Positions 1 through 64,000 of a stretch of 64,000 bases of DNA are shown in pieces. Where the stretch lies: positions 62,001 to 126,000 of the forward strand of contig CANQQE010000002.1 of assembly GCA_947625935.1 (NCBI GenBank). Direction: 5' to 3'. Position numbers and translations under genes: made by a program. The notes beneath the pieces were generated by a model. That model was not told the DNA's origin. It made no database searches and worked only from the letters and a program-made list of their open reading frames with translations. This DNA comes from an uncultured Muribaculaceae bacterium (GTDB lineage Bacteria; Bacteroidota; Bacteroidia; Bacteroidales; Muribaculaceae). The first letter of the stretch is position 1, and each line of letters starts with the position of its first letter.

Positions 1-692
1 AGGAACGAAGGCAAAATCAACACACCCACCAAAAACCATATGACGAGGAAAAACGCCAGACGACTGATGCTGTAGAGCATTTCGCCGCCATCTACAGAAT
101 TGTTCATCGCCACCGACGACAGCACCACCATCATAATGACAGCAAACAGATCCTCGACAATAAGCACTCCGAAAACCAGTGCGGCAAACTTGCGCTGACG
201 CAGTCCTAAATCAGAGAAAGCCTTGATGATTATTGTCGTCGACGACATACCGATCATACCGCCGAGATACAGGCAGTTGATGTTGGAGAACCCCCACAGA
301 TGTCCCAAGATAAACGCCACAGTCACCATCCCTGTGAAGATTATCAGCGTCGTGACCACCGCCGAGCCGCCGACATTAAGCAACTTCTTGAAACTGAACT
401 CAAGACCGAGCGAAAAAAGCATGATGACGATGCCTATCTTCGCCCAAAAGTCGATGTTGGCCAACGTGCTGACCGACGGAAGATACTCGAAGTTGGGGCT
501 TGCGAGAAAACCGGCGACGATATAGCCCAGCACCACCGGCTGTTTTATCCATTTGAAAAGCAATGTGACCCCGGCCCCCATCAACAAGATGAAAGCCAAG
601 TCGGAAATCAGACCTTCCACATCCATTTCCGACACAGCCTCAGCAGTTTCCGCTATAGGCTGGACTGAAGCCAATATCGCAGATAAAATCAT
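1..692 (-). CDS. Kef-type cation:proton antiporter (CPA2), C-terminal part cut by window edge
   Basis: The reverse strand reads from an ATG at 690-692 through the window start with no stop, giving about 230 N-terminal residues. After a short hydrophobic start (MILSAILASVQPIAE) come successive membrane segments with the CPA2 signatures KQPVVLGYIVAGFL, LFSLGLEFSFKKL and GGMIGMSSTTIIIKAF, then VFGVLIVEDLFAVIMM. This is the membrane exchanger domain of KefB/KefC/GerN-type antiporters, which exchange K+ or Na+ for protons in the inner membrane. Any C-terminal TrkA/RCK domain would lie outside the window. The start is 5 bp after the stop of the upstream MgtC-like gene, so the two are probably cotranscribed. 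The substrate ion cannot be told from the sequence. Confidence 0.85.
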   Translation of the reverse strand, partial: MILSAILASVQPIAETAEAVSEMDVEGLISDLAFILLMGAGVTLLFKWIKQPVVLGYIVAGFLASPNFEYLPSVSTLANIDFWAKIGIVIMLFSLGLEFSFKKLLNVGGSAVVTTLIIFTGMVTVAFILGHLWGFSNINCLYLGGMIGMSSTTIIIKAFSDLGLRQRKFAALVFGVLIVEDLFAVIMMVVLSSVAMNNSVDGGEMLYSISRLAFFLVIWFLVGVLILPSF

Positions 693-697
693 CAGAA

Positions 698-1444
698 TTA
701 AATACTTACTTGATTACCCAATGAAATCGCTATAGTAGGATTCACCTCCCTCAATGACTCAAACAACGAAATATAGTCGGTATAGTCCTTGAGCAAAACT
801 ATCAGATTGAGCCGCGTCACCTGCTCTTGGTAGTCATACTCGACATAGACATTGGTCAACGAGACATGATAGCGAGCCAACACGGCGCGATAGTCATCAA
901 TCTTGCTAACTATCACACCGACTTTCAGCCTGATTATCCGCGACTCAGCCCCCACGCTCAGACGATGCTCTATGCGTTCAAGCTGTACTAATATAAACAG
1001 AATCAACGATGTCGCCACTATCGACAGAAAGTACATACCGACCCCGACAGCCATACCGATGGTAGCGACCATCCATATGCCGGCGGCTGTGGTCAACCCT
1101 CTGACCGAGCCTTTCATCTGCATGATAGCACCGGCACCAAGAAAACCGATGCCGGTAATAACCTGAGCCGCGATTCGGCCCGGGTCGCCGTTTTTGAGTC
1201 CGAGATATTCTTGAGGGACATAGATTGAGAGTATCATCGCAAGGGTGGCTCCCATCGATATCAAAGCAAACGTGCGCACTCCCGCCGACTGCCCCTTGCG
1301 TTTGCGCTCGAAACCGACCACGCTGCCGAGCAGCAGGCTCAGACCCAACTTGTAAATCGATGACAACGTATTGACCTCGACCGAGTTAATCGAGCTGTAA
1401 ATATAATCCCAATATTGGTATATAGTCGTCATCGCGGTGGTCAA
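698..1444 (-). CDS. MgtC/SapB family inner-membrane protein
   Basis: This 248-aa protein has the MgtC/SapB membrane domain: GFERKRKGQSAGVRT at 44-58, ITGIGFLGAGAI at 96-107 and GLTTAAGIW at 116-124. Hydrophobic segments cover about residues 30-155, and a soluble C-terminal part (about 165-248) has the alternating strand/helix look of an ACT-like domain. In pathogens MgtC inhibits the F1Fo ATP synthase and helps growth at low Mg2+. In commensals the family role is unclear, so no ion is assigned. It sits 26 bp after the coiled-coil gene and 5 bp before the antiporter gene, suggesting a three-gene envelope/ion-homeostasis operon. An alternative ATG lies four codons downstream. Confidence 0.85.
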   Translation of the reverse strand: MTTAMTTIYQYWDYIYSSINSVEVNTLSSIYKLGLSLLLGSVVGFERKRKGQSAGVRTFALISMGATLAMILSIYVPQEYLGLKNGDPGRIAAQVITGIGFLGAGAIMQMKGSVRGLTTAAGIWMVATIGMAVGVGMYFLSIVATSLILFILVQLERIEHRLSVGAESRIIRLKVGVIVSKIDDYRAVLARYHVSLTNVYVEYDYQEQVTRLNLIVLLKDYTDYISLFESLREVNPTIAISLGNQVSI

Positions 1445-1470
1445 CAGTTAACGTCACAGGAGCATGCGCT

Positions 1471-2385
1471 CTATTTCTTCATCGTGAATCGGCGCGAGGC
1501 AAGGCGGTAGTTGTCAGCGAAAAGTTCAACGGTGTAATCGCCGGGGGTCAGCGTGGTGTTGACATCCCAATAGATTTTCACGCCGGGAATCTCCTCACCC
1601 TGGTACTCCACGCTCTTGTGTGCCGTCGAAGCGAGCGAGCCGCCCTCAAAGCTGAATTTACCGCCACCGCCGAGAAGGTCGCCCTCGGGGTTGGTGATGC
1701 GCAGATATATGTTTTTCATACCCACGGGGGTCGAATTGTTCTGAGGGATTGTAAACGAAACCACCAACTGGCGCGCCTTGGTAATGTTCTTTTCCTTCTT
1801 GCCGTTTTTCTTTAAGGCAGTCAATGTCACGCCGGTGACATTGAGTTTTTCGGCGAGCGTCATCCGCTCACTCAGCACTTCGTTTTTGCGTGAGACATCC
1901 TCCACACGCGACGCGAGCTGTTCGTTTTGATTTTTTATCTGCTCATTTTCCATGCGCAGCCCCTCGTTCTCCCGACCGAGCGAGTCAATCTGAGCCACAT
2001 AGTGGCGCAATATCCCTTTAAGGGTGGATATTTCACCCTCAAGTTCCTTTATGCGTTTAGCACTCTTGTTTTTCTCGCTTTTCAACTCTTGCAAGAGTTT
2101 CTCGACCTTCTGCTTCGCAGCATTGTATTTAACGGTCAACGAGTCATTGGCGAGCATCTGGGTCTGATTCTCATACTGACGGAACTCGATGTCGAGAGCC
2201 TGGTACTCATTTGCGAGCTGAAGCTGCTCGTTGGTCAACTGAAGCTGCTCGTTGAGATTCTGCGCCTCGGCCAACTTGGCGTTTTTAGACGAAATCACCA
2301 TTACGACAGCCACAATCGCTACAATCAAGGCTACACCAAGACCGGCAATGATAGCAGGTGTGCGGCGTGATGAAGAATTGCTCAT
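1471..2385 (-). CDS. Membrane-anchored coiled-coil protein with C-terminal beta domain, function unknown
   Basis: This 304-aa protein has one membrane segment at about residues 11-32 (AIIAGLGVALIVAIVAVVMV). A long Glu/Gln/Asn/Lys-rich coiled coil follows at about 35-178, then a C-terminal domain of about 120 residues rich in predicted beta strands. A short N-terminus of Ser and Arg before the membrane helix suggests a cytoplasmic N-terminus with the coiled coil in the periplasm. Similar proteins are common in Bacteroidales as hypothetical proteins, and I cannot name a function. It is the first gene of the probable operon with the MgtC-like protein and the antiporter. A TAnnTTTG element lies about 50 bp upstream of its ATG. 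Confidence 0.7.
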   Translation of the reverse strand: MSNSSSRRTPAIIAGLGVALIVAIVAVVMVISSKNAKLAEAQNLNEQLQLTNEQLQLANEYQALDIEFRQYENQTQMLANDSLTVKYNAAKQKVEKLLQELKSEKNKSAKRIKELEGEISTLKGILRHYVAQIDSLGRENEGLRMENEQIKNQNEQLASRVEDVSRKNEVLSERMTLAEKLNVTGVTLTALKKNGKKEKNITKARQLVVSFTIPQNNSTPVGMKNIYLRITNPEGDLLGGGGKFSFEGGSLASTAHKSVEYQGEEIPGVKIYWDVNTTLTPGDYTVELFADNYRLASRRFTMKK

Positions 2386-2435
2386 ATTGTAGTTATTTTT
2401 TCGTTTGTTTTGTTTGATAAAATCAATTTACAATG

Positions 2436-2443
2436 CAAATATA
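2436..2443 (-). promoter_or_regulatory. Bacteroidetes -7 promoter element for the coiled-coil/mgtC/antiporter operon
   Basis: The reverse strand reads TATATTTG, an exact match to the Bacteroidetes -7 consensus TAnnTTTG. It lies 50 bp upstream of the ATG at 2385 in an A+T-rich gap. The element almost touches the stop codon of the upstream permease gene at 2451, and no separate terminator is seen between them. Confidence 0.55.
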
Positions 2444-2450
2444 ATCATAA

Positions 2451-3722
2451 TTAAAATAACTTCGACAATTCAAAGCACGCAAAAGTCATGGCGGCAAGCA
2501 CCAAACCTATCGCGGTTTCATAGGGAATCAGAGCCATACAGCGTTTAAACGTGAGATCCATTGTCCCGCCTGTGGCATGGAAAAACGTGCCGTGGGGCAG
2601 ATGGTCGAGCACCGTCGAAGCCGAGTTGATCATGGCCGCACCCCACACCGCAGACACCCCCGTGGCGAGAATAGAGGGAGCGAACGATGACGAGGCTATG
2701 GTCGCGCCTGCCGTCGTCGATGCAGTGGCGGCCGACATCAGTATTCCCGACAACGGAGCCATAAGAGTCTCGCCGAAGCTGCTTGCCGACAGCATACCGA
2801 CTATTATGTCGGTAATGGTAGATGCCTTTATAACCCCCGCTATGGTGCCCGTGCCAATCAACAAAATCGCCACGCCCACCATCTTTGACAGCCCGAACGC
2901 CACGCACTCAAGAGTCTCGCCGGTGCGACGCATAAAGCAAATTCCAATCAATCCGCCCGCAGGCAGCGCGATCAGTGGATCGACAACTATGCCGAACAGC
3001 GGGCGCAACGCAAGTAACACAATGGCAGCTACAGGCCCTATGACGCTGCTGAAAAGTGATGGCAGCCGGCGGTCGCTTATCTCAGGATCGACCGTCAGCG
3101 GGTCGACCGTCAGCAGTTCATCTTTCTTCCCGGAATAAATCCATTTAATGACGGTAACAGTGAATATCAGCCCGACGATGGCCGCCATGACATTGGCTCC
3201 CATCACCGACGACAAAGGGACATTGAAATTCTCGGCGCAGACAATCGTGTTGGGATTGGGCGATATAATGTTGCCGCACTTGCCGCCGCCTATCATCATC
3301 AACAGCAGTTTTGAGGCCGACACCCCATAGCGGCGATGGAGCGATATGGCCACCGGGGCGACAGTAATCACAGCTACGTCGATAAACACACCAACGGCGC
3401 ACAGAAGCATCGTAGACAACGCAAGGGCGAGGTACATTTTGTTGCGGCCAAGCCGAGATATAATAGCGTTGGAAATCGATTCGGCGGCACCGGTCTTAAT
3501 GAGTATGCCAGTCAAAACGCCCGCTGTCAGTATGCGTAAGATCGCGGGAGTGATGTTTTTGACGCCGTCGAACATGACATTGATGCTTTCGACGAGCGAC
3601 ATACCACCGCTGAGGCCTCCGACCACGGCACCGAGTATGAGGCTATATGCGATAGGTACTTTCTTTATAATCAAATATATAGATAGAGCGAGTCCAATCA
3701 ATACACCTATGGCAGACATCAT
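2451..3722 (-). CDS. GntP-family permease, probable D-glycerate or gluconate importer
   Basis: This 423-aa polytopic inner-membrane protein has about 12 hydrophobic segments. Features of the GntP family (gluconate:H+ symporters and relatives) include ILRILTAGVLTGILIKTGAAE near residue 65, a conserved GGGKCGNIISPNPNTI loop near 145, and ASTTAGATIASSSFAP near 335. The family imports sugar acids such as gluconate, glycerate or fructuronate with protons. The gene lies 12 bp after a glycerate 2-kinase gene, so D-glycerate is the most likely substrate. This is inferred from context only. Length and topology are normal and the frame is intact. Confidence 0.85.
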   Translation of the reverse strand: MMSAIGVLIGLALSIYLIIKKVPIAYSLILGAVVGGLSGGMSLVESINVMFDGVKNITPAILRILTAGVLTGILIKTGAAESISNAIISRLGRNKMYLALALSTMLLCAVGVFIDVAVITVAPVAISLHRRYGVSASKLLLMMIGGGKCGNIISPNPNTIVCAENFNVPLSSVMGANVMAAIVGLIFTVTVIKWIYSGKKDELLTVDPLTVDPEISDRRLPSLFSSVIGPVAAIVLLALRPLFGIVVDPLIALPAGGLIGICFMRRTGETLECVAFGLSKMVGVAILLIGTGTIAGVIKASTITDIIVGMLSASSFGETLMAPLSGILMSAATASTTAGATIASSSFAPSILATGVSAVWGAAMINSASTVLDHLPHGTFFHATGGTMDLTFKRCMALIPYETAIGLVLAAMTFACFELSKLF

Positions 3723-3734
3723 AAAGCAAAGCGG

Positions 3735-4886
3735 TTAATGTGTTAACGAATCATAAAAATTGGCTATAGACGCGGTAATCGCTGTGACATTTTCTGCGGC
3801 TTCTCGGCTCGACATCGCTTTATCAAGGGGTACCACTCGGCGCAAGATGGGGAAAACGCCCGCGAAACCTCCCTTCAGCAGACTGACGGGGTCAGCCACC
3901 ATTCCGGCTATCGCGACTGTCGGCACACCCGCGGCGGCGGCGCGTCGGCACACCCCCAGCGGGAGTTTTCCGAACAGTGTCTGGCTGTCGATGCGTCCTT
4001 CTCCCGTTATGACGAGCGAGGCTCCCTGAACCGCGCGGTCGAAACCGACAAGGTCGAGCACGGCATCGACTCCGGGTTTCAACTCGCTATTGAAGAAGGC
4101 GAGAAACGCCTCTCCAAGGCCACCGGCCGCACCGGCGCCGGGACTGTCGGCGACATCACGCCCGGTCGTAACATGAACCACATCGGCGTAACGGCGCAAT
4201 GCCTTGTCGAGCGACTCGACCATCTCGGGCGACGCACCTTTCTGGGGGCCGAACACGCGGGCCGCGCCATCGGGCCCGTACAACGGATTGGTAACATCGC
4301 TTATTATGGTGAACCGGCACCGGGTCACATGGGTCATGGCGCGGGAGCTATCAATCGAGGCGAGCGACAGCAACGCTCCTCCTCCGGGGGGTAGCTCACG
4401 CCCTTCCCTGTCGAGGAAACGGAACCCCAGAGCCGTCAACATTCCGCTGCCGCCATCGCAGGTGGCACTCCCGCCGATGCCTATCACAAAGCTGCGGCAG
4501 CCCCGGCGATAGGCGTCGACAATCATCTGCCCTGTTCCGACGGTGGTGGTCACCATCGGGTCGCGCTCACTGTCAGTGAGCAGTGTCAGACCGCTCGCCG
4601 AGGCCATGTCGATCAGCGCGGTCATCCCCGCGGGGGTGCCGACCACGCCGTAAGCCGCCTTGACGGGGCGACCCAAGGGGTCGTCTACCTCACAGCTCAC
4701 CCACTCGCCGCCGAGTGAGCGGACCATTGTGTCGGCTGTGCCCTCGCCGCCGTCGGCTACGGCAAGCTGCACTACGTCGGCCGAAGGCAGCACTTCGTTT
4801 ATACCGGCGGCAGCGGCGGCAGCCACTTCGGCCGATGTCAGCGACCCTTTGAAAGAATCGGATGCGATTACAATCTTGATAGCCAT
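3735..4886 (-). CDS. glxK: Glycerate 2-kinase (GlxK/GarK family)
   Basis: This 383-aa enzyme of the bacterial glycerate kinase family phosphorylates D-glycerate with ATP to 2-phosphoglycerate, feeding lower glycolysis. It starts with the family signature IVIASDSFKGSLTS at 5-18. It carries ADGGEGTADTM at 44-54 and the glycine-rich GIGGSATCDGGSG at 136-148, plus ITGEGRIDSQT in the C-terminal half. The length is typical. The permease gene follows after 12 bp, so uptake and phosphorylation appear to be one operon. No clear TAnnTTTG box was found upstream. The gene is divergent from the ferredoxin gene. Confidence 0.92.
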   Translation of the reverse strand: MAIKIVIASDSFKGSLTSAEVAAAAAAGINEVLPSADVVQLAVADGGEGTADTMVRSLGGEWVSCEVDDPLGRPVKAAYGVVGTPAGMTALIDMASASGLTLLTDSERDPMVTTTVGTGQMIVDAYRRGCRSFVIGIGGSATCDGGSGMLTALGFRFLDREGRELPPGGGALLSLASIDSSRAMTHVTRCRFTIISDVTNPLYGPDGAARVFGPQKGASPEMVESLDKALRRYADVVHVTTGRDVADSPGAGAAGGLGEAFLAFFNSELKPGVDAVLDLVGFDRAVQGASLVITGEGRIDSQTLFGKLPLGVCRRAAAAGVPTVAIAGMVADPVSLLKGGFAGVFPILRRVVPLDKAMSSREAAENVTAITASIANFYDSLTH

Positions 4887-5012
4887 CAGGAATTATCTGA
4901 AACGGTTAAACATTCTGCGACCAACAAGCGGATGGGGAGACCCGATAGAAGCAGAGATTAATTTTTTCGATAAAATCAGGGGGTAAAATTAGTGTAATTC
5001 CGCGGAAAGATT

Positions 5013-5020
5013 TACTTTTG
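5013..5020 (+). promoter_or_regulatory. -7 promoter element for the ferredoxin gene
   Basis: TACTTTTG matches TAnnTTTG and lies 50 bp before the ferredoxin ATG. The 184-bp divergent gap between glycerate kinase and ferredoxin holds no other feature I can support. Confidence 0.55.
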
Positions 5021-5070
5021 TGGCGTAAAACAATTCACAAAGTTCGTATAATATCTAAATTTTATCAATC

Positions 5071-5241
5071 ATGGCTTACGTAATCACTGATAAATGTGTG
5101 GCTTGCGGTACCTGTCTGCCCGTTTGCCCCGTTGAAGCAATCTCAGAAGGCGACATCTACCACATCGATCCCGACACTTGCATCGAGTGCGGCTCATGCG
5201 CTGAGGTTTGCCCCAGCGAGGCTATCATTCCGGGCGAATAA
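5071..5241 (+). CDS. Small 2[4Fe-4S] ferredoxin
   Basis: This complete 56-aa protein has two classical [4Fe-4S] binding motifs, CVACGTCLPVCP at 9-20 and CIECGSCAEVCP at 37-48. Each has the CxxCxxCxxxCP spacing of clostridial-type ferredoxins. It is a soluble low-potential electron carrier, probably serving pyruvate:ferredoxin oxidoreductase, hydrogenase or Rnf-type reactions in an anaerobe. Length, motif spacing and frame are normal. It stands alone: a promoter element lies 50 bp upstream and a strong hairpin terminator 56 bp downstream. Such short ferredoxins are usual in Bacteroidales. Confidence 0.95.
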   Translation: MAYVITDKCVACGTCLPVCPVEAISEGDIYHIDPDTCIECGSCAEVCPSEAIIPGE

Positions 5242-5296
5242 TCATCAGCCCGGGGATGACACCTCTGCGTCACGCATTTTAACCGAAACTATTTCT

Positions 5297-5338
5297 ATGC
5301 CGTCTGTTCCGCTGCGAATCAGGCGGCATCGGTTTTTT
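5297..5338 (+). terminator. Rho-independent terminator after ferredoxin
   Basis: ATGCCGTCTG (5297-5306) pairs with CAGGCGGCAT (5320-5329) with one G-U type mismatch, a 13-nt loop, and a run of six T at 5333-5338. Confidence 0.8.
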
Positions 5339-5346
5339 AGTGGTGC

Positions 5347-5370
5347 GGGGCTATCGCGCATATAGGCGGC
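5347..5370 (+). repeat. Partial copy of the intergenic repeat found at 18.1-18.3 kb
   Basis: The 24 bases here differ at one position in the core (CTATCGCGCATATAGGCGGC against CTATAGCGCATATAGGCGGC) from the start of both 109-bp tandem units at 18108 and 18217. It lies between the ferredoxin terminator and the promoter of the TPR sensor gene. The two sites thus sit close to the two ends of the RiPP-type region. Confidence 0.6.
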
Positions 5371-5422
5371 GGTGTGTCAAAACTATCGCCGGTCGGTGGG
5401 GTGGATTGTCGGCGATAATCGC

Positions 5423-5430
5423 TATCTTTG
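5423..5430 (+). promoter_or_regulatory. -7 promoter element for the TPR sensor gene
   Basis: TATCTTTG matches TAnnTTTG exactly and ends 31 bp before the ATG at 5462. Confidence 0.6.
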
Positions 5431-5461
5431 CGGTGACAATCGTTTACGCACATTCTGACCG

Positions 5462-7102
5462 ATGAAGAAATTTCACGCATTCATATTGCCGACACTGCTG
5501 TTGTTGCTCTCGCTTGCCGCCTCGTGCGCCGGCGACCGGCGCACCGACGCCGCCCTGGCCCGCGCCGAGGCCGCGATGCAGTCGGCTCCCGACTCAGCAC
5601 TCGCGATTCTCGACTCCATCGACCCTGCAGCCATCAACGGGCGGCGACGAGCCCTCCACGCCCTGCTCCTCTCCCAGGCTTTGGACAAGAACTACATCGA
5701 CACCGACAACGACTCGCTGATCAACATAGCCGTCGACTACTATGCCGACACCGACGATGACCCGCGCCGGCTGATGCTCGCGCGCTATTACCGCGGGCGC
5801 ATACTTCTCAACGCCGGACGATACGCCGAAGCCCTCGTCTCGCTGCTTGAGGCCGAAACCATAGGCAAACGGATCGGCGACGACTACAATCTCGGACTAA
5901 TCTACCGCAACATATCACGAATCTATTTGGACATACTGAACGGACCCGAAAGCATCAGATACGCCAAACTCTCACTGCGGCACTTCACGAAAACCGGCCT
6001 CACAAACTACATACAATACGCCTACTATGAACTGGGGTTAGCGTATAATGATGCGGAATTTTATGACAGCAGTATTGTGATCTGTGACTCGGTCGTCAAA
6101 TTTGCAAGAGCCAGCGGTGAGAAACCGTTATTGCACACTTCGCTTGGAGTTCTTGCCATGTCAAATGTCGCAACAGGCAACCACAGGAAAGCGATACAAA
6201 TCTACAACGAATTGGAATCATTGCAGATCAAACCTCTAACCACAGATGAGTTATATTGCCGCGGGAGATGTTACCGGGCTGTTAACGACATCAATGGATT
6301 GATTAGATGCCGGAATCTGATACAAGAGTGTGATTCATCAGACAAATCCTTAGGATATGAAACAAGCGAGTCGTTGGGCGATTACAAGAAGGCTCTTGAA
6401 TATCTCTCATGGGACATAGAGAATCAAAACAAGTCAATCGAAAAAATAAACTCCCAGACAGTGACACAAACGTGCAATCTATATTACGAAGACATACAAG
6501 AATCTAAAAACAACCAGATAAAAGTCCAGCGGAGATACACGCTGGTCGTTATCTCTTTTTCTATCATAACGATAGCTCTGTTAGTATATGCGCTTATCGT
6601 AACACTTAAAAACAAGCGACAAAAAATCGAGAGTCTGATGAATGTCGCCGCCGACTTGGAATACAACCTGTCACGGCAAGCATCAGAAGGGACGGAAATG
6701 GCTGATTTTATGCGTCAAAGGCTAAACGCACTAAACGAACTGAGTCAGGCATACTATGAATCAGCGGCTATACAAAAAGGAAGCCTGCTTCATAAGAAGC
6801 TCAAGGAGCAAATTGAATCAATCAGAAACGATTCAGGGACTATATCACAATTCGAAAAATTAGCCGACTCCACAAACGGCAACATCATTTCAGACTTCAA
6901 TAATGCGTTTGATGACATGGCAGTACAATACAAACGAGTGTTTCTATATGTTGTCATTGGATTTTCTGATCAAACCATATCCGTGCTATTGGATGAACGC
7001 ATTACCAATGTCTATAATCGCAAGTCAAGAATAAAAGCGAAAATAAAGGAATCGGATTATCCCGAAAAAGATCGTTTTCTCAAAGTTTTAACAAAAAAAT
7101 AG
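5462..7102 (+). CDS. TPR lipoprotein with membrane segment and degenerate C-terminal HTH (probable transmembrane sensor-regulator)
   Basis: This 546-aa protein begins with a lipoprotein-type signal (LSLAASC, Cys22). Helical tetratricopeptide-like repeats follow through about residue 340, with one transmembrane helix at about 358-382 and a short coiled coil after it. The C-terminal segment (about 490-546) resembles the degenerate LuxR-like helix-turn-helix ends of Bacteroidetes sensor proteins (FLYVVIGFSDQTISVLL, then NRKSRIKAKIKES). The plan suggests envelope sensing coupled to a cytoplasmic output, but direct DNA binding is unproven. It lies upstream of the DUF3244 gene and the RiPP pair and may regulate them. 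The first third is G+C-rich like its neighbours, while the rest becomes clearly A+T-rich, hinting at a mosaic gene. Confidence 0.7.
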   Translation: MKKFHAFILPTLLLLLSLAASCAGDRRTDAALARAEAAMQSAPDSALAILDSIDPAAINGRRRALHALLLSQALDKNYIDTDNDSLINIAVDYYADTDDDPRRLMLARYYRGRILLNAGRYAEALVSLLEAETIGKRIGDDYNLGLIYRNISRIYLDILNGPESIRYAKLSLRHFTKTGLTNYIQYAYYELGLAYNDAEFYDSSIVICDSVVKFARASGEKPLLHTSLGVLAMSNVATGNHRKAIQIYNELESLQIKPLTTDELYCRGRCYRAVNDINGLIRCRNLIQECDSSDKSLGYETSESLGDYKKALEYLSWDIENQNKSIEKINSQTVTQTCNLYYEDIQESKNNQIKVQRRYTLVVISFSIITIALLVYALIVTLKNKRQKIESLMNVAADLEYNLSRQASEGTEMADFMRQRLNALNELSQAYYESAAIQKGSLLHKKLKEQIESIRNDSGTISQFEKLADSTNGNIISDFNNAFDDMAVQYKRVFLYVVIGFSDQTISVLLDERITNVYNRKSRIKAKIKESDYPEKDRFLKVLTKK

Positions 7103-7320
7103 CTCAAATTAATCAGTTCAGCACATATATCCCTATAAATCAGAAACTTAACAGATACAACGAAATAACAGGCTCATATACAGTAAATTACAGAACAGAT
7201 TCATTATTGATAGATTATTGTCATTTTGCATCGATATAAGTTACTATATATCAATCACATACAAACACATTGATAGAAATGTTTTTTATCTGATATTGAT
7301 GGTTCTGTCTTCATAATCAG

Positions 7321-7328
7321 TAATTTTG
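7321..7328 (+). promoter_or_regulatory. -7 promoter element for the DUF3244-like/RiPP genes
   Basis: TAATTTTG matches TAnnTTTG and ends 24 bp before the ATG at 7353. The surrounding 250-bp gap (7103-7352) is strongly A+T-rich and holds no other clear signal. No equally good box is seen between 7734 and 7838, so this promoter may also serve the peptide precursor. Confidence 0.55.
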
Positions 7329-7352
7329 TATTGAATTTTAACCGCAAATATC

Positions 7353-7733
7353 ATGAATAAAGTAATAAAATTATTAACTGTGTTTATATCCGTATGGGCT
7401 ATAAGCCTGTCGTTGCCCGCAACCGCACAAACAACAAACAGAGATCAAAAAATAAAGCTAAGATATTCAGGTAGCACAAGCCCATCGGCTCCGCGAGTAC
7501 CGAGCGACTACGAACTGTCATGCCTGTATGAGGACGGTGAGCTTTACTTCTCGTTTCCCGAAGGGGCAATGTCGATGAGCGTCGTGGTGCGCAACGAGGA
7601 AAGCGGTGCAACCAACCAAGCCATCATCTACTCCGAAACCCAAGGAGTGGCACTCCCCGGCACCGCGAACACCTACTTCATCGATTGCTGTACCGATCAT
7701 GGAATAGCTTTTACCGGCTACCTGACTTTCTAA
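7353..7733 (+). CDS. Small secreted DUF3244-like protein
   Basis: This 126-aa protein has a signal peptide (MNKVIKLLTVFISVWAISLS, cleavage likely after PATAQ). A single beta-rich domain follows, with the pattern of DUF3244: YELSCLYEDGELYFSF, then VVVRNEESGAT and a final TYFIDCCTDHGIAFTGYLTF. DUF3244 proteins are short secreted or surface proteins of Bacteroidales with no established function. Two adjacent Cys near the C-terminus are visible. The gene is 250 bp after the TPR sensor and 105 bp before the RiPP precursor. Such proteins often sit next to TPR/HTH sensor genes, so it could be a sensed or sensor-associated partner, but this is inference. Confidence 0.65.
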   Translation: MNKVIKLLTVFISVWAISLSLPATAQTTNRDQKIKLRYSGSTSPSAPRVPSDYELSCLYEDGELYFSFPEGAMSMSVVVRNEESGATNQAIIYSETQGVALPGTANTYFIDCCTDHGIAFTGYLTF

Positions 7734-7838
7734 GAAACGTTTAGACTCGAGAAAAATCATTATATAATGTCATTGGGCATCACAATGTAAAACACGATGC
7801 AAAACTAAATTCAATTATTAACAAAAAATTTCATTAGT

Positions 7839-8075
7839 ATGGAAGACGACAAATTTAGCCCACTGACTGTGGATGAATCAGGTAAACTCCATGGCGGTTT
7901 CTCTGCAAAAAGTATCAAACCTGTTGAATGGAATGGGAACAAGAACATCAACTGTTTGGGAAATGGAGAAGGTGATACCAATACAAATTGTACAGGTAGG
8001 TGCAAAGCTTGTGGTGAGATTGAACCCCCAATAAACCCTAAGCCCAATCCTGAGGATGTCCCAATAGAAGGATAG
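7839..8075 (+). CDS. Candidate radical-SAM-modified RiPP precursor peptide
   Basis: This 78-aa peptide has a short acidic leader (MEDDKFSPLTVDESGKLHGG) ending in Gly19-Gly20. The core is rich in Asn, Gly and Cys, with C39, C51, C55 and C58 (the last three as CTGRCKAC). An acidic, Pro-rich tail follows (EPPINPKPNPEDVP). No signal peptide or membrane helix is present. The KL-x-GGF pattern resembles Bacteroidales natural-product precursors of the GG-leader type, but I cannot assign a named family. The radical SAM/SPASM gene follows after 83 bp, which is the main evidence. A perfect hairpin lies in that gap. Cys in the core would suit thioether (sactipeptide-type) crosslinks. Base composition is A+T-rich compared with the flanking barrels. 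Confidence 0.7.
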   Translation: MEDDKFSPLTVDESGKLHGGFSAKSIKPVEWNGNKNINCLGNGEGDTNTNCTGRCKACGEIEPPINPKPNPEDVPIEG

Positions 8076-8086
8076 TCAAACCAAGC

Positions 8087-8122
8087 GTGCTGCGATTGCT
8101 GAGATCACAGCAATCGCAGCAC
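8087..8122 (+). terminator. Perfect 15-bp hairpin between precursor and maturase (attenuator-like)
   Basis: GTGCTGCGATTGCTG (8087-8101) is the exact reverse complement of CAGCAATCGCAGCAC (8108-8122), around a 6-nt loop. The T-tract is weak (TCTT), so partial termination or 3-prime-end protection of the precursor mRNA fits better than complete termination. Such a stem would let the peptide be made in excess over its maturase. Confidence 0.75.
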
Positions 8123-8158
8123 TCTTAATTCCATCATATATTCTATTTTCAATGTGTC

Positions 8159-9460
8159 ATGAAATTTAGCAAATATATTCAATTTATTAAGCATGAAGAC
8201 AATGATAAAGAAGTCTTGTTTGCATATCGACAAAATGAAATTATAGATTTAGACAAGCGACTTGCGAGTTTAATAAGGACCAACATTGATACTCCTGACA
8301 ACATTAGAGATATCCATCCTGAGTTATACAATTGTCTTGCTGAGCGCCAAATAATCATCCCTGACGAATGCGACGAAACGATTTTATGCTTAAATGAAAT
8401 AAATCAGAAGCTGTCTTCCGACCAAACGGTAAGATTAACCATAAATCCAACTATGGATTGCAATTTACGCTGTTGGTATTGCTATGAAAATCATATGACA
8501 GGGAGTGTGATGGATAAATCTATGATTAGACAGGTATGTGATTACATAAGAAAAGCTGCGGAATCCCCCACTATGGAGAATCTAATACTATCTTTTTTCG
8601 GAGGCGAGCCTTTATTAAGATATAACAGCGTTGTTAAACCTATAATCATATCAGCTTGTGATTCCTGCAAACGAAATGGGAAAGCCATATTAGTCAGTTT
8701 CACATCAAATGGCGTATGCCTAACAAGACATATTGTAGATGATTTAACAGAAACAGTGAATAATGTAAGCGTACAAATTGCTTTCGACGGAGGAAAATCC
8801 ACCCATAACAATGTTAAGAAATTTGCAAATGGCGACGGAACATACGACCTTGTTGTATCAAATTTGAAATATGCTATTAATAAAGGCATATTCACAACCA
8901 TTCGATGCAATTATACCGCAACTAATTTAATTTCTTTTGCAGAATTAGTAGAAGATTTTATAGATTTGCACGAAAATAAGAATTTAAAATTTTCATTTCA
9001 TCGTGTTTGGCAAGAAAAAGACTCGGAATTGCTAACTAAACATATGTCGGAATTTAAAACAATAGCGAAACAATTTCGATTTTCATCTAACCTAAGCAGT
9101 CATGCAGTTGTCAATCTGTCGCCATGTTATGCCGATTATTTAAACAGTGTGGTTATCAATTACAATGGAGATATCTTTAGGTGTACTGCACGTGATTTCA
9201 AAAAGAGCAACAGGATAGGTATATTGAAAAACGGAACTATAGTATTTGATGACGCTCAGTCATCTGAATCATCCCCCAGACGATTCTATAAAGAATGCGG
9301 AGAATGTAAGATGCTACCGATATGCAACATCTGCTATCAACAGCGTAAAGATAGCCCTGGAATATGTCCTCAGGGAGAAATTTCTAATGAAGATATTTCT
9401 GCAAACATAGATAAATACTACAGCGATTTGACAAACACCTCAAACCAATCATATTCATGA
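8159..9460 (+). CDS. Radical SAM/SPASM peptide maturase
   Basis: This 433-aa enzyme has an N-terminal region (about 1-85) that may bind the leader. The radical SAM cluster motif CNLRCWYC has Cys101, Cys105 and Cys108, and FFGGEP (146-151) binds S-adenosylmethionine. The C-terminal SPASM domain is complete: C323-x13-G-x4-C342, then C380-x2-C383-x5-C389-x2-C392 and a final C403, enough for two auxiliary [4Fe-4S] clusters. Such enzymes install thioether, C-C or related bonds in ribosomal peptides, so the upstream 78-aa peptide is the likely substrate. The stop overlaps the ATG of the outer-membrane barrel gene by 4 bp (ATGA), implying translational coupling. The gene is clearly A+T-richer than the following barrels, a sign of separate origin. 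The exact modification is unknown. Confidence 0.88.
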   Translation: MKFSKYIQFIKHEDNDKEVLFAYRQNEIIDLDKRLASLIRTNIDTPDNIRDIHPELYNCLAERQIIIPDECDETILCLNEINQKLSSDQTVRLTINPTMDCNLRCWYCYENHMTGSVMDKSMIRQVCDYIRKAAESPTMENLILSFFGGEPLLRYNSVVKPIIISACDSCKRNGKAILVSFTSNGVCLTRHIVDDLTETVNNVSVQIAFDGGKSTHNNVKKFANGDGTYDLVVSNLKYAINKGIFTTIRCNYTATNLISFAELVEDFIDLHENKNLKFSFHRVWQEKDSELLTKHMSEFKTIAKQFRFSSNLSSHAVVNLSPCYADYLNSVVINYNGDIFRCTARDFKKSNRIGILKNGTIVFDDAQSSESSPRRFYKECGECKMLPICNICYQQRKDSPGICPQGEISNEDISANIDKYYSDLTNTSNQSYS

Positions 9461-11541
9461 CGAAATTTCTCAAACAATTGATTCACATCACTCTGCTCGT
9501 ATCAGCTATTGGAGCGACTCCGGCTCACGCTGATGACGGCGAGAAAAACGTAAACCTGAAAGAGGTTCAGATCGTGGCCTCGCGCACGACAAACACCGCC
9601 AACGGATATGTCACAAACCTGCGCGGGTCTGACATCGCCAAGGGTAAACCGATTGACGCGGCTCTGGAACTAATGCCGGGGGTGACCAAAGAAAACGGGG
9701 TGTTGAAAATCGACGGCTTGCCTGTAAGTGAGATATATCTCAACGGGATGAAACTCACCGACACCTCCGAGCTGTCAAAACTACCGGCCGAGATGCTCGA
9801 CAAAGTCAGGGTGACATATCTCGCCGGAAGCAGCCAAAACGCGGCCTCGTCAGGCGGCACTATCTCAATAATCATGCGCAAGCCGCCACAAATGGGATAT
9901 TATGGTGTAGCTTTCGGTTCAGCCCGTTACGACAAGAGTTTCGGATTCGGCAACGAGGGACTCGGAGGAATGATATATTCCCGCGTAAAAGGATTGAGCC
10001 TGTACGACTATATGTATGCCGGATGGAAGCAATATGAAGTCTCATCGGAGCAATCCGTGCCTGACGCCTACGGTCAACCCGACTACATCGACGAGTCGAC
10101 GCGTAGTCACTCTTTTGACTTCAGCAACCGCTTCAGTCTCACTCAGGATATAAACAGCCGCTCGTCGATAGCAGCGGGATATTACGCCGGTGCGAACCGC
10201 GACCGCCCGGCGTCAAAGTCGGTGCTCGACGGTCAAACGTCCACAATAGGAAAGCGCACAGAGATGGCGACACACAACGTCACCGTGAGATATAACCTGA
10301 CGCTCAACGACAACGGAGGGGATATGACCATATCAGGCGACTACCTGAACCGCAACACCGACCAAAAAGCCGTCTACGGTCTCGACGGGTCGCTGAGAGG
10401 CAACACCCGCGAGCGACAAAACAGCAATATGTGGAAACTGTCGGCTGATTTCGTTCACCCGCTTACTGAAAAGCTCATCTTGCAATGGGGAGGCTCGGCG
10501 CAGTTAATTGATTCTGAATACACGCCAAAAGGGTATCTTGATGGAGCCGCGCTATACGGAAGCAGCACCAAGGGGTTCACTCCCATAGGCTACGCCGAGG
10601 TCTCGGGGACGATAGGCCGCATAGGATATGGTGCCGGGGTCAACCTGCAACTAAACCGCATAGAATATTCCGCACTTGGGGCCGACAGCCACAACACGCA
10701 ATGGGGCATACACCCGACAGTACAGCTCAGGGTGCCGCTCAACGCATCGGGCGCCACTATGATGAGAGTTTCATACAAACGTATGCTCGACGACATACCC
10801 TTTTCAGCCATATCGTCGGCTCGACGCTGGCTCGATGCCTACAACTACACCGTAGGCAACCCCGCCTTGAAGGCGATGACCACCGACTACGCCAACCTGT
10901 CACTCAGCCTGCTCGGCGGAAAGATCAACCTCGGCGCATTCTACTCCCACATAAAAGACTGGATCTATTGGGAAACCCGTCAAGACCCTGAGAACCCCGA
11001 CATTTATTATTCCAGGCCGGTCAATGTCAAAGGTTACCACTCGTTCGGGCTACGCGCTGAGTGGACTATTAAGCCTGTGAAATTCTGGAGATTCAAATTG
11101 ACCGGGCGGTTCTCGTTCTATCCCGAAGACATGACAATTGTAGGTGTCCACTATGGCATGACGAGGACACGCAGCTTTATCTCATTCAATAACAACCTCA
11201 CATTCAAAGGTGGGTGGGGTGGCTCGTTGAATGCGCAAATCGAGCCTACGTTCAGGACTTACGACCGAACGTACCACGCAGTCTACGGCATCGACCTGCG
11301 CGCCTACAAATATCTGCTCAAAAACAAGATGCAAATTGTGTTGAGCGGAACGCCGTTAGGCAAACAGCGCAAACTCGACCTCCATCTGCCCGGCGGTGGA
11401 GAGGTTGTGTATCGCAACACATCGCCGGTGCAAAGCATTGGAATCACCGTCAACTGGTGGTTCAACGGCGGCAAAAAAGTCAAAGTCAAATCAATCGAAA
11501 GCGGAGACCAGCAATATAACGAAGTGTCTGACTCCCGATGA
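9457..11541 (+). CDS. TonB-receptor-like outer-membrane barrel coupled to the radical SAM gene
   Basis: This 694-aa protein has a signal peptide (about 1-25, ATPAHA) and a TonB-plug-like domain at about 35-145 (VQIVASRTT, then ALELMPGVTKENGVLKIDG and GGTISIIMRKPP). A long beta barrel of alternating aromatic strands follows. It belongs to the outer-membrane beta-barrel/TonB-dependent receptor superfamily of Bacteroidetes but lacks the N-terminal carboxypeptidase-like domain seen in the next two barrels. No SusD partner is nearby. The start codon overlaps the stop of the maturase gene, so it belongs functionally with the RiPP pair. Export, import or sensing of the modified peptide are all possible. 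It is a distant paralogue of the 11632-13932 and 14582-16903 proteins. Confidence 0.82.
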   Translation: MTKFLKQLIHITLLVSAIGATPAHADDGEKNVNLKEVQIVASRTTNTANGYVTNLRGSDIAKGKPIDAALELMPGVTKENGVLKIDGLPVSEIYLNGMKLTDTSELSKLPAEMLDKVRVTYLAGSSQNAASSGGTISIIMRKPPQMGYYGVAFGSARYDKSFGFGNEGLGGMIYSRVKGLSLYDYMYAGWKQYEVSSEQSVPDAYGQPDYIDESTRSHSFDFSNRFSLTQDINSRSSIAAGYYAGANRDRPASKSVLDGQTSTIGKRTEMATHNVTVRYNLTLNDNGGDMTISGDYLNRNTDQKAVYGLDGSLRGNTRERQNSNMWKLSADFVHPLTEKLILQWGGSAQLIDSEYTPKGYLDGAALYGSSTKGFTPIGYAEVSGTIGRIGYGAGVNLQLNRIEYSALGADSHNTQWGIHPTVQLRVPLNASGATMMRVSYKRMLDDIPFSAISSARRWLDAYNYTVGNPALKAMTTDYANLSLSLLGGKINLGAFYSHIKDWIYWETRQDPENPDIYYSRPVNVKGYHSFGLRAEWTIKPVKFWRFKLTGRFSFYPEDMTIVGVHYGMTRTRSFISFNNNLTFKGGWGGSLNAQIEPTFRTYDRTYHAVYGIDLRAYKYLLKNKMQIVLSGTPLGKQRKLDLHLPGGGEVVYRNTSPVQSIGITVNWWFNGGKKVKVKSIESGDQQYNEVSDSR

Positions 11542-11631
11542 GACATTAGATATTAGGCGATATCGCCAAAAGCGACATAGTAAAGCATCATGCGCCCATA
11601 ATCTATCAGATGACAAGAAAACAATGAACTA

Positions 11632-13932
11632 ATGAGAAAATACATACTTACAGCTTCCCTATCGGTAATCGGTGGCTTATATTGCCTCGGTGCGGATATA
11701 TCGGGGACGGTGACCGGCAATGACGGCAAAGGAATAGCCGACGCACATATCGCGCTTATTTCACTGCCCGACTCGGCGTTTGTGGCTGCGGGGCTATCTG
11801 ACAAAAACGGTGACTTCACATTCGACAATCTCAGCCACCGTGACTACCGGGCAACGGTGACTTGTTTCGGATATACGCCCGTCTCCGCAACGTGCCGGCC
11901 CGGCAACAAAGCCGTCATAGTCCTCACTCCTAACCCAAACCGGCTCAAGGAGGTGACCGTGAGCGCCACGCAGATAAAACGGCGGGCATCGGGCTACTCG
12001 GTAAACCTCGCGGGGAGCAATCTCCCCGAGGGGAAAGGGTCGCTTGAGCTGCTCGGCTACCTACCGCTCATCAGCTACGACAACGGGACTATAAGCGTGT
12101 TGCAGCGGCCACCCTACGCCATCTATGTCGACGGGGTGAAGGTGACCGACACGCAACAGCTCGAAGCAATCCCCGCTTCGATGATAAGAAGCGTCGATGT
12201 CGCCTACACCGCCGGAGTCGGCGAGGCATCCAACGCATCGGGCGCAGTGATCAGGATAAGACTGAAAAGAGCCGCCGACGGGGGATTTATCGGCAACGTG
12301 ACGGGACGAGCCGAGGCTATGCCCGATTACGGCTATACCGGCGAACGTTTCACAAACTACATCGGATACCGCACCGGGAAACTGAGCGTGTCGAACTCAG
12401 GGTCCTACAACCGTTCGCTGCAGATCGAGGACACCGACAATTCCACCATCTACAAAACGACCGGCAACGCTGCGGCAACCCGCGACCGTTACAGAGACTG
12501 GTCGACTTACGCATACGAACAGATCAACACCGGCTACGAGTTCAACGAATCAAACGAACTGCTGTTTTCAGCCATGTTCAGCCACACGTCTGACGATGAG
12601 ACACTGTCGTCGAATGACACCGACGGCAATCCGTTCGCCAAAATCAGCTCACCGCACCGGTCCAACATGGCTCATATCACCGGGAACTACAACCGCACGC
12701 TGAATGAGGACGGCGCATCGCTCGAAGTGTCGGCCGATTACATCTACCGCCACGGTAGGCGCGAGGAGTCAATGGCCGACCTGACCGCAGGGCAACCGAC
12801 AAACGACACGGAATCAAGAACAAACACCAACCTGCTGCGCGGCAAGGCCGAAACCACAGTGCCCATGTGGGGCGGCTCGCTAAACAGCGGAATTGATATG
12901 CAGTATGCGCGACACACCGACCTGACAACCCGGATGGTGGCGACATCAGGGACGCTATGGACCGTGATGAACGGCTACCGCCCGGCAGCGTTCGCCGGTT
13001 ACAGCGGACAGGCCGGCAAATTCCAGTATGAGGCCGGCCTCAGAATCCAGGGCAGCTTCACCCGTGTGTCGGCGGGTGGTGCGCGCGACAACAAGGATGT
13101 GTGGAAACTGTGCCCCAAAATCGATCTCATGTACATGATTGACCCCGAGAAGGAAGCCATGGTGATGGCATCATACAAGCGCACCGTCGACGAGCTGCCC
13201 TACAGCGTGATTTCATCATACCGAAACTACGTCACGCCGCTGCAATACACCGCAGGCAACCCCGCGCTAAAGTCGCCCGTCAACGATGAGCTGATGTTAG
13301 CCGGAGCTTACAGCTTTCTGACGCTGTCGACAGGGATGTACCGCACCGACAGCCCCATCATATATTTCACGTCACCCGACCCCGACGACAACACGGTCAT
13401 GGCCAACACGGCCAACAACGGAAAATACGAGACCCTCTGCTTTACAAGCATAGAGGGACTGATTCCGGTTACCAAATGGTGGAAAGCCAAACCGTCGCTA
13501 ACCTACAGCCTTTATTGGGCCGACATGACGGAATACAGAGTGAAACACCAGAAAATGTGGAAAATGTCGCTGAACAACAGTTTCAGGTTCAGCAAATCGC
13601 TCGGCGGCACACTCAGAGCCAACTACGAACCGACGTCAACCTTCCGCAACATGAAGATGCACTCGGTGTGGTCACTGCGAGGCAGCTTCTACAAGACATT
13701 CATGAACAACTACCTGCAATTTGTCGTCGGGTTTACCGCCTATGCCAAAGGCCGCAAGACTGTCACGGACACACCTGAGTTCACCACCGTTTATAACAAC
13801 GCGACAAAGACGCCAAGCATCAATCTGAAAGTCGTGTGGCATTTCCGAGGAGGCAAACGCATCAAAGTCAACGACAGCGTCAACCCCATCCAGGACTATC
13901 ACAAATATGAGATACAAACAGGCCGGGATTAA
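11632..13932 (+). CDS. TonB-receptor-like outer-membrane barrel with carboxypeptidase-like N-domain
   Basis: This 766-aa protein has a signal peptide (about 1-22) and a carboxypeptidase-D regulatory-like beta domain at about 23-105 (ADISGTVTGNDGKGIADAHI). A plug-like domain at about 108-215 (LKEVTVSATQIKRRASGYSV, then YAIYVDGVKVTDTQQLEAI) precedes a large barrel. The C-terminus has VWHFRGGKRIKV followed by a short polar tail, much like NWWFNGGKKVKV in the previous barrel, so the two are paralogues. The gap from the previous gene is 90 bp with no clear promoter, and a long terminator-like hairpin follows, so it probably ends the precursor-maturase transcript. Its substrate is unknown, and no SusD-type lipoprotein is present. 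Confidence 0.82.
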   Translation: MRKYILTASLSVIGGLYCLGADISGTVTGNDGKGIADAHIALISLPDSAFVAAGLSDKNGDFTFDNLSHRDYRATVTCFGYTPVSATCRPGNKAVIVLTPNPNRLKEVTVSATQIKRRASGYSVNLAGSNLPEGKGSLELLGYLPLISYDNGTISVLQRPPYAIYVDGVKVTDTQQLEAIPASMIRSVDVAYTAGVGEASNASGAVIRIRLKRAADGGFIGNVTGRAEAMPDYGYTGERFTNYIGYRTGKLSVSNSGSYNRSLQIEDTDNSTIYKTTGNAAATRDRYRDWSTYAYEQINTGYEFNESNELLFSAMFSHTSDDETLSSNDTDGNPFAKISSPHRSNMAHITGNYNRTLNEDGASLEVSADYIYRHGRREESMADLTAGQPTNDTESRTNTNLLRGKAETTVPMWGGSLNSGIDMQYARHTDLTTRMVATSGTLWTVMNGYRPAAFAGYSGQAGKFQYEAGLRIQGSFTRVSAGGARDNKDVWKLCPKIDLMYMIDPEKEAMVMASYKRTVDELPYSVISSYRNYVTPLQYTAGNPALKSPVNDELMLAGAYSFLTLSTGMYRTDSPIIYFTSPDPDDNTVMANTANNGKYETLCFTSIEGLIPVTKWWKAKPSLTYSLYWADMTEYRVKHQKMWKMSLNNSFRFSKSLGGTLRANYEPTSTFRNMKMHSVWSLRGSFYKTFMNNYLQFVVGFTAYAKGRKTVTDTPEFTTVYNNATKTPSINLKVVWHFRGGKRIKVNDSVNPIQDYHKYEIQTGRD

Positions 13933-13938
13933 AAATCA

Positions 13939-14016
13939 AAACTGATTATCAGCAAGTTAAGCTCAAAAACAGGTCAAAATAGGGCTAACTGCCTGATAAT
14001 CAGTTTATATTTTTTG
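13939..14016 (+). terminator. Long hairpin terminator closing the maturase/barrel transcript
   Basis: AAACTGATTATCAG (13939-13952) and CTGATAATCAGTTT (13993-14006) form a perfect 14-bp stem. Part of the 40-nt interior can pair further (GTTA with TAAC). A T-run lies at 14011-14016. The stem is longer than a typical terminator and could also have another origin, such as a small inverted-repeat element. Confidence 0.7.
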
Positions 14017-14140
14017 GATCGAAAATAGTGATAGATTTTTTAAGATTTAACATTTACAACCTGCTAATAATCAATATGTTACAAACGAGCCGCAACAAAT
14101 TATCTTTGCCCCGTTATTTGCACACGGCCAACGATTCCTG

Positions 14141-14148
14141 TAACTTTG
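14141..14148 (+). promoter_or_regulatory. -7 promoter element for the plug-only/barrel operon
   Basis: TAACTTTG matches TAnnTTTG and ends 26 bp before the ATG at 14175. A second match, TATCTTTG, lies at 14101-14108. Both lie downstream of an in-frame ATG at 14028, which argues that translation begins at 14175. Confidence 0.6.
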
Positions 14149-14174
14149 CCCTGAAACGACTCAATCGTTCAGAT

Positions 14175-14615
14175 ATGAATAAAACGATATTAGCAATCAT
14201 CGCGGCCACAATATGGGGCGTACCGACGACCTATTGTGCAACCTACGGCTCCAGCGCAGAGAATCAACCCGCACCCACCGAACGCAACTTTTGCGACTCT
14301 ATAGCCAATGATTACCGGCAAGGGTGCGAAATTGACACGACACAAAGTGCCTATGAGCGAATCAAATCGACATTAGCGGAATGGGGAGGCTATAGCGAGG
14401 AGAAAATGGAAAAATCGGTGGTGATAATCGATGGCGAACGGCTCGACATTGCCGGCGTCGAGCTGATAGCGACTGTAAAAAGCATTCCGGCACATGAAAT
14501 AGCTCGCTATGTCCTTAACCCATCCGCACCGAAGGAGTTCAAGTCGAAAGGCTACCTTATAATTTTAGAAACTAAAAAGAGATGCAAACATACCGATTAC
14601 CCAACCTACCGATAG
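14175..14615 (+). CDS. Secreted stand-alone TonB plug-like protein
   Basis: The chosen start gives 146 residues with a clean signal peptide (MNKTILAIIAATIWGVPTTY). The frame is open back to 14028, but that part contains the promoter boxes. The mature part ends in a segment built like the end of a SusC/TonB plug domain: VVIIDGERL (82-90), then AHEIARYVLN (107-116) and FKSKGYLIILETKK (122-135). These correspond to the plug landmarks of a DG turn, an I-x-x-I-x-V-L segment, and a Gly followed by an I-x-I-x-T-K strand. No barrel follows. The last 34 bp overlap the start of the next receptor gene in another frame, implying coupling. It could be a detached plug, a decoy or a periplasmic signalling partner for a barrel. 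A remnant of a larger receptor is an alternative, but the intact frame and promoter argue for a functional gene. Confidence 0.6.
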   Translation: MNKTILAIIAATIWGVPTTYCATYGSSAENQPAPTERNFCDSIANDYRQGCEIDTTQSAYERIKSTLAEWGGYSEEKMEKSVVIIDGERLDIAGVELIATVKSIPAHEIARYVLNPSAPKEFKSKGYLIILETKKRCKHTDYPTYR

Positions 14616-16903
14616 CTCTTATCACGTTATTATGCGCCGCGATGACCACCGCAATCCAAGCCTCGCCTATCGCGGGGCGCGTGATTGACGCAAACGACGG
14701 ACATCCGCTTGAATATGTCAACGTAGCTGCACTCAGAGCCGACTCGACGCTGATTGACGGCTGCATGACCGACTCGGCGGGGCGGTTTGGCCTAAACGCC
14801 CCGGGGGCAGCCATACTGCGGCTGACGCTTGTGGGATATGTACAGAAATCGAATACTGTCACAGGCCATGACAGTATGGGCGATATCGCTCTGGCACCAC
14901 AGGTAGCGGAGCTATCGGAAGTAACAGTGTCGGCGCCTCAGGCAATGACCAGGCTTAAAGGGAACTCGATGATAACCACCGTGGCCAACACCGAACTGTC
15001 GAAACTCGGCGGAGCCATCGACGTGCTCGACTGGATTCCGATGGTGTCGGTAAGCAACGGAAACGTCAAGGTGTTCGGAAAAGGTACACCCCTTATCTAC
15101 ATTAACGGACGGACGATGAGAAACAAAGCCGAATTAGAGCAACTGAGATCAACCGACATTGCGAGCGTCGAGGTCATCACAAACCCGGGAGCCAAGTACC
15201 CGTCGACAGTGAAATCGGTAGTCAGAATACGCACCAAGAAAATCAAAGGCGACGGGTTAGGACTCTACGCGCGGTCGGCCAACACATTCGCCCGCTACTA
15301 CAGCAACACCGAACAGCTCGACGTCAAGTATCGCCACAACAGTCTGGAAATTTTCGGTCTGGGATATTTCAGCACTCAAAAGACGCGCTCGCACTACGAC
15401 TACGACCAGCGCGACTACGAAAACGGCGATGAGATACGGCTCGACAAGAGGGAAATAACCAAAAGCCGTCCATGGATTGGAAAATTCGGGGCGAACTACG
15501 ATTTCAACGCCAAGCACTCGGCGGGCGCATACTACCAGTATATGTGGGTAAAGGGCGACACGGAATCAGCGTCAAAGTCATCATCCACCGGGCCGGCGGC
15601 GGAGAGCTGTGAGGTTGTCGACACCGACAGCAAAGGCAGCTCGCTATCAGCACCCATCCACAACGTGAACGCCTACTATAACGGATCGGTAGGCCGGTTG
15701 GGAATCGATTTCAACATAGAATATTACGGGATGACCACCAATAAGGATTCGCGCGACATAGACGGCGATCCCGCCGGCACAGTGAACACCGTGACATCAA
15801 GGTCTCACACCGAGGGTTCGCTGACCGCCGAGAAGCTCACGTTCAGCTACGATTTCGCCTCATCGCACATAGAGGCGGGACAGGAATACAGCCGGTCAAG
15901 TTACAAGAACCGCTATGACAACGTGGAGGGACTGATAGCCGACGAGCGCAGCCTGACAAAAGAGGACAACAACTCGGTGTTCGCCGAGTACGCCCTGACC
16001 CTTGGCCGGTGGCAGATAACCGCCGGCATCAGATACGAGCATATCGCGCACAGCTACACATCGACCGCCGGGTCTGACCACCGAGTCTACAACGACCTGC
16101 TGCCGTCGGCATCTGTATCGACATCATTCGGGGATGTCGGCGTATCTCTGAGCTACCGCCACACCACAAGCCACCCCGGATTCGGCCTGCTCGACGGCAA
16201 CATAACTTATCTCAACCGCTGGCAGTATCAAAGTGGGAACCCCGGCCTACGACCCACAAAAACACATTCAGTGGAGCTTACGGCAATGTGGAAAGACAGC
16301 TATCTGCAGGCGGGGTTCTCAAGCATCAGTAATCCTGTTTACAACACCACCGTACCCTACGCCGAGGACGGCAATGTCACACTCATCACATGGGACAACT
16401 TCCCGACGGCTAAAAGATGGGACGTGGTAGCCGGAACAAAAATAAAAGCAGGTGTCTGGACCGGGAATATAACAGCGGGATTGTCGGCGCAAAGAGTCAC
16501 GACATTATTCCGCAACAAGCCAAAATCGCTAAACAACCCCATGGGAGTGTTCAAGGTCACCAACTCGTTCAGGCTACCCCGACGACTATGGTTGTTTCTA
16601 AGACTCGGCTACGAAACCGCCGGCAACTCCGACAACCGTTTCAACGGAGATAAAACCGAGCTTTATTTCAGCGCTTATAAAGAGTTCAACAAAGGAATGT
16701 GGGGGTTGCGGCTGTCAGTCTACGACATTCTCGACCGGCAGAGCAGCGACACGCGCCTCTACTGCAACAACATCTACAGCACCACGCTGACAAAGACCGA
16801 CAGCCGATGCGCCGTGGTCACAGTAACCTATAATCTCAACACCTCGCGGAGCCGATACAAAGGCACAGGAGCTGGCAACTCAGCAAAAAGCCGATTGCAA
16901 TGA
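14582..16903 (+). CDS. TonB-receptor-like outer-membrane barrel with carboxypeptidase-like N-domain
   Basis: This 773-aa protein has a signal peptide (about 1-27, cleavage near IQASP) and a carboxypeptidase regulatory-like domain at about 29-105 (IAGRVIDANDGHPLEYVNVA). A plug-like domain at about 108-220 (PLIYINGRTMRNKAELEQL, then VVRIRTKKIKGDG) precedes a barrel of about 540 residues ending in a Ser/Lys-rich tail. It is of the outer-membrane beta-barrel type common in Bacteroidetes peptide and signalling loci. Its start lies inside the end of the plug-only gene. A 131-aa membrane protein gene follows after 13 bp. No SusD homologue is present, so classical glycan uptake is unlikely. Confidence 0.82.
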   Translation: MQTYRLPNLPIALITLLCAAMTTAIQASPIAGRVIDANDGHPLEYVNVAALRADSTLIDGCMTDSAGRFGLNAPGAAILRLTLVGYVQKSNTVTGHDSMGDIALAPQVAELSEVTVSAPQAMTRLKGNSMITTVANTELSKLGGAIDVLDWIPMVSVSNGNVKVFGKGTPLIYINGRTMRNKAELEQLRSTDIASVEVITNPGAKYPSTVKSVVRIRTKKIKGDGLGLYARSANTFARYYSNTEQLDVKYRHNSLEIFGLGYFSTQKTRSHYDYDQRDYENGDEIRLDKREITKSRPWIGKFGANYDFNAKHSAGAYYQYMWVKGDTESASKSSSTGPAAESCEVVDTDSKGSSLSAPIHNVNAYYNGSVGRLGIDFNIEYYGMTTNKDSRDIDGDPAGTVNTVTSRSHTEGSLTAEKLTFSYDFASSHIEAGQEYSRSSYKNRYDNVEGLIADERSLTKEDNNSVFAEYALTLGRWQITAGIRYEHIAHSYTSTAGSDHRVYNDLLPSASVSTSFGDVGVSLSYRHTTSHPGFGLLDGNITYLNRWQYQSGNPGLRPTKTHSVELTAMWKDSYLQAGFSSISNPVYNTTVPYAEDGNVTLITWDNFPTAKRWDVVAGTKIKAGVWTGNITAGLSAQRVTTLFRNKPKSLNNPMGVFKVTNSFRLPRRLWLFLRLGYETAGNSDNRFNGDKTELYFSAYKEFNKGMWGLRLSVYDILDRQSSDTRLYCNNIYSTTLTKTDSRCAVVTVTYNLNTSRSRYKGTGAGNSAKSRLQ

Positions 16904-16916
16904 CCGCCGGGGCTTA

Positions 16917-17312
16917 ATGACTAATGGTAAAAACAACATGATGGAATCGAAACACAATTTTCAATATTGCTGCGCGTTGAGCGTTATTTTGGCAATCGCA
17001 AGCGCAGCCTACTTCCTGAACGGCTGTTTGGGAGAATACTCCGGGAAAGTTTCCACTTACTGCCTGTCGGTTTCGCTGATAATCGCTTTGTTGGCGGTGT
17101 TTCCCCGCGGCGGGGATAAAAAGACGCCGACAAAAAATAACGTCAAGAAATCATTGTGGCTCATCATATTGGCCATCGGCACCCCGATTTTCTCTATTTT
17201 AACCGATCAGATACGTCAAGGAGATTATCTCTTCATTACAATCTTAGCTCTCGCAAACACCGTCAATTCAGTGATGATTGCGATAACCGCTAAACGACTC
17301 CGCATACCCTAA
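16917..17312 (+). CDS. Small inner-membrane protein, function unknown
   Basis: This 131-aa protein has about four hydrophobic segments (near residues 17-35, 45-61, 79-97 and 104-125). A Lys-rich loop (GGDKKTPTKNNVKKS) lies in the middle. I recognise no family. It starts 13 bp after the preceding barrel gene, so it is probably in the plug/barrel transcript. An internal ATG at codon 8 or 9 is an equally good start. A role as an accessory or immunity-like membrane protein of the peptide cluster is conceivable but only suggested by position. Confidence 0.6.
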   Translation: MTNGKNNMMESKHNFQYCCALSVILAIASAAYFLNGCLGEYSGKVSTYCLSVSLIIALLAVFPRGGDKKTPTKNNVKKSLWLIILAIGTPIFSILTDQIRQGDYLFITILALANTVNSVMIAITAKRLRIP

Positions 17313-17474
17313 AATTTGATTCGACCGACATAGTAGGTCTGAGCCACAAATCAAAATCTAATAAACAACATTTTCGCATACTCTTATGACAGTATGTTAA
17401 TTGCCACATGGTTACAAAGTCGAAAAAACAAATTTATTTTGAGTGAAAATTTGACTCTTACATTGCGGTTGCGG

Positions 17475-17482
17475 TAACTTTG
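17475..17482 (+). promoter_or_regulatory. -7 promoter element in front of the decayed secreted-protein gene
   Basis: TAACTTTG matches TAnnTTTG and ends 34 bp before the position where the start codon should be (17517). The promoter seems to have outlived the reading frame. Confidence 0.5.
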
Positions 17483-17516
17483 CGTAAATCCAAATTATCA
17501 TTAAACCGTCAACGCA

Positions 17517-18103
17517 ACGAAAAAGTTACTTCTACTATACTGCGTTCTTGTAACCACTTTATCACCGGCGGCGGCACACGAGATTGAAATAGAGCTAATT
17601 GATGGGGGAGCCGTTGACAGCAGCCATATCTTCCTACATAAAGACAAATGCAGGTTTATCTATCCGATTAAAACCGAGTGGCAGTTTGAGGTCTTGATGG
17701 AGGACGGGTCTTTCAGGATTGTCAGACCGGAATCTCCCACCATTGCCAGGGATGAGTTGGTGATCGACTCGTTCTGGAGCAGCATATATTCGAAGGTCGG
17801 GAGATCGGGAATCAATTATCCCGGCTCAGAGGAGGGAGGCAGAAGAGGGGGAATCAAACTTATCAGCTCGGCAAGGAAGACACGGAGGCCGAGACCTTGT
17901 CAGTGAATAACAATGAGGTGATATACTCGGGCGACGGCGACAATGTAACCGCGATAACCATCTTCGACACAACAGGCCGCCAAGTGGGATTTTGCCCTTC
18001 GGGACGCTCCGTAAGGGTGGATAATCTGCAAAAAGGAATGTATGTCGCATTATTTAATTTGAAAAACAGCAATAATCTTAAATTAAAATTCATAAAAAGA
18101 TGA
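17517..18103 (+). pseudogene. Decayed secreted protein with a T9SS-like C-terminal tail
   Basis: One frame from 17505 encodes a clear signal peptide (KKLLLLYCVLVTTLSPAAA) and about 110 further residues. The codon where ATG is expected is ACG (17517-17519), and no other plausible start lies downstream of the in-frame stop at 17502. Around the G5 run at 17847-17851 the coding potential moves to another frame. That frame continues as GNQTYQLGKEDTEAETLSVN and ends in a sorting-domain-like tail (AITIFDTTGRQVGF, then LQKGMYVALFNL and LKLKFIKR) with a stop at 18101. One extra G would restore a single frame. The lost start and the frameshift together support a pseudogene, although a homopolymer sequencing error or phase-variable tract could explain the frameshift alone. 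The tail resembles the C-terminal signals of type IX secreted proteins. Confidence 0.65.
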
Positions 18104-18107
18104 AAAG

Positions 18108-18316
18108 AGGGCTATAGCGCATATAGGCGGCTTGCCCGTGGGGAAGCCCTACCGGGCTGACTCGCAGCGATATATGAGTTATCGCGTGACGAGTCAGACA
18201 TTTGACATGGGGATGGAGGGCTATAGCGCATATAGGCGGCTTACCCGTGGGCAAGCCCTACCGGGCTGACTCGCAGCGATATATGAGTTATCGCGTGACG
18301 AGTCAGAGATTTGACA
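18108..18316 (+). repeat. Two tandem copies of a 109-bp intergenic repeat
   Basis: Copies start at 18108 and 18217 and differ at only a few positions. Each begins AGGGCTATAGCGCATATAGG. Each contains a hairpin from CTGACTCG to CGAGTCAG with an inner GCGATA/TATCGC stem. A partial copy lies at 5347-5370. The repeat falls between the pseudogene and the nitroreductase gene and codes for nothing evident. It resembles dispersed palindromic intergenic repeats rather than a CRISPR, since there are no spacers. The rest of the 275-bp gap (to 18378) shows no other signal. Confidence 0.85.
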
Positions 18317-18378
18317 GGGGGTTCTGCAACATTTTCATGCTATTTTTTTTGGTGGAGGGATGGTGGTGTGGAGGACAG

Positions 18379-19146
18379 TCAGTCGGGGAAAGGGAAGCCT
18401 GAGCGCGCGATAAAGTCGCGGAAAATGGCTGAGAACAGTTCGTTGGCCTCGCGGGTATAGCGCACGTCGGTGAACACCTGTGCCAACGAGTCTTTGCCGT
18501 TTTCGGCCACAAAACGCCGGCTGTCGGGACGGGATTCTTTCGCGGCATATATGGAGTCGATGGCCGCAGGGGTATAATCGACATATTTCTCGGAGTGGAC
18601 CCATCCGTCGAGCGGCAAGCGGCCAACCTCTACCCCATCACCGTCGGGATAGCCGACAGTGAGTGTCGTGACGGGGACAACCATGGGTGGAAGGTCGAGC
18701 AACCGGGCTATCTGAGGGGCGTTGTAGGTGGTGGTGCCGAGGTAACAGCATCCCAGGCCGGCCATCTCGGCCACGGTGCAGAATTGCTGGGCAAGGATGG
18801 CTGTGTCGAGAACGGCTGTCATGAATGACTGGAAGTTGTCGTAGCCGGGATCGGCCCCGCGCTGCCGACACCATTTCACAAACCTATTGAAGTCGGCGCA
18901 AAATGTGAGCACAACCGGGGCGGCTGTGACCGAGGGCTGGTTGAAATGGGCCGGAGAGAGCTGACGCTTGAGGTCGGGGTCGCGGGTGACGATGACGCTA
19001 TAGAGCTGCATATTGCCGGTCGTCGGGGCGTGGGAAGCCTGTAGCAACAGGTCGTTGAGCACCGGGTCGGGGATGTCGCGGCGGGTGTAGCTCCGCCGGG
19101 TGGAGCGGTTAAGAAAGAATTGTCTTGTGTCCATGATTTCTGTCAT
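18379..19146 (-). CDS. Nitroreductase family flavoprotein
   Basis: This 255-aa protein begins with the family pattern of a short helix followed by RSTRRSYTRRDIPDPVLNDLL. It then has ASHAPTTGNMQLYSVIV near residue 38, a typical FMN-binding segment, and AEMAGLGCCYLGTT near 135. These are features of FMN-dependent nitroreductase-type oxidoreductases, which reduce nitro compounds, quinones or flavins with NAD(P)H. The natural substrate cannot be deduced. It is monocistronic, convergent with the repeats and divergent from nrdJ. An ATG four codons in (19134) is an alternative start. Confidence 0.88.
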   Translation of the reverse strand: MTEIMDTRQFFLNRSTRRSYTRRDIPDPVLNDLLLQASHAPTTGNMQLYSVIVTRDPDLKRQLSPAHFNQPSVTAAPVVLTFCADFNRFVKWCRQRGADPGYDNFQSFMTAVLDTAILAQQFCTVAEMAGLGCCYLGTTTYNAPQIARLLDLPPMVVPVTTLTVGYPDGDGVEVGRLPLDGWVHSEKYVDYTPAAIDSIYAAKESRPDSRRFVAENGKDSLAQVFTDVRYTREANELFSAIFRDFIARSGFPFPD

Positions 19147-19403
19147 TTAATAATCGGTAATATGCCGCCAAAAGTAATCAATAAACTCAAATCGGCCAAA
19201 ACCGCGAACGGTTAATCAAAACAGCAGGGATATTTATTTTTTTGACAATTTTGCGCAAACGCCTAAAAAGATACTCAACTGATTATAAAGATATTATCAA
19301 AACAAATCGGACAATTTGAGCATAGTGTTGATAACTTATCGGGCGAATATTTTGTCAAGTTGGATTATTTTACAAAATTTGCAAATCCAAAAAATACAGT
19401 ATC

Positions 19404-21947
19404 GTGGAAAATAAAACTTATACTTACGACGATGCCTACCAGGCGTCGTTGAAATATTTTGACGGCGATGAGCTTGCCGCCCGGGTGTGGGTGAGCAAGT
19501 ATGCCCTCAAGGATTCCTACGGCAATATTTTCGAGCAGACCCCCGATGATATGCACCGCCGCATCGCCAACGAGATAGCCCGCATAGAGCAGCGTTACCC
19601 GGCTCCGATGGATGCGGAGGAGGTGTTCGGGCTTATGAAGGATTTCCGCTACATCGTGCCTCAGGGAAGCCCAATGTCGGGAATCGGGAACAATCATCAG
19701 GTGGGTTCGCTGTCAAACTGCTTCGTCATCGGGCTTGACGGCACTCCGGATTCATATGGGGGAGTGATACGCATCGACGAGGAGCAGGTGCAGCTCATGA
19801 AACGCCGCGGGGGGGTGGGACACGACCTGTCGCACATACGCCCCAAAGGGACTCCGGTCAAAAATTCGGCTCTGACCTCGACGGGGCTTGTGCCGTTCAT
19901 GGAACGCTATTCCAACTCGACCCGCGAGGTGGCTCAGGATGGCCGGCGCGGCGCGCTGATGCTCACGGTGAGCATCAAGCACCCGGACTCGGAGGCGTTT
20001 ATCGACGCTAAAATGACTCAGGGGAAGGTGACGGGCGCCAATGTGTCGGTGCGCATCGACGACGATTTCATGAAAGCGGCGGTGGCCGGTGAGAAGTACA
20101 CGCAGACGTTCCCCACCTCGGGGGGAGACCCGTTGGTGACCAAAGAGGTGGACGCGTCGAAACTCTGGGACAAAATAATACACAACGCTTGGAAGTCGGC
20201 TGAGCCGGGGGTGCTTTTCTGGGACACCATCACCCGCGAGTCGGTGCCTGACTGCTATGCCGACCTTGGTTTCCGCACTATCTCGACCAATCCTTGCGGC
20301 GAGATACCGCTGTGCCCCTATGACAGTTGCCGCCTGCTGGCCATCAATCTGTTCTCGTATGTCAAGAACCCCTATACCCCACAGGCTGAATTTGATTTTG
20401 ACCTGTTCAGGGTTCACGTCGGCAAGGCGCAGCGCATCATGGACGACATAATCGACCTTGAGATGGAGAAAATCGACGCCATCCTGAAGAAAATCGACGA
20501 GGATCCCGAGACCGAGGAGGTTAAATCGACCGAGCGCCATCTGTGGCAGAAAATAAAGGATAAGACATCGAAGGGACGCCGCACGGGAGTCGGCACCACG
20601 GCCGAGGGTGATATGCTCGCCGCCATGGGTCTGAAATACGGCACGCCGGAGGCCACTGACTTCTCGGAGAGCGTGCACCGCGCGCTGGCATTGGCGGCCT
20701 ACGGCTCATCGGTTGAGATGGCCAAGGAGCGCGGGGCGTTTGAGGTGTTTGACGCTGAACGCGAGAAGGCCAACCCCTACATCAACCGACTGCGCGAGGC
20801 TTCGCCGGAACTGTATGAGGCGATGGTGCGTCACGGACGCCGCAACATAGCCTGTCTCACCATAGCCCCGACCGGCACCACCAGCCTGATGACGCGGACT
20901 ACCTCGGGCATCGAGCCGGTGTTCATGCCTGTCTACAAACGCCGCCGCAAGGTGAACCCCAACGATACCGATGTGCGCGTGGACTATGTAGACGATACCG
21001 GCGACGCATTTGAGGAGTATATCGTGTATCACCCCAAGTTCCTGTACTGGATGAACGTCAACGGCATTCCCGTAAAGAATGACTACACCCAGGAGGAGCT
21101 CGACGAATTGGTGGCCCGTTCACCGTATGCCGGAGCCACGGCCAACGAAATTGACTGGGTTGAGAAGGTGAAGATGCAGGGGCGCATACAGAAGTGGGTG
21201 GACCACTCGATTTCGGTGACCATCAACCTGCCCGCCGACGTGACCGAGGAGATGGTCAACAAGCTCTATGTGGAGGCTTGGCGGCAGGGGTGCAAGGGAT
21301 GCACCGTCTACCGCGACGGTTCGCGCTCGGGCGTGCTCGTGGCCATCGAGAAGAAAAGCGAAATCGCGCCTAAGCCGGGGCTGGCCAACGTGAGACCCCA
21401 CATCATCAAACGCCCCATAGAGCTTGAGTCTGACGTGGTGAGATTCCAGAACAACAAGGAGAAGTGGATCGCGTTCGTGGGGCTTGTCGACGGTAGGCCA
21501 TATGAGATTTTCACGGGTCTGGCCGATGACGAGGATGGCATCTTCTGCCCCAAGTCGGTCACTCACGGAAAAATAATCAAGGCTATCGACGCCGACGGCA
21601 ACAAGAGGTATGACTTCCAGTTTGTCAACAAGCGCGGCTACAAGACGACAATCGAGGGCCTGTCGGACAAGTTCAACCCTGAATACTGGAACTATGCCAA
21701 ACTCATCTCGGGAGTGCTGCGCTACGGAATGCCTATTGACCAGGTGATGAAACTGGTGGCCGGACTCGAGCTCGACAGCCAGTCGATCAACACATGGAAG
21801 ATGGGCGTTGAACGCGCGCTGAAGAAATATCTTCCCAACGGCACCCAGGCTTCGGGTCAGAAATGCCCCAACTGCGGGCAGGAGACCCTGATTTATCAGG
21901 AGGGCTGCTTGATATGCACCTCATGCGGCACCTCAAAATGCGGATAA
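19404..21947 (+). CDS. nrdJ: Adenosylcobalamin-dependent (class II) ribonucleotide reductase
   Basis: This 847-aa enzyme reduces ribonucleotides to deoxyribonucleotides using a B12-derived radical, so it works without oxygen-dependent or glycyl-radical partners. Visible signatures are NPCGEIPLCPYDSCRLLA near residue 296 (an active-site Cys), IAPTGTTSLMTRTTSG near 488, and a C-terminal Zn-ribbon-like end with CPNCG, CLICTSCG and a last CG pair. The C-terminal Cys probably mediate re-reduction of the active site. No N-terminal ATP-cone is obvious. The 257-bp upstream gap holds no recognisable cobalamin riboswitch. A 7-bp inverted repeat (TTGGATT/AATCCAA) lies near 19361-19391 and might be an operator. 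A terminator follows the gene. Confidence 0.93.
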   Translation: MENKTYTYDDAYQASLKYFDGDELAARVWVSKYALKDSYGNIFEQTPDDMHRRIANEIARIEQRYPAPMDAEEVFGLMKDFRYIVPQGSPMSGIGNNHQVGSLSNCFVIGLDGTPDSYGGVIRIDEEQVQLMKRRGGVGHDLSHIRPKGTPVKNSALTSTGLVPFMERYSNSTREVAQDGRRGALMLTVSIKHPDSEAFIDAKMTQGKVTGANVSVRIDDDFMKAAVAGEKYTQTFPTSGGDPLVTKEVDASKLWDKIIHNAWKSAEPGVLFWDTITRESVPDCYADLGFRTISTNPCGEIPLCPYDSCRLLAINLFSYVKNPYTPQAEFDFDLFRVHVGKAQRIMDDIIDLEMEKIDAILKKIDEDPETEEVKSTERHLWQKIKDKTSKGRRTGVGTTAEGDMLAAMGLKYGTPEATDFSESVHRALALAAYGSSVEMAKERGAFEVFDAEREKANPYINRLREASPELYEAMVRHGRRNIACLTIAPTGTTSLMTRTTSGIEPVFMPVYKRRRKVNPNDTDVRVDYVDDTGDAFEEYIVYHPKFLYWMNVNGIPVKNDYTQEELDELVARSPYAGATANEIDWVEKVKMQGRIQKWVDHSISVTINLPADVTEEMVNKLYVEAWRQGCKGCTVYRDGSRSGVLVAIEKKSEIAPKPGLANVRPHIIKRPIELESDVVRFQNNKEKWIAFVGLVDGRPYEIFTGLADDEDGIFCPKSVTHGKIIKAIDADGNKRYDFQFVNKRGYKTTIEGLSDKFNPEYWNYAKLISGVLRYGMPIDQVMKLVAGLELDSQSINTWKMGVERALKKYLPNGTQASGQKCPNCGQETLIYQEGCLICTSCGTSKCG

Positions 21948-21978
21948 ATTCTGCTATATAACATAGTTTTATGGTATG

Positions 21979-22018
21979 AAAAGCCGATTTTTGAAAAAAA
22001 TTCAGAAATCGGCTTTTT
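21979..22018 (+). terminator. Rho-independent terminator after nrdJ
   Basis: AAAAGCCGATTT (21979-21990) pairs with AAATCGGCTTTT (22006-22017) and runs into a T-tract. It lies 31 bp after the stop codon. Confidence 0.85.
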
Positions 22019-22110
22019 CTGTTACAAATTTTGCCTAAATTTATACCGTCGTTTTCGACAGCACCACAACGAATGATTATTATAACATCTTAATATAAAA
22101 ACCTTGATTT

Positions 22111-24789
22111 ATGAACCTATCATTTAATATCGATTATCGCACCAACTGGGGCGAAGCGGTATATTTGACCGGAAACATCCCCGAACTCGGCAACGGCGAC
22201 CTGAGCAAGGCCGTGAAACTCACCCTCGACGGCGATCAGTCGTGGTCAACAGAAATCGATGTGGCCGATGGCACACCCGATTTTGAATATTCCTATTTTG
22301 TACGTCACGAAAACGGATACACAAAACGCGAATGGGGGCGGCCTCACCGCTTCCGCCGCGCGCGCAGTTCAAAATTCTATGAGATATTTGACCGCTGGCA
22401 AGACCAACCGTGGGACAAGCCCTACTACTCGTCGGCATTCACCGATTGCATCTGCTATAGACCCGAACGCGAGAAGGAGCTGACACCGAAAAACGGGATA
22501 CTCTCGATCTCGATAGCCGCTCCGATGGTCAAAAACAATCAGGTTCTCGCCATCAGCGGCGGTTGTCCAGGCCTTGGGGAGTGGGACCCGGCGAAAGCCG
22601 TCGTGATGAACGACGCTTCATTCCCGGTATGGAACGTAAATCTTGAGTTAGCTTCACTTGAAACTCCGTTTGAATACAAATTCCTGATACTCGACAAGAC
22701 CACAGGAGCGGTCGTGGCATGGGAAGGTGGCGACAACCGCATCTTCAACATAGTCCCGGCACGCAAGAACGAGGTTCTCGTTGTCAGCGGGATGCGTTTT
22801 ATCAACCCGATGACCCCTTGGCGAGGCGCGGGTGTGGCCCTCCCGGTATTTTCGGTGCGCACTGAGGACGATTTCGGCGTAGGCGATTTCATCGACCTCA
22901 AAAAGATGATTGACTGGGCGGCCGAGACCGGGCAGAATTTCCTACAGATTCTCCCGATCAACGACACCACCATGACTCACACCTGGACCGACTCGTACCC
23001 CTATAACGCCAACTCGACCTTCGCACTCCACCCGATGTATCTGCGTCTTGGCGAGCTTGGCCGCCTCAACGACCCTGACCGTCAGGCTTACTATGACAAC
23101 CTCGGCCGCGAACTCAACGCTCTTGAGCAGATTGACTATGAACGCGTCACTCAAGCCAAAAATGAATTTGTAGCCGAGATTTTCCGTCAGGAAGGCGAGG
23201 CCACGGTCAACTCTCCAGAGTTTAAGGCTTTTGTCGAGAAAAACGCTGAATGGCTCACCCCTTACGCCGCATTCTGCGTGCTGCGCGACCGCAACCAGAC
23301 GCCTCAGTTTGAGAAGTGGGGGCAATATGCGGTGTACGACGAAAAGGCAATCGCAAAGTTCGTCAAGGATAACGCCGACGACATAAACCGCGTGTACTAT
23401 GTGCAATATCATCTCGACAAGCAGATGCGCCATGTACGCGACTATGCCCACTCAAAAGGTGTGGCCATCAAGGGGGACATACCCATCGGCATCTCGCGCA
23501 CGAGCGTCGACGCTTGGATTTCGCCCCGCCTGTTCAACCTTGACTGCCAGGCAGGCGCGCCGCCCGATGACTTCTCGGTGCTCGGTCAGAACTGGGGGTT
23601 CCCAACCTACAACTGGGAGGAGATGAACCGCGACGGATTCGCATGGTGGAAGGCCCGTTTCCGCAAAATGTCGGAATATTTCGACGCTTACCGCATCGAC
23701 CATGTGCTCGGCTTCTTCCGCATCTGGCAAATCCCCATGGACGCTCTGCACGGACTTCTCGGCGTGTTCAACCCCGCCCTGCCGTTCACTCCCGACGAGC
23801 TTAAATACAACTATGATTTCTGGCTCGACGTAGACCTGCAGACCACCCCCTACATCATGGACTACTTCCTTGGCGATTTCTTCGGCGAGTTCACTGCCGA
23901 GGCCAAAGAACGTTTCCTCGTCAACGCCGGATATGGCCGCTACAAACTGCGCCCCGAGTTCAACACACAGCGCAAAGTAGCCGACTATTTCGCCACCCAG
24001 GATAAAGACGATAAGAACAACAAACTTTGCAACGCTCTGCTCGGTCTGATTGACGACGTGCTGTTTGTGGAAGACCCCTACGAGAAAGGTAAATACCATC
24101 CCCGCATCTCGGCGCAGCACACCTACATCTACCGTTCGCTGACCGACTATGAGAGATGGTGCTTCGACCGCCTCTACAACGACTTCTTCTATCACCGCCA
24201 CAACGATTTCTGGTATGGCAAGGCGATGTGGAAACTCCCCCCACTGATCGAGGCAACCGATATGCTCACTTGCGCAGAAGACCTCGGCATGATTCCCGAC
24301 TGTGTCCCCGCCGTGATGAGCGCCCTTGAAATTCTATCGCTTGAGATACAGCGTATGCCCAAGGACCCGCGGGCCGAGTTTGGCAACACCTACAATTATC
24401 CTTACTATTCGGTGTGCACCACATCGACCCACGACATGGGCGGCATACGCCAATGGTGGGAAGAAAACCGCGACAAGACACAACGATTCTACAACGACGT
24501 GCTCCACGCAATGGGCGCGGCTCCTTACTATGCCGAGCCTTGGATCTGCGAGAAAATCGTCGGTCAGCATCTCGCATCGCCGTCGATGCTCTGCATCCTG
24601 CCGCTGCAAGACTGGCTCTCGATTGACGGCGAGCTGCGCCGCAAAAATCCGCTTGAGGAGCAAATCAACGTACCGGCCAACCCGCGCCACTACTGGCGTT
24701 ACCGTATGCACCTCACGATGGAGAATATGCTCGGTCAAGAGACGTTCAACCACCGTCTGCGCGACATGATCAAAGCTTCGGGCCGCTAA
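22111..24789 (+). CDS. malQ: 4-alpha-glucanotransferase (GH77, amylomaltase) with two N-terminal CBM20 domains
   Basis: This 892-aa enzyme transfers alpha-1,4-glucan segments between maltooligosaccharides in glycogen/starch metabolism. Two starch-binding CBM20-type domains are visible, at about 1-115 (YLTGNIPELGNGDLSKAVKL) and about 125-235 (GGCPGLGEWDPAKAVVMND). The GH77 catalytic domain follows from about 240. It contains FDAYRIDHVLGFFRIWQIP, which holds the nucleophile Asp, and TCAEDLGMIPDCVP, which holds the Glu acid/base. The CBM20-CBM20-GH77 plan matches the plant DPE2-like type usual in Bacteroidetes. There is no signal peptide, so it is cytoplasmic. It is monocistronic, with terminators on both sides. 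Confidence 0.94.
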   Translation: MNLSFNIDYRTNWGEAVYLTGNIPELGNGDLSKAVKLTLDGDQSWSTEIDVADGTPDFEYSYFVRHENGYTKREWGRPHRFRRARSSKFYEIFDRWQDQPWDKPYYSSAFTDCICYRPEREKELTPKNGILSISIAAPMVKNNQVLAISGGCPGLGEWDPAKAVVMNDASFPVWNVNLELASLETPFEYKFLILDKTTGAVVAWEGGDNRIFNIVPARKNEVLVVSGMRFINPMTPWRGAGVALPVFSVRTEDDFGVGDFIDLKKMIDWAAETGQNFLQILPINDTTMTHTWTDSYPYNANSTFALHPMYLRLGELGRLNDPDRQAYYDNLGRELNALEQIDYERVTQAKNEFVAEIFRQEGEATVNSPEFKAFVEKNAEWLTPYAAFCVLRDRNQTPQFEKWGQYAVYDEKAIAKFVKDNADDINRVYYVQYHLDKQMRHVRDYAHSKGVAIKGDIPIGISRTSVDAWISPRLFNLDCQAGAPPDDFSVLGQNWGFPTYNWEEMNRDGFAWWKARFRKMSEYFDAYRIDHVLGFFRIWQIPMDALHGLLGVFNPALPFTPDELKYNYDFWLDVDLQTTPYIMDYFLGDFFGEFTAEAKERFLVNAGYGRYKLRPEFNTQRKVADYFATQDKDDKNNKLCNALLGLIDDVLFVEDPYEKGKYHPRISAQHTYIYRSLTDYERWCFDRLYNDFFYHRHNDFWYGKAMWKLPPLIEATDMLTCAEDLGMIPDCVPAVMSALEILSLEIQRMPKDPRAEFGNTYNYPYYSVCTTSTHDMGGIRQWWEENRDKTQRFYNDVLHAMGAAPYYAEPWICEKIVGQHLASPSMLCILPLQDWLSIDGELRRKNPLEEQINVPANPRHYWRYRMHLTMENMLGQETFNHRLRDMIKASGR

Positions 24790-24812
24790 TCCGGGAACCA
24801 AAAACTAATAGC

Positions 24813-24847
24813 AAAAGTAGGCTGTGCACGCTCACGGCCTACTTTTT
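24813..24847 (+). terminator. Rho-independent terminator after malQ
   Basis: AAAAGTAGGC (24813-24822) pairs with GCCTACTTTT (24837-24846), and the stem continues GTG/CAC inward. A T-tract follows. Confidence 0.88.
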
Positions 24848-24893
24848 TACTATCTTCACACATAGGAGTAACAGCAATTTATTATTGAATAAA

Positions 24894-24924
24894 TTTGTGA
24901 ATAGCTATAAATCGACTATATTTG
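24894..24924 (+). promoter_or_regulatory. Full Bacteroidetes-type promoter of the DUF262-HEPN operon
   Basis: TTTG at 24894-24897 and TATATTTG at 24917-24924 are separated by 19 bp, the ideal -33/-7 arrangement. The -7 box ends 43 bp before the DUF262 ATG. It is the best two-part promoter in the window, so the defence-like pair probably has its own constitutive transcription. Confidence 0.75.
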
Positions 24925-24967
24925 TATTGATAACATATATTATCTCACACAACATAAACATACAATT

Positions 24968-26092
24968 ATGGACAACCAACCTACGATTGATTTCATATAT
25001 GATGACGAATCTGACAATGAGTCGAAAATTCCATACGAAATCCCTCAGGAAGTTCGTAAAATAACAACACAGGCATACGATAAAAGTGTATCTGACATCG
25101 TCAGAATGATTGAAGACAAAGATATCAAGCTTGACCCGGATTACCAACGCAACTATGTGTGGGACAATAAGAAAGCGTCAATGCTGATAGAATCAATCAT
25201 ACTTAATGTACCCATACCAGTAATTTATGTATCACAAGAGAAAGACGACAGTTGGTCTGTAATCGATGGACTGCAACGATTGAACTCACTCAAACGCTTT
25301 TTTGACGGCAAATTCAAACTAAGCGGGTTGGAAATCCTTTCAGAGCTCAACAAGCAGGACATTAACACGTTAAATCCAAAAGCTTTACGAATGTTAAAGA
25401 ATGGATTGTTGCGCGTCATAATGATTACCCATGACTCTAACGAGGAAATTAAATATGACGTATTCATGAGATTAAATACCGGTTCCGTACATCTGACCGA
25501 ACAAGAATTAAGGAACTGTCTGTATCGCGGCTCTTTCAATAAATTATTGAAAGAACTGACACAAAATAAGAGATGGCAAACCCTCATTGGGTTAAACGGA
25601 CCTCACAAACGCATGGCAGACAGAGAACTTGCGTTGAGATTTCTCGCAATCGTTAAACATTGGGATGCAGAAAAAGGCGAAATAACCAACTATAAAGGAA
25701 GGATGAAGTCATTTTTAAATGGTTTCATGAACACCTACAAGAACATAGACCAAAAAAATTCAGATAATTGGAGAAGCTTTTTTGATGAAACAGTAGAGAA
25801 TGTTTTGAATATATATGGTGAGAACGCTTTTAAAAGAATCAATCTCGACGGTTCAAGAGAGAACTCAATCAACCGGGCATTGATGGATGTAATTATGCTG
25901 TCGACGGCACAACACTCCATCGAGGAGCTCATGCCACACAAGGAACAAATAAATGAAACGCTAAGGAATCTGATAGTCAATGATACCGAGTTTAGAAACA
26001 GCGTAAAAATAGGCACATCCGACACAAAGGTTATCACATACCGTCTGAAGAAATGGTGTGACGAATTGAATAAAATAATCACCCGACCATGA
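24968..26092 (+). CDS. DUF262 (ParB/Srx-like, GmrSD N-type) protein of a two-gene defence-like module
   Basis: This 374-aa protein has the DUF262 hallmarks: LDPDYQRNYVWDNKKASMLI (56-75), VIDGLQRLNSL (98-108, a DGQQR-type motif) and FMRLNTGSVHLTEQELRN (166-183). DUF262 is a ParB/Srx-related fold with proposed nucleotidase or nuclease activity. It is the N-terminal part of the GmrSD modification-dependent restriction enzymes. Here no DUF1524 HNH domain is seen; residues 200-374 are helical. The stop overlaps the start of the HEPN gene by 4 bp, so the two proteins are made together and probably act together. The gene is A+T-rich against its surroundings, a sign of horizontal transfer. The DGQQR-like motif suggests NTP binding. 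A phage-defence role is inferred from the family. Confidence 0.85.
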   Translation: MDNQPTIDFIYDDESDNESKIPYEIPQEVRKITTQAYDKSVSDIVRMIEDKDIKLDPDYQRNYVWDNKKASMLIESIILNVPIPVIYVSQEKDDSWSVIDGLQRLNSLKRFFDGKFKLSGLEILSELNKQDINTLNPKALRMLKNGLLRVIMITHDSNEEIKYDVFMRLNTGSVHLTEQELRNCLYRGSFNKLLKELTQNKRWQTLIGLNGPHKRMADRELALRFLAIVKHWDAEKGEITNYKGRMKSFLNGFMNTYKNIDQKNSDNWRSFFDETVENVLNIYGENAFKRINLDGSRENSINRALMDVIMLSTAQHSIEELMPHKEQINETLRNLIVNDTEFRNSVKIGTSDTKVITYRLKKWCDELNKIITRP

Positions 26093-26739
26093 ATAAAATG
26101 GAAAGTATTGACCATTTTAAATCTAATCTACGAGAGATAGACACTTTGCTGGAATATGCCAAGGACAACGAGTCTGACATTGAAAAATATCAACTGTTCA
26201 ACAAAGTCGCCATAGTCCTCCTGTCAACTAAATTTGAAGTATTTTTAGAGGATTTCATAGAAGAGCATTCCTTGAGATGTTTAGAAGGCCACACTAATCT
26301 GACACTTCCGACTGAGTTGAAAGAGACATACGCAACCACCGCAGCCGAGTCGATTATAAATGAAAAGAATAAGGATAAAAAGCGTCAATATTTGACTTCT
26401 ATCGTGACATTATTCAACACCCATGAGACAAAGCTTCAAGGTCTCCACATAATCAGACCATCCTTAAAATTCAATTACGGTAAACATGGGCAAAAGGAGA
26501 TAGAAAAAATGTTTTCACGGCATGGATTAAATCCATTCTTCACTGAAGAATCTGATACAAAAAATATTTTAATGAAAATCAACTCACTAATTGAAATACG
26601 AAACAATGTGATACATCAGGACAGCACCCCATCCATGACCCACCAAACAATTGATGGCTACAAAATGAATCTGTTAGAGTTCGCAGAAATACTCGAATCA
26701 CATATCGAGAAAAACAAAGCCCTCTATTATAATGAATAA
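26089..26739 (+). CDS. HEPN-domain protein (MAE_28990/MAE_18760-like), probable ribonuclease partner of DUF262
   Basis: This 216-aa, almost all-helical protein carries the HEPN active-site pattern R-x4-H as RNNVIH (Arg171-His176) in IEIRNNVIHQD. The N-terminal helix has KFEVFLEDFIEEH (48-60), a pattern seen in MAE_28990-type HEPN proteins. HEPN proteins are metal-independent RNases used in toxin-antitoxin and abortive-infection systems, and this subfamily is known to pair with DUF262 genes. Coupled translation (ATGA overlap) and shared A+T-rich composition support one module. The likely roles are RNA cleavage by HEPN and sensing or control by DUF262, but this is inference. An internal ATG three codons in is an alternative start. 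Confidence 0.78.
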   Translation: MNKMESIDHFKSNLREIDTLLEYAKDNESDIEKYQLFNKVAIVLLSTKFEVFLEDFIEEHSLRCLEGHTNLTLPTELKETYATTAAESIINEKNKDKKRQYLTSIVTLFNTHETKLQGLHIIRPSLKFNYGKHGQKEIEKMFSRHGLNPFFTEESDTKNILMKINSLIEIRNNVIHQDSTPSMTHQTIDGYKMNLLEFAEILESHIEKNKALYYNE

Positions 26740-26853
26740 ACTGGAATAGACAAAACTTCAAATAAACCCTATTGAGATACTTGACTATCCATTTTTCTAA
26801 CGAATTTAATCGCCACCCAGACATATAATCAACACCTTACTCTAAATATAAAA

Positions 26854-27609
26854 ATGAAAACAACCGACGATTTCTTCATTCCTGATAATGAGGTCAAGCT
26901 CTATGAGGAACTTGACTACAGCCGTGTGTCGGAATATGTGAGGTCGGCAGAGGCGTTTTCGCGCTCGACTTATCAAAGCGTCTACATCATTGATTATTTC
27001 AGGCAGAATTTTCTGTACGTTTCACCCAATCCGATGTTCCTCTGCGGACTGTCGCCGGAACGGATGACGGCACTCGGCTACCGTTTCTATTCTGGTTATG
27101 TGCCAGAGGAAGAACAGCCGATGCTTCTTACGCTCAACAAAGCCGGCTTCTCGTTCTACAACGATATTCCTCTCAATGAGCGCAAAGACTGGTATATTTC
27201 ATACGATTTCCATATACTCAACGAGAGTCGAAGGATTCTTGTCAACCACAAGCTAACGCCACTGGCCCTTACCTCGGACGGGCGGATATGGCTTGCACTC
27301 TGCGTGGTTTCGGCATCTACCCACACCGACGCCGGACATATAGAGATGCACCGCATAGGCTCGTCCGATTTCTTTGAGTACAACCTGACCACGCGTCGCT
27401 GGAACAAACGGCAGATGCCTGTGCTGACCGACGGCGAAAAGTCAGTGCTTGTCCTATCTATCCAAGGCTACACAATGACAGAAATTGCCGACCTCATATG
27501 CCTCTCGCCGGTGACAGTCAAGAAATACCGCCAGCGCATCTTCGAGAAACTTGATGTGCGCAATATCTCTGAGGCGATTGTGGCGGCAACCAACAACAAA
27601 CTGTTGTGA
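26854..27609 (+). CDS. LuxR-type HTH transcriptional regulator with PAS-like N-domain
   Basis: This 251-aa protein has an N-terminal PAS-like region (about 15-170, with VYIIDYFRQNFLYVSPNPMF). A C-terminal LuxR/FixJ helix-turn-helix spans about 190-251 (LTDGEKSVLVLSIQGYTMTE, then SPVTVKKYRQRIFEKLDV). Such two-domain proteins are frequent in Bacteroidales, and the ligand is normally unknown. No receiver domain or phosphoacceptor Asp is seen. It lies 115 bp after the HEPN gene and 34 bp before the four-helix-bundle gene. The strong inverted repeat at 28020-28104 could be its operator, which is a guess from proximity. Confidence 0.82.
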   Translation: MKTTDDFFIPDNEVKLYEELDYSRVSEYVRSAEAFSRSTYQSVYIIDYFRQNFLYVSPNPMFLCGLSPERMTALGYRFYSGYVPEEEQPMLLTLNKAGFSFYNDIPLNERKDWYISYDFHILNESRRILVNHKLTPLALTSDGRIWLALCVVSASTHTDAGHIEMHRIGSSDFFEYNLTTRRWNKRQMPVLTDGEKSVLVLSIQGYTMTEIADLICLSPVTVKKYRQRIFEKLDVRNISEAIVAATNNKLL

Positions 27610-27643
27610 CAGTGGAGAATGGAGTACAATTAATCAGAAAGAT

Positions 27644-28000
27644 ATGAGTCTCTTTACGTTTGAAAAACTTGAAGTATGGCAAAAATCCCGTGTACTTGTC
27701 GCATCGATTTATACGTTGATAGATAATTTTCCTTCTCACGAAAGATTCGGACTTTCAAGTCAGTTAAGCAGGGCTGTTGTTTCAGGCCCTTCAAACATAG
27801 CTAAGGGGTTGTGGCAGATTCTCGCTAAAGGAGAGATCCCATTTTTTGAAATTGCTTACGGCTCCTTAATGGAATCTCTTACCCAGCTCATTATTGCGGC
27901 AGATTTAGGTTTCATTTCAGTTGAAGAATTAAATGATATTCGTAATAATATACCTTTCTTCGTCAGTCATATCAGATTATTTAATCCACAGCAAAATTAG
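27644..28000 (+). CDS. Four-helix-bundle protein of the 23S rRNA intervening-sequence family
   Basis: This 118-aa helical protein has the family pattern FEKLEVWQKSRVLVASIYTL (6-25), then FGLSSQLSRAVVSGPSNIAKG, corresponding to the common RRAA-V-S-I-P-SNIAEG motif. The C-terminal half reads SLMESLTQLIIAADLGFIS. The family (TIGR02436/PF05635) was first seen in rRNA intervening sequences, but free-standing copies are common in Bacteroidetes and their function is not established. The start at 27644 is chosen because the family begins with the FEKL/VWQ motif. The frame extends upstream to 27551, but that part overlaps the regulator gene. It might be cotranscribed with that regulator. Confidence 0.8.
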   Translation: MSLFTFEKLEVWQKSRVLVASIYTLIDNFPSHERFGLSSQLSRAVVSGPSNIAKGLWQILAKGEIPFFEIAYGSLMESLTQLIIAADLGFISVEELNDIRNNIPFFVSHIRLFNPQQN

Positions 28001-28019
28001 GAATAGCCACAGAACTGCA

Positions 28020-28104
28020 CCATATCCAAAAGTATATATCTCCAAAAGTATATATCTACGCCCCACAGCCGCCGACAGGTGCAATCATATACTTTTGGAT
28101 ATGG
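28020..28104 (+). repeat. Perfect 18-bp inverted repeat with an extra direct half-site
   Basis: CCATATCCAAAAGTATAT (28020-28037) is the exact reverse complement of 28087-28104, 49 bp apart. A third half-site, TCCAAAAGTATATATC, repeats at 28041-28056 in direct orientation to the first arm. The repeat ends 20 bp before the -7 box (28125) of the esterase gene, where an operator or activator site would be expected. A stem-loop in the 3-prime end of the preceding transcript is the alternative. Confidence 0.8.
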
Positions 28105-28124
28105 TAAGGAATCTTCCACGGCAG

Positions 28125-28132
28125 TAACTTTG
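28125..28132 (+). promoter_or_regulatory. -7 promoter element for the esterase gene
   Basis: TAACTTTG matches TAnnTTTG and ends 29 bp before the ATG at 28162. The inverted repeat lies directly upstream and may replace a normal -33 box with an activator site. Confidence 0.6.
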
Positions 28133-28161
28133 CGACAAAAATCAAAAATAATGGAATTAAA

Positions 28162-29313
28162 ATGGTAAAAATAATTTCTACAATTCTTTTAGTGCTTTTC
28201 TCAATAGTTGAAATTTCGGCACAGGAGATAGCCAGAGTTGAATTTAAAGAATTTGACTCTCAATTTTTCCCTTTCAAACGTCCGGTACTCGTATATACTC
28301 CGGAGGGATATGATGAGTGTACACAATCAGATTATGACGTAATATACGTGTTCGACGCACAGACACGCTCTCATTTTGACGAGGTGCATTCACTGCTTCA
28401 CTTCGGAATTCAGCAGCCTAATAATGACCGACAGTATATCGTCGTGGGAGTGGCTTCGCCAACTCATCTCGAAATAAATTATTGTCGCAACAATGATTTT
28501 CTCCCTGTCCCAAGAAATTGGAAGATGGAAACGCCATATTACGGAAATCTAAATCAGTTCAAACAATTTCTAACCAAAGAGTTAATTCCATACATCAAGA
28601 AAAATTATCGCACATCAGGCCATTCACTGGCTATTGGGCATTCATTAGGAGCCTCTTTCGTGATCGATGCATTGACTACCGATAATATGTTCGACGATAT
28701 AATCGCAATATCGCCTAATTTTGCATGGGACAATGACTATTATTCCGCTAAAATCATTAATTTTGATTTTGCTGACAATCGTCCACGCTTTATTTATATG
28801 ACGATGGCTAACGAAGGGCTCGACAATGACATTTTAGGCTTTCCAAGCCAATGGAGAGAAAGTTGGAATGAAGTCAAAAAATTCTGCGTCGATAAATCGC
28901 TGCCGAAAAATATAACTTTGAAAATAGATGAAATGCCGGCATATTCACACAATGAGGTTGTCCTCCCCGCACATCTGCTTACATTGAAACAATACGCAGA
29001 ATATAGGCATGAGCCGGTATTCAATGATGACAAACTATATCCCGTTCACATTGAACTTAGTGGATCATCAGTAGATGGTGATGTGTATGTCACGGGCAAT
29101 CAGCCTGCGTTGTGCGATTGGGATCCAAACGGCATCAAAATGACAGTGGTAAACGACACAATAAGGGTTCTTGACATAAATTTAAGGTTGCCTGCGGAAT
29201 TCAAGTTTACAAAAGGAAGCTGGGATTACTGTTATTACATAATAAACGGCGATTCAGGAAATATAAGGATTTCTTCGCCTGAAAAAGCAAAGAAGTACTA
29301 CAAGACGAACTAA
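28162..29313 (+). CDS. Secreted alpha/beta-hydrolase (esterase D/Fes-like) with C-terminal CBM20-like domain
   Basis: This 383-aa protein has a signal peptide (about 1-20, EISAQ). An esterase D/enterochelin-esterase-like catalytic domain of about 270 residues follows. The nucleophile elbow GHSLGAS has Ser161, and a His is likely in the AYSHNEVVLPAHL segment. The last 95 residues (PVHIELSGSSVDGDVYVTGN, then LCDWDPNGIKMTV) look like a CBM20-type starch-binding fold, as in the malQ product of this window. The natural ester may be a siderophore, acylated sugar or xylan ester, and cannot be chosen here. The DUF6624 lipoprotein gene follows after 40 bp. The region is A+T-rich. Confidence 0.8.
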   Translation: MVKIISTILLVLFSIVEISAQEIARVEFKEFDSQFFPFKRPVLVYTPEGYDECTQSDYDVIYVFDAQTRSHFDEVHSLLHFGIQQPNNDRQYIVVGVASPTHLEINYCRNNDFLPVPRNWKMETPYYGNLNQFKQFLTKELIPYIKKNYRTSGHSLAIGHSLGASFVIDALTTDNMFDDIIAISPNFAWDNDYYSAKIINFDFADNRPRFIYMTMANEGLDNDILGFPSQWRESWNEVKKFCVDKSLPKNITLKIDEMPAYSHNEVVLPAHLLTLKQYAEYRHEPVFNDDKLYPVHIELSGSSVDGDVYVTGNQPALCDWDPNGIKMTVVNDTIRVLDINLRLPAEFKFTKGSWDYCYYIINGDSGNIRISSPEKAKKYYKTN

Positions 29314-29353
29314 ATGTAGAGTCTAATTCTGAACTATAAAAAAATGCTTTGAT

Positions 29354-30592
29354 ATGAAACCGTATATTAAACCGGTCTTATTTGTTTTGTGGTTCATAAC
29401 TTGTACCATAACAAGCTGTACTCCAAACAAGGTTCTGACATTTGCCAATTATGAATGGCACGTGGATAAGGAATCCGCAACTTTGGTAAACTCAGACTCA
29501 ACTTACAAATTCTGTTTTGGAGACTGTATCAATCCAGATATGGCAGTATTTAATAACACTGATTCTATCGCCAAGTATCCCGGTCTGGACAAATATCTCT
29601 ATTGCGTCTTAAGAAAATGTGAACTTGGTACAGGAAAGATACTTTTTTTCTCGCCAACAGAGAATGCGCTTTTTGTTGAACTCCCTGAAAACTATATCGA
29701 TAGTGAGCCTCAGGCAATCACATCTTCTATGTCGAATGAACATCCTTATACCACATGGGTATGGAAAATTGATGTACCCGAAGGGCAAAGGAACAACGCA
29801 GAAATATACACTAATTCGTATTTAGACAAGAAATTGAAACTTATCCTGATTGTGGATAAATTTCACTACGCAGACAAACCAGTCGCAAAAATAACTATAA
29901 TTCAATCACGGACTAAAAAGACTGATAAATTGGGAATAACCCCTTGGTATTGGCAACGACCTTGCGATGTGACTGACTTACATAACATAATACCTGTTTC
30001 CAATTGGATTGACGGCATACGCGATGTCACTATAAAGAATTATTTTCTTGGACAACAGATTAAAAAGCACAAAGCTAACAACATTTTACAAAAAGAACTT
30101 GCTGGTATTATCCGCACAGACCAAGAACCTCGAAACCGCATTGTCGCCGCATGGAATGAACACCCGGCCGATACTGTATTACATCGTTCAATAGCGGCTG
30201 AAGTATTGCGTGCAGATAGTATCAATCTTATTAAAGTTTGCAGTATCCTTGATTCGCAGGGTTTCGTTGGCAAGGAAGAAGTGGGAGACGAATCTATCGC
30301 ATTATGGCTTGTTATTCAGCATTCCCCATTGAAATATCAACAAAAATACCTACCAATCTTTAAGGATGCCGCCATGAACGGAGATTTGCCTAAAGAGACA
30401 ATCGCCCTTATGGAAGACCGTATTGCGCTACAATTAGGCAAACCACAAGTCTACGGTTCTCAAGGAAATGTCAATGAACAAGGTATTTTTGTACCCGCAG
30501 AAATGATTGAGCCGGAAAATGTTGATATTCGCCGAGCTGAAATGGACATGATCTCTCTTGATGAATACATAAAGCAAATGTCACGCAAATAA
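29354..30592 (+). CDS. Lipoprotein with C-terminal DUF6624 domain
   Basis: This 412-aa protein has a lipobox (TITSC, Cys22). The N-terminal half (about 30-215) is beta-rich and unrecognised. The C-terminal part (about 235-395) has the DUF6624 layout: ELAGIIRTDQEPRNRIV, then IALWLVIQHSPLKYQQKYLP and MEDRIALQLGKPQVYGSQGN. DUF6624 proteins are secreted or membrane-anchored and of unknown function. The gene follows the esterase gene by 40 bp, and both carry export signals, so they may be one small envelope operon. No clear terminator was seen in the 103-bp gap before the convergent umuC gene. Confidence 0.65.
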   Translation: MKPYIKPVLFVLWFITCTITSCTPNKVLTFANYEWHVDKESATLVNSDSTYKFCFGDCINPDMAVFNNTDSIAKYPGLDKYLYCVLRKCELGTGKILFFSPTENALFVELPENYIDSEPQAITSSMSNEHPYTTWVWKIDVPEGQRNNAEIYTNSYLDKKLKLILIVDKFHYADKPVAKITIIQSRTKKTDKLGITPWYWQRPCDVTDLHNIIPVSNWIDGIRDVTIKNYFLGQQIKKHKANNILQKELAGIIRTDQEPRNRIVAAWNEHPADTVLHRSIAAEVLRADSINLIKVCSILDSQGFVGKEEVGDESIALWLVIQHSPLKYQQKYLPIFKDAAMNGDLPKETIALMEDRIALQLGKPQVYGSQGNVNEQGIFVPAEMIEPENVDIRRAEMDMISLDEYIKQMSRK

Positions 30593-30695
30593 ACATTAGA
30601 AAACATTCTCGCCGAGACAAAGGTTTTTATCATTGCATTAATGCCACGGGTATGCGTCTGCGGAATAGCTTGCTCAAAGCCGCATTGTCAGGGGT

Positions 30696-31970
30696 TCAGC
30701 GGGCGGTGACGGTGATGATGTCGTTGAGGGAGGTGGTGTAGTTTGGGGAGACGTTTTCGCGGCGCATCTTGGCTGAGATGCTGCCGGCGGCAGCGATGCG
30801 CACGCGGTCAGATGACGCTCCGCTGTTTATGGCGTCGATGGCTTTCATCAGACGCGAACGTTTTTCCACTTCGACCGGGTCGATAAACAACGACCGCTGG
30901 CAAGCCTCGGCCGGGACAATCTCTGTGATTGTCACACCGGCTTTTTTATAACCGTACCCTGCCCGAAAAATCGTCTTCAAGGCTCCGGTGGCTATGGCCG
31001 CGATTGTCAGAGAGTCGTCGGTGGGGTCGGGGAATGATGCTTTAGCTGTATTAAAATATTGTCGACTTCCGTCGTGAAAACGGTTTGTGGCGATAAATAC
31101 CGACAGTGACGCGGCAAAGCCGTTTTGTTTCCGGAGCCTCCGGGCGACATTTGAGGCAAATGCACTCACCGCTTCACGGATTTCGTCGAACTCGTAAATA
31201 TCACGGGCAAACGATCTTGACGACGTGATGCTCTGGTGGCCGGTGTCGATAGCGTCGCGCTCAATGCAGGCTATACCGTTCAGCTCGTTCCATGTCCGCA
31301 CGCCTGAAAGCCCAAACCATCTCATGACGGTGTCCTTGGACAACTCGGCGAATTTCAATGCGGTGGTGATTCCGCATTCGTTCAGCCGCACGGAATGACG
31401 ACGACCTATTCCCCACACATCGCCAACCGCCGTCAGCGACATCGCTTTTTTCGCTTTTTCCGCGGTATCAATCATGCATACTCCGCGGTAACCGGGGTAT
31501 TTCTTGGCAAAACGCGCCGAGAGCTTGGCCAATGTTTTAGTGGCGGCGAGTCCGAGCGAGACCGGGATTCCGGTATCGCGCCTGACGCGCCTCACAATTT
31601 CACGCCCAAATCCGATACAGTCGTCCACTTCCCGTGGAATAGCAAGGAACGCCTCATCAATAGAATAGACCTCCATGTCATCGACCATGGAGTGAAGGGT
31701 GGCCATCACGCGCGATGACATATCGCCATACAGGCGGTGGTTGCCTGAAATAGCAGTCACACCATTTCGCTCGGCCATTGGACGGAATTTAAAATAAGGC
31801 ATTCCACGGGTAATGCCAAGACGCTTTGCCTCCTCACTGATCGCCACAGCGCAACCGTCGTTGTTGCTCAGAACCACAACAGGCCGTCCAAGCAAGTCGG
31901 GGCGAAACACACGCTCACAACTGACAAAAAAGTTATTGCAGTCAACGAGACCTATCATAGCATCATCCAC
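30696..31970 (-). CDS. umuC: Y-family DNA polymerase, DNA polymerase V catalytic subunit
   Basis: This 424-aa translesion polymerase begins with IGLVDCNNFFVSCERVFRPD, carrying the first catalytic Asp. It has VYSIDEAFL near residue 100 with the catalytic Asp-Glu pair, and VWGIGRRHSVRLNECGI in the HhH region. Together with UmuD-prime it copies damaged DNA. It overlaps umuD by 8 bp, and both follow priA. Alternative starts are one to four codons downstream. The length matches UmuC. Under RecA/LexA control in other bacteria it is damage-induced, but I did not see a LexA-type operator here. Confidence 0.93.
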   Translation of the reverse strand: MDDAMIGLVDCNNFFVSCERVFRPDLLGRPVVVLSNNDGCAVAISEEAKRLGITRGMPYFKFRPMAERNGVTAISGNHRLYGDMSSRVMATLHSMVDDMEVYSIDEAFLAIPREVDDCIGFGREIVRRVRRDTGIPVSLGLAATKTLAKLSARFAKKYPGYRGVCMIDTAEKAKKAMSLTAVGDVWGIGRRHSVRLNECGITTALKFAELSKDTVMRWFGLSGVRTWNELNGIACIERDAIDTGHQSITSSRSFARDIYEFDEIREAVSAFASNVARRLRKQNGFAASLSVFIATNRFHDGSRQYFNTAKASFPDPTDDSLTIAAIATGALKTIFRAGYGYKKAGVTITEIVPAEACQRSLFIDPVEVEKRSRLMKAIDAINSGASSDRVRIAAAGSISAKMRRENVSPNYTTSLNDIITVTAR

Positions 31971-32430
31971 GATGCCGACCGCGCGGCCGGCGATTACGCT
32001 TTATGGTTGTCGTCACTATGCCCCACACCATAAACTCATTTTCTTCTGTCACCTCGATAGGCTTGTACTTGCGATTTGACGGCATCAGATAGAGACGATT
32101 GCCGCGTGTGAGCTTCAGCCGTTTAAGAGTAAACTCGCCATCAATGCAACACACGGCCAAATCCCCGTCCTCGGGCTGGAGTGACTTGTCGATTATAAGG
32201 AGGTCGCCATCGTCAATCCCCTCCTCACACATAGAGTCGCCCGACACACGAGCATAAAATGTCGATGACGGGTGAGGCACAAGATAACGATTCAGGTCAA
32301 TCCATTCATCCACATAGTCCTGCGCAGGCGACGGAAAACCCGCCCTGACACCTCCGTCGGCATACTGCAGCTCAAGGCGTGATGAAACATCGCTCCCGCT
32401 TATGCTTAGTTCAAGTCCTTCAGTTTTCAT
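31963..32430 (-). CDS. umuD: UmuD-like S24 peptidase, error-prone repair accessory
   Basis: This 155-aa LexA/UmuD-type protein has a self-cleavage site at Ala30-Gly31 (VRAGFPSPAQDYV). The catalytic Ser66 is in ARVSGDSMCEEGI and Lys103 in EFTLKRLKL. RecA-stimulated cleavage would yield UmuD-prime for DNA polymerase V. The basic C-terminus (KRNRRPRGRHRG) overlaps the umuC start. It lies 12 bp after priA, so transcription from the priA promoter is likely. The length is a little above the E. coli protein because of the C-terminal tail. Confidence 0.92.
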   Translation of the reverse strand: MKTEGLELSISGSDVSSRLELQYADGGVRAGFPSPAQDYVDEWIDLNRYLVPHPSSTFYARVSGDSMCEEGIDDGDLLIIDKSLQPEDGDLAVCCIDGEFTLKRLKLTRGNRLYLMPSNRKYKPIEVTEENEFMVWGIVTTTIKRNRRPRGRHRG

Positions 32431-32442
32431 ATCGAAATTTTC

Positions 32443-34935
32443 CTATTGCGGATCCACATCATAGTAGACAGTCAGTCCTTTCGTATCAGGTTTGCCATAG
32501 AAATCAATTTGCGCTTGTCGCAGAATTTCCTTCACTTTCTTAGGCGAGGCCGCTGTCTCGAGCTTAATCATGATTTTGCGTATATACATCGATTGAATGC
32601 GCCCCACATAGGGTTCCTCAGGGCCAAAAACGCGGTTGCCGAGCAATCCCCTCAGCATCGAGCCATAACGCACCGAAAGCTCGTCGATGACACGCGGGTC
32701 GCGATGCTTCAGATAAATGTAGATCACTCTGGTGAAGGGGGGGTACTGAAACTGTTCGCGCTCGGCTATTTCATAGTCATAAAATCCTTTATAGTCATGC
32801 TCCTTCAAGAAGCCTATGACCGGATGAGCGGGTTGCGCCGTCTGCACCACTACCCTACCCTTGCATCCCCCGCGTCGGCCAGCTCTTCCCGATACCTGAG
32901 CAAGCATATTGAAAGCCCTCTCGGTTGAGCGGAAATCGGGGAAATTTATAATGGCATCGGCGTTAAGAACCCCGACAAGGCTTACGCCTGCGAAATCAAG
33001 CCCTTTGGTGACCATCTGAGTGCCGACGAGAATATCGGCTTTATGCGCCGAAAATTCTTCGATAATATTCTCGTAAGCATCTTTATTGCGGGTTGTGTCA
33101 AGATCCATCCTGAGCATCTTGGCCGCAGGGAAACGCTCCTCGACCTCATCCTCCACCCTCTCGGTGCCGTAGCCGACTATTTCGATGGAAGGCTCGCGAC
33201 ATGAAGGGCAGACCGACGGTATTGGATACATAGCCCCGCAATAGTGGCACACGAGCTGATTGAGCCGGCGGTGAACCGTGAGCGACACATCGCAGTGCTC
33301 ACACTTAGGCGTCCAAGCACATTGTTTGCACCTGGCCATCGGCGCATAGCCGCGCCGATTATGGAAAAATATGACTTGCTCCTTGCGGTTCAAAGCCGCA
33401 TCGGCCATCTCGACAGTAGATCTGGCGAATGCTCCGTCCACAGTACCGCCGCGGCGCGCCCTTGTCATATCAATAACTTCTATATCAGGCAACTCAGCAC
33501 CTTCATAACGTTCCATTAGTTCCACAAGCCCCCATTTTCCCGAACGCGCTTTATAATATGTCTCAACCGACGGGGTCGCACTTCCGAGCAACGTTTTCGC
33601 TCCGTGCATAGTGGCAAGCACTATAGCCGCGTCGCGACCATTATAGCGGGGCGCAGGGTCATATTGCTTATAGCTTCCCTCATGTTCCTCATCGACTATA
33701 ACTATCCCCAACCGGGCAAACGGGAGGAAAACCGACGAACGCGCCCCAATCACGACGCACGGATCTTCGGAGGAGAGCATACGCCGCCATATATCGACCC
33801 GTTCGTTATCGCTGAAACGGGAGTGGTATATCACCACTTTGTCGCCAAAGACGCGTTGAAGCCTTCGCGTCAACTGCGTGGTCAAGGCTATCTCAGGCAC
33901 CAGCAGCAACGCTTGGTCGCCTCGGCGCATCACATAGTCTATCAGATGTATATACAATTCCGTTTTACCGCTCGAAGTTACCCCGTGAAGCAACGAAACA
34001 TCATGGTCAAGAAACGAGCGGTGGATGCAGTCCAAGGCCGTCTGCTGCGCCTCGCTCAGGGCAGGCAGAACTCCTGTCGGATTCCCTGTGAACGAGAATC
34101 GATTGACTTCACACTTATACACCTCTACCAGCCCTTTTTTGACCAAAGCAAGCAAAATAGCAGATGTACATCCCGACCGATCGAGCAAAGCCTGACGGCT
34201 AACGTCCTTGGTTTCGCTATCACGTCTCACAGCGTCAGACAGATGTAACATGGCAAGCAACATTGTCTCTTGTTTCTTCGCACCCTTCACCGCATCAAAC
34301 GCCATTCTGACGGCATCCTTATCCGCCGGGTCAAACGTCAGCCGGACCATGCTCTCTTTCCGCGAGCGATAACGCTCCACCACCTTTTCGGAAATGACAG
34401 CCACCCCTTTGTCAAGCATTTTAGAGGCCAACGCCTCCACATTGCGGAATCCCGTCTTTTTGGCAACCTCTGAAAGCGACATTTTACCACCGTTGCGAAG
34501 CAAATCGGTCACAATCATCTCGCGTTCGGTCAATGGTGTTTCCTGATCGGACCAATCATAGTCGGGATTCACTTCCACAAAGGTCTCGCTCTCAAGTTTC
34601 AATCCGGCAGGTACAGCGGCCTTATAGACGTCCCCTAATGGCGACATATAATAATCAGCCAGCCATTGCCAGTATTTCAGTTGTGGATACTTCACCACAG
34701 GCCGTTCGTCAAGAAGCATTGCGATTTCTTTCACCTCCATCCCCACCGGCTGACGTGAAGACAGCCCTGTGACTATGCCGGTGTAGAATTTGCGTGACCC
34801 GAAAGGCACAATCACGCGATGACCCTGCCGCAGCTTACGGCTCATGTCGAACGGCACACGATAGGTGAACGTGGCATGAAGCGGCAATGGCAAAACCACT
34901 TCGGCGAAAGTTTCATCGCTATTAAACGGTATCAT
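32443..34935 (-). CDS. priA: Primosomal protein N-prime (replication restart helicase)
   Basis: This 830-aa 3-prime to 5-prime helicase reloads the replisome at stalled forks. It has an N-terminal DNA-binding domain (PLHATFTYRVPFDMSRKLRQ) and a Walker A in LLHGVTSSGKTELY. The DEEH box lies in IVIVDEEHEGSYKQYD, and the zinc-binding Cys cluster includes CKQCAWTPKCEHCD and CHYCGAMYP. A frame open 24 codons further upstream (to 35007) contains a TAnnTTTG promoter box at 34971-34978. The start MIPFNSDETFAEV at 34935 is therefore chosen; it also matches where homologues begin. umuD follows after 12 bp, linking fork restart with error-prone repair. Confidence 0.94.
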   Translation of the reverse strand: MIPFNSDETFAEVVLPLPLHATFTYRVPFDMSRKLRQGHRVIVPFGSRKFYTGIVTGLSSRQPVGMEVKEIAMLLDERPVVKYPQLKYWQWLADYYMSPLGDVYKAAVPAGLKLESETFVEVNPDYDWSDQETPLTEREMIVTDLLRNGGKMSLSEVAKKTGFRNVEALASKMLDKGVAVISEKVVERYRSRKESMVRLTFDPADKDAVRMAFDAVKGAKKQETMLLAMLHLSDAVRRDSETKDVSRQALLDRSGCTSAILLALVKKGLVEVYKCEVNRFSFTGNPTGVLPALSEAQQTALDCIHRSFLDHDVSLLHGVTSSGKTELYIHLIDYVMRRGDQALLLVPEIALTTQLTRRLQRVFGDKVVIYHSRFSDNERVDIWRRMLSSEDPCVVIGARSSVFLPFARLGIVIVDEEHEGSYKQYDPAPRYNGRDAAIVLATMHGAKTLLGSATPSVETYYKARSGKWGLVELMERYEGAELPDIEVIDMTRARRGGTVDGAFARSTVEMADAALNRKEQVIFFHNRRGYAPMARCKQCAWTPKCEHCDVSLTVHRRLNQLVCHYCGAMYPIPSVCPSCREPSIEIVGYGTERVEDEVEERFPAAKMLRMDLDTTRNKDAYENIIEEFSAHKADILVGTQMVTKGLDFAGVSLVGVLNADAIINFPDFRSTERAFNMLAQVSGRAGRRGGCKGRVVVQTAQPAHPVIGFLKEHDYKGFYDYEIAEREQFQYPPFTRVIYIYLKHRDPRVIDELSVRYGSMLRGLLGNRVFGPEEPYVGRIQSMYIRKIMIKLETAASPKKVKEILRQAQIDFYGKPDTKGLTVYYDVDPQ

Positions 34936-34970
34936 CGGATGTGAACTGTTTTTGAGGTAGAATCTATCTA

Positions 34971-34978
34971 CAAAGGTA
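34971..34978 (-). promoter_or_regulatory. -7 promoter element for the priA-umuDC operon
   Basis: The reverse strand reads TACCTTTG, matching TAnnTTTG, and ends 35 bp before the chosen priA ATG. Confidence 0.6.
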
Positions 34979-35032
34979 ACAAAAAATCCAGTTCCACGCC
35001 GGGACATGGTGGAAGAAGTGGGCTATTTTTTG

Positions 35033-35040
35033 TAAATTCG
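35033..35040 (+). promoter_or_regulatory. Probable -7 element for the PorE-like/GSCFA/murF-alr operon
   Basis: TAAATTCG differs from TAnnTTTG at one base and ends 44 bp before the ATG at 35085. It faces away from the priA promoter, with about 55 bp between the two boxes. Confidence 0.4.
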
Positions 35041-35084
35041 CGTCAATTGAAAAATAACCTCCGCCGGTTATCCGTTAATTTATT

Positions 35085-37055
35085 ATGAAGAAAATCATCG
35101 CACCCCTATCCATAATTCTCGCATTAGCATTTTTAACGTCGTGCGGCGGCGCCAAAATGTCGACCGCCAACGAGCAATTGGCACGCGGGGAGTACTACGA
35201 CGCATCGCGCACCTACCGCAAAATATACAACAAGCTGACTAAAAAAGAAGACCGCAAACTACGCGGAGAAGTAGCATTTAAAATGGCAGAATGCTATCGC
35301 AAGCTAAACATGAGCGCGCGAGCCGCCGCAGCCTACCAGAACGCCATACGCTATCACTATGAGGATTCAACCGCGTTGCTCCATCTCGGAGAAATGCTGC
35401 AAGCCGACGGCAAATATGTCCCGGCTATGAAAGCCTATGAGGAATATCTCGCCAAGGACCCGAAATCGGCAATAGCCAAAAACGGTCTTGTCGGCAGCCG
35501 CATAGCCAACGAAAGCCGCAAACGGAAAAGCCGTTACGAGGTTAAACAGGCCAAACTGTTCAACTCGCGCCGCGCCGACTTCGCCCCGATGTATCTCGAC
35601 AAGGAGTATGACCAGCTCTATTTCACCACCACTAACGAGAAAGTTACCGGCACTAAAAAGAGTGAAATCACCGGCATGAAAAAGGGCGACATATGGTTCT
35701 CGAAGAAAAACGAACGCGGCGAGTGGCAGCGTCCCGAACCGGTGGAAGGGGAACTGAACTCTGACCGCGACGAAGGCATCGTGTCGTTCACGCCCGACGG
35801 CCAGACAATGTATCTCACAAAGGCCCGCCGCGAGCCAAACGCCAATACAGGTGTGGAAATCTACACGTCGCAACGCAGCGACGCGAAATGGAGCGCACCC
35901 GTCAAATTGGAAATAACCGCCGACACCATATCGAGCTACGGCCATCCGGCCGTATCGCCCGACGGCACATACCTCTACTTCACCAGCGATATGCCCGGCG
36001 GCGTTGGTGGCCGCGACATATGGCGCATAAACCTGAAGGAACGCGCCGGCTCGCTTGAAAACCTCGGCGAGTTCATCAATACTCCGGGCGACGAGATGTT
36101 TCCCTATGTGCGTACCGACAGTGTGCTTTATTTTGCCTCCAACGGCCATCCCGGTCTTGGCGGGCTTGACATATTCCGCGCCGAACTAACTTCCTCGGGA
36201 GGCTGGAGCGTCGTCAACATGGGCGCGCCAATCAACTCACCCGGCGATGATTTCGGCATAACGTTCGGTCCCGGAGAGAGCGGTTTTTTAAGTTCAAATC
36301 GAGGAGACGGCCGAGGATATGACCACATATACTCCTTTGTGCTTCCCGAGCTTAACATATGGTTAAGCGGATGGGTACTCGACCATGACGAGGAGCCTGT
36401 GCCTAACGCCGTGATACGCATTGTAGGCGACGACGGTTCAAACCAAAAAGAGGTGGCCCGCGATGACGGGTCGTTCAAATTCAAGCTACAGCGAGGTGTC
36501 CGTTATGTCATGCTTGCCGGAGCGAAGGGATACCTCAACGCCAAACAGGAATTTACCTCGGACACCGCAGAGGAGGATGCCGAATATGGCGTCGATTTCA
36601 TACTTGCGTCAATCAACAAACCTGTCGTCATAGAAAATATCTTCTATGATTTCGACAAAGCCACCCTGCGCCCGGAATCAAAAACCGCACTCGACGAAAT
36701 GGCCCAGGTGATGCGCGACAATCCCAACATTACCATCGAGATGGCGTCGCACACCGACCGATGGGGCGATGACAAATATAACCTCGACCTCTCGCACCGC
36801 CGCGCCAAGTCGGTCATCGACTATCTCATTTCGGTAGGGATAGCCCCCGACCGCCTGCAGTATCAAGGCTACGGCGAATCGCGGCCTAAGACGATAACCA
36901 AGAAGCTGGCCCGCGAGCATCCGCAGTTCAAGGAGGGTGATATACTCAACGAGGAATATGTCGGTAATCTCTCGCCCGAAGACCAGGAAGTCGCTGACCA
37001 GATTAACCGCCGCACAGAGTTCCAGGTTCTGTCCATAGACTATCAGATGTATTAA
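35085..37055 (+). CDS. PorE-like outer-membrane lipoprotein: TPR, beta-propeller, carboxypeptidase-like, OmpA domains
   Basis: This 656-aa lipoprotein (LTSC, Cys20) has TPR-type helical repeats at about 25-125. PD40/WD40-like propeller repeats span about 155-420 (for example DGTYLYFTSDMPGGVGGRDI). A carboxypeptidase regulatory-like domain at about 425-510 (GWVLDHDEEPVPNAVIRIV) precedes an OmpA peptidoglycan-binding domain at about 520-650 (IFYDFDKATLRPES, then RRAKSVIDYLISVG). This order is that of PorE, the lipoprotein that anchors the type IX secretion machinery to peptidoglycan in Porphyromonas. Paralogues without a T9SS role exist. It leads an operon with the GSCFA and murF-alr genes. The T9SS-like tail in the 17.5-kb pseudogene makes a T9SS in this organism plausible. 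Confidence 0.82.
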   Translation: MKKIIAPLSIILALAFLTSCGGAKMSTANEQLARGEYYDASRTYRKIYNKLTKKEDRKLRGEVAFKMAECYRKLNMSARAAAAYQNAIRYHYEDSTALLHLGEMLQADGKYVPAMKAYEEYLAKDPKSAIAKNGLVGSRIANESRKRKSRYEVKQAKLFNSRRADFAPMYLDKEYDQLYFTTTNEKVTGTKKSEITGMKKGDIWFSKKNERGEWQRPEPVEGELNSDRDEGIVSFTPDGQTMYLTKARREPNANTGVEIYTSQRSDAKWSAPVKLEITADTISSYGHPAVSPDGTYLYFTSDMPGGVGGRDIWRINLKERAGSLENLGEFINTPGDEMFPYVRTDSVLYFASNGHPGLGGLDIFRAELTSSGGWSVVNMGAPINSPGDDFGITFGPGESGFLSSNRGDGRGYDHIYSFVLPELNIWLSGWVLDHDEEPVPNAVIRIVGDDGSNQKEVARDDGSFKFKLQRGVRYVMLAGAKGYLNAKQEFTSDTAEEDAEYGVDFILASINKPVVIENIFYDFDKATLRPESKTALDEMAQVMRDNPNITIEMASHTDRWGDDKYNLDLSHRRAKSVIDYLISVGIAPDRLQYQGYGESRPKTITKKLAREHPQFKEGDILNEEYVGNLSPEDQEVADQINRRTEFQVLSIDYQMY

Positions 37056-37067
37056 CCCGTCAAAGTC

Positions 37068-38042
37068 ATGGAGTTCCGAACAGTCGTTCCTCCGCTTCGC
37101 CATCAAGGGCTTATCAGCCACCACACCGGCTTGCTGATGCTCGGTTCCTGTTTTACCGACAATGTCAGCTCCCGGCTTGCCGACGATCTTTTTGATGTCA
37201 CGGCTAACCCTTCAGGCACCCTCTACAATCCGCTCTCAATCGCCAACGCCATCGACCGTATGATTTCAGCGAGGGAGTATACCGCAGAAGATCTGTTCCT
37301 ACATCAAGGACTTTGGCGCAGTCTCGACCATCACTCATCGCTATGCAGCTCCGATAAGAAACGCGCTCTTGAACTGATTAACCGCGGCCTGCGCAACGGA
37401 AGTGAAACTTTGCGACGTGCAAGTGTCCTGATTGTGACATGGGGCAGTTCCACCGCATATATAGACCGACTCACAGGCCACTGCGCGGCCAATTGCCACA
37501 AACTGCCATCGGAACGGTTTGAAGTGGCCACTTTATCGCCCGAACAGATTGTTTGCCGCTGGCGGCAGGTTATCAACAATGTGCGGCAGATTAACAGCGA
37601 CGTGACTTTAATTGTCACCGTCAGCCCCATAAGACACAAAGCATATGGACTCGATGGCAACTCGCTCAACAAAGCCCGTCTCATAGAAGCCGCCCACCAA
37701 CTTGCCGACAGCGAAAAAGGCACCATCTACTTCCCGTCGTACGAAATCATGATGGACGACCTGCGCGACTATCGCTTTTACGCCGCCGACATGATACACC
37801 CGTCGGAGACTGCCTGCGACTACATCTATGATATATTCGCAAAATCGTTTTTCGACGATCAGACAAGCCAACTCGCCCGACAATCAAGGCGACTCACGCG
37901 CCGTATGCGGCACAGATTCATGACCGACGACGCAACCGCTCTCAAAACGGAGCGGGCAGAAATCGACAACCTTATAAATTCACATATAGCGGCCTACCCC
38001 CAAACAAGGAGGGCCTTAGAACGTATTAAATCCCTGATTTAA
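37068..38042 (+). CDS. GSCFA-domain protein
   Basis: This 324-aa protein has the family motif LLMLGSCFTDNVSSRLADD at 22-40, where GSCF contains the nucleophile-like Ser-Cys pair of this SGNH-hydrolase-related family. TVSPIRHKAYG lies near 182, and the block with Asp-x-x-His, YAADMIHPSETACDYI, near 240. The fold suggests an esterase or acyl-transfer enzyme, but no GSCFA substrate is established. It starts 12 bp after the PorE-like gene and shares one base with the murF-alr start (TAATG), so it is tightly embedded in an envelope operon. This suggests a peptidoglycan or outer-membrane-related role. Confidence 0.85.
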   Translation: MEFRTVVPPLRHQGLISHHTGLLMLGSCFTDNVSSRLADDLFDVTANPSGTLYNPLSIANAIDRMISAREYTAEDLFLHQGLWRSLDHHSSLCSSDKKRALELINRGLRNGSETLRRASVLIVTWGSSTAYIDRLTGHCAANCHKLPSERFEVATLSPEQIVCRWRQVINNVRQINSDVTLIVTVSPIRHKAYGLDGNSLNKARLIEAAHQLADSEKGTIYFPSYEIMMDDLRDYRFYAADMIHPSETACDYIYDIFAKSFFDDQTSQLARQSRRLTRRMRHRFMTDDATALKTERAEIDNLINSHIAAYPQTRRALERIKSLI

Positions 38043-40516
38043 TGACCTACAAAGCATCAGAAATAGCCCGGACGCTCAATCTACATGAGCCCGCTTTTCC
38101 CGACTATAATATCGACGCACTGCTCACCGACAGCCGTTCGGTGACATATCCTGAAAACTCACTGTTTTTCGCACTGCTGACACCGTCGGGCGACGGCCAC
38201 CGTTATCTTGCAGAACTTTACAGCGAAGGTGTAAGAAACTTTGTCGTCGAAAAGATGCCACCACTCGCGGCTGAATTTCCGCTGGCCAACTTTTTCGTAG
38301 TGCCCGACACACTCAAAGCACTCCAGACCATCGCCCGCGAGCACCGCCGGCGTTTCTCACTACCTGTCATAGGCATAACGGGCAGCCGAGGGAAAACGAT
38401 AGTCAAAGAATGGCTTTATCAACTGCTACAACCCGATTATAACATAGTGAGAAGTCCCCGTAGCTACAATTCGCAAATCGGAGTGCCGTTATCGACATGG
38501 GAGCTTGACCCAAACACCACTCTCGGCATATTTGAAGCGGGAATATCTTTGCCGGGCGAAATGACATCACTCCAGTCGATAATCGCACCTACCGTGGCGA
38601 TAATCACCAATATCGGAGACGAACACCATGAGGGATTCCCATCAAAAAAAGCAAAATGCCGGGAAAAAGTAGAATTGCTGCGCGGCTGCGACTGCATCAT
38701 CTACAACCACGACAATGATATGATACGCGAGACTGTCGGAGAGGCATTCATATCGGCCAAGGAGTTAGCATGGTCGCGCACGTCGCCCGAATGCCCGCTC
38801 TACATCACGTCCATCACTCCCGAGGGGAATGGCTCGACACACATCGACTATTCATATTTATTGGCGCCGGGCAGCATAACCATCCCTTTCACATCGCCAA
38901 GCGACATAGAGAACGCTATCCACTCTCTTGCCGCCATGCTCTACCTTAACCGACAACCCGAAGTTATCGCGGAGCGCATGAATCGACTCACCCCTGTGGG
39001 AACACGGCTTAACGTCGTGGAAGGGGTCAACGGCTGCCTACTCATCCACGACTCATACACAGCCGATTTCAACTCACTGCGCCCTGCCCTCGATTTCATG
39101 GGACGCCGCGCAACGACATCGCGCACATCGACAGTGATACTCTCTGACCTCATGCACGAAACGCTTCCACCGGCTGAATTGTACAAGGCCACAGCTACGT
39201 TGCTACGTCGCAAAGGGGTGAAACGTATCATCGGTATCGGGTCGGAAATATCGCGGCATAGCCGCTATTTCTATGGCGAGACATCTTTTTACGAATCTAC
39301 CGACGACTTCCTCGCCGCTGTATCTCCGAGCGACTTTGTCGATGAGCTGATATTGCTGAAGGGTGCGGCACCATTCCACTTTGAAAAGATAAGCGACATA
39401 CTCGAAGCGCGCCAACATGAGACGGTGCTTGAGGTCAATCTCGATTCCGTCGTTCATAACTACAACATCTTCCGCTCACGTCTGAGACCATCCACCGGAA
39501 TTGTCGCCATGGTCAAAGCCTCAGGCTACGGAGCCGGGGCTTACGAGGTAGCCAAAACCATGCAGTCACAGGGAGCCGCCTATCTCGCCGTCGCCGTACT
39601 TGACGAGGGGGTCGACCTGCGCGAAGCCGGAATCACTATGCCTATAATGGTGCTGAATCCCAAGGTGGTCAACTACCGCGCATTGTTCTCCTATCATCTT
39701 GAGCCTGAGATATATTCGCTTGATATGCTCGACGAAATAATTCGCGAAGGCGAAAAATGCGGCATCACCGACTATCCCGTGCATATCAAGCTCGACACGG
39801 GGATGCACCGTCTGGGATTTCTTGAGACCGACATACCTCGCGTGGTAGCCACACTCGCCGGGCAAAATGTCATAACGCCGCGCTCCATATTCTCACACCT
39901 CGCAGCCGCCGATGACCCGTCGATGGACGACTACACCAACGAGCAATTCGAGATATTCCATCGGTCGGCCGAGTTGCTACAGAGCGGGTTCAATCACAAA
40001 ATACTGCGTCACATTCTCAACTCTACGGGCATAACGCGCTTCCCCGAACATCAATGCGAGATGGTCAGATTAGGGATATGTCTTTATGGTATACCCACTA
40101 TGAACGACGGCTCTCAGGGCGACCTGCGCCCTGTTTCGACACTACGCACGGTCATAATCTCAATCAAAGAATGGGAGGCAGGTGTGACAATCGGTTACAA
40201 CCGCCGCGGGTTGCTGAAACGTCACTCTAAAATCGCAACCATACCAGTGGGATATGCCGACGGAATAGACCGTCATCTCGGAAATGGCCATGCAAGTTTT
40301 ATGGTTAACGGACACCGCTGCCCAACTGTCGGTAACATCTGCATGGACATCTGCATGATTGACGTGACCGACGCGCCATGCAGCGTTGGTGATTCAGTGG
40401 AGATATTCGGCAATCAGATTCCTGCCGCCGAACTCGCCGACACGCTTGACACGATTCCCTACGAAATATTATCATCAGTCTCCACCCGCGTCAAACGCAT
40501 ATATTACCGCGAATAG
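38042..40516 (+). CDS. murF-alr: Bifunctional MurF ligase-alanine racemase fusion
   Basis: This 824-aa fusion has a MurF-type ligase in residues 1 to about 455. It carries the ATP loop GITGSRGKT at 111-119, ITNIGDEHHEGF near 195 and LIHDSYTADFNSLRPALDFM. Residues about 460-824 are a fold-III alanine racemase with LEVNLDSVVHNYNIFRSRL and the PLP-binding Lys492 in VAMVKASGYGAGAYE. The closing end has TIPYEILSSVSTRVKRIYY. The fusion couples production of D-Ala with ligation of D-Ala-D-Ala to the UDP-MurNAc-tripeptide. It is characteristic of Bacteroidetes. In this protein the MurF loop has SRG where many family members have NGK, a small deviation. Translation is coupled to the GSCFA gene by a 1-bp overlap. 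Confidence 0.92.
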   Translation: MTYKASEIARTLNLHEPAFPDYNIDALLTDSRSVTYPENSLFFALLTPSGDGHRYLAELYSEGVRNFVVEKMPPLAAEFPLANFFVVPDTLKALQTIAREHRRRFSLPVIGITGSRGKTIVKEWLYQLLQPDYNIVRSPRSYNSQIGVPLSTWELDPNTTLGIFEAGISLPGEMTSLQSIIAPTVAIITNIGDEHHEGFPSKKAKCREKVELLRGCDCIIYNHDNDMIRETVGEAFISAKELAWSRTSPECPLYITSITPEGNGSTHIDYSYLLAPGSITIPFTSPSDIENAIHSLAAMLYLNRQPEVIAERMNRLTPVGTRLNVVEGVNGCLLIHDSYTADFNSLRPALDFMGRRATTSRTSTVILSDLMHETLPPAELYKATATLLRRKGVKRIIGIGSEISRHSRYFYGETSFYESTDDFLAAVSPSDFVDELILLKGAAPFHFEKISDILEARQHETVLEVNLDSVVHNYNIFRSRLRPSTGIVAMVKASGYGAGAYEVAKTMQSQGAAYLAVAVLDEGVDLREAGITMPIMVLNPKVVNYRALFSYHLEPEIYSLDMLDEIIREGEKCGITDYPVHIKLDTGMHRLGFLETDIPRVVATLAGQNVITPRSIFSHLAAADDPSMDDYTNEQFEIFHRSAELLQSGFNHKILRHILNSTGITRFPEHQCEMVRLGICLYGIPTMNDGSQGDLRPVSTLRTVIISIKEWEAGVTIGYNRRGLLKRHSKIATIPVGYADGIDRHLGNGHASFMVNGHRCPTVGNICMDICMIDVTDAPCSVGDSVEIFGNQIPAAELADTLDTIPYEILSSVSTRVKRIYYRE

Positions 40517-40583
40517 CGTCAGAGATATGATGCCAATGAAACCGAGCCGCAGGGAAATTGGTTGATTTCTCGGAAAAAATGGT

Positions 40584-40591
40584 TATCTTTG
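40584..40591 (+). promoter_or_regulatory. -7 promoter element for the FadL-type porin gene
   Basis: TATCTTTG matches TAnnTTTG, with a GTTG 19 bp upstream at 40561-40564. It lies 27 bp before the ATG at 40619 and inside an in-frame extension from 40562, which decides the start. Confidence 0.65.
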
Positions 40592-40618
40592 CGGAAATTT
40601 TTAACTAAGCGTTTCTTA

Positions 40619-41935
40619 ATGAATAGAATTTTGATGAGCGCGGCGATAGCTGTGACAGCTTTTTCGGCCGCAGCAGAGGGCTATCAGGTCAATACCCTTA
40701 GCGCAAAACAAAACGGTATGGGCCACACCGGAGCAGCACTCAAACTTGAGTCGGAAAGTATGATTTTCAATCCCGCCGGCATGGCCTGGATGGACGGCAC
40801 TCTCGATTTTTCAGGCAGTGTGACAGGTATTTTCGCCACAGCCAAAGCAAAATATCAGGGTCGCGAGTATGAGACCGACAACGACGCAAGCACCCCGATA
40901 AGCCTGAACTTGGGTTTCAGAGTGTATGACAATCTCAAAGTCGGCTTATCGTTCTACACCCCCTACGGAAGCAATATAAACTGGACAAAAAACTGGCCGG
41001 GCGCGGTGTTGAATCAGTCGGTGAAACTCTCCACATATACCATACAACCCACCGTAGCCTGGAAAATACTCCCCAATCTGTCGGTCGGCGCAGGCATGAT
41101 GGTGACTTGGGGAAATGTCGATCTTAATAAAGGTCTCATCACCCCACAAAGCATGGACGCAATGCTCTCAATGATGCAGATTCCCTATAGCTTCGGCGAG
41201 ACAGTACCCGCATCGGTCAACCTCAACGGCAAGGCGAAACCGCGTGTAGGCATAAACATCGGCGCCATGTGGGACATCAACCAGCAATGGACTGTCGGGT
41301 TTTCGTTCCGTTCCAAAATGGAAATGAAAGTGAAATCGGGCACAGCCACCGTAAACTACGCCAACGACATGGCAGAACAGTTGATGCAATCAAAGCTGAA
41401 CCTCATAAACAACGCCAACTTCACCGCCAAGATGCCTTGCGCTGCCGTCTACACCTGGGGCGTCAGCTACAAGCCTGTCGACCGTCTTATTCTCGCGTTT
41501 GACGCCCAGTTGACGGGATGGAGCGCATATAAACGCCTCGACATCGAGTTTCTGAGCGAGCAAGTAGCGCAATTTGACCAGCATCTGACCAAAAAGTACC
41601 GTGATTCATGGACATTCCACCTTGGTGGCGAGTACAACCTGACTGACCGTTTTGACATACGCGCCGGATTGATGGTCGACACATCACCGGTAGACAAGAA
41701 TCATTACAATCCGGAGACTCCCGGCATGACCAAGATTGAGCCGTCGGTGGGGCTTTCGTTCCGCCCAATAAACAGGCTTTCAATCGACGCTTCTTTCCTT
41801 TATGTGGCAGGACTTGGAGCCGACAACCGCTCATGTTCCTACACGGATATGCTGACCGGGCAAGAGGAAAGATTCACAGCTGACTACAAGGTAAATGCCG
41901 TCATCCCGTCAATCGGAGTGACTTATAGTTTCTAA
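40619..41935 (+). CDS. FadL/OmpP1-type outer-membrane transport protein
   Basis: This 438-aa outer-membrane barrel has a signal peptide (MNRILMSAAIAVTAFSAAAE). The FadL N-terminal hatch pattern is GYQVNTLSAKQNGMGHTGAA, then SMIFNPAGMAW. Long amphipathic strands end in NAVIPSIGVTYSF, with a terminal Phe as expected for barrel assembly. FadL-type proteins import hydrophobic compounds such as long-chain fatty acids or aromatics. The substrate is unknown. The start at 40619 is preferred because a promoter box lies just upstream, within an otherwise in-frame extension. A hairpin follows 27 bp after the stop. Confidence 0.88.
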   Translation: MNRILMSAAIAVTAFSAAAEGYQVNTLSAKQNGMGHTGAALKLESESMIFNPAGMAWMDGTLDFSGSVTGIFATAKAKYQGREYETDNDASTPISLNLGFRVYDNLKVGLSFYTPYGSNINWTKNWPGAVLNQSVKLSTYTIQPTVAWKILPNLSVGAGMMVTWGNVDLNKGLITPQSMDAMLSMMQIPYSFGETVPASVNLNGKAKPRVGINIGAMWDINQQWTVGFSFRSKMEMKVKSGTATVNYANDMAEQLMQSKLNLINNANFTAKMPCAAVYTWGVSYKPVDRLILAFDAQLTGWSAYKRLDIEFLSEQVAQFDQHLTKKYRDSWTFHLGGEYNLTDRFDIRAGLMVDTSPVDKNHYNPETPGMTKIEPSVGLSFRPINRLSIDASFLYVAGLGADNRSCSYTDMLTGQEERFTADYKVNAVIPSIGVTYSF

Positions 41936-41952
41936 CCTAAGAAAATTCTTTG

Positions 41953-41960
41953 TAACTTTG
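41953..41960 (+). promoter_or_regulatory. -7 promoter element next to a hairpin, upstream of hisS
   Basis: TAACTTTG matches TAnnTTTG. It ends 2 bp before the stem of the porin terminator, so a transcript from it would start inside the hairpin. It is the only candidate box before hisS (ATG at 42055). Confidence 0.5.
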
Positions 41961-41962
41961 CA

Positions 41963-41994
41963 GTCGCATCGGCCAAATTGCCGATGCGACTTTT
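41963..41994 (+). terminator. Rho-independent terminator after the FadL-type porin
   Basis: GTCGCATCGGC (41963-41973) and GCCGATGCGAC (41980-41990) are a perfect 11-bp stem with a 6-nt loop, followed by four T. Confidence 0.85.
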
Positions 41995-42054
41995 CATTTA
42001 TAAATCCATAGTGATTTCAAACCAATCAATAACGCAAACCAATTGATAAAGCAA

Positions 42055-43413
42055 ATGGCTCAGAAACCCTCCATACCCAAAGGTACACGCGACTTTTCAT
42101 CATCTGAGATGGCGCGCCGCAACTACATTTTTGACACCATCCGAAGTGTATTCCGGCTTTACGGGTTCAACCCCATCGAGACCCCTTCGATGGAAAACCT
42201 GTCGACGCTTATGGGAAAATACGGCGAGGAGGGCGACAAGTTGCTTTTCAAGATATTGAACTCAGGCGATTTTCTGCTTAAATCCAATAAGGAAGCGATT
42301 GAGGCAGGGGACTCGGTCAAGGCTACCCCGTCAATCGCTGAAAAAGGATTACGCTACGACCTGACGGTACCATTCGCACGTTACGTCGTGCAACACCGCG
42401 GTGAGTTGCAGATGCCATTCAAACGCTATCAGATTCAGCCTGTATGGCGAGCCGACCGTCCACAGAAAGGGCGTTACCGCGAGTTCTATCAATGTGATGC
42501 CGATGTGGTGGGGACAGATTCGCTCGTCAACGAAATAGAGCTATTACAGCTAATAGACGAGGTGTTCAACCGACTGAACATCAGAATCACCATCAAACTT
42601 AACAACCGCAAAGTGCTCGCCGGCATAGCTGAATACATAGGAGCACCCGACAAAATGGTCGATATCACCGTGGCCATCGACAAAATCGACAAAATCGGCA
42701 TAGAAAATGTCAACGCCGAGCTCAGTAACCGCGGTCTTAGCGACGAAGCCATAGCCGCATTGCGGCCTATCCTTGAGATTGACGGCACGATTGACCAACG
42801 CCTCGACTCGTTGCAGACCTTGCTGGCTGACTCTGAGGAGGGTTCGCTCGGCGTTAAAGAGCTGCGTGAAGTCATTGACGGAACCAAGGCTCTCGGTCTT
42901 AAAGCCGACCTTGACCTTGATGTCTCGCTTGCCAGAGGTCTGAATTACTACACCGGGACAATTATTGAGGTGAAAGCCCGTGACGTGGCCATAGGGAGCA
43001 TAACCGGCGGAGGCCGCTACGACAACCTCACCGGCGTGTTCGGGATGCCGGGGGTTTCGGGCGTAGGCATATCGTTTGGAGCAGACCGCATCTACGACGT
43101 GCTCAACGCCCTCGATCTTTACCCCGACAACACTCTGCATACAACCAGAGTGATGTTCGCAAACCTCGGGGCCGCTGAAGCTACCGCCTCAATGAAATTG
43201 GCTAAAGAACTCCGCTCCGAGGGTATCGCCGTCGAGGTGTACCCCGACACCGCTAAACTGAAGAAACAGCTCTCCTGGGCTGATGCCCACAGCATACCGT
43301 ATGTCGCCATAATCGGCGATTCTGAACTCGCCGACGGGTCCGTAACGCTTAAAAATATGGTCGACGGGGAGCAACAAACCGTTCCACAAAACGAGCTTAA
43401 AAAACTCCTCTAA
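42055..43413 (+). CDS. hisS: Histidyl-tRNA synthetase
   Basis: This 452-aa class II synthetase charges tRNA-His. The start [14 protein letters not shown] at 42055 uses the ATG rather than a TTG four codons upstream. Visible motifs include [20 protein letters not shown] (motif 2 region), [35 protein letters not shown] (the histidine-specific GLxYYTG block) and the motif 3 area [16 protein letters not shown]. The C-terminal anticodon-binding domain follows ([20 protein letters not shown] onward). Length and order are normal. The gene is monocistronic. Confidence 0.95.
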
Positions 43414-43457
43414 ACAAATTTTAGACCAATAACACAAATAATTTTGTCGGAATTTAA

Positions 43458-43465
43458 TAACTTTG
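43458..43465 (+). promoter_or_regulatory. -7 promoter element for the ROK kinase gene
   Basis: TAACTTTG matches TAnnTTTG and ends 42 bp before the ATG at 43508. Confidence 0.6.
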
Positions 43466-43507
43466 CAATAACGAACAGAAACTTCTTAATTTATAAATTC
43501 ATATATC

Positions 43508-44521
43508 ATGAGCAAACCCTATGTACTTGGTATCGACATAGGCGGTACCAACACCGTATTTGGAATTGTTGACGCACGCGGCGTAGTTATCGCCAGCGCA
43601 TCAATAAAGACTGCTAAACACAACAATATCAACGATTACATCGACGAGCTATACACCGAGGCCATGCGCCTGCTTGAAGCCAACGATGCTGTCGACAAAG
43701 TGCACGGCATAGGCATCGGCGCACCCAACGCCAACTATTTCACAGGCGTTATCGAGGACGGAGTCAATCTCCCGTGGCCTACCCCGATACCACTGGCGCA
43801 ATTAGTCAGCGACAAATTCGGCATTCCGGTCGCTATCACCAACGACGCTAACGCAGCGGCAATCGGCGAAATGACCTATGGCGCGGCCCGCGGCCTGAAA
43901 GATTTCATAATGATCACGCTTGGCACAGGTGTCGGCAGCGGTATCGTAATCAACGGCCAGCTCGTATACGGGCACGATGGTTTCGCCGGCGAACTCGGTC
44001 ACGTCATAGTGAAACGCAACAATGGCCGTCTGTGTGGATGTGGCCGCACCGGGTGTCTTGAGGCTTACTGCTCCGCCACAGGCGTTGCGCGCACCGCACG
44101 CGAATTTCTCGAAGTGCGCACTGAGCCGTCATTGCTTCGCAACCTACCCATCGAAGATATAACATCAAAAGATGTCTATGACGCAGCCATAGCAGGCGAC
44201 AAATTAGCAAAGGATATTTTCGAGTACACCGGCACAATACTCGGCGAAGCGTTCGCCGACTTCACCGTGTTCTCATCTCCAGAAGCCATCATATTATTTG
44301 GTGGCTTGGCAAAATCAGGCGACCTGTTGATGAAACCTCTGAAAAACGCCATGGAAAAGAACATGATGCCTATATTCAAAGGTAAGGTCAAAATATTGCT
44401 CTCAGAGCTGAAAGAGGCTGATGCCGCTGTGCTTGGCGCAAGCGCGCTCGGCTGGGAGGCTAAACCGATGGTCACCATCGTACCCCCCGCAGTGCCCGTT
44501 ATCACCCCGCCCGTAAAGTAA
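43508..44521 (+). CDS. ROK-family sugar kinase, probable glucokinase
   Basis: This 337-aa protein has the ATP-binding GIDIGGTNTVFGIVD at the N-terminus and TNDANAAAIGEMTYGAARG. TLGTGVGSGIVINGQLVYGHDGFAGELGHV combines the phosphate loop with a catalytic-site His, and the zinc motif CGCGRTGCLEAYCS is present. These define ROK kinases, and the pattern is that of bacterial glucokinases phosphorylating glucose at C6. N-acetylmannosamine or other hexose kinases are alternatives. No DNA-binding domain is present, so it is an enzyme and not a repressor. The C-terminus ends in an unusual Pro/Val-rich tail (PPAVPVITPPVK). A terminator follows. Confidence 0.9.
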   Translation: MSKPYVLGIDIGGTNTVFGIVDARGVVIASASIKTAKHNNINDYIDELYTEAMRLLEANDAVDKVHGIGIGAPNANYFTGVIEDGVNLPWPTPIPLAQLVSDKFGIPVAITNDANAAAIGEMTYGAARGLKDFIMITLGTGVGSGIVINGQLVYGHDGFAGELGHVIVKRNNGRLCGCGRTGCLEAYCSATGVARTAREFLEVRTEPSLLRNLPIEDITSKDVYDAAIAGDKLAKDIFEYTGTILGEAFADFTVFSSPEAIILFGGLAKSGDLLMKPLKNAMEKNMMPIFKGKVKILLSELKEADAAVLGASALGWEAKPMVTIVPPAVPVITPPVK

Positions 44522-44549
44522 TCTGAAAATATCAAGAGCAACATATTGA

Positions 44550-44582
44550 GAGGATGGAACCGACCCGGTTTCATCCTCTTTT
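44550..44582. terminator. Bidirectional terminator between the ROK kinase and the ClC gene
   Basis: GAGGATGGAACCG (44550-44562) pairs with CGGTTTCATCCTC (44566-44578) with one mismatch, followed by four T. The stop codon of the convergent ClC gene lies inside the right arm (44571-44573), so the hairpin is shared by both genes. Confidence 0.8.
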
Positions 44583-45926
44583 ATTATGGGTAAGCTCAGT
44601 GCGCAACCATGATATTATGCCATTGTTGCGGTCAGCTCCGCGATGGAAGAAGTTGTCCATGGTGAACAGCCTCACGACGCCGAACGACAATGCACCGACA
44701 ATGGTGAGCGGTAGCAGGTAGTCATATCCCGCCGACATCTCTACCGTCAGGAATATGGCCATCAGCGGCGCGCGAATCGCACCGGCCATCACCCCGGCCA
44801 TACCGAACAATGCGAACAAACCCACGGGCAACGAAAGTCCGAACAAGAGATTAAGCAAAGAAGCGAAAAATAATCCGGCCATACATCCGGCAAACAAAGC
44901 CGGCGCAAAATCACCGGCCACACCGCCGCAAGTAGTAGCACTGGTGGCAAAGCACTTCAAAAGCAATATTCCACCGGCCACAAGCACCAAGCACCATCCA
45001 TCTGTCGGAAGTTCCGACACAATTGACCCGTCGATTACCGATGACGACGCTCCATTTATAACCCTTCCGATGACCTCATATCCCTCGCCATACATAGAGG
45101 GGAAGATAAACACGGCACACGACAGAATCATACCCGCCAAAACCGCACTTATCCAACGGTTAGAAACTTTATCGAGCCTACCTTCGACCCATTTCATTAT
45201 GAAACTGTAGTAGATGGAATAGGCACCGCAGAACAGGCCAAGCAGCAGAACATAGGGATACACGTCAAAACCAAGCGGAGTATGGGCAAAAAAGCCTATA
45301 TCCATCGTACACCCCGACAGGATATAAGCTGTCAGGCCGGCGATCAGGGCCGTAACGAGCAACACCATTACCGAGAGAGTGGTGAACTCCATATGCAATA
45401 CTTCGAGGGCGAACAACGCTCCCCCTATCGGAGCTTTGAAAATCCCGGCTATACCCGCTGCCGCACCGCACCCCACCATGACGCGCACCAAATCCGGGCG
45501 CAATCCAAACCGTCGTCCCATGTTGCTGCCGATGGCTGCCCCGGTGTAAGCAATCGGGCCTTCCGAACCGGCCGAACCGCCGAAACCGAGAGTCAGAGAA
45601 CTTGCAATCATAGGGGAATAGAGCAAATACCCCCCCAGACGGTAGATTCTGTTTCTAAGACTGACCATGAGCCGCTTCACACCGTGGGATATGACGTGGC
45701 GTATGACATAACGCATGAACACCTGGGTGAGCAGAATGCCGACCAACGGAATCGCAAGCAGCCACCAGTTTATACCTTCGGGGTCAAATCTCGATGTCAG
45801 GAAAGTGGACACACCGCCTATCATCAGTTTGAGCAGATGGGCGGCAATCCCCGAAAACAGCCCGACAGTCGATGCTATGATGAACATGACCGCCTTTTCC
45901 GACAGATGAGATTTAAGCCAATTCAT
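44571..45926 (-). CDS. ClC-family chloride channel/transporter
   Basis: This 451-aa polytopic membrane protein has the ClC filter motifs GSAGSEGPIAY near residue 113 (with the gating Glu) and GCGAAAGIAGIFKAPIGGALFA near 153. The third motif region, GVAGDFAPALFAGCMAGL, is near 343. The family moves chloride or fluoride as channels or H+/Cl- antiporters in the inner membrane. No C-terminal CBS domains are present, as in many bacterial ClCs, so the length is normal. The last codons reach into a shared terminator. No clear promoter match was found in the A+T-rich gap upstream. Confidence 0.92.
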   Translation of the reverse strand: MNWLKSHLSEKAVMFIIASTVGLFSGIAAHLLKLMIGGVSTFLTSRFDPEGINWWLLAIPLVGILLTQVFMRYVIRHVISHGVKRLMVSLRNRIYRLGGYLLYSPMIASSLTLGFGGSAGSEGPIAYTGAAIGSNMGRRFGLRPDLVRVMVGCGAAAGIAGIFKAPIGGALFALEVLHMEFTTLSVMVLLVTALIAGLTAYILSGCTMDIGFFAHTPLGFDVYPYVLLLGLFCGAYSIYYSFIMKWVEGRLDKVSNRWISAVLAGMILSCAVFIFPSMYGEGYEVIGRVINGASSSVIDGSIVSELPTDGWCLVLVAGGILLLKCFATSATTCGGVAGDFAPALFAGCMAGLFFASLLNLLFGLSLPVGLFALFGMAGVMAGAIRAPLMAIFLTVEMSAGYDYLLPLTIVGALSFGVVRLFTMDNFFHRGADRNNGIISWLRTELTHNKRG

Positions 45927-46015
45927 TAAAAATATAAAGCAATTATAATTTTTAACAAATTAACTTTGATTGAGTTTAGGGCCGGTTCGACAATGAATGT
46001 TAACGGCTCTTAGAG

Positions 46016-46777
46016 TCAAATATAAATTTTCATGCCGTCGTAGGCAATTCTCACATTCTCGGGCAATTTCGGTTCGACATCGGCATGGCGACCCATCTGA
46101 TGGGACAGGTGTGTCAGATAAGCGACCCGGGGTGAGACTTCGGATATGAACGCCAAAGCGTCTGACAGCGAGAAGTGAGATATGTGTGGCTCATGGCGCA
46201 AAGCGTTGATGACAAGAGTGTCAATCCCTGACACATTTTTGACGGTCTGCCGAGATATGCGTTTAGCATCGGTGATATAAGCCAATTTACCGATGCGGAA
46301 GCCTACAATCTCCAATTTATAGTGATTGACGGGGAGAGGCGTTATCTCCACCCCCTTTATGAAAAACGGTTTTTCGGAATCTATTTTATGAATCGCATAG
46401 TGGGGAACCCCGGGATAAGGATGTTCGGCAAAACAATAAGGGACGCGGTCGCGCAAATCTTTGGCCACATCAGCCTTGCAATACAGGGGGAATCCGTCGG
46501 GCGTACAATAAGGGCGCAAGTCGTCAACGCCGCCAACATGGTCATAGTGGCTGTGAGTAATCAACAGAGCGTCGAGATTGCCGTTATCGCCGTAGGATAA
46601 CATCTGTGTGCGGAAATCGGGTCCGCAATCTATCAAAAGATTCAGGCCGTCAACCTTGACCAACGCAGAGGCGCGCAGACGCTTGTCACGCGGGTCATCG
46701 GAACGGCAAGTGGCGCAATCGCACATCAGTTGCGGAACGCCTGTTGAAGTACCAGTGCCTAAAAATATCAGTTCCAT
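46016..46777 (-). CDS. MBL-fold metallo-hydrolase (PhnP-like)
   Basis: This 253-aa protein starts MELIFLGTGTSTGVPQL and has the Cys cluster CDCATC near residue 19, as in PhnP-type cyclic phosphodiesterases. It has the metal-binding THSHYDHVGG (74-83) and further metal ligands in LPVNHYKLE and YITDAKRI. LTHLSHQMGRH is near the C-terminus. It probably hydrolyses a phosphodiester (cyclic ribose phosphate in PhnP), but no phosphonate genes are near. It is the last gene of a likely nadE-peptidase-lipoprotein-hydrolase operon, 16 bp after the lipoprotein gene. Confidence 0.85.
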   Translation of the reverse strand: MELIFLGTGTSTGVPQLMCDCATCRSDDPRDKRLRASALVKVDGLNLLIDCGPDFRTQMLSYGDNGNLDALLITHSHYDHVGGVDDLRPYCTPDGFPLYCKADVAKDLRDRVPYCFAEHPYPGVPHYAIHKIDSEKPFFIKGVEITPLPVNHYKLEIVGFRIGKLAYITDAKRISRQTVKNVSGIDTLVINALRHEPHISHFSLSDALAFISEVSPRVAYLTHLSHQMGRHADVEPKLPENVRIAYDGMKIYI

Positions 46778-46793
46778 AAAAACAAATCATATT

Positions 46794-47726
46794 CTAACGT
46801 CTGAAATCACGAAGCAAACCGTCCTCAAACAATAGGTAAACGCCATCGGTGTAGGTCCACCGCTCCGCCACACCTCCGTAACCGGGGCGGCGGTCAATCT
46901 CTTTTGGAGATCCGAGCGCCAGACGGCATTCCTCGCGGGTCATATCCAACGCCACTACTCCGTTTATGATGTTTTGCCAATTGTCATCGCTGACGTTGGG
47001 ATAACGCAAACGCGGATCGGTGAAAGAGAACAAAGTGTCGAAATTGCGTGTCGACTGGCGCGAGGCTCCAAGCGACATATACACACCCCCCGCTTTACCT
47101 CCGTCATCGACAAAGCTCACATAAAGCGGATAGTTCACATTTCCGGGAGACACATCGGTAATCGTGACGGGGATAAACTTGCGTCCCGCCTCCTGTCGGC
47201 CATCCCGGTCAAACCACATGGAGGTGATTATATACACACGCTTTGTCGCAAGACGCTCGCAGGCCGCAGCCACCACATCGAGGTCGATAGTGAACGGAAT
47301 CCCGACAAACCGGCGGCTAAGCACCGAGCGGACAGGCGCATCGATTTTATATTTCAATTTGTCACCTTTCGATGTGGATAACTCCAGCAGGGTGGCACCA
47401 TCGCCTGTAATGGCCGGAATAGAGTCATAGCCCCGATATGTCAGCTCCTCTCCGCATAGCGATGGCACACCGCAGGCAGAAGCTCCGAAAACCAGAGCTA
47501 TGCGGTCGTCGGTAACAAGGAAACGTTTACCTATTGACCATTCCGATAACGGGGTCTCACCGATGTCTGAGATAAACTTCTGTTCGGGGGTGACCACAAT
47601 GTTCTGTTTTTTGACGTCATCGGCCGTAATCTTGGGGGTGCTCTCAATTCCTGTGAAGCACCCCGCAAGCGGCAGCATTGCGGCAACCGTCAGAAAAGCT
47701 GTAAACTGCTTGACGAGACGAATCAT
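46794..47726 (-). CDS. Lipoprotein with C-terminal SmpA/OmlA-like segment, function unknown
   Basis: This 310-aa lipoprotein has a lipobox ending at Cys23 (LPLAGC). The main part is beta-rich and unfamiliar. The last 50 residues, MTREECRLALGSPKEIDRRP, then ERWTYTDGVYLLFEDGLL, look like the BamE/SmpA-type fold (a helix, a GxP turn, then paired strands). It overlaps the prolyl oligopeptidase stop by 4 bp and lies 16 bp before the MBL gene, so it is translationally coupled in that operon. No specific role can be assigned beyond an envelope location. Confidence 0.65.
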   Translation of the reverse strand: MIRLVKQFTAFLTVAAMLPLAGCFTGIESTPKITADDVKKQNIVVTPEQKFISDIGETPLSEWSIGKRFLVTDDRIALVFGASACGVPSLCGEELTYRGYDSIPAITGDGATLLELSTSKGDKLKYKIDAPVRSVLSRRFVGIPFTIDLDVVAAACERLATKRVYIITSMWFDRDGRQEAGRKFIPVTITDVSPGNVNYPLYVSFVDDGGKAGGVYMSLGASRQSTRNFDTLFSFTDPRLRYPNVSDDNWQNIINGVVALDMTREECRLALGSPKEIDRRPGYGGVAERWTYTDGVYLLFEDGLLRDFRR

Positions 47727-49846
47727 TTAACGACAGGTGTGACACCCAAGTTGTAAAATATGAACGAGTAGATATCGGCGTACTCATCAATGACTTTTGA
47801 GATAGGCTTCCCGCCTCCATGACCGGCCTTAGAGTCGATTCTGATAAGTTTGGGGGCATCGCCCGTATCAGACGCCTGTAGTTGAGCCGCATACTTAAAC
47901 GAGTGGGCCGGTACGACACGGTCGTCATGGTCGGCCGTAGTCACAAGTATGGCGGGATAAGACGTGCCGTCGTTCTTTATGTTGTGAAGCGGTGAGTATC
48001 CGAGCAGGTACTTTGCCATCTGGGGAGAGTCGGCACTTGTGCCGTAATCAGGAGCCCAGTTCCAGCCGATTGTAAACAGATGATAGCGCATCATATCCAT
48101 AACACCAACCTGGGGAATCGCGACCTTAAACAGATCGGGGCGCATATTTGCAGTAGCTCCTACGAGCAAACCGCCGTTACTGCCACCCACGATAGCGATT
48201 TTTTCGGGTGAAGTCCATCCCTCCCCTATCAGATACTCGGCGGCGGCAATGAAATCGTTGAACACATTGAGTTTTTTCATTTTTGTGCCTGCTTCATGCC
48301 AATCCTCCCCGTATTCGCCGCCACCGCGGAGATTAGCCTGAGCATAGATACCGCCATTCTCCAACCACAGCAATCTGTTTGCCGAGAAACCGGGATTGAG
48401 GGTGATATTGAAACCACCGTAGCCATAAAGGAATACCGGGTTGTTCTTGTCGCGTTTCAGACCTTTTTTATAGGTTAGGAACATAGGAATCTTTGTGCCG
48501 TCGGCCGAAGGATAAAAAACTTGCTCGGTCACATAGTCGTCGGGGTTGAAACCGGCAATCTCGGGTGCGCGGTAAAGTGTGCTCTCGCCTGTCGCCATAT
48601 CATAGCGGAACACCGCACTCGGATACACAAACGACGTGAACACATAAAACACCTCATTGTGGCGACGTGATGACGAGAACCCCGCTGAACCGTAAGCCGG
48701 GAATTGAATCTCGCGGATGAGCGAGCCGTCACGATGATAGAGATAGGCATGATTTGCTGCGTCGCGGTCAAAAGTGACTATCATGTTGTCGCCGGCCATG
48801 CTGACATCGGTCAGCACAGCATCCTGTTGGGGAATCAAATCTTTCCAATGCTCGCGCTGGGGCTTGTCGGCCGTAGCTGTTACAAGCCGACAACGCGGCG
48901 CATCGTATGCGGTGACCATGTAGATGGTGTCGTTGATGACATCGACCACCGAAAGTTCTTCATCCTGTGATGGCTCAATAATGACCCATTCAGCATTGCG
49001 GTCGTTGAGTTTTTTGACCATTAGCGAATTACCGCGGCCCTCACCGGAACCGTAGACAAATAGCAGGCTCTCGTCATCCGACACTTGGGCCGAGTGAAAA
49101 TGCAACGGATGAGCGGGGTCATCATAGATGAGTATGTCATCGCTCTGCGGAGTACCCAACCGATGGAAATAGATGCGGTGATTTTCGTTGGCATTGGAGA
49201 ACTCTTTGCCAGCCTCTGGGCGGTCGTAAGCGCTGTAATAGAACCCATCGCCATGCCATGCCGCCCCGGTGAACTTAGCCCATTGGATGTGGTCGGGCAG
49301 CAACTCTTTAGTGCGGGCATCCATGACGTAAATTTCACTCCAGTCAGAACCGCTGCGCGAAATCGTGTAAGCGACGTAACGGTTATCGTTTGAGAAGAAA
49401 ACCCCAGTCAATGCCACCGTCCCGTCGTCGCTCAAGGTGTTGGGATCGAGAAATACCTCGGGCGTGCCTCCGATAGAGTCCATTCGATAAAGGACGGACT
49501 GGTTGCGGAGGCCGTCATTTTCATAAAAATAATATTTACCATCCTTACGTTTGAACGGCATCCCATGCTTATGGTAATTGTTTAGAGCGGTCAATCTCTC
49601 CTTTACAGAGGAACGGAAAGGTATTTTGTCGAGGTAACGCCGGGTCACAGCGTTCTCAGCTTCAACCCAGGCCGCGGTCTCAGCCGAGGTGTCATTCTCA
49701 AGAGGGCGAAAACGGTCACTTACCTTAATTCCAAAATAGTCATCAACCACGTCGGCAGTCGGAGCCGCCGGATAGTTCAGCTTCTGTGCCGACGCCGTTA
49801 GCGTCAATGCTGCTGTCATAGCAAATATTATAGTTAATCTTTTCAT
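47723..49846 (-). CDS. Prolyl oligopeptidase family serine peptidase (S9A), exported
   Basis: This 707-aa protein has a signal peptide (MKRLTIIFAMTAALTLTASA). The N-terminal seven-bladed propeller is typical of S9A enzymes, and the C-terminal hydrolase domain contains IAIVGGSNGGLLVGA (nucleophile Ser), TTADHDDRVVPAHSFKY (Asp) and IDSKAGHGGGKP (His). It cleaves proline-containing oligopeptides, here probably in the periplasm. All catalytic residues are present. It follows nadE by 10 bp and overlaps the lipoprotein gene by 4 bp, so it is within an operon. The link to NAD synthesis seems to be expression only. Confidence 0.93.
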   Translation of the reverse strand: MKRLTIIFAMTAALTLTASAQKLNYPAAPTADVVDDYFGIKVSDRFRPLENDTSAETAAWVEAENAVTRRYLDKIPFRSSVKERLTALNNYHKHGMPFKRKDGKYYFYENDGLRNQSVLYRMDSIGGTPEVFLDPNTLSDDGTVALTGVFFSNDNRYVAYTISRSGSDWSEIYVMDARTKELLPDHIQWAKFTGAAWHGDGFYYSAYDRPEAGKEFSNANENHRIYFHRLGTPQSDDILIYDDPAHPLHFHSAQVSDDESLLFVYGSGEGRGNSLMVKKLNDRNAEWVIIEPSQDEELSVVDVINDTIYMVTAYDAPRCRLVTATADKPQREHWKDLIPQQDAVLTDVSMAGDNMIVTFDRDAANHAYLYHRDGSLIREIQFPAYGSAGFSSSRRHNEVFYVFTSFVYPSAVFRYDMATGESTLYRAPEIAGFNPDDYVTEQVFYPSADGTKIPMFLTYKKGLKRDKNNPVFLYGYGGFNITLNPGFSANRLLWLENGGIYAQANLRGGGEYGEDWHEAGTKMKKLNVFNDFIAAAEYLIGEGWTSPEKIAIVGGSNGGLLVGATANMRPDLFKVAIPQVGVMDMMRYHLFTIGWNWAPDYGTSADSPQMAKYLLGYSPLHNIKNDGTSYPAILVTTADHDDRVVPAHSFKYAAQLQASDTGDAPKLIRIDSKAGHGGGKPISKVIDEYADIYSFIFYNLGVTPVVK

Positions 49847-49856
49847 TATTGAGTTA

Positions 49857-51794
49857 TTATAAATTTTTCACCTCAGAAAGCCACGCTGCCGACGACGCAT
49901 CTGACGGCATACGCCAATCCCCGCGCGGTGACAGACACACACTTCCCACCTTAGGCCCGTCGGGTAGACAGGAGCGTTTAAACTGCTGGTTGAAGAAACG
50001 CCTGAAGAACACACCCAACCAATGCTTTATGACATCGTCGGGGTGCGTCCCGGCGAAGGCGTGACGCGCAAGGAAATAGATGCGAGCGGGAGAAAAACCG
50101 TATCGCAGTGTATAGTATAGGAAAAAGTCGTGAAGCTCATATGGCCCGACAAGATCCTCGGTCTTTTGAGAGATATTCCCCTTTGAATCCGCCGGAATCA
50201 ATTCGGGACTTATTGGGGTACCTATTATATCGACAAGCGAATGTTTCTGCGTTTCATCCACCGCTCTATCTGCAAACCACCTTACAAGATACCCTACCAG
50301 AGTTTTGGGAATACCGGCATTAATCCCGTACATCGACATATGGTCGCCGTTGTAGGTAGCCCAGCCAAGCGCAAGCTCCGAAAGGTCGCCGGTGCCAAGC
50401 ACCATACCGCCCGTCTGATTTGCCACATCCATCAATATCTGCGTTCGCTCGCGGGCTTGCGAGTTTTCGTATGTCACGTCATGCACCGATTCATCATGGC
50501 CAATGTCAGAGAAATGCTGTCGCACTGCAGGAACGATAGAAATTTCCCTTATTGTCACCCCAAGTGATTTCATGAGTGTCATAGCATTATTATAGGTGCG
50601 GCCCGTCGTCCCGAATCCGGGCATGGTCACAGCGGTTATACCCTCGCGGCCAATCGACATAGAGTCAAAGGTTTTTGCAGCCACAAGCAGTGCAAGAGTC
50701 GAATCAAGACCGCCAGATATACCTATTACGAGCGAACGACAGCTTGTGGCTCTCAGACGTTGGGCCAAACCGGATACCTGTATGTTGACAATCTCGGTAC
50801 AACGACGGTCAATATCGGCCTCTTCTGACGGCACAAACGGCCAAGGATTGACGAAACGCAAAAGTCCAGTCGCCACCTCATCTGCCGCCGGGAACCCGGA
50901 ACGGACAACGAGGTATGAATCAGCCCGGCATTCAACCGCAGCACAATCGCCGAACGAACCGATGTGCAGGCGGTCACGTCGCAACGCTTCTATATCCACA
51001 TCGGCGACAACCGTCTGTGACTTAACATTCCAACGTTCATTTCGAGCTAACAACGCACCGTTTTCAGCGATCACGGCCTTACCGTCAAAGACCAAATCAG
51101 TCGATGACTCACCGTCACCGGCACCAGAGTAAACATACGCACAGAGCGTTCTGGCCGACTGCTGTTTTATAAGTTCCATGAGATAATCATACTTGCCTAT
51201 GATATCATCGGAAGCCGAAAGATTCGCTATGATTTCGGCACCCGCAAGCGCATGGCGCGACGACGGCGGTATCGCAGTCCATAAATCCTCGCAAAGTTCA
51301 ACTCCGACTTTAACCCCATCAACTTCAAAAAGCATATCGGAGCGCACATCGACAGGCCGTCCGGCAATGACAGCCATGGTTCTGACTCCGATACCCGACC
51401 GCCACCAACGTTTCTCATAAAATTCATTGTAGTTTGGGAGATAGCTTTTAGGCACAGCCCCGAGCACCCGGCCGCCGGCAATAGCGATACCGCAGTTATA
51501 AAGCATCCCGTCGTCGGCCAAAACCGGCGCACCCACTATTAGCAAGGTTGGCAACCCGGCAGTCTCGGCGGCTATCAATGATATGGCCTTATCTGAATCG
51601 GTAAGCAAAGTCGATGAGTGGAAAAGGTCTCCGCAAGTATAGCCCGTAACAGACATTTCAGGGAAAACAACGATTTTCGCACCATCGGCCGACGCCCGCT
51701 TGGCCAAAGAAATGATTTCGGATGCATTGGCCAAGCAATCAGCCAATTTCACTTCGGGCACAATCGCCGCGACTCTCATAAATCCATTTCGCAT
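49857..51794 (-). CDS. nadE: Glutamine-hydrolysing NAD+ synthase
   Basis: This 645-aa two-domain enzyme makes NAD+ from nicotinate adenine dinucleotide, ATP and glutamine. The N-terminal nitrilase-like glutaminase has Glu in VFPEMSVTGYTCGDL, Lys in KSYLPNYNEFYEKRWW and Cys in GVELCEDLW. The C-terminal synthetase has the PP-loop SGGLDSTLALLV and GTGDLSELALGWATYNGDHM. The plan is that of eukaryotic-like or Mycobacterium-type NadE with a tethered glutaminase. It is first in an operon with the peptidase, lipoprotein and MBL hydrolase. A -7 box lies 36 bp upstream, back-to-back with that of the DUF3298 gene. Confidence 0.94.
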   Translation of the reverse strand: MRNGFMRVAAIVPEVKLADCLANASEIISLAKRASADGAKIVVFPEMSVTGYTCGDLFHSSTLLTDSDKAISLIAAETAGLPTLLIVGAPVLADDGMLYNCGIAIAGGRVLGAVPKSYLPNYNEFYEKRWWRSGIGVRTMAVIAGRPVDVRSDMLFEVDGVKVGVELCEDLWTAIPPSSRHALAGAEIIANLSASDDIIGKYDYLMELIKQQSARTLCAYVYSGAGDGESSTDLVFDGKAVIAENGALLARNERWNVKSQTVVADVDIEALRRDRLHIGSFGDCAAVECRADSYLVVRSGFPAADEVATGLLRFVNPWPFVPSEEADIDRRCTEIVNIQVSGLAQRLRATSCRSLVIGISGGLDSTLALLVAAKTFDSMSIGREGITAVTMPGFGTTGRTYNNAMTLMKSLGVTIREISIVPAVRQHFSDIGHDESVHDVTYENSQARERTQILMDVANQTGGMVLGTGDLSELALGWATYNGDHMSMYGINAGIPKTLVGYLVRWFADRAVDETQKHSLVDIIGTPISPELIPADSKGNISQKTEDLVGPYELHDFFLYYTLRYGFSPARIYFLARHAFAGTHPDDVIKHWLGVFFRRFFNQQFKRSCLPDGPKVGSVCLSPRGDWRMPSDASSAAWLSEVKNL

Positions 51795-51829
51795 AGTTTT
51801 GTGTTATATCTAAAACGGGTGTTACGACA

Positions 51830-51837
51830 CAAAATTA
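51830..51837 (-). promoter_or_regulatory. -7 promoter element for the nadE operon
   Basis: The reverse strand reads TAATTTTG (TAnnTTTG) and ends 35 bp before the nadE ATG. Only two bases separate it from the oppositely directed box at 51840-51847. Confidence 0.6.
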
Positions 51838-51839
51838 AC

Positions 51840-51847
51840 TATATTTG
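51840..51847 (+). promoter_or_regulatory. -7 promoter element for the DUF3298 lipoprotein gene
   Basis: TATATTTG matches TAnnTTTG and ends 30 bp before the ATG at 51878. The back-to-back arrangement with the nadE box means each promoter overlaps the other's upstream element. Confidence 0.6.
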
Positions 51848-51877
51848 CATAAAACAAACCATAACCATTTATAAAAA

Positions 51878-52711
51878 ATGAGAAACTATCCTTTATTTGC
51901 CGCCTCGGCCATCATATTGGCAACGGCTACTTTGACCGGATGTCACAACGACCGCAAAAGTGATGATATAACAGCCGGGCTACAAAACAGCTCGGCTATA
52001 GAGTTTGTCGAATTTAGCGACACAACAGTTATGAATATGCCCAAAATGTCAGAAATCGTAGGTAAACCAGCCTACGGCGCAATAATTGCAAGCGGCATAT
52101 TCCCCGTCAAATTAGGTGACACAGACCTTAAACCCCTCCAAAACGCCATACTATCCGCAGCCTACGGGACACAAGACTGTACGATAGCTCAGGGCATCGA
52201 ATACCTCAGCACCCACTCAGCACTTGCCGAAGAGGGGGACTCGCTTACCCGCGCGACACTCCCGCTACAACGCGACAGCGCAGGATCAGAGCAATACAGC
52301 ATCATCTCTGTCCAGACTATGACAAACTCCCTGTTGTCGTTCGCCATATACCAGTATATATATACCTACGGAGCGGCCCATGGCATGAACGGCACGACAT
52401 ATGTCAACTACTACACTCCTGAGCAACAGTTGTTGACCGCAGCCAACCTTTTTGAGCCTTCAAGCCGCACAGAAATCATCAACACTTTGCGTCAGGCCGC
52501 TAAGGATCAATATGCCTCACTCGACACCATGGTCGATCCAGAAGAAATCGAGTCATTCGAGAATTTCTATGTAAGCCCAGGCAACATAACATTTGTTTAC
52601 GAACCTTATGAGATAGCACCGTACGCAGCCGGACAAGTATCGGTCACGGTAGCCCCTTATCAGCTCTATGACTACCTGACTCCCCTCGGTAAATCTGTAT
52701 TCGGGTTCTGA
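51878..52711 (+). CDS. DUF3298-type lipoprotein (RsiV-like C-domain)
   Basis: This 277-aa lipoprotein (LTGC, Cys22) has a C-terminal region with the DUF3298 pattern: YGAAHGMNGTTYVNYYTPEQ, then a segment NFYVSPGNITFVYEPYEIAP and QVSVTVAPYQLYDYLTPLG. The N-terminal half fits the companion DUF4163 domain. The same pair occurs in the extracytoplasmic part of the lysozyme-sensing anti-sigma factor RsiV, but here there is no membrane anti-sigma portion. It may bind envelope ligands. The gene is monocistronic, ending at a terminator shared with the convergent winged-helix gene. Confidence 0.8.
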   Translation: MRNYPLFAASAIILATATLTGCHNDRKSDDITAGLQNSSAIEFVEFSDTTVMNMPKMSEIVGKPAYGAIIASGIFPVKLGDTDLKPLQNAILSAAYGTQDCTIAQGIEYLSTHSALAEEGDSLTRATLPLQRDSAGSEQYSIISVQTMTNSLLSFAIYQYIYTYGAAHGMNGTTYVNYYTPEQQLLTAANLFEPSSRTEIINTLRQAAKDQYASLDTMVDPEEIESFENFYVSPGNITFVYEPYEIAPYAAGQVSVTVAPYQLYDYLTPLGKSVFGF

Positions 52712-52732
52712 GGCAGACATACACAAACAACT

Positions 52733-52764
52733 AAAACGGCCACCGCTTAAAAGGTGACCGTTTT
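52733..52764. terminator. Shared terminator between the DUF3298 and winged-helix genes
   Basis: AAAACGGCCACC (52733-52744) pairs with GGTGACCGTTTT (52753-52764) with one mismatch and an 8-nt loop. A and T runs on the two sides suit termination in both directions. Confidence 0.75.
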
Positions 52765-52784
52765 CGTTGTATCAGTAGAGAGAA

Positions 52785-52997
52785 TTATTCCTGAACGAGA
52801 GCAACGAGGTATTCCTTATCCTCTGCATTCTCTTCAATTGTAATTTTGTTTTCACGCGCAAGCCAGCCAAGAGCTGCAAAAATTTCTTTATCTTTGAGCT
52901 TGGTCATCTTTTTAAGCTGTTTTACACCTAATACATCTGCTTCATTGAGGGCGTTCCACACGAGACCTGCCCAATTTCCAATAGTTTCAACGTTCAT
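52785..52997 (-). CDS. Small winged-helix protein (DUF2582 type)
   Basis: This 70-aa protein is close to a bare winged helix: GNWAGLVWNALNEADVLGV, then KQLKKMTKLKDKEIFAALGW and LARENKITIEEN. It belongs to the DUF2582/winged-helix small-protein family common in Bacteroidetes and archaea. It is probably a nucleic-acid-binding or protein-binding module, but no target is known. The end is acidic. A -7 box (CAAAGATA on the top strand, 53068-53075) is 70 bp upstream. The remaining upstream gap (52998-53165) has no other feature. Confidence 0.8.
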   Translation of the reverse strand: MNVETIGNWAGLVWNALNEADVLGVKQLKKMTKLKDKEIFAALGWLARENKITIEENAEDKEYLVALVQE

Positions 52998-53067
52998 TTT
53001 TCAATAGTTTTCGTTGTTAGACATTAATTTAAATGTTTACCATCATTTTTGGTTCACTAATATGGCG

Positions 53068-53075
53068 CAAAGATA
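53068..53075 (-). promoter_or_regulatory. -7 promoter element for the winged-helix gene
   Basis: The reverse strand reads TATCTTTG, matching TAnnTTTG, 70 bp upstream of the ATG at 52997. Confidence 0.5.
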
Positions 53076-53165
53076 ATAAATTTTTACAAAAAATAACACT
53101 GGAATAGCTATTTTTTGCTATAAAAGCCGGAATTTTGACTATCAGAGGGATAATATATCGGCAAA

Positions 53166-54395
53166 TCAGTGTGATTTAACGGTCGATTTCGCCCCGAAAA
53201 TACGTCCTATTATGATAGAGATGGCACCGTCACCAGTGACATTGCAGGCAGTGCCAAATGAATCCATAGCAATGTACAACGCAATCATCAACGCACAATC
53301 GGCTTCGCTGAAGCCAAGCATGGAGGTGAACAAACCGAGAGCTGCCATGACCGCGCCGCCGGGGACTCCTGGAGCGGCTACAATCGTTATGCCAAGCATC
53401 GCTATAAAACCGGCGAACATACCGATGTCGTGCGGCATTTCCTTTGCAATCATCAGCGCAAGCGCACATGACACCAGTTTCAATGTGCTGCCCGACATAT
53501 GGATAGTGGCGCACAACGGCACGGTGAAACCTGCCGTATCTTTATCCACCCCCATGGCTATAGTCTGCTTTAAAGTCACAGGAATAGTCGCCGCTGATGA
53601 TTGCGTGCCGAGAGCGGTGAAATAAGCCGGCATCATAGTCCACAACAGTTTGAACGGATTTTTAGATGTTGCCGAAAATGGAGCGGCCAGACAATACTGA
53701 AACAGCAACACAAATATGTGTAAGCCGAAAATCACAGCTATTATGCTAACAAATGTCGATAAAATCGAACCGACTTCGCCCGTAACGGTCATGTTAAGAA
53801 AAATTCCGAATATATATACCGGCAACAGTGGAATAATCACGTTTGAAATCACCTTCATGATAATCGCTCTTACCTCGTCGAGAATCGACTTTATGGCATG
53901 GCCATTGACAAAGGCGCATCCAAGGCCCACTATGAACGACACGAGTAGAGCCGACATAACGCTCATAAGCGGCGGCATCTCGATTGTGAAATAAGGGGCG
54001 ACGGAAATACCCGCTGATTCAGAAGCCACATACTCCATGGGGGTAATCATCGACGGGAACGCCAACACGCCAGTAAAATAAGCAAGGAATCCCGCAAACA
54101 GAGTGAAGATATATGCAAAAGCCGCAGTGGTGACAAGCATTTTCCCCGCCTTGACACCGATGTCGGCTATGGCGGGAGCGACGAATCCCAAAATAATCAA
54201 GGGGATGCAGAAGCCGAGAAACTGGCTGAAGATGGCGTTAAAAGTCGCGAAGTATCGGGCCAACCAAAGCGGACACACATATCCCGCACCAATACCGAGG
54301 AGGATAGCCCCCAGTATCAACGGCAATAATTTAACCCGCCGCCACCAAGGGGGACGGGCAGTATCATTGCTTGCGACGGGGGGATTCTCGTTCAT
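53166..54395 (-). CDS. Dicarboxylate/amino acid:cation symporter (DAACS family)
   Basis: This 409-aa membrane transporter has about eight helices and the DAACS signatures. These are ALGTQSSAATIPVTLKQ (serine-rich hairpin), IHMSGSTLKLVSCALALM and the final Na+/substrate motif SFGTACNVTGDGAISIII. Family members import Glu, Asp, Ser/Thr or C4-dicarboxylates with Na+ or H+. The substrate here is undetermined. It begins 15 bp after the typA stop and is probably cotranscribed with typA. The N-terminal 20 residues are polar and Pro-rich. Confidence 0.9.
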   Translation of the reverse strand: MNENPPVASNDTARPPWWRRVKLLPLILGAILLGIGAGYVCPLWLARYFATFNAIFSQFLGFCIPLIILGFVAPAIADIGVKAGKMLVTTAAFAYIFTLFAGFLAYFTGVLAFPSMITPMEYVASESAGISVAPYFTIEMPPLMSVMSALLVSFIVGLGCAFVNGHAIKSILDEVRAIIMKVISNVIIPLLPVYIFGIFLNMTVTGEVGSILSTFVSIIAVIFGLHIFVLLFQYCLAAPFSATSKNPFKLLWTMMPAYFTALGTQSSAATIPVTLKQTIAMGVDKDTAGFTVPLCATIHMSGSTLKLVSCALALMIAKEMPHDIGMFAGFIAMLGITIVAAPGVPGGAVMAALGLFTSMLGFSEADCALMIALYIAMDSFGTACNVTGDGAISIIIGRIFGAKSTVKSH

Positions 54396-54410
54396 GCTGA
54401 CGGTATCGTA

Positions 54411-56210
54411 TTAGCTTTTGCCGGCGCGTTTTCTCTCAAGCTCGTCAAGAAGTATCTTGCGTATGCGCAGGTGGTTGGGCGTCACCTCAACATATTCATC
54501 CTCCTTGATATATTCCAACGCCTCCTCAAGGCTGAACACGACAGGCGGAATGATACGGGCCTTGTCGTCGGCTCCCGACGCACGCATATTGGTCAATTTC
54601 TTTGACTTGGTCACATTGACCACAATATCGTTGTCTTTGGCGTTCTCACCGACAACCTGTCCGGCATAGACTTCTTCCTGAGGGAAGATAAAGAACCGGC
54701 CACGATCCTGGAGTTTGTCTATGGCGTAGGCATAGGCGACACCGGCCTCCATGGCTATGAGCGAGCCGTTGACACGCCGCTCTATATCACCCTTCCAAGG
54801 CTGGTATTCGAGGAAACGATGAGCCATTATGGCTTCGCCGGCCGATGCTGTCAGGACATTGTTACGCAAGCCGATTATGCCACGCGAGGGTATGTGAAAT
54901 TCCATGTGCACACGATCATTCTGAGCAGTCATCGACACCATCTCACCCTTGCGGCGCGTAACCATATCTATTATCTTGCTCGAATACTCCTCAGTAACGT
55001 TTATGGTCAGCAGCTCCACGGGCTCACACTTCTTACCGTCAATCTCCTTGACGATAACCTGCGGCTGGCCGACCTGCAGCTCATACCCCTCGCGACGCAT
55101 AGTCTCGATAAGCACTGACAAGTGAAGGACGCCGCGTCCGAACACCGTCCAGACATCCTCATGATCGGCCTTCACCACGCGCAAAGCAAGATTGCGGTCG
55201 AGCTCGCGAGTCAGACGGTCACCTATGTGGCGTGAGGTTACATATTTGCCATCGCGCCCGAAGAACGGGCTATCGTTTATGGTAAATGTCATCGACATTG
55301 TAGGTTCGTCGATGGCTATGCGCGGAAGCGGTTCGGGATTGTCAATACAGGTCACAGTATCTCCTATTTCAAACCCTTCGAGACCTACAAGCGCGCAAAT
55401 ATCGCCGCTATCCACACTCTCAACCTTTTTGCGGCCCATACCTTCGAAGGTATGCAGCTCCTTAATGCGCTGTTTCACGACAGAACCGTCGCGTTTACAA
55501 AGGCCGATGTCCATACCCTCCTTGAGGGTTCCACGGTGCACGCGTCCGACGGCTATACGTCCCACATAGTTTGAAAAATCAAGCGATGTTATAAGCATCT
55601 GGGGGTCGCCATCAAGCGTCTTAGGCTCCGGGATATATTCGATGATGGCATCGAGAAGCGGCAATATATTGTCGGTCGGTTTGCGCCAATCGGTACTCAT
55701 CCAACCTTGTTTTGCCGAGCCATAAATTGTCGGGAAATCAAGCTGGTCCTCTGTGGCATCGAGACTGAACATCAGGTCAAACACCATCTCCTGCACCTCG
55801 TCGGGGCGGCAATTAGGTTTATCGACTTTGTTTATCACCACAACCGGTTTCAAACCGAGCTGAATCGCTTTCTGCAACACAAAACGCGTCTGTGGCATAG
55901 GCCCTTCAAACGCATCGACAAGCAGCAGGCATCCGTCAGCCATGTTAAGCACACGCTCAACTTCCCCGCCAAAGTCGGCGTGTCCAGGGGTATCGATAAT
56001 ATTGATTTTATAACCTTTGTAATCTATGGAAACATTTTTTGACAGGATTGTGATGCCTCTTTCGCGTTCGAGATCATTGTTGTCGAGAATAAGCTCACCC
56101 GCATTCTGATTGTCTCTAAAAAGATGTCCCGCAAGGAGCATCTTGTCTACCACTGTCGTCTTGCCATGATCGACATGGGCGATAATGGCTATATTTCTAA
56201 TTTTCTGCAT
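54411..56210 (-). CDS. typA: Translational GTPase TypA/BipA
   Basis: This 599-aa ribosome-associated GTPase is involved in stress adaptation and large-subunit assembly. The G motifs are clear: [10 protein letters not shown] near the N-terminus, [20 protein letters not shown] and NKVDKP. The elongation-factor-like domains II, III and V follow, then the TypA-specific C-terminal domain (for example [19 protein letters not shown] and [20 protein letters not shown]). The start MQKIRNIAI at 56210 is preferred over a GTG three codons upstream. A -7 box on the reverse strand lies at 56236-56243. The DAACS gene follows by 15 bp. Confidence 0.94.
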
Positions 56211-56235
56211 AACAAACACTCTCTTTTACGGGGTG

Positions 56236-56243
56236 CAAAGTTA
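56236..56243 (-). promoter_or_regulatory. -7 promoter element for typA
   Basis: The reverse strand reads TAACTTTG, matching TAnnTTTG, and ends 25 bp before the typA ATG. Confidence 0.65.
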
Positions 56244-56366
56244 GCGCAATATCACGGCAATACCAAGAAAATCGGCACATTTCACTTTCAACCCACAATT
56301 TACGCTGCCGTCGGGCATAGCACATATGCGGCCTGGGGAGATTTTAGTTATATGGAACATATGACA

Positions 56367-56402
56367 AAATAATCCCAATCGCAGAACGGATTGGGATTAT
56401 TT
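56367..56402 (-). terminator. Strong hairpin terminator after the thioredoxin-like gene
   Basis: AAATAATCCCAATC (56367-56380) is exactly complementary to GATTGGGATTATTT (56389-56402) around an 8-nt loop. On the reverse strand the stem ends in a short T-run, so it terminates the thioredoxin-like gene (stop at 56429). Confidence 0.75.
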
Positions 56403-56428
56403 CAATAATCATGCGTATAGGCACTATA

Positions 56429-56932
56429 TCATTTCAGTAGCTCCCGGGCGGTAGCCAACAAATCAGCATCAGTGCGGTCGCCGGTGTAAGGAGTGATTTT
56501 GCCGTCTTTACACAGGAACAACGCCGGGATGGTCTGTATGCCGTATGCCTCAGCGATTGCCGGAGCGTTATCAACATCTACCTTATAGATGGTGATGCCG
56601 GTAGTCTTTGATATTTCGTGAAGCACAGGCGACAATGCTACACACGGGCCACACCAAGTCGCCCAAAAATCAACGATACACGGTTCAGTACCCACATAGG
56701 TCATAGGGTTTACTGAGTAATCAGCAACCTTCGATTTGAAATCGGCAACAGTCAAATCAATTACTTTGTCATCTGATTTAGCCACAGGCTCGGCCACAGC
56801 GACCGAGTCAGCCTGATCGCTGACGGCAGATTCTTTAGATGCGCCTCCGCAAGAGCTTAGGCCCAAAACGGCTGCACAGGACAAAACCGCTAAAGCGGCA
56901 GATAAAACTTTCTTCATATATTTACTTTTCAT
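56429..56932 (-). CDS. Thioredoxin-like lipoprotein
   Basis: This 167-aa protein has a lipoprotein signal (LSSC, Cys28) and an acidic linker. A thioredoxin fold with the active site WCGPC at 93-97 (DFWATWCGPCVAL) and the cis-Pro region IQTIPALFLC follows. It is attached to a membrane and probably acts as a periplasmic thiol-disulfide oxidoreductase. A start five codons downstream (56917) is equally possible. It is monocistronic, with a TAAATTTG box upstream (56956-56963, reverse strand). Confidence 0.9.
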   Translation of the reverse strand: MKSKYMKKVLSAALAVLSCAAVLGLSSCGGASKESAVSDQADSVAVAEPVAKSDDKVIDLTVADFKSKVADYSVNPMTYVGTEPCIVDFWATWCGPCVALSPVLHEISKTTGITIYKVDVDNAPAIAEAYGIQTIPALFLCKDGKITPYTGDRTDADLLATARELLK

Positions 56933-56955
56933 AAGTTAGTTAGCGCGAATATAGT

Positions 56956-56963
56956 CAAATTTA
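56956..56963 (-). promoter_or_regulatory. -7 promoter element for the thioredoxin-like gene
   Basis: The reverse strand reads TAAATTTG, matching TAnnTTTG. A weaker TATATTCG lies just downstream at 56946-56953, so either may be used. Confidence 0.5.
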
Positions 56964-57026
56964 AACTAAACCGCAATCCCCGTGATAAGCGGGGACCGCG
57001 GTCAAGTCGAGTGTATCAATATTTTA

Positions 57027-58085
57027 TCAATAATTCCACTGGCAGGCAATCTGATGGAGGTTAGGACAAGCCATAGTGCGCAAATCGACAATCATGTTGT
57101 AGCGGCAGTTGATGTAGACAAGAGCCTGGTCAAATGATACATCGAGAGTGGTCAACTGGTTGTTGTCGCAGAGCAGACGCTGCAGGAAGGTCTGATTGGA
57201 AAGATTGAGGGTGGTCAAATCATTATAGGAGCAATCCACGAATGTCAGATTGGGGCAATTGTCGATGCTGAGTTCAGTAAGATTGTTGTAGGAGCAGACC
57301 AAATCGAGCAGAGCATTGCAATCGCGCACCGCAAGAGTCGTCATGTTGTTGTCGCTACAGATGAATGTACTCAGAGTCGGAAGCCCGGAGACAATCATAT
57401 TGGAGATTTGGTTGTCGTCGATATTGAGATTCGTGAGGTTTTCCACACCATAAAGGTTGAGGTTAGTGAGTTTGTTATAACCGCAATAGAGATTTTTGAG
57501 ACCCGTGCAACCGTCAACCAAAAGCGATTCAAGGTGGCAACCCTGACAATTGAGAGTTTCAAGAGAAGTGCTGCCCGAAACGTTAAGCTCGACAAACAGG
57601 TTGTTGGAGCAATTGAGATTCTTTATCAGCGGTGTGTCACTAAGAGTCAGTTCAGTCAAACGATTGTGATAGATGGAAACTTTCTGTAGAGCCGCACAAC
57701 CGTCAAAGTCGATTGAAGTCAATTTATTGCGGGAAGCGTTAAGATCCGCAAGTGCGGCATCACCGGCAACAGAAAGCTGTCGGAGGTTGTTTCGGGAAAC
57801 ATTGACCGATGTCAATGCGGTGAATCCCGAGAGGTTCAAATCACCGGCGAGGTGCTTGTCGTGCCAATCGATGGCGGTCACATGACCGTTAGCCACGGTC
57901 ACGCCTTCCCATGTCGATGGAGCGTTAAGATCGGTGATTTTCAGAGCTTGTGCATTTGTCCCGTCCTTTTCTGCCGGTTGCGCCAAGAAAGTCTGAAGCT
58001 GCTTCATCTCTTTCTTGTCGATTTTCTGAGCGAAAGCCGCCACGTTACCTAACATGAGGGCAATCATTAAATACATTATTTTCAT
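57027..58085 (-). CDS. Secreted leucine-rich-repeat protein
   Basis: This 352-aa protein has a signal peptide (MKIMYLMIALMLGNVAAFAQ) and about 12 leucine-rich repeats of roughly 21 residues from about residue 75. These follow the pattern L-x-x-L-x-C/V-x-x-N-x-L-x-x-L-x-V/L (for example LDLVCSYNNLTELSI, FVDCSYNDLTTLNL). Cys at the ladder position is frequent. Such LRR proteins are surface or periplasmic binding scaffolds in gut Bacteroidales. No sortase, T9SS or lipid anchor is evident, and the last repeat ends at the C-terminus. The start is the ATG at 58085, preferred over a TTG two codons upstream. Confidence 0.85.
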   Translation of the reverse strand: MKIMYLMIALMLGNVAAFAQKIDKKEMKQLQTFLAQPAEKDGTNAQALKITDLNAPSTWEGVTVANGHVTAIDWHDKHLAGDLNLSGFTALTSVNVSRNNLRQLSVAGDAALADLNASRNKLTSIDFDGCAALQKVSIYHNRLTELTLSDTPLIKNLNCSNNLFVELNVSGSTSLETLNCQGCHLESLLVDGCTGLKNLYCGYNKLTNLNLYGVENLTNLNIDDNQISNMIVSGLPTLSTFICSDNNMTTLAVRDCNALLDLVCSYNNLTELSIDNCPNLTFVDCSYNDLTTLNLSNQTFLQRLLCDNNQLTTLDVSFDQALVYINCRYNMIVDLRTMACPNLHQIACQWNY

Positions 58086-58206
58086 AAACAATAGTTGGTT
58101 AAAGATTGCTTTACTTGATTTTTACACTATTAACAACATCCATCGGGAATTAGTTTAAAAAATTTCAACAAAATTTATCCCCATAAACCGATATATTTTA
58201 TCAAAT

Positions 58207-58247
58207 AAAAAAAATCTGCCTGCAAGGATTATCCTTACAGGCAGATT
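58207..58247 (-). terminator. Rho-independent terminator after fabF
   Basis: AATCTGCCTG (58213-58222) pairs with CAGGCAGATT (58238-58247), and an inner AAGGA/TCCTT stem adds strength. On the reverse strand it is followed by a long T-run (A-tract at 58207-58214 on the top strand). It lies 61 bp past the fabF stop. Confidence 0.88.
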
Positions 58248-58308
58248 AAAAATTATTTTTCAGCCGCGCGAGACTATCGCATTGTGAGGCGGAACGAGGA
58301 GTGAAATT

Positions 58309-59574
58309 TTATTCCTCGTATTTCTTTACAATAACGGTAGCGTTGTGTCCGCCAAAACCAAACGAGTTGGAAAGGGCTGCGCGGACGGGACGATTTTGCG
58401 CACGGTTGAACGTGAAGTTCAGCTCGTAATCAATGTTTTCATCCAGGTCATCATCTGCATGATTGATTGTCGGGGGAACCACATCGTTCTGAACGGCTTT
58501 CACACTGAACATTGCTTCAAGCGCGCCGGTAGCACCGAGGAGGTGGCCGGTCATTGACTTGGTAGAGCTGATGTTGAGTTTGTAAGCGTGGTCACCAAAC
58601 ACTTCCTTTATTGCCTTGACTTCCGAAATATCGCCTACGGTGGTCGATGTGCCATGGACATTTATGTAGTCGATGTCATCGGGTTTCATGCCGGCATCGT
58701 TGAGGGCATTGTTCATCGCAAGGATGGCGCCCAAGCCTTCAGGATGCGTGGCGGTGAGGTGATAGGCGTCGGCCGACATACCTCCACCCGCTATCTCGGC
58801 ATAAATCTTGGCACCGCGAGCCTTGGCGTGTTCAAGCTCCTCAAGGATGAGAACCACCGAACCCTCGCCCATCACAAAACCGTCGCGCGAGGCGCTGAAC
58901 GGACGTGATGCGGTTTCAGGGGAATCATTGCGTGTCGACAGAGCGTGCATCGCATTGAAACCACCCACACCGGCAGGACAGATGGCGGCTTCGGCTCCAC
59001 CGGTCACCATCACATCGGCCTTGCCGAGACGAATCAGGTCAAACGCTGATATGATAGCGTTGTTGGATGAAGCGCAAGCCGACACAGTGCCATAGTTGGG
59101 TCCATGGTAACCGTATTGCATCGAGATGTGGCCCGATGCTATATCGGCAATCATCTTGGGGATGAAGAATGGGTTGTATTTGGGGCCGTTTTCGGCATTC
59201 ATGGCATAGTAACCGGCTTCTTCCTCAAATGTGTGAAGACCGCCGATACCGGCTGCCACAATAACGCCTACGCGGTTTTTATCGAGTGTCTCGTCGTTTT
59301 CAAGACCCGAATCGGCCACAGCCTGCTCAGCGGCGACCATTGCATATTGGGCGTACAGGTCGAGAGTGCGAGCTTTCTTGCGGTCGAAATGATCGGCGGC
59401 GTTAAAGCCTTTGACCTCGCAAGCGAATTGGGTCTTAAATTTGGAGGCATCAAAGTGGGTAATAGGAGCCGCTCCGCTCACTCCGGCAAGGGCATTAGCC
59501 CAAGTCGTATCCACATCGTTGCCGATGGGGGTAAGCGCACCGAGTCCTGTTACTACTACTCTTTTAAGTTCCAT
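58309..59574 (-). CDS. fabF: Beta-ketoacyl-ACP synthase II
   Basis: This 421-aa elongating condensing enzyme of type II fatty-acid synthesis joins malonyl-ACP to acyl-ACP. The active-site Cys is in YGTVSACASSNNAI. The two catalytic His are in YINVHGTSTTVGD and STKSMTGHLLGATGALE, and the Gly-rich loop SNSFGFGGHNATVIV ends the protein. The length is typical. It follows acpP by 30 bp, the usual acpP-fabF pairing, and a terminator closes the unit. Confidence 0.96.
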   Translation of the reverse strand: MELKRVVVTGLGALTPIGNDVDTTWANALAGVSGAAPITHFDASKFKTQFACEVKGFNAADHFDRKKARTLDLYAQYAMVAAEQAVADSGLENDETLDKNRVGVIVAAGIGGLHTFEEEAGYYAMNAENGPKYNPFFIPKMIADIASGHISMQYGYHGPNYGTVSACASSNNAIISAFDLIRLGKADVMVTGGAEAAICPAGVGGFNAMHALSTRNDSPETASRPFSASRDGFVMGEGSVVLILEELEHAKARGAKIYAEIAGGGMSADAYHLTATHPEGLGAILAMNNALNDAGMKPDDIDYINVHGTSTTVGDISEVKAIKEVFGDHAYKLNISSTKSMTGHLLGATGALEAMFSVKAVQNDVVPPTINHADDDLDENIDYELNFTFNRAQNRPVRAALSNSFGFGGHNATVIVKKYEE

Positions 59575-59604
59575 TTAAGATATTATAGAGAGAAGAGGGG
59601 GTTC

Positions 59605-59841
59605 TTATTTCTGTTCAGCTTCGATGTAGCTGATAGCGTCACCTACAGTCTTGATTTCCTCTGCCTTGTTGTCGGGGATAGTGATGCCAAATTCTTTCTC
59701 AAACTCCATGATGAGCTCAACGGTGTCGAGGCTGTCTGCGCCAAGATCGGTGGTGAATGCAGCGGCTTCTGTTACTTGATTTTCATCTACGCCAAGTTTG
59801 TCTACGATTATGGCTTTAACACGAGATGCAATTTCTGACAT
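59605..59841 (-). CDS. acpP: Acyl carrier protein
   Basis: This 78-aa acidic helical protein carries the phosphopantetheine site Ser37 in [19 protein letters not shown]. It holds growing acyl chains for FabF and the other fatty-acid enzymes. fabF follows after 30 bp, so they form an operon. A near-consensus -7 box (TTACTTTG, reverse strand) lies at 59883-59890. The 227-bp gap upstream (59842-60068) is A+T-rich and contains only a small near-palindrome around 59983-60000. Confidence 0.96.
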
Positions 59842-59882
59842 GATAAATTAATTTATAATTAGTAAATTCAATTTTTGCGATG

Positions 59883-59890
59883 CAAAGTAA
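59883..59890 (-). promoter_or_regulatory. Probable -7 element for acpP-fabF
   Basis: The reverse strand reads TTACTTTG, one mismatch from TAnnTTTG, 42 bp upstream of the acpP ATG. Confidence 0.4.
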
Positions 59891-60068
59891 GTTATTTTTA
59901 TCGAATTAATGAAATATTTCTTCAAATATTAATCGGCACACGCCATATTTTGTTGTTGTAAAACATCATTATATAGCGACATACCTATATTATATTAGGT
60001 TATCCATTATCTACAATTTGTTACAATCATATTACAGTCCATATGACAAATTACCACAAACGATAGCC

Positions 60069-60842
60069 TCAATAGGCCCATAGGCGCGGCGGGCGCACCG
60101 AATTGTAATAGGGATATTGTATGGAGTGTAGAAATAGCGGGTCAGGCGGCATTGACGTTCCGGCAGCGCAACGGTCGTGGGCGGCTATAACCGCAGCGAA
60201 ATCATCAATGGTGAGTTTTCCTCGACCCACATCCACAAGCGTCCCGGTAACGGCTCTCACCATGTTTCGCAAGAACCTGTCGGCGGTAATCACAAATACC
60301 ATCCGTCCATCACCCGCGTCTAACCACTCGGCTCTGCTTACCCGGCAAATATTGGTCTTCGCGTCGGAATGCAACTTGGCAAACGAGGTGAAATCGTCAA
60401 CTCCGGGCAACAAAGCGGCGGCTCTGTTCATAGCCTCATAGTCGAGTGCGGGAGGGGCCTGCCAACTCAGGGGGTATATGAACGGAGATTTAATCCGATG
60501 TGTATAATAATGATATGTTCGCGATGTCGCGTCAAACCTGGCATGGGCGTCGTCGGCCACAGGCGTGATGCCATAGACGGATATATCACGGCCCACAATG
60601 GCATTAACCCCCCTAACAATGATGTCGGGGCGGGGATCGCCATCCATCAGGTCGAGATGCGCGACCATCATCGATGCGTTGACCCCGGTGTCGGTGCGCC
60701 CCGCTCCCGTGATTTTCACTTGACGGCGAAGTATCTTGGTAAGAGCGTCCTCGATTGCCGACTGAACGGTAATTTCCCCCGGCTGGGTCTGCCACCCATG
60801 GTAGCGCGCCCCGCGGTAGGCAAGTTCCATGAAATAACGCAT
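60069..60842 (-). CDS. truA: tRNA pseudouridine synthase A
   Basis: This 257-aa enzyme converts uridines 38-40 in the anticodon arm to pseudouridine. The N-terminus MRYFMELAYRGARYHGWQTQ and the catalytic Asp in ITGAGRTDTGVNA are family hallmarks. FDATSRTYHYYTHRIK and the C-terminal FLRNMVRAVTGTLVDVGRGK complete the fold. It lies 20 bp after speA, so the two are probably cotranscribed. Downstream is the acpP promoter region. Confidence 0.94.
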   Translation of the reverse strand: MRYFMELAYRGARYHGWQTQPGEITVQSAIEDALTKILRRQVKITGAGRTDTGVNASMMVAHLDLMDGDPRPDIIVRGVNAIVGRDISVYGITPVADDAHARFDATSRTYHYYTHRIKSPFIYPLSWQAPPALDYEAMNRAAALLPGVDDFTSFAKLHSDAKTNICRVSRAEWLDAGDGRMVFVITADRFLRNMVRAVTGTLVDVGRGKLTIDDFAAVIAAHDRCAAGTSMPPDPLFLHSIQYPYYNSVRPPRLWAY

Positions 60843-60862
60843 ATCGCCTTTACGACTATCGG

Positions 60863-62761
60863 TTAATCTCGTTCAAGATAGGTGTATCCATATAGCCCCG
60901 AGCGATAATTGCTCAAGAACTCCCTGCCTTCCTCAGGGGTGATGGATCCCGCTTTCATTGACGATGTAACCCAAGCCTCAACGTTGCGCACAAGTTTCTT
61001 GGGATTGAACTGCACATAGTCAAGCACCTCGGCCACCGTTTCTCCGTCGATTATACGATCAATTTCATAACGGTCTTTATAGACGCTGATATGAACAGCA
61101 TTGGCGTCGCCGAAAAGGTTGTGCATATCCCCTAAGATTTCCTGATATGCCCCCACCAGGAACACTCCGAGATAATAGGGTTCGTTGGGCTTTACCGGGT
61201 GTACGGGAAGCCACGGGGATGTGCCGTGGTCGGAGATGAAATTTGTTATCTTTCCGTCGCTGTCGCAGGTGATGTCCTGAATCGTGGCCGTACGAGTAGG
61301 CTTTTCGTCGAGCCTCGATATCGGCATTATGGGAAATACTTGGTCGATGGCCCATGAATCAGGCAGCGACTGGAACAATGAGAAATTGCAGAAATATTTG
61401 TCGGGAATCATTTTGGCGATTTTGCGCAATTCCTCAGGGGCGTGCTTCATGGAGCTTGCCATCTCCCCTACCTCGCGCGCCACCGACCAGAACAGTTTCT
61501 CGATCATGGCGCGTGTGCGCAGGTCGAGCATACCGAGGCTGAACAAGTCAAGAGCCTCCTCACGAATCTGCAAAGCATCGTGCCAGCTCTCAAAGAGACG
61601 CGGCTGGTTCAGTTTATCCCATATTTCATAGAGTTCCCTGACAAGTTCGTGGTCGTCGGGCGATACCTCCTCGTTGTCCTTCCACACGGGCAGCGATGTC
61701 GTCTCAAGAGCTTCGAATATCAGCACAGAGTGATGAGCAGTCAACGACCGACCGCTCTCAGTGATGATGTTGGGTTGTTTCAGGTCATTTTTGACACAAG
61801 CATCGACAAGAGCCGAGACCGAGTCGTTGGCATACTCCTGTATGGAGTAGTTCATGGAGCTTTCACTGGCAGAATTGCGGGTGCCGTCGTAGTCCACTCC
61901 AAGACCACCGCCTATATCAACAAAATCTATGTCAAATCCGATTTTTGAAAGCTGTACATAGAACTGCATGGCCTCACGAAGGGCGTTCTTTATGCGGCGT
62001 ATCTTTGTGATCTGGCTTCCTATGTGGAAATGTATCAACTTCAGGCAGTCGGTCATTCTCGATTTTTCGAGAATGTCAATCGCTTCGAGCAATTCGCTGG
62101 AGTTCAGTCCGAATTTGGATTGGTCGCCGCCCGACTCCTCCCATTTGCCGGAGCCTGAGCTTGACAATTTGATGCGGATTCCAATGTTGGGGCGAATGTC
62201 GATGCGTTTGGAAATCTCGGCAATAAGCCGCAATTCGTTGAGTTTTTCCACTACGAGATAAATACGACGGCCCATTTTTTGCGCCAGCAAAGCAAGCTCG
62301 ATGTATTTGTCATCCTTATACCCATTGCAGATAATCAAAGCGTTTTCAACGATGTTGGTTGCCAACACGGCGTGAAGTTCGGGCTTGGATCCGGCCTCAA
62401 GACCGATATTGAATTTCTTGCCATGCGACACTATCTCCTCGACCACCTGTCTCATCTGATTGACCTTGATGGGGTAAATGATGAAATTCTGAGCCTGATA
62501 GCCATACTGGGTAGAAGCCTGCTTGAAGCAACGCGATATTTTCTCGACCCGGTTGTCAAGAATATCGGGGAAGCGCAAAAGCACCGGCGACGTGACATCG
62601 CGCACCTGCAGCTCATCCATCACTTCCTTCAGATCCACCGAAGCGTAACCATCACGAGGGGTGACGGCGACATGACCGCGATCATTGATGGAAAAATATT
62701 TCATTCCCCACCCGTTAATGTTATACAGCTCCGCGCTGTCTTCCACACGCCATTTTCTCAT
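60863..62761 (-). CDS. speA: Biosynthetic arginine decarboxylase
   Basis: This 632-aa PLP enzyme decarboxylates arginine to agmatine, the first step of polyamine synthesis in many Bacteroidetes. Signatures are IIYPIKVNQMRQVVEEIV (PLP Lys in YPIKVNQ), LIHFHIGSQI, VDIGGGLGVDYDGT and FSLFQSLPDSWAIDQVFPI. The start is taken at the ATG MRKWRVEDSAELYNI (62761), which matches where family members begin. A TTG eleven codons upstream is open but less likely. A -7 box lies on the reverse strand at 62829-62836. truA follows by 20 bp. Confidence 0.94.
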   Translation of the reverse strand: MRKWRVEDSAELYNINGWGMKYFSINDRGHVAVTPRDGYASVDLKEVMDELQVRDVTSPVLLRFPDILDNRVEKISRCFKQASTQYGYQAQNFIIYPIKVNQMRQVVEEIVSHGKKFNIGLEAGSKPELHAVLATNIVENALIICNGYKDDKYIELALLAQKMGRRIYLVVEKLNELRLIAEISKRIDIRPNIGIRIKLSSSGSGKWEESGGDQSKFGLNSSELLEAIDILEKSRMTDCLKLIHFHIGSQITKIRRIKNALREAMQFYVQLSKIGFDIDFVDIGGGLGVDYDGTRNSASESSMNYSIQEYANDSVSALVDACVKNDLKQPNIITESGRSLTAHHSVLIFEALETTSLPVWKDNEEVSPDDHELVRELYEIWDKLNQPRLFESWHDALQIREEALDLFSLGMLDLRTRAMIEKLFWSVAREVGEMASSMKHAPEELRKIAKMIPDKYFCNFSLFQSLPDSWAIDQVFPIMPISRLDEKPTRTATIQDITCDSDGKITNFISDHGTSPWLPVHPVKPNEPYYLGVFLVGAYQEILGDMHNLFGDANAVHISVYKDRYEIDRIIDGETVAEVLDYVQFNPKKLVRNVEAWVTSSMKAGSITPEEGREFLSNYRSGLYGYTYLERD

Positions 62762-62828
62762 GGGCAAAAGATACTTGTTTAGGGAGCCGGCCAAACGCCG
62801 AACTCTGAGTTATAATCAAAAAACTCAA

Positions 62829-62836
62829 CAAAATTA
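62829..62836 (-). promoter_or_regulatory. -7 promoter element for speA-truA
   Basis: The reverse strand reads TAATTTTG, matching TAnnTTTG, 67 bp upstream of the chosen speA ATG. Confidence 0.5.
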
Positions 62837-62890
62837 GTCATAATTCCGTAATTAATCACATTAACCTATTAACAACTCTAAGAAAAATCA

Positions 62891-62898
62891 TAAATTTG
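62891..62898 (+). promoter_or_regulatory. -7 promoter element for the OmpA-like lipoprotein gene
   Basis: TAAATTTG matches TAnnTTTG and lies 66 bp before the ATG at 62965. Confidence 0.55.
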
Positions 62899-62964
62899 CA
62901 GTATCAAAAACATTAAATGCTGAAACCCATAAACATAATCCATTTTAAACATACACATCACATT

Positions 62965-64000
62965 ATGAATCGCAAACTCAGCTATGCCCTCGCGATGGGA
63001 GGGTTAATTGTTTTGGCAGGCTGCGGATCTAAGAAATTAGCGCAGCCCAAAGCAGAGTACTTCACTCTCAACCCTTCTCCGCTCGAAGTGGTGGGGACAA
63101 ACGTTCCGGGCAACGTGCAGGGCAAACTTCCCGCAGGCTATTTCGTTAAAAACGCCGAGCTGACCGTGACACCCGTGCTGTCGTTCGACGGCAAAGAGCT
63201 GAAAGGCACCCCGGTGACAGTCCAGGGGGAGAAAGTGCGCGCCAACAACCCGGTAATCAATTTTGAATATGGTGGTTCAATGAACGTCCCCGTCAACTAC
63301 AACTTCGAACCGGGGATGGAAGATGCGACCCTATCGCTCGACTTCACCGCCAAACAGGGCAACAAAACCTACGCCCTCGCGCCTGTAACCGTCGGTAAAG
63401 GGATACTAACCACAGCCGCATTGGCCTCAGCCACCGACGTGCAGCCCGCTATCGCTGCCGACAAGTTCCAAAAAGTAATCAGCGAAAAGTATGCAGCCGA
63501 CATAATGTTCCTCATCAATCAGGCCAACATCCGCGACAACCAGCTCCGATCGGAACAGATGAAAGAGTTTAACGACGAGGTAGCCAAAGCGAGCCGCGAT
63601 TCATCACGCCGCATCGATGAAATCAACATTTCATCGTACGCCTCCCCCGAGGGCGGCGTGGAGCTTAACGAACGTCTTGCCGCCAGCCGCGAGAAAAACA
63701 CATCGGCCTACATAAAAGACAAACTCAAAAAAGACAAAATAACAAACTTCGGCGAACTGACCGCCCAGTTTACAGCCCAGGATTGGGAAGGGTTCCAGAA
63801 ACTCGTTTCGCAAAGCAACATTCAGGACAAAGAGTTGATTCTAAGCGTGCTGTCCATGTATAAAGACCCGGAACAGCGCGAACGCGAGATCCGCAACCTC
63901 TCGTCGGTATTTGACCAACTCGCCGAGGAAATCCTGCCACAGCTACGCTATTCACGTCTCACGGCAACTGTTAGTGTCATCGGAAAGAGCGACGAGGAAA
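62965..64000 (+). CDS. OmpA-like lipoprotein, 3-prime end beyond the window
   Basis: The frame stays open from ATG 62965 to the window end (345 complete codons). A lipobox ends in LAGC (Cys20). The next 180 residues form a beta-rich domain, with YFTLNPSPLEVVG and a strand-rich middle. From about residue 205 comes an OmpA/peptidoglycan-binding-like segment (EINISSYASPEGGVELNERL, then AASREKNTSAYIKDKL). Such lipoproteins attach the outer membrane to peptidoglycan in Bacteroidales. The incomplete C-terminus prevents a full family call. The gene is divergent from speA. Confidence 0.75.
   Translation, partial: MNRKLSYALAMGGLIVLAGCGSKKLAQPKAEYFTLNPSPLEVVGTNVPGNVQGKLPAGYFVKNAELTVTPVLSFDGKELKGTPVTVQGEKVRANNPVINFEYGGSMNVPVNYNFEPGMEDATLSLDFTAKQGNKTYALAPVTVGKGILTTAALASATDVQPAIAADKFQKVISEKYAADIMFLINQANIRDNQLRSEQMKEFNDEVAKASRDSSRRIDEINISSYASPEGGVELNERLAASREKNTSAYIKDKLKKDKITNFGELTAQFTAQDWEGFQKLVSQSNIQDKELILSVLSMYKDPEQREREIRNLSSVFDQLAEEILPQLRYSRLTATVSVIGKSDEE

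Follow-up and report, generated by a model that had tools for sequence, protein, structure and literature searches.

A conserved twin-NxNC precursor family with its radical SAM/SPASM maturase clade and a coupled outer-membrane barrel in Muribaculaceae

Introduction

Does a 78-residue open reading frame beside a radical SAM gene in an uncultured Muribaculaceae bacterium encode a RiPP precursor, and which neighbouring genes might serve its product? The two genes lie in a 64,000-nt stretch of contig CANQQE010000002.1 (hereafter the window). An earlier note, made from the sequence of the window, had read them as a precursor with a radical SAM/SPASM maturase. That pairing holds; the note had missed the hairpin between the two genes, the coupled barrel, a paralogous cluster and an exporter in trans, all described below.

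Bacteroidales radical SAM RiPP clusters with GG-leader precursors and PCAT exporters have been described in a survey that includes nine Muribaculaceae genomes (PMC10352776). In the portions of the survey available to us, its clusters share with the window a GG leader and, in some cases, a radical SAM enzyme as the sole modifying enzyme. They carry a PCAT, an outer-membrane protein without an MFP in BGC6-9, and a TPR protein in BGC2 and BGC9. The window differs in lacking a cis-encoded PCAT and, apparently, in its twin-NxNC core.

Results

Features of the window locus (window coordinates)
Feature	Position	Strand	Evidence or remark
TPR protein, lipobox-like start, one hydrophobic segment near residue 365	5462..7102	+	candidate membrane regulator
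Block repeated in the paralogous cluster on contig C3	5495..7786	+	97.8% DNA identity
Small protein, signal-like N-terminus, 126 aa	7353..7733	+	near-copy in the paralogous cluster
Putative RiPP precursor	7839..8075	+	78 aa, ATG start; homologues, core motif, leave-one-out E 1.9e-16
Precursor leader, residues 1-20	7839..7898	+	closes with G19-G20
15-bp perfect hairpin	8087..8122	+	folding of 8070-8165; position kept in the clade
Predicted radical SAM/SPASM peptide maturase	8159..9460	+	433 aa; Pfam Radical_SAM, TIGR04085
C-x3-C-x2-C radical SAM cluster motif, residues 101-108	8459..8482	+	invariant in the 14-row and 8-row alignments
SPASM cysteines C323 to C403	9125..9367	+	clade-specific C-x2-C-x5-C-x2-C
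TonB-dependent-receptor-like outer-membrane barrel, 694 aa	9457..11541	+	OMP_b-brl_3 8.7e-47
Second OMP_b-brl_3 barrel, 766 aa	11632..13932	+	ORF, OMP_b-brl_3 match
Third OMP_b-brl_3 barrel, 773 aa; cassette membership uncertain	14582..16903	+	OMP_b-brl_3 match

Precursor family. The open reading frame and its leader ending in Gly-Gly are present as first described, and the cysteines are C39, C51, C55 and C58 with no others. Maturase homologues were found at 1e-20 in 14 of 100 relatives' genomes and, with a three-sequence profile, at 1e-40 in 69 of 398 same-family genomes (the window's own genome is included in both counts). Stretches around the matches in these relatives yielded 101 maturases for examination. 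Precursors of the window type adjoin seven related maturases, always upstream, in six other genomes of the family. With the window itself this gives eight loci (window, L021, L022, L069, L070, L071, L072 and L073) from 7 of the 398 genomes. The original claim hung on whether orthologous maturases have a homologous peptide upstream: a Gly-Gly, Cys-containing peptide lies 56-157 bp upstream of all eight maturases of this clade. As the note had hoped for homologues, Gly-Gly and the cysteines are conserved in 8/8 precursors, all of which retain the core N-x(1-2)-N-C-x(5-19)-N-x-N-C-x(1-3)-C-x2-C. This pattern, which was drawn from the eight precursors themselves after inspection, occurs in candidate peptides of none of the 93 other maturases.

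Leave-one-out profiles recovered the omitted precursor in 8/8 cases, at E-values from 2.6e-22 to 7e-8 among 1192 ORFs, with next-best ORFs at 0.44 or above. For the window, the profile of the other seven found the precursor at 1.9e-16 and the next ORF of the 64 kb at 1.3. Comparison of the eight loci confirms the ORF as a conserved putative RiPP precursor, with a conserved leader and a variable core beside a modifying enzyme at every one. The acidic, Pro-rich tail reported earlier is present in the window precursor but does not extend to the family: tails differ among the eight, and we rejected the tail as a family mark. In a set of 55 cores dissimilar to one another, Asn is over-represented at positions -5 (79/293), -3 (91/324) and +2 (66/277) relative to Cys, levels reached in 0/1000 shuffles each.

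Searches of NCBIfam and Pfam gave no name for the precursors. The TIGR04149 family, the radical SAM-modified GG peptides of Bacteroidales, resembles them in its GG leader and radical SAM partner, and the earlier note had suggested its HMM as a check. The model did not match the window precursor; the best score, in one of ten precursors scanned, was 9.4 against a cut-off of 25 bits, the scan taking in seven of the eight twin-NxNC precursors (the window and six others; that of L073 was left out). Membership in TIGR04149 was rejected on these scores. No clade member was found in any of three same-genus genomes searched, one of which is 68% complete.

Maturase clade. Judged by its cluster motif and by SPASM cysteines in a variant spacing, the 433-aa protein is a predicted radical SAM/SPASM peptide maturase. 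It carries C101-NLR-C105-WY-C108, as had been claimed, and matches Pfam Radical_SAM at 8.3e-15; its SPASM region scores 33.8 with the TIGR04085 HMM, another suggested check, above the 27-bit cut-off. The SPASM cysteines read C323-x13-G337-x4-C342, C380-x2-C383-x5-C389-x2-C392 and C403. Their order is that given before, but the spacing, taken then as near-canonical, had to be corrected: the last gap is x2, against x3 in 87 of the 93 maturases outside the clade. One of these 93 reaches x2 only through a CC doublet, and five have no match. The corresponding one-residue deletion is found in all eight clade maturases.

On a tree covering 73 of the 101 maturases, the eight twin-NxNC maturases form one clade (UFboot/SH-aLRT 100/99). 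Precursor type, mapped on the tree as a label, changes once, and none of 500 label shuffles gave so low a number. In an order-wide sample, 13 of 393 genomes (own included) matched the maturase at 1e-70; the 14 loci read from this sample all have x3 SPASM spacing and no twin-NxNC precursor. An early single-sequence scan of named genomes gave one locus, from a thin sample of such genomes.

Among NCBIfam maturase families (geopeptide, CefB, PapB, Clo7bot, SCIFF, CXXX-repeat and others), the best-scoring 25 of 63 families were all below the curated cut-off. The strongest was the geopeptide maturase model TIGR04280, at 137 bits over residues 1-389 against a cut-off of 400. PapB, the radical SAM/SPASM maturase of PapA in freyrasin-type ranthipeptides, scored 115 bits against 340; PapA has Cys-X3-Asp/Glu motifs (PMC9413430, in the part available to us), whereas the window core has no repeats of that motif. 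The closest PDB structure is 5wgg (2.5e-33 by profile, 5.2e-15 by single sequence), named CteB (PMC10352776). CteB, the ranthipeptide maturase of CteA, is likewise a radical SAM and SPASM protein, but the single-sequence match spans residues 92-288 only and the SPASM spacing differs; the comparison covered the maturase sequence. The whole maturase profile also aligns from residue 3 to 8vpo, a structure listed among those used for checking RRE models (PMC12710340). The N-terminal profile alone gave chance-level hits when searched against the PDB for an RRE (best 0.23). An AlphaFold model of the maturase built from two sequences has a mean pLDDT of 49, and below 50 at the N-terminus.

Hairpin. 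The gap between precursor and maturase folds strongly: the region 8070-8165 reaches -35 kcal/mol (z -6.6, 0/200 shuffles). The T-tail of the hairpin is weak. All eight clade gaps contain an uninterrupted stem of 11-17 bp in differing sequence, and seven of the eight have z of -3 or lower. In the wider family, a stem of at least 9 bp with z of -3 or lower occurs in 42 of 53 precursor-maturase gaps and in 25 of 130 control gaps (p 3e-14). We infer that the hairpin acts as an attenuator, a leaky terminator or a stabiliser of the mRNA 3' end.

Outer-membrane barrel. The ATG of the 694-aa barrel overlaps the maturase stop codon by 4 bp. A barrel gene of the same blast family stands at +1 of the maturase in 8/8 clade loci and at 80 of 100 loci overall, a count that covers 100 of the 101 maturases (L095 was left out), in which stretches are cut by contig ends and two maturases of one locus were in some cases counted apart. 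Homology extends over both plug and barrel: a profile of 13 barrels matches Cir (1.7e-6) and FepA (6.7e-4), as well as the N-terminal domains 6ytc and 9hfj. Barrels of 688-694 aa without an N-terminal extension accompany the five maturases that group most closely (window, L021, L069, L070 and L071; support 99/96), and the barrels of L072 and L073 have 766-767 aa.

Distances between maturases correlate with those between their barrels (rho 0.216, 72 loci, 0/500 permutations). They do not correlate with exporter distances (rho 0.003, 53 loci, 222/500 permutations) and show no clear correlation with TPR distances (rho 0.102, only 26 loci, 62/500 permutations). From these comparisons the barrel appears to have co-diverged with the maturase, the two evolving together, although part of the correlation may be due to adjacency.

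After the cassette, just past a 225-bp block shared with the paralogous cluster, a short secreted-type protein (14028-14615) precedes the third barrel (14582-16903). In the paralogous cluster this block stands before the precursor. The two genes may represent a degenerate or different cassette.

Paralogous cluster and exporter. The genome contains one other TIGR04085 match, on contig C3. It belongs to a second cluster (L025) of a TPR protein, 126-aa and 124-aa proteins, a Cys-rich GG peptide, a maturase, a barrel, a 95-aa protein and a C39 exporter. Its maturase is 34% identical to that of the window (in the pairwise identity table, a value of 100% marks a single gene reached from two maturases at one locus), and its precursor is also different. 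Three blocks are common to both clusters: 2295 bp at 97.8% identity (window 5495-7786), ending 52 bp before the precursor ATG; 225 bp at 95.1% (13933-14157), starting right after the stop of the second barrel; and 428 bp at 95.8% (16923-17350). The order of the blocks differs and the payloads are unrelated. Shared flanks around different payloads therefore suggest an exchange of payloads between flanks of the two clusters. We considered the TPR protein as a payload-specific sensor and disfavour this role, as it is 99% identical in amino acids between the clusters while the maturases are at 34%; a recent copying event would give the same likeness. A relative of the 126-aa protein in L070 has weak kinship to DUF3244, seen for that relative only. 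A 106-bp tandem repeat, with two copies at 96%, lies at 18107-18321 of the window.

The window cluster has no C39 exporter in cis. The sole C39 match detected in the genome, which is 99.99% complete, lies inside the paralogous cluster (C3:88531-88890). A C39 exporter in cis is found in three of the eight clade clusters (L021, L069 and L072), with L022 and L070 cut by contig ends. Six of the seven clade genomes have a C39 match, and the seventh, G051, is 86% complete. In genome G142, the clusters L071 and L073 have no exporter within 8.9-9.2 kb downstream and the C39 exporters lie on other contigs, so supply of the exporter in trans recurs.

Wider family. Among maturases with at least 600 bp upstream, 60 of 93 have a Cys-rich, GG-like peptide in front of them, whereas other ORFs at these loci have one in 38 of 483 cases (Fisher 1.3e-31). 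The rule required at least four Cys in 45 residues, a GG-like motif and an end within 350 bp; a looser rule gave 67 of 101 maturases and 46 of 487 control ORFs. By the fixed rule 33 of the 93 have no such peptide, and 20 of 101 have no candidate even by a wide, looser search, so not every maturase of the wider family is paired with a precursor in this way. The likely GG precursor of one sister subclade is downstream of the maturase.

Several arrangements were seen beside related maturases. A GG peptide lies 3' of the sister maturases L076, L077, L080, L081, L082 and L085. A protein of about 770-800 aa stands before the cluster in L076, L077, L080, L082 and L085, and also in L075, where the peptide is upstream; in L080 this protein is a GT2 glycosyltransferase that ends in a LanC-like domain. 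In L093, L095, L102 and L128, a secreted-type protein of about 120-130 aa ends some 12-13 bp before the maturase, with no convincing Cys-rich peptide. RiPP cores made up largely of repeats, such as NN-x3-C, INN-x3-C or NC-x-C, occur in L121, L114, L126, L127, L132, L133, L106 and L024.

Discussion

Our computations give a conserved precursor family paired one-to-one with a maturase clade, a hairpin, a coupled and co-diverging barrel, and no exporter in cis. From these we consider it probable that the cassette makes a ranthipeptide-like RiPP whose leader is cut and whose core is exported by C39 in trans, with the barrel as outer-membrane partner. The 78-aa precursor would be translated, and the hairpin past its stop codon would keep precursor mRNA above maturase mRNA, a role proposed because of its position and conservation. 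The maturase would recognise the leader through L-x2-D/E-x-G-x-L-x-GG-F and then modify the core; the likeliest modification is a set of thioethers formed from the four conserved cysteines, as with ranthipeptide maturases. Crosslinking of the core cysteines, which the earlier note also favoured, is argued by analogy with CteB as the nearest solved relative and from the conservation of the cysteines; conservation of four cysteines would also suit disulfides or metal binding. The leader would be removed behind Gly-Gly, and the core would leave through the C39-peptidase ABC exporter of the C3 cluster, since no other C39 domain was detected in a nearly complete genome. The TonB-receptor-like barrel, translated with the maturase, would serve as a peptide-specific outer-membrane partner: an exit gate, a re-uptake receptor or a means of self-protection. 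For a TonB-dependent barrel in export there is a precedent in Myxococcus, where secretion of PopC requires the TonB-dependent transporter Oar (PMC6434023, in the part available to us); that likeness is one of function, and the cargo is a protease and not a RiPP.

The same cysteines could instead stay uncrosslinked, held in disulfides or binding metal, while the enzyme performs another radical reaction (epimerisation, a C-C bond or an Asn-directed change) and the barrel takes the peptide back up like a metallophore. A C-x2-C with two further conserved cysteines and a TonB-receptor-like barrel coupled to the maturase would suit such a product, and the Asn enrichment near Cys could mark Asn, not Cys, as the target. 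Yet CteB, the nearest maturase of known structure, forms thioethers, no metal-linked gene was noticed among the best 25 recurring neighbour families, and literature on iron regulation through TPR or DUF3244 genes led to unrelated genes only; we regard this reading as unlikely, if the most serious of the rivals. That precursor and maturase are the inactive or decaying remains of a cassette, exporting nothing since the window copy lost its exporter, seems distinctly improbable. The missing cis exporter, the low G+C (35% in 8001-9000) and the absence of the pair from the three same-genus genomes searched, one of them 68% complete, would fit decay, but neither ORF is disrupted and every motif residue is present, and L071 and L073 likewise manage without a downstream exporter in a genome with C39 elsewhere. 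A single Cys-rich, GG-like ORF could be chance, because 7.9% of control ORFs (38/483) have one upstream by the same rule. Recovery of every omitted precursor at 7e-8 or better, against 0.44 or above for the next-best ORFs, and a core motif that tracks the maturase clade leave a chance ORF beside an enzyme with some other substrate hardly credible, and we rejected it on the leave-one-out recovery.

The ranthipeptide-like reading can be taken further, to a chemistry and a transport route that would both be undescribed. Asn three and five residues before Cys would then be the thioether acceptor or director, and the peptide would leave or re-enter through its own co-evolved TonB-type barrel. One shared C39 exporter would serve several unrelated payload cassettes in trans, with no MFP/TolC, and modules of precursor, maturase and barrel would be swapped between near-identical regulator flanks. 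As a whole this extension is speculative and we hold it doubtful.

Clusters of Bacteroidales with a radical SAM enzyme, a GG leader and a C39 exporter are already known; an outer-membrane protein without an MFP occurs in some of them, and a TPR protein in some. New here are a precursor family of twin-NxNC type together with the SPASM signature of its maturases, a hairpin conserved between the two genes, the co-divergence of the barrel and the exporter in trans, for which open-licence papers gave no report; nor did they give an Asn-Cys ranthipeptide in Bacteroides. In cluster make-up, only PMC10352776 and its editorial come close among these papers.

With its fixed core motif and the enzyme signature that goes with it, the precursor-maturase family is open to testing, and the chemistry of the crosslinks can therefore be mapped on eight natural pairs. 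Members of the wider family are common, occurring in 69 of 398 genomes, and their cores are diverse, which makes the family a plausible origin of peptides secreted by gut Bacteroidales. Co-divergence of the maturase with a TonB-type barrel, but with no such link to the exporter, yields a definite and testable proposal as to which component recognises the product. It also bears on a question raised in the survey (PMC10352776), in the portions available to us, namely export by such clusters without an MFP.
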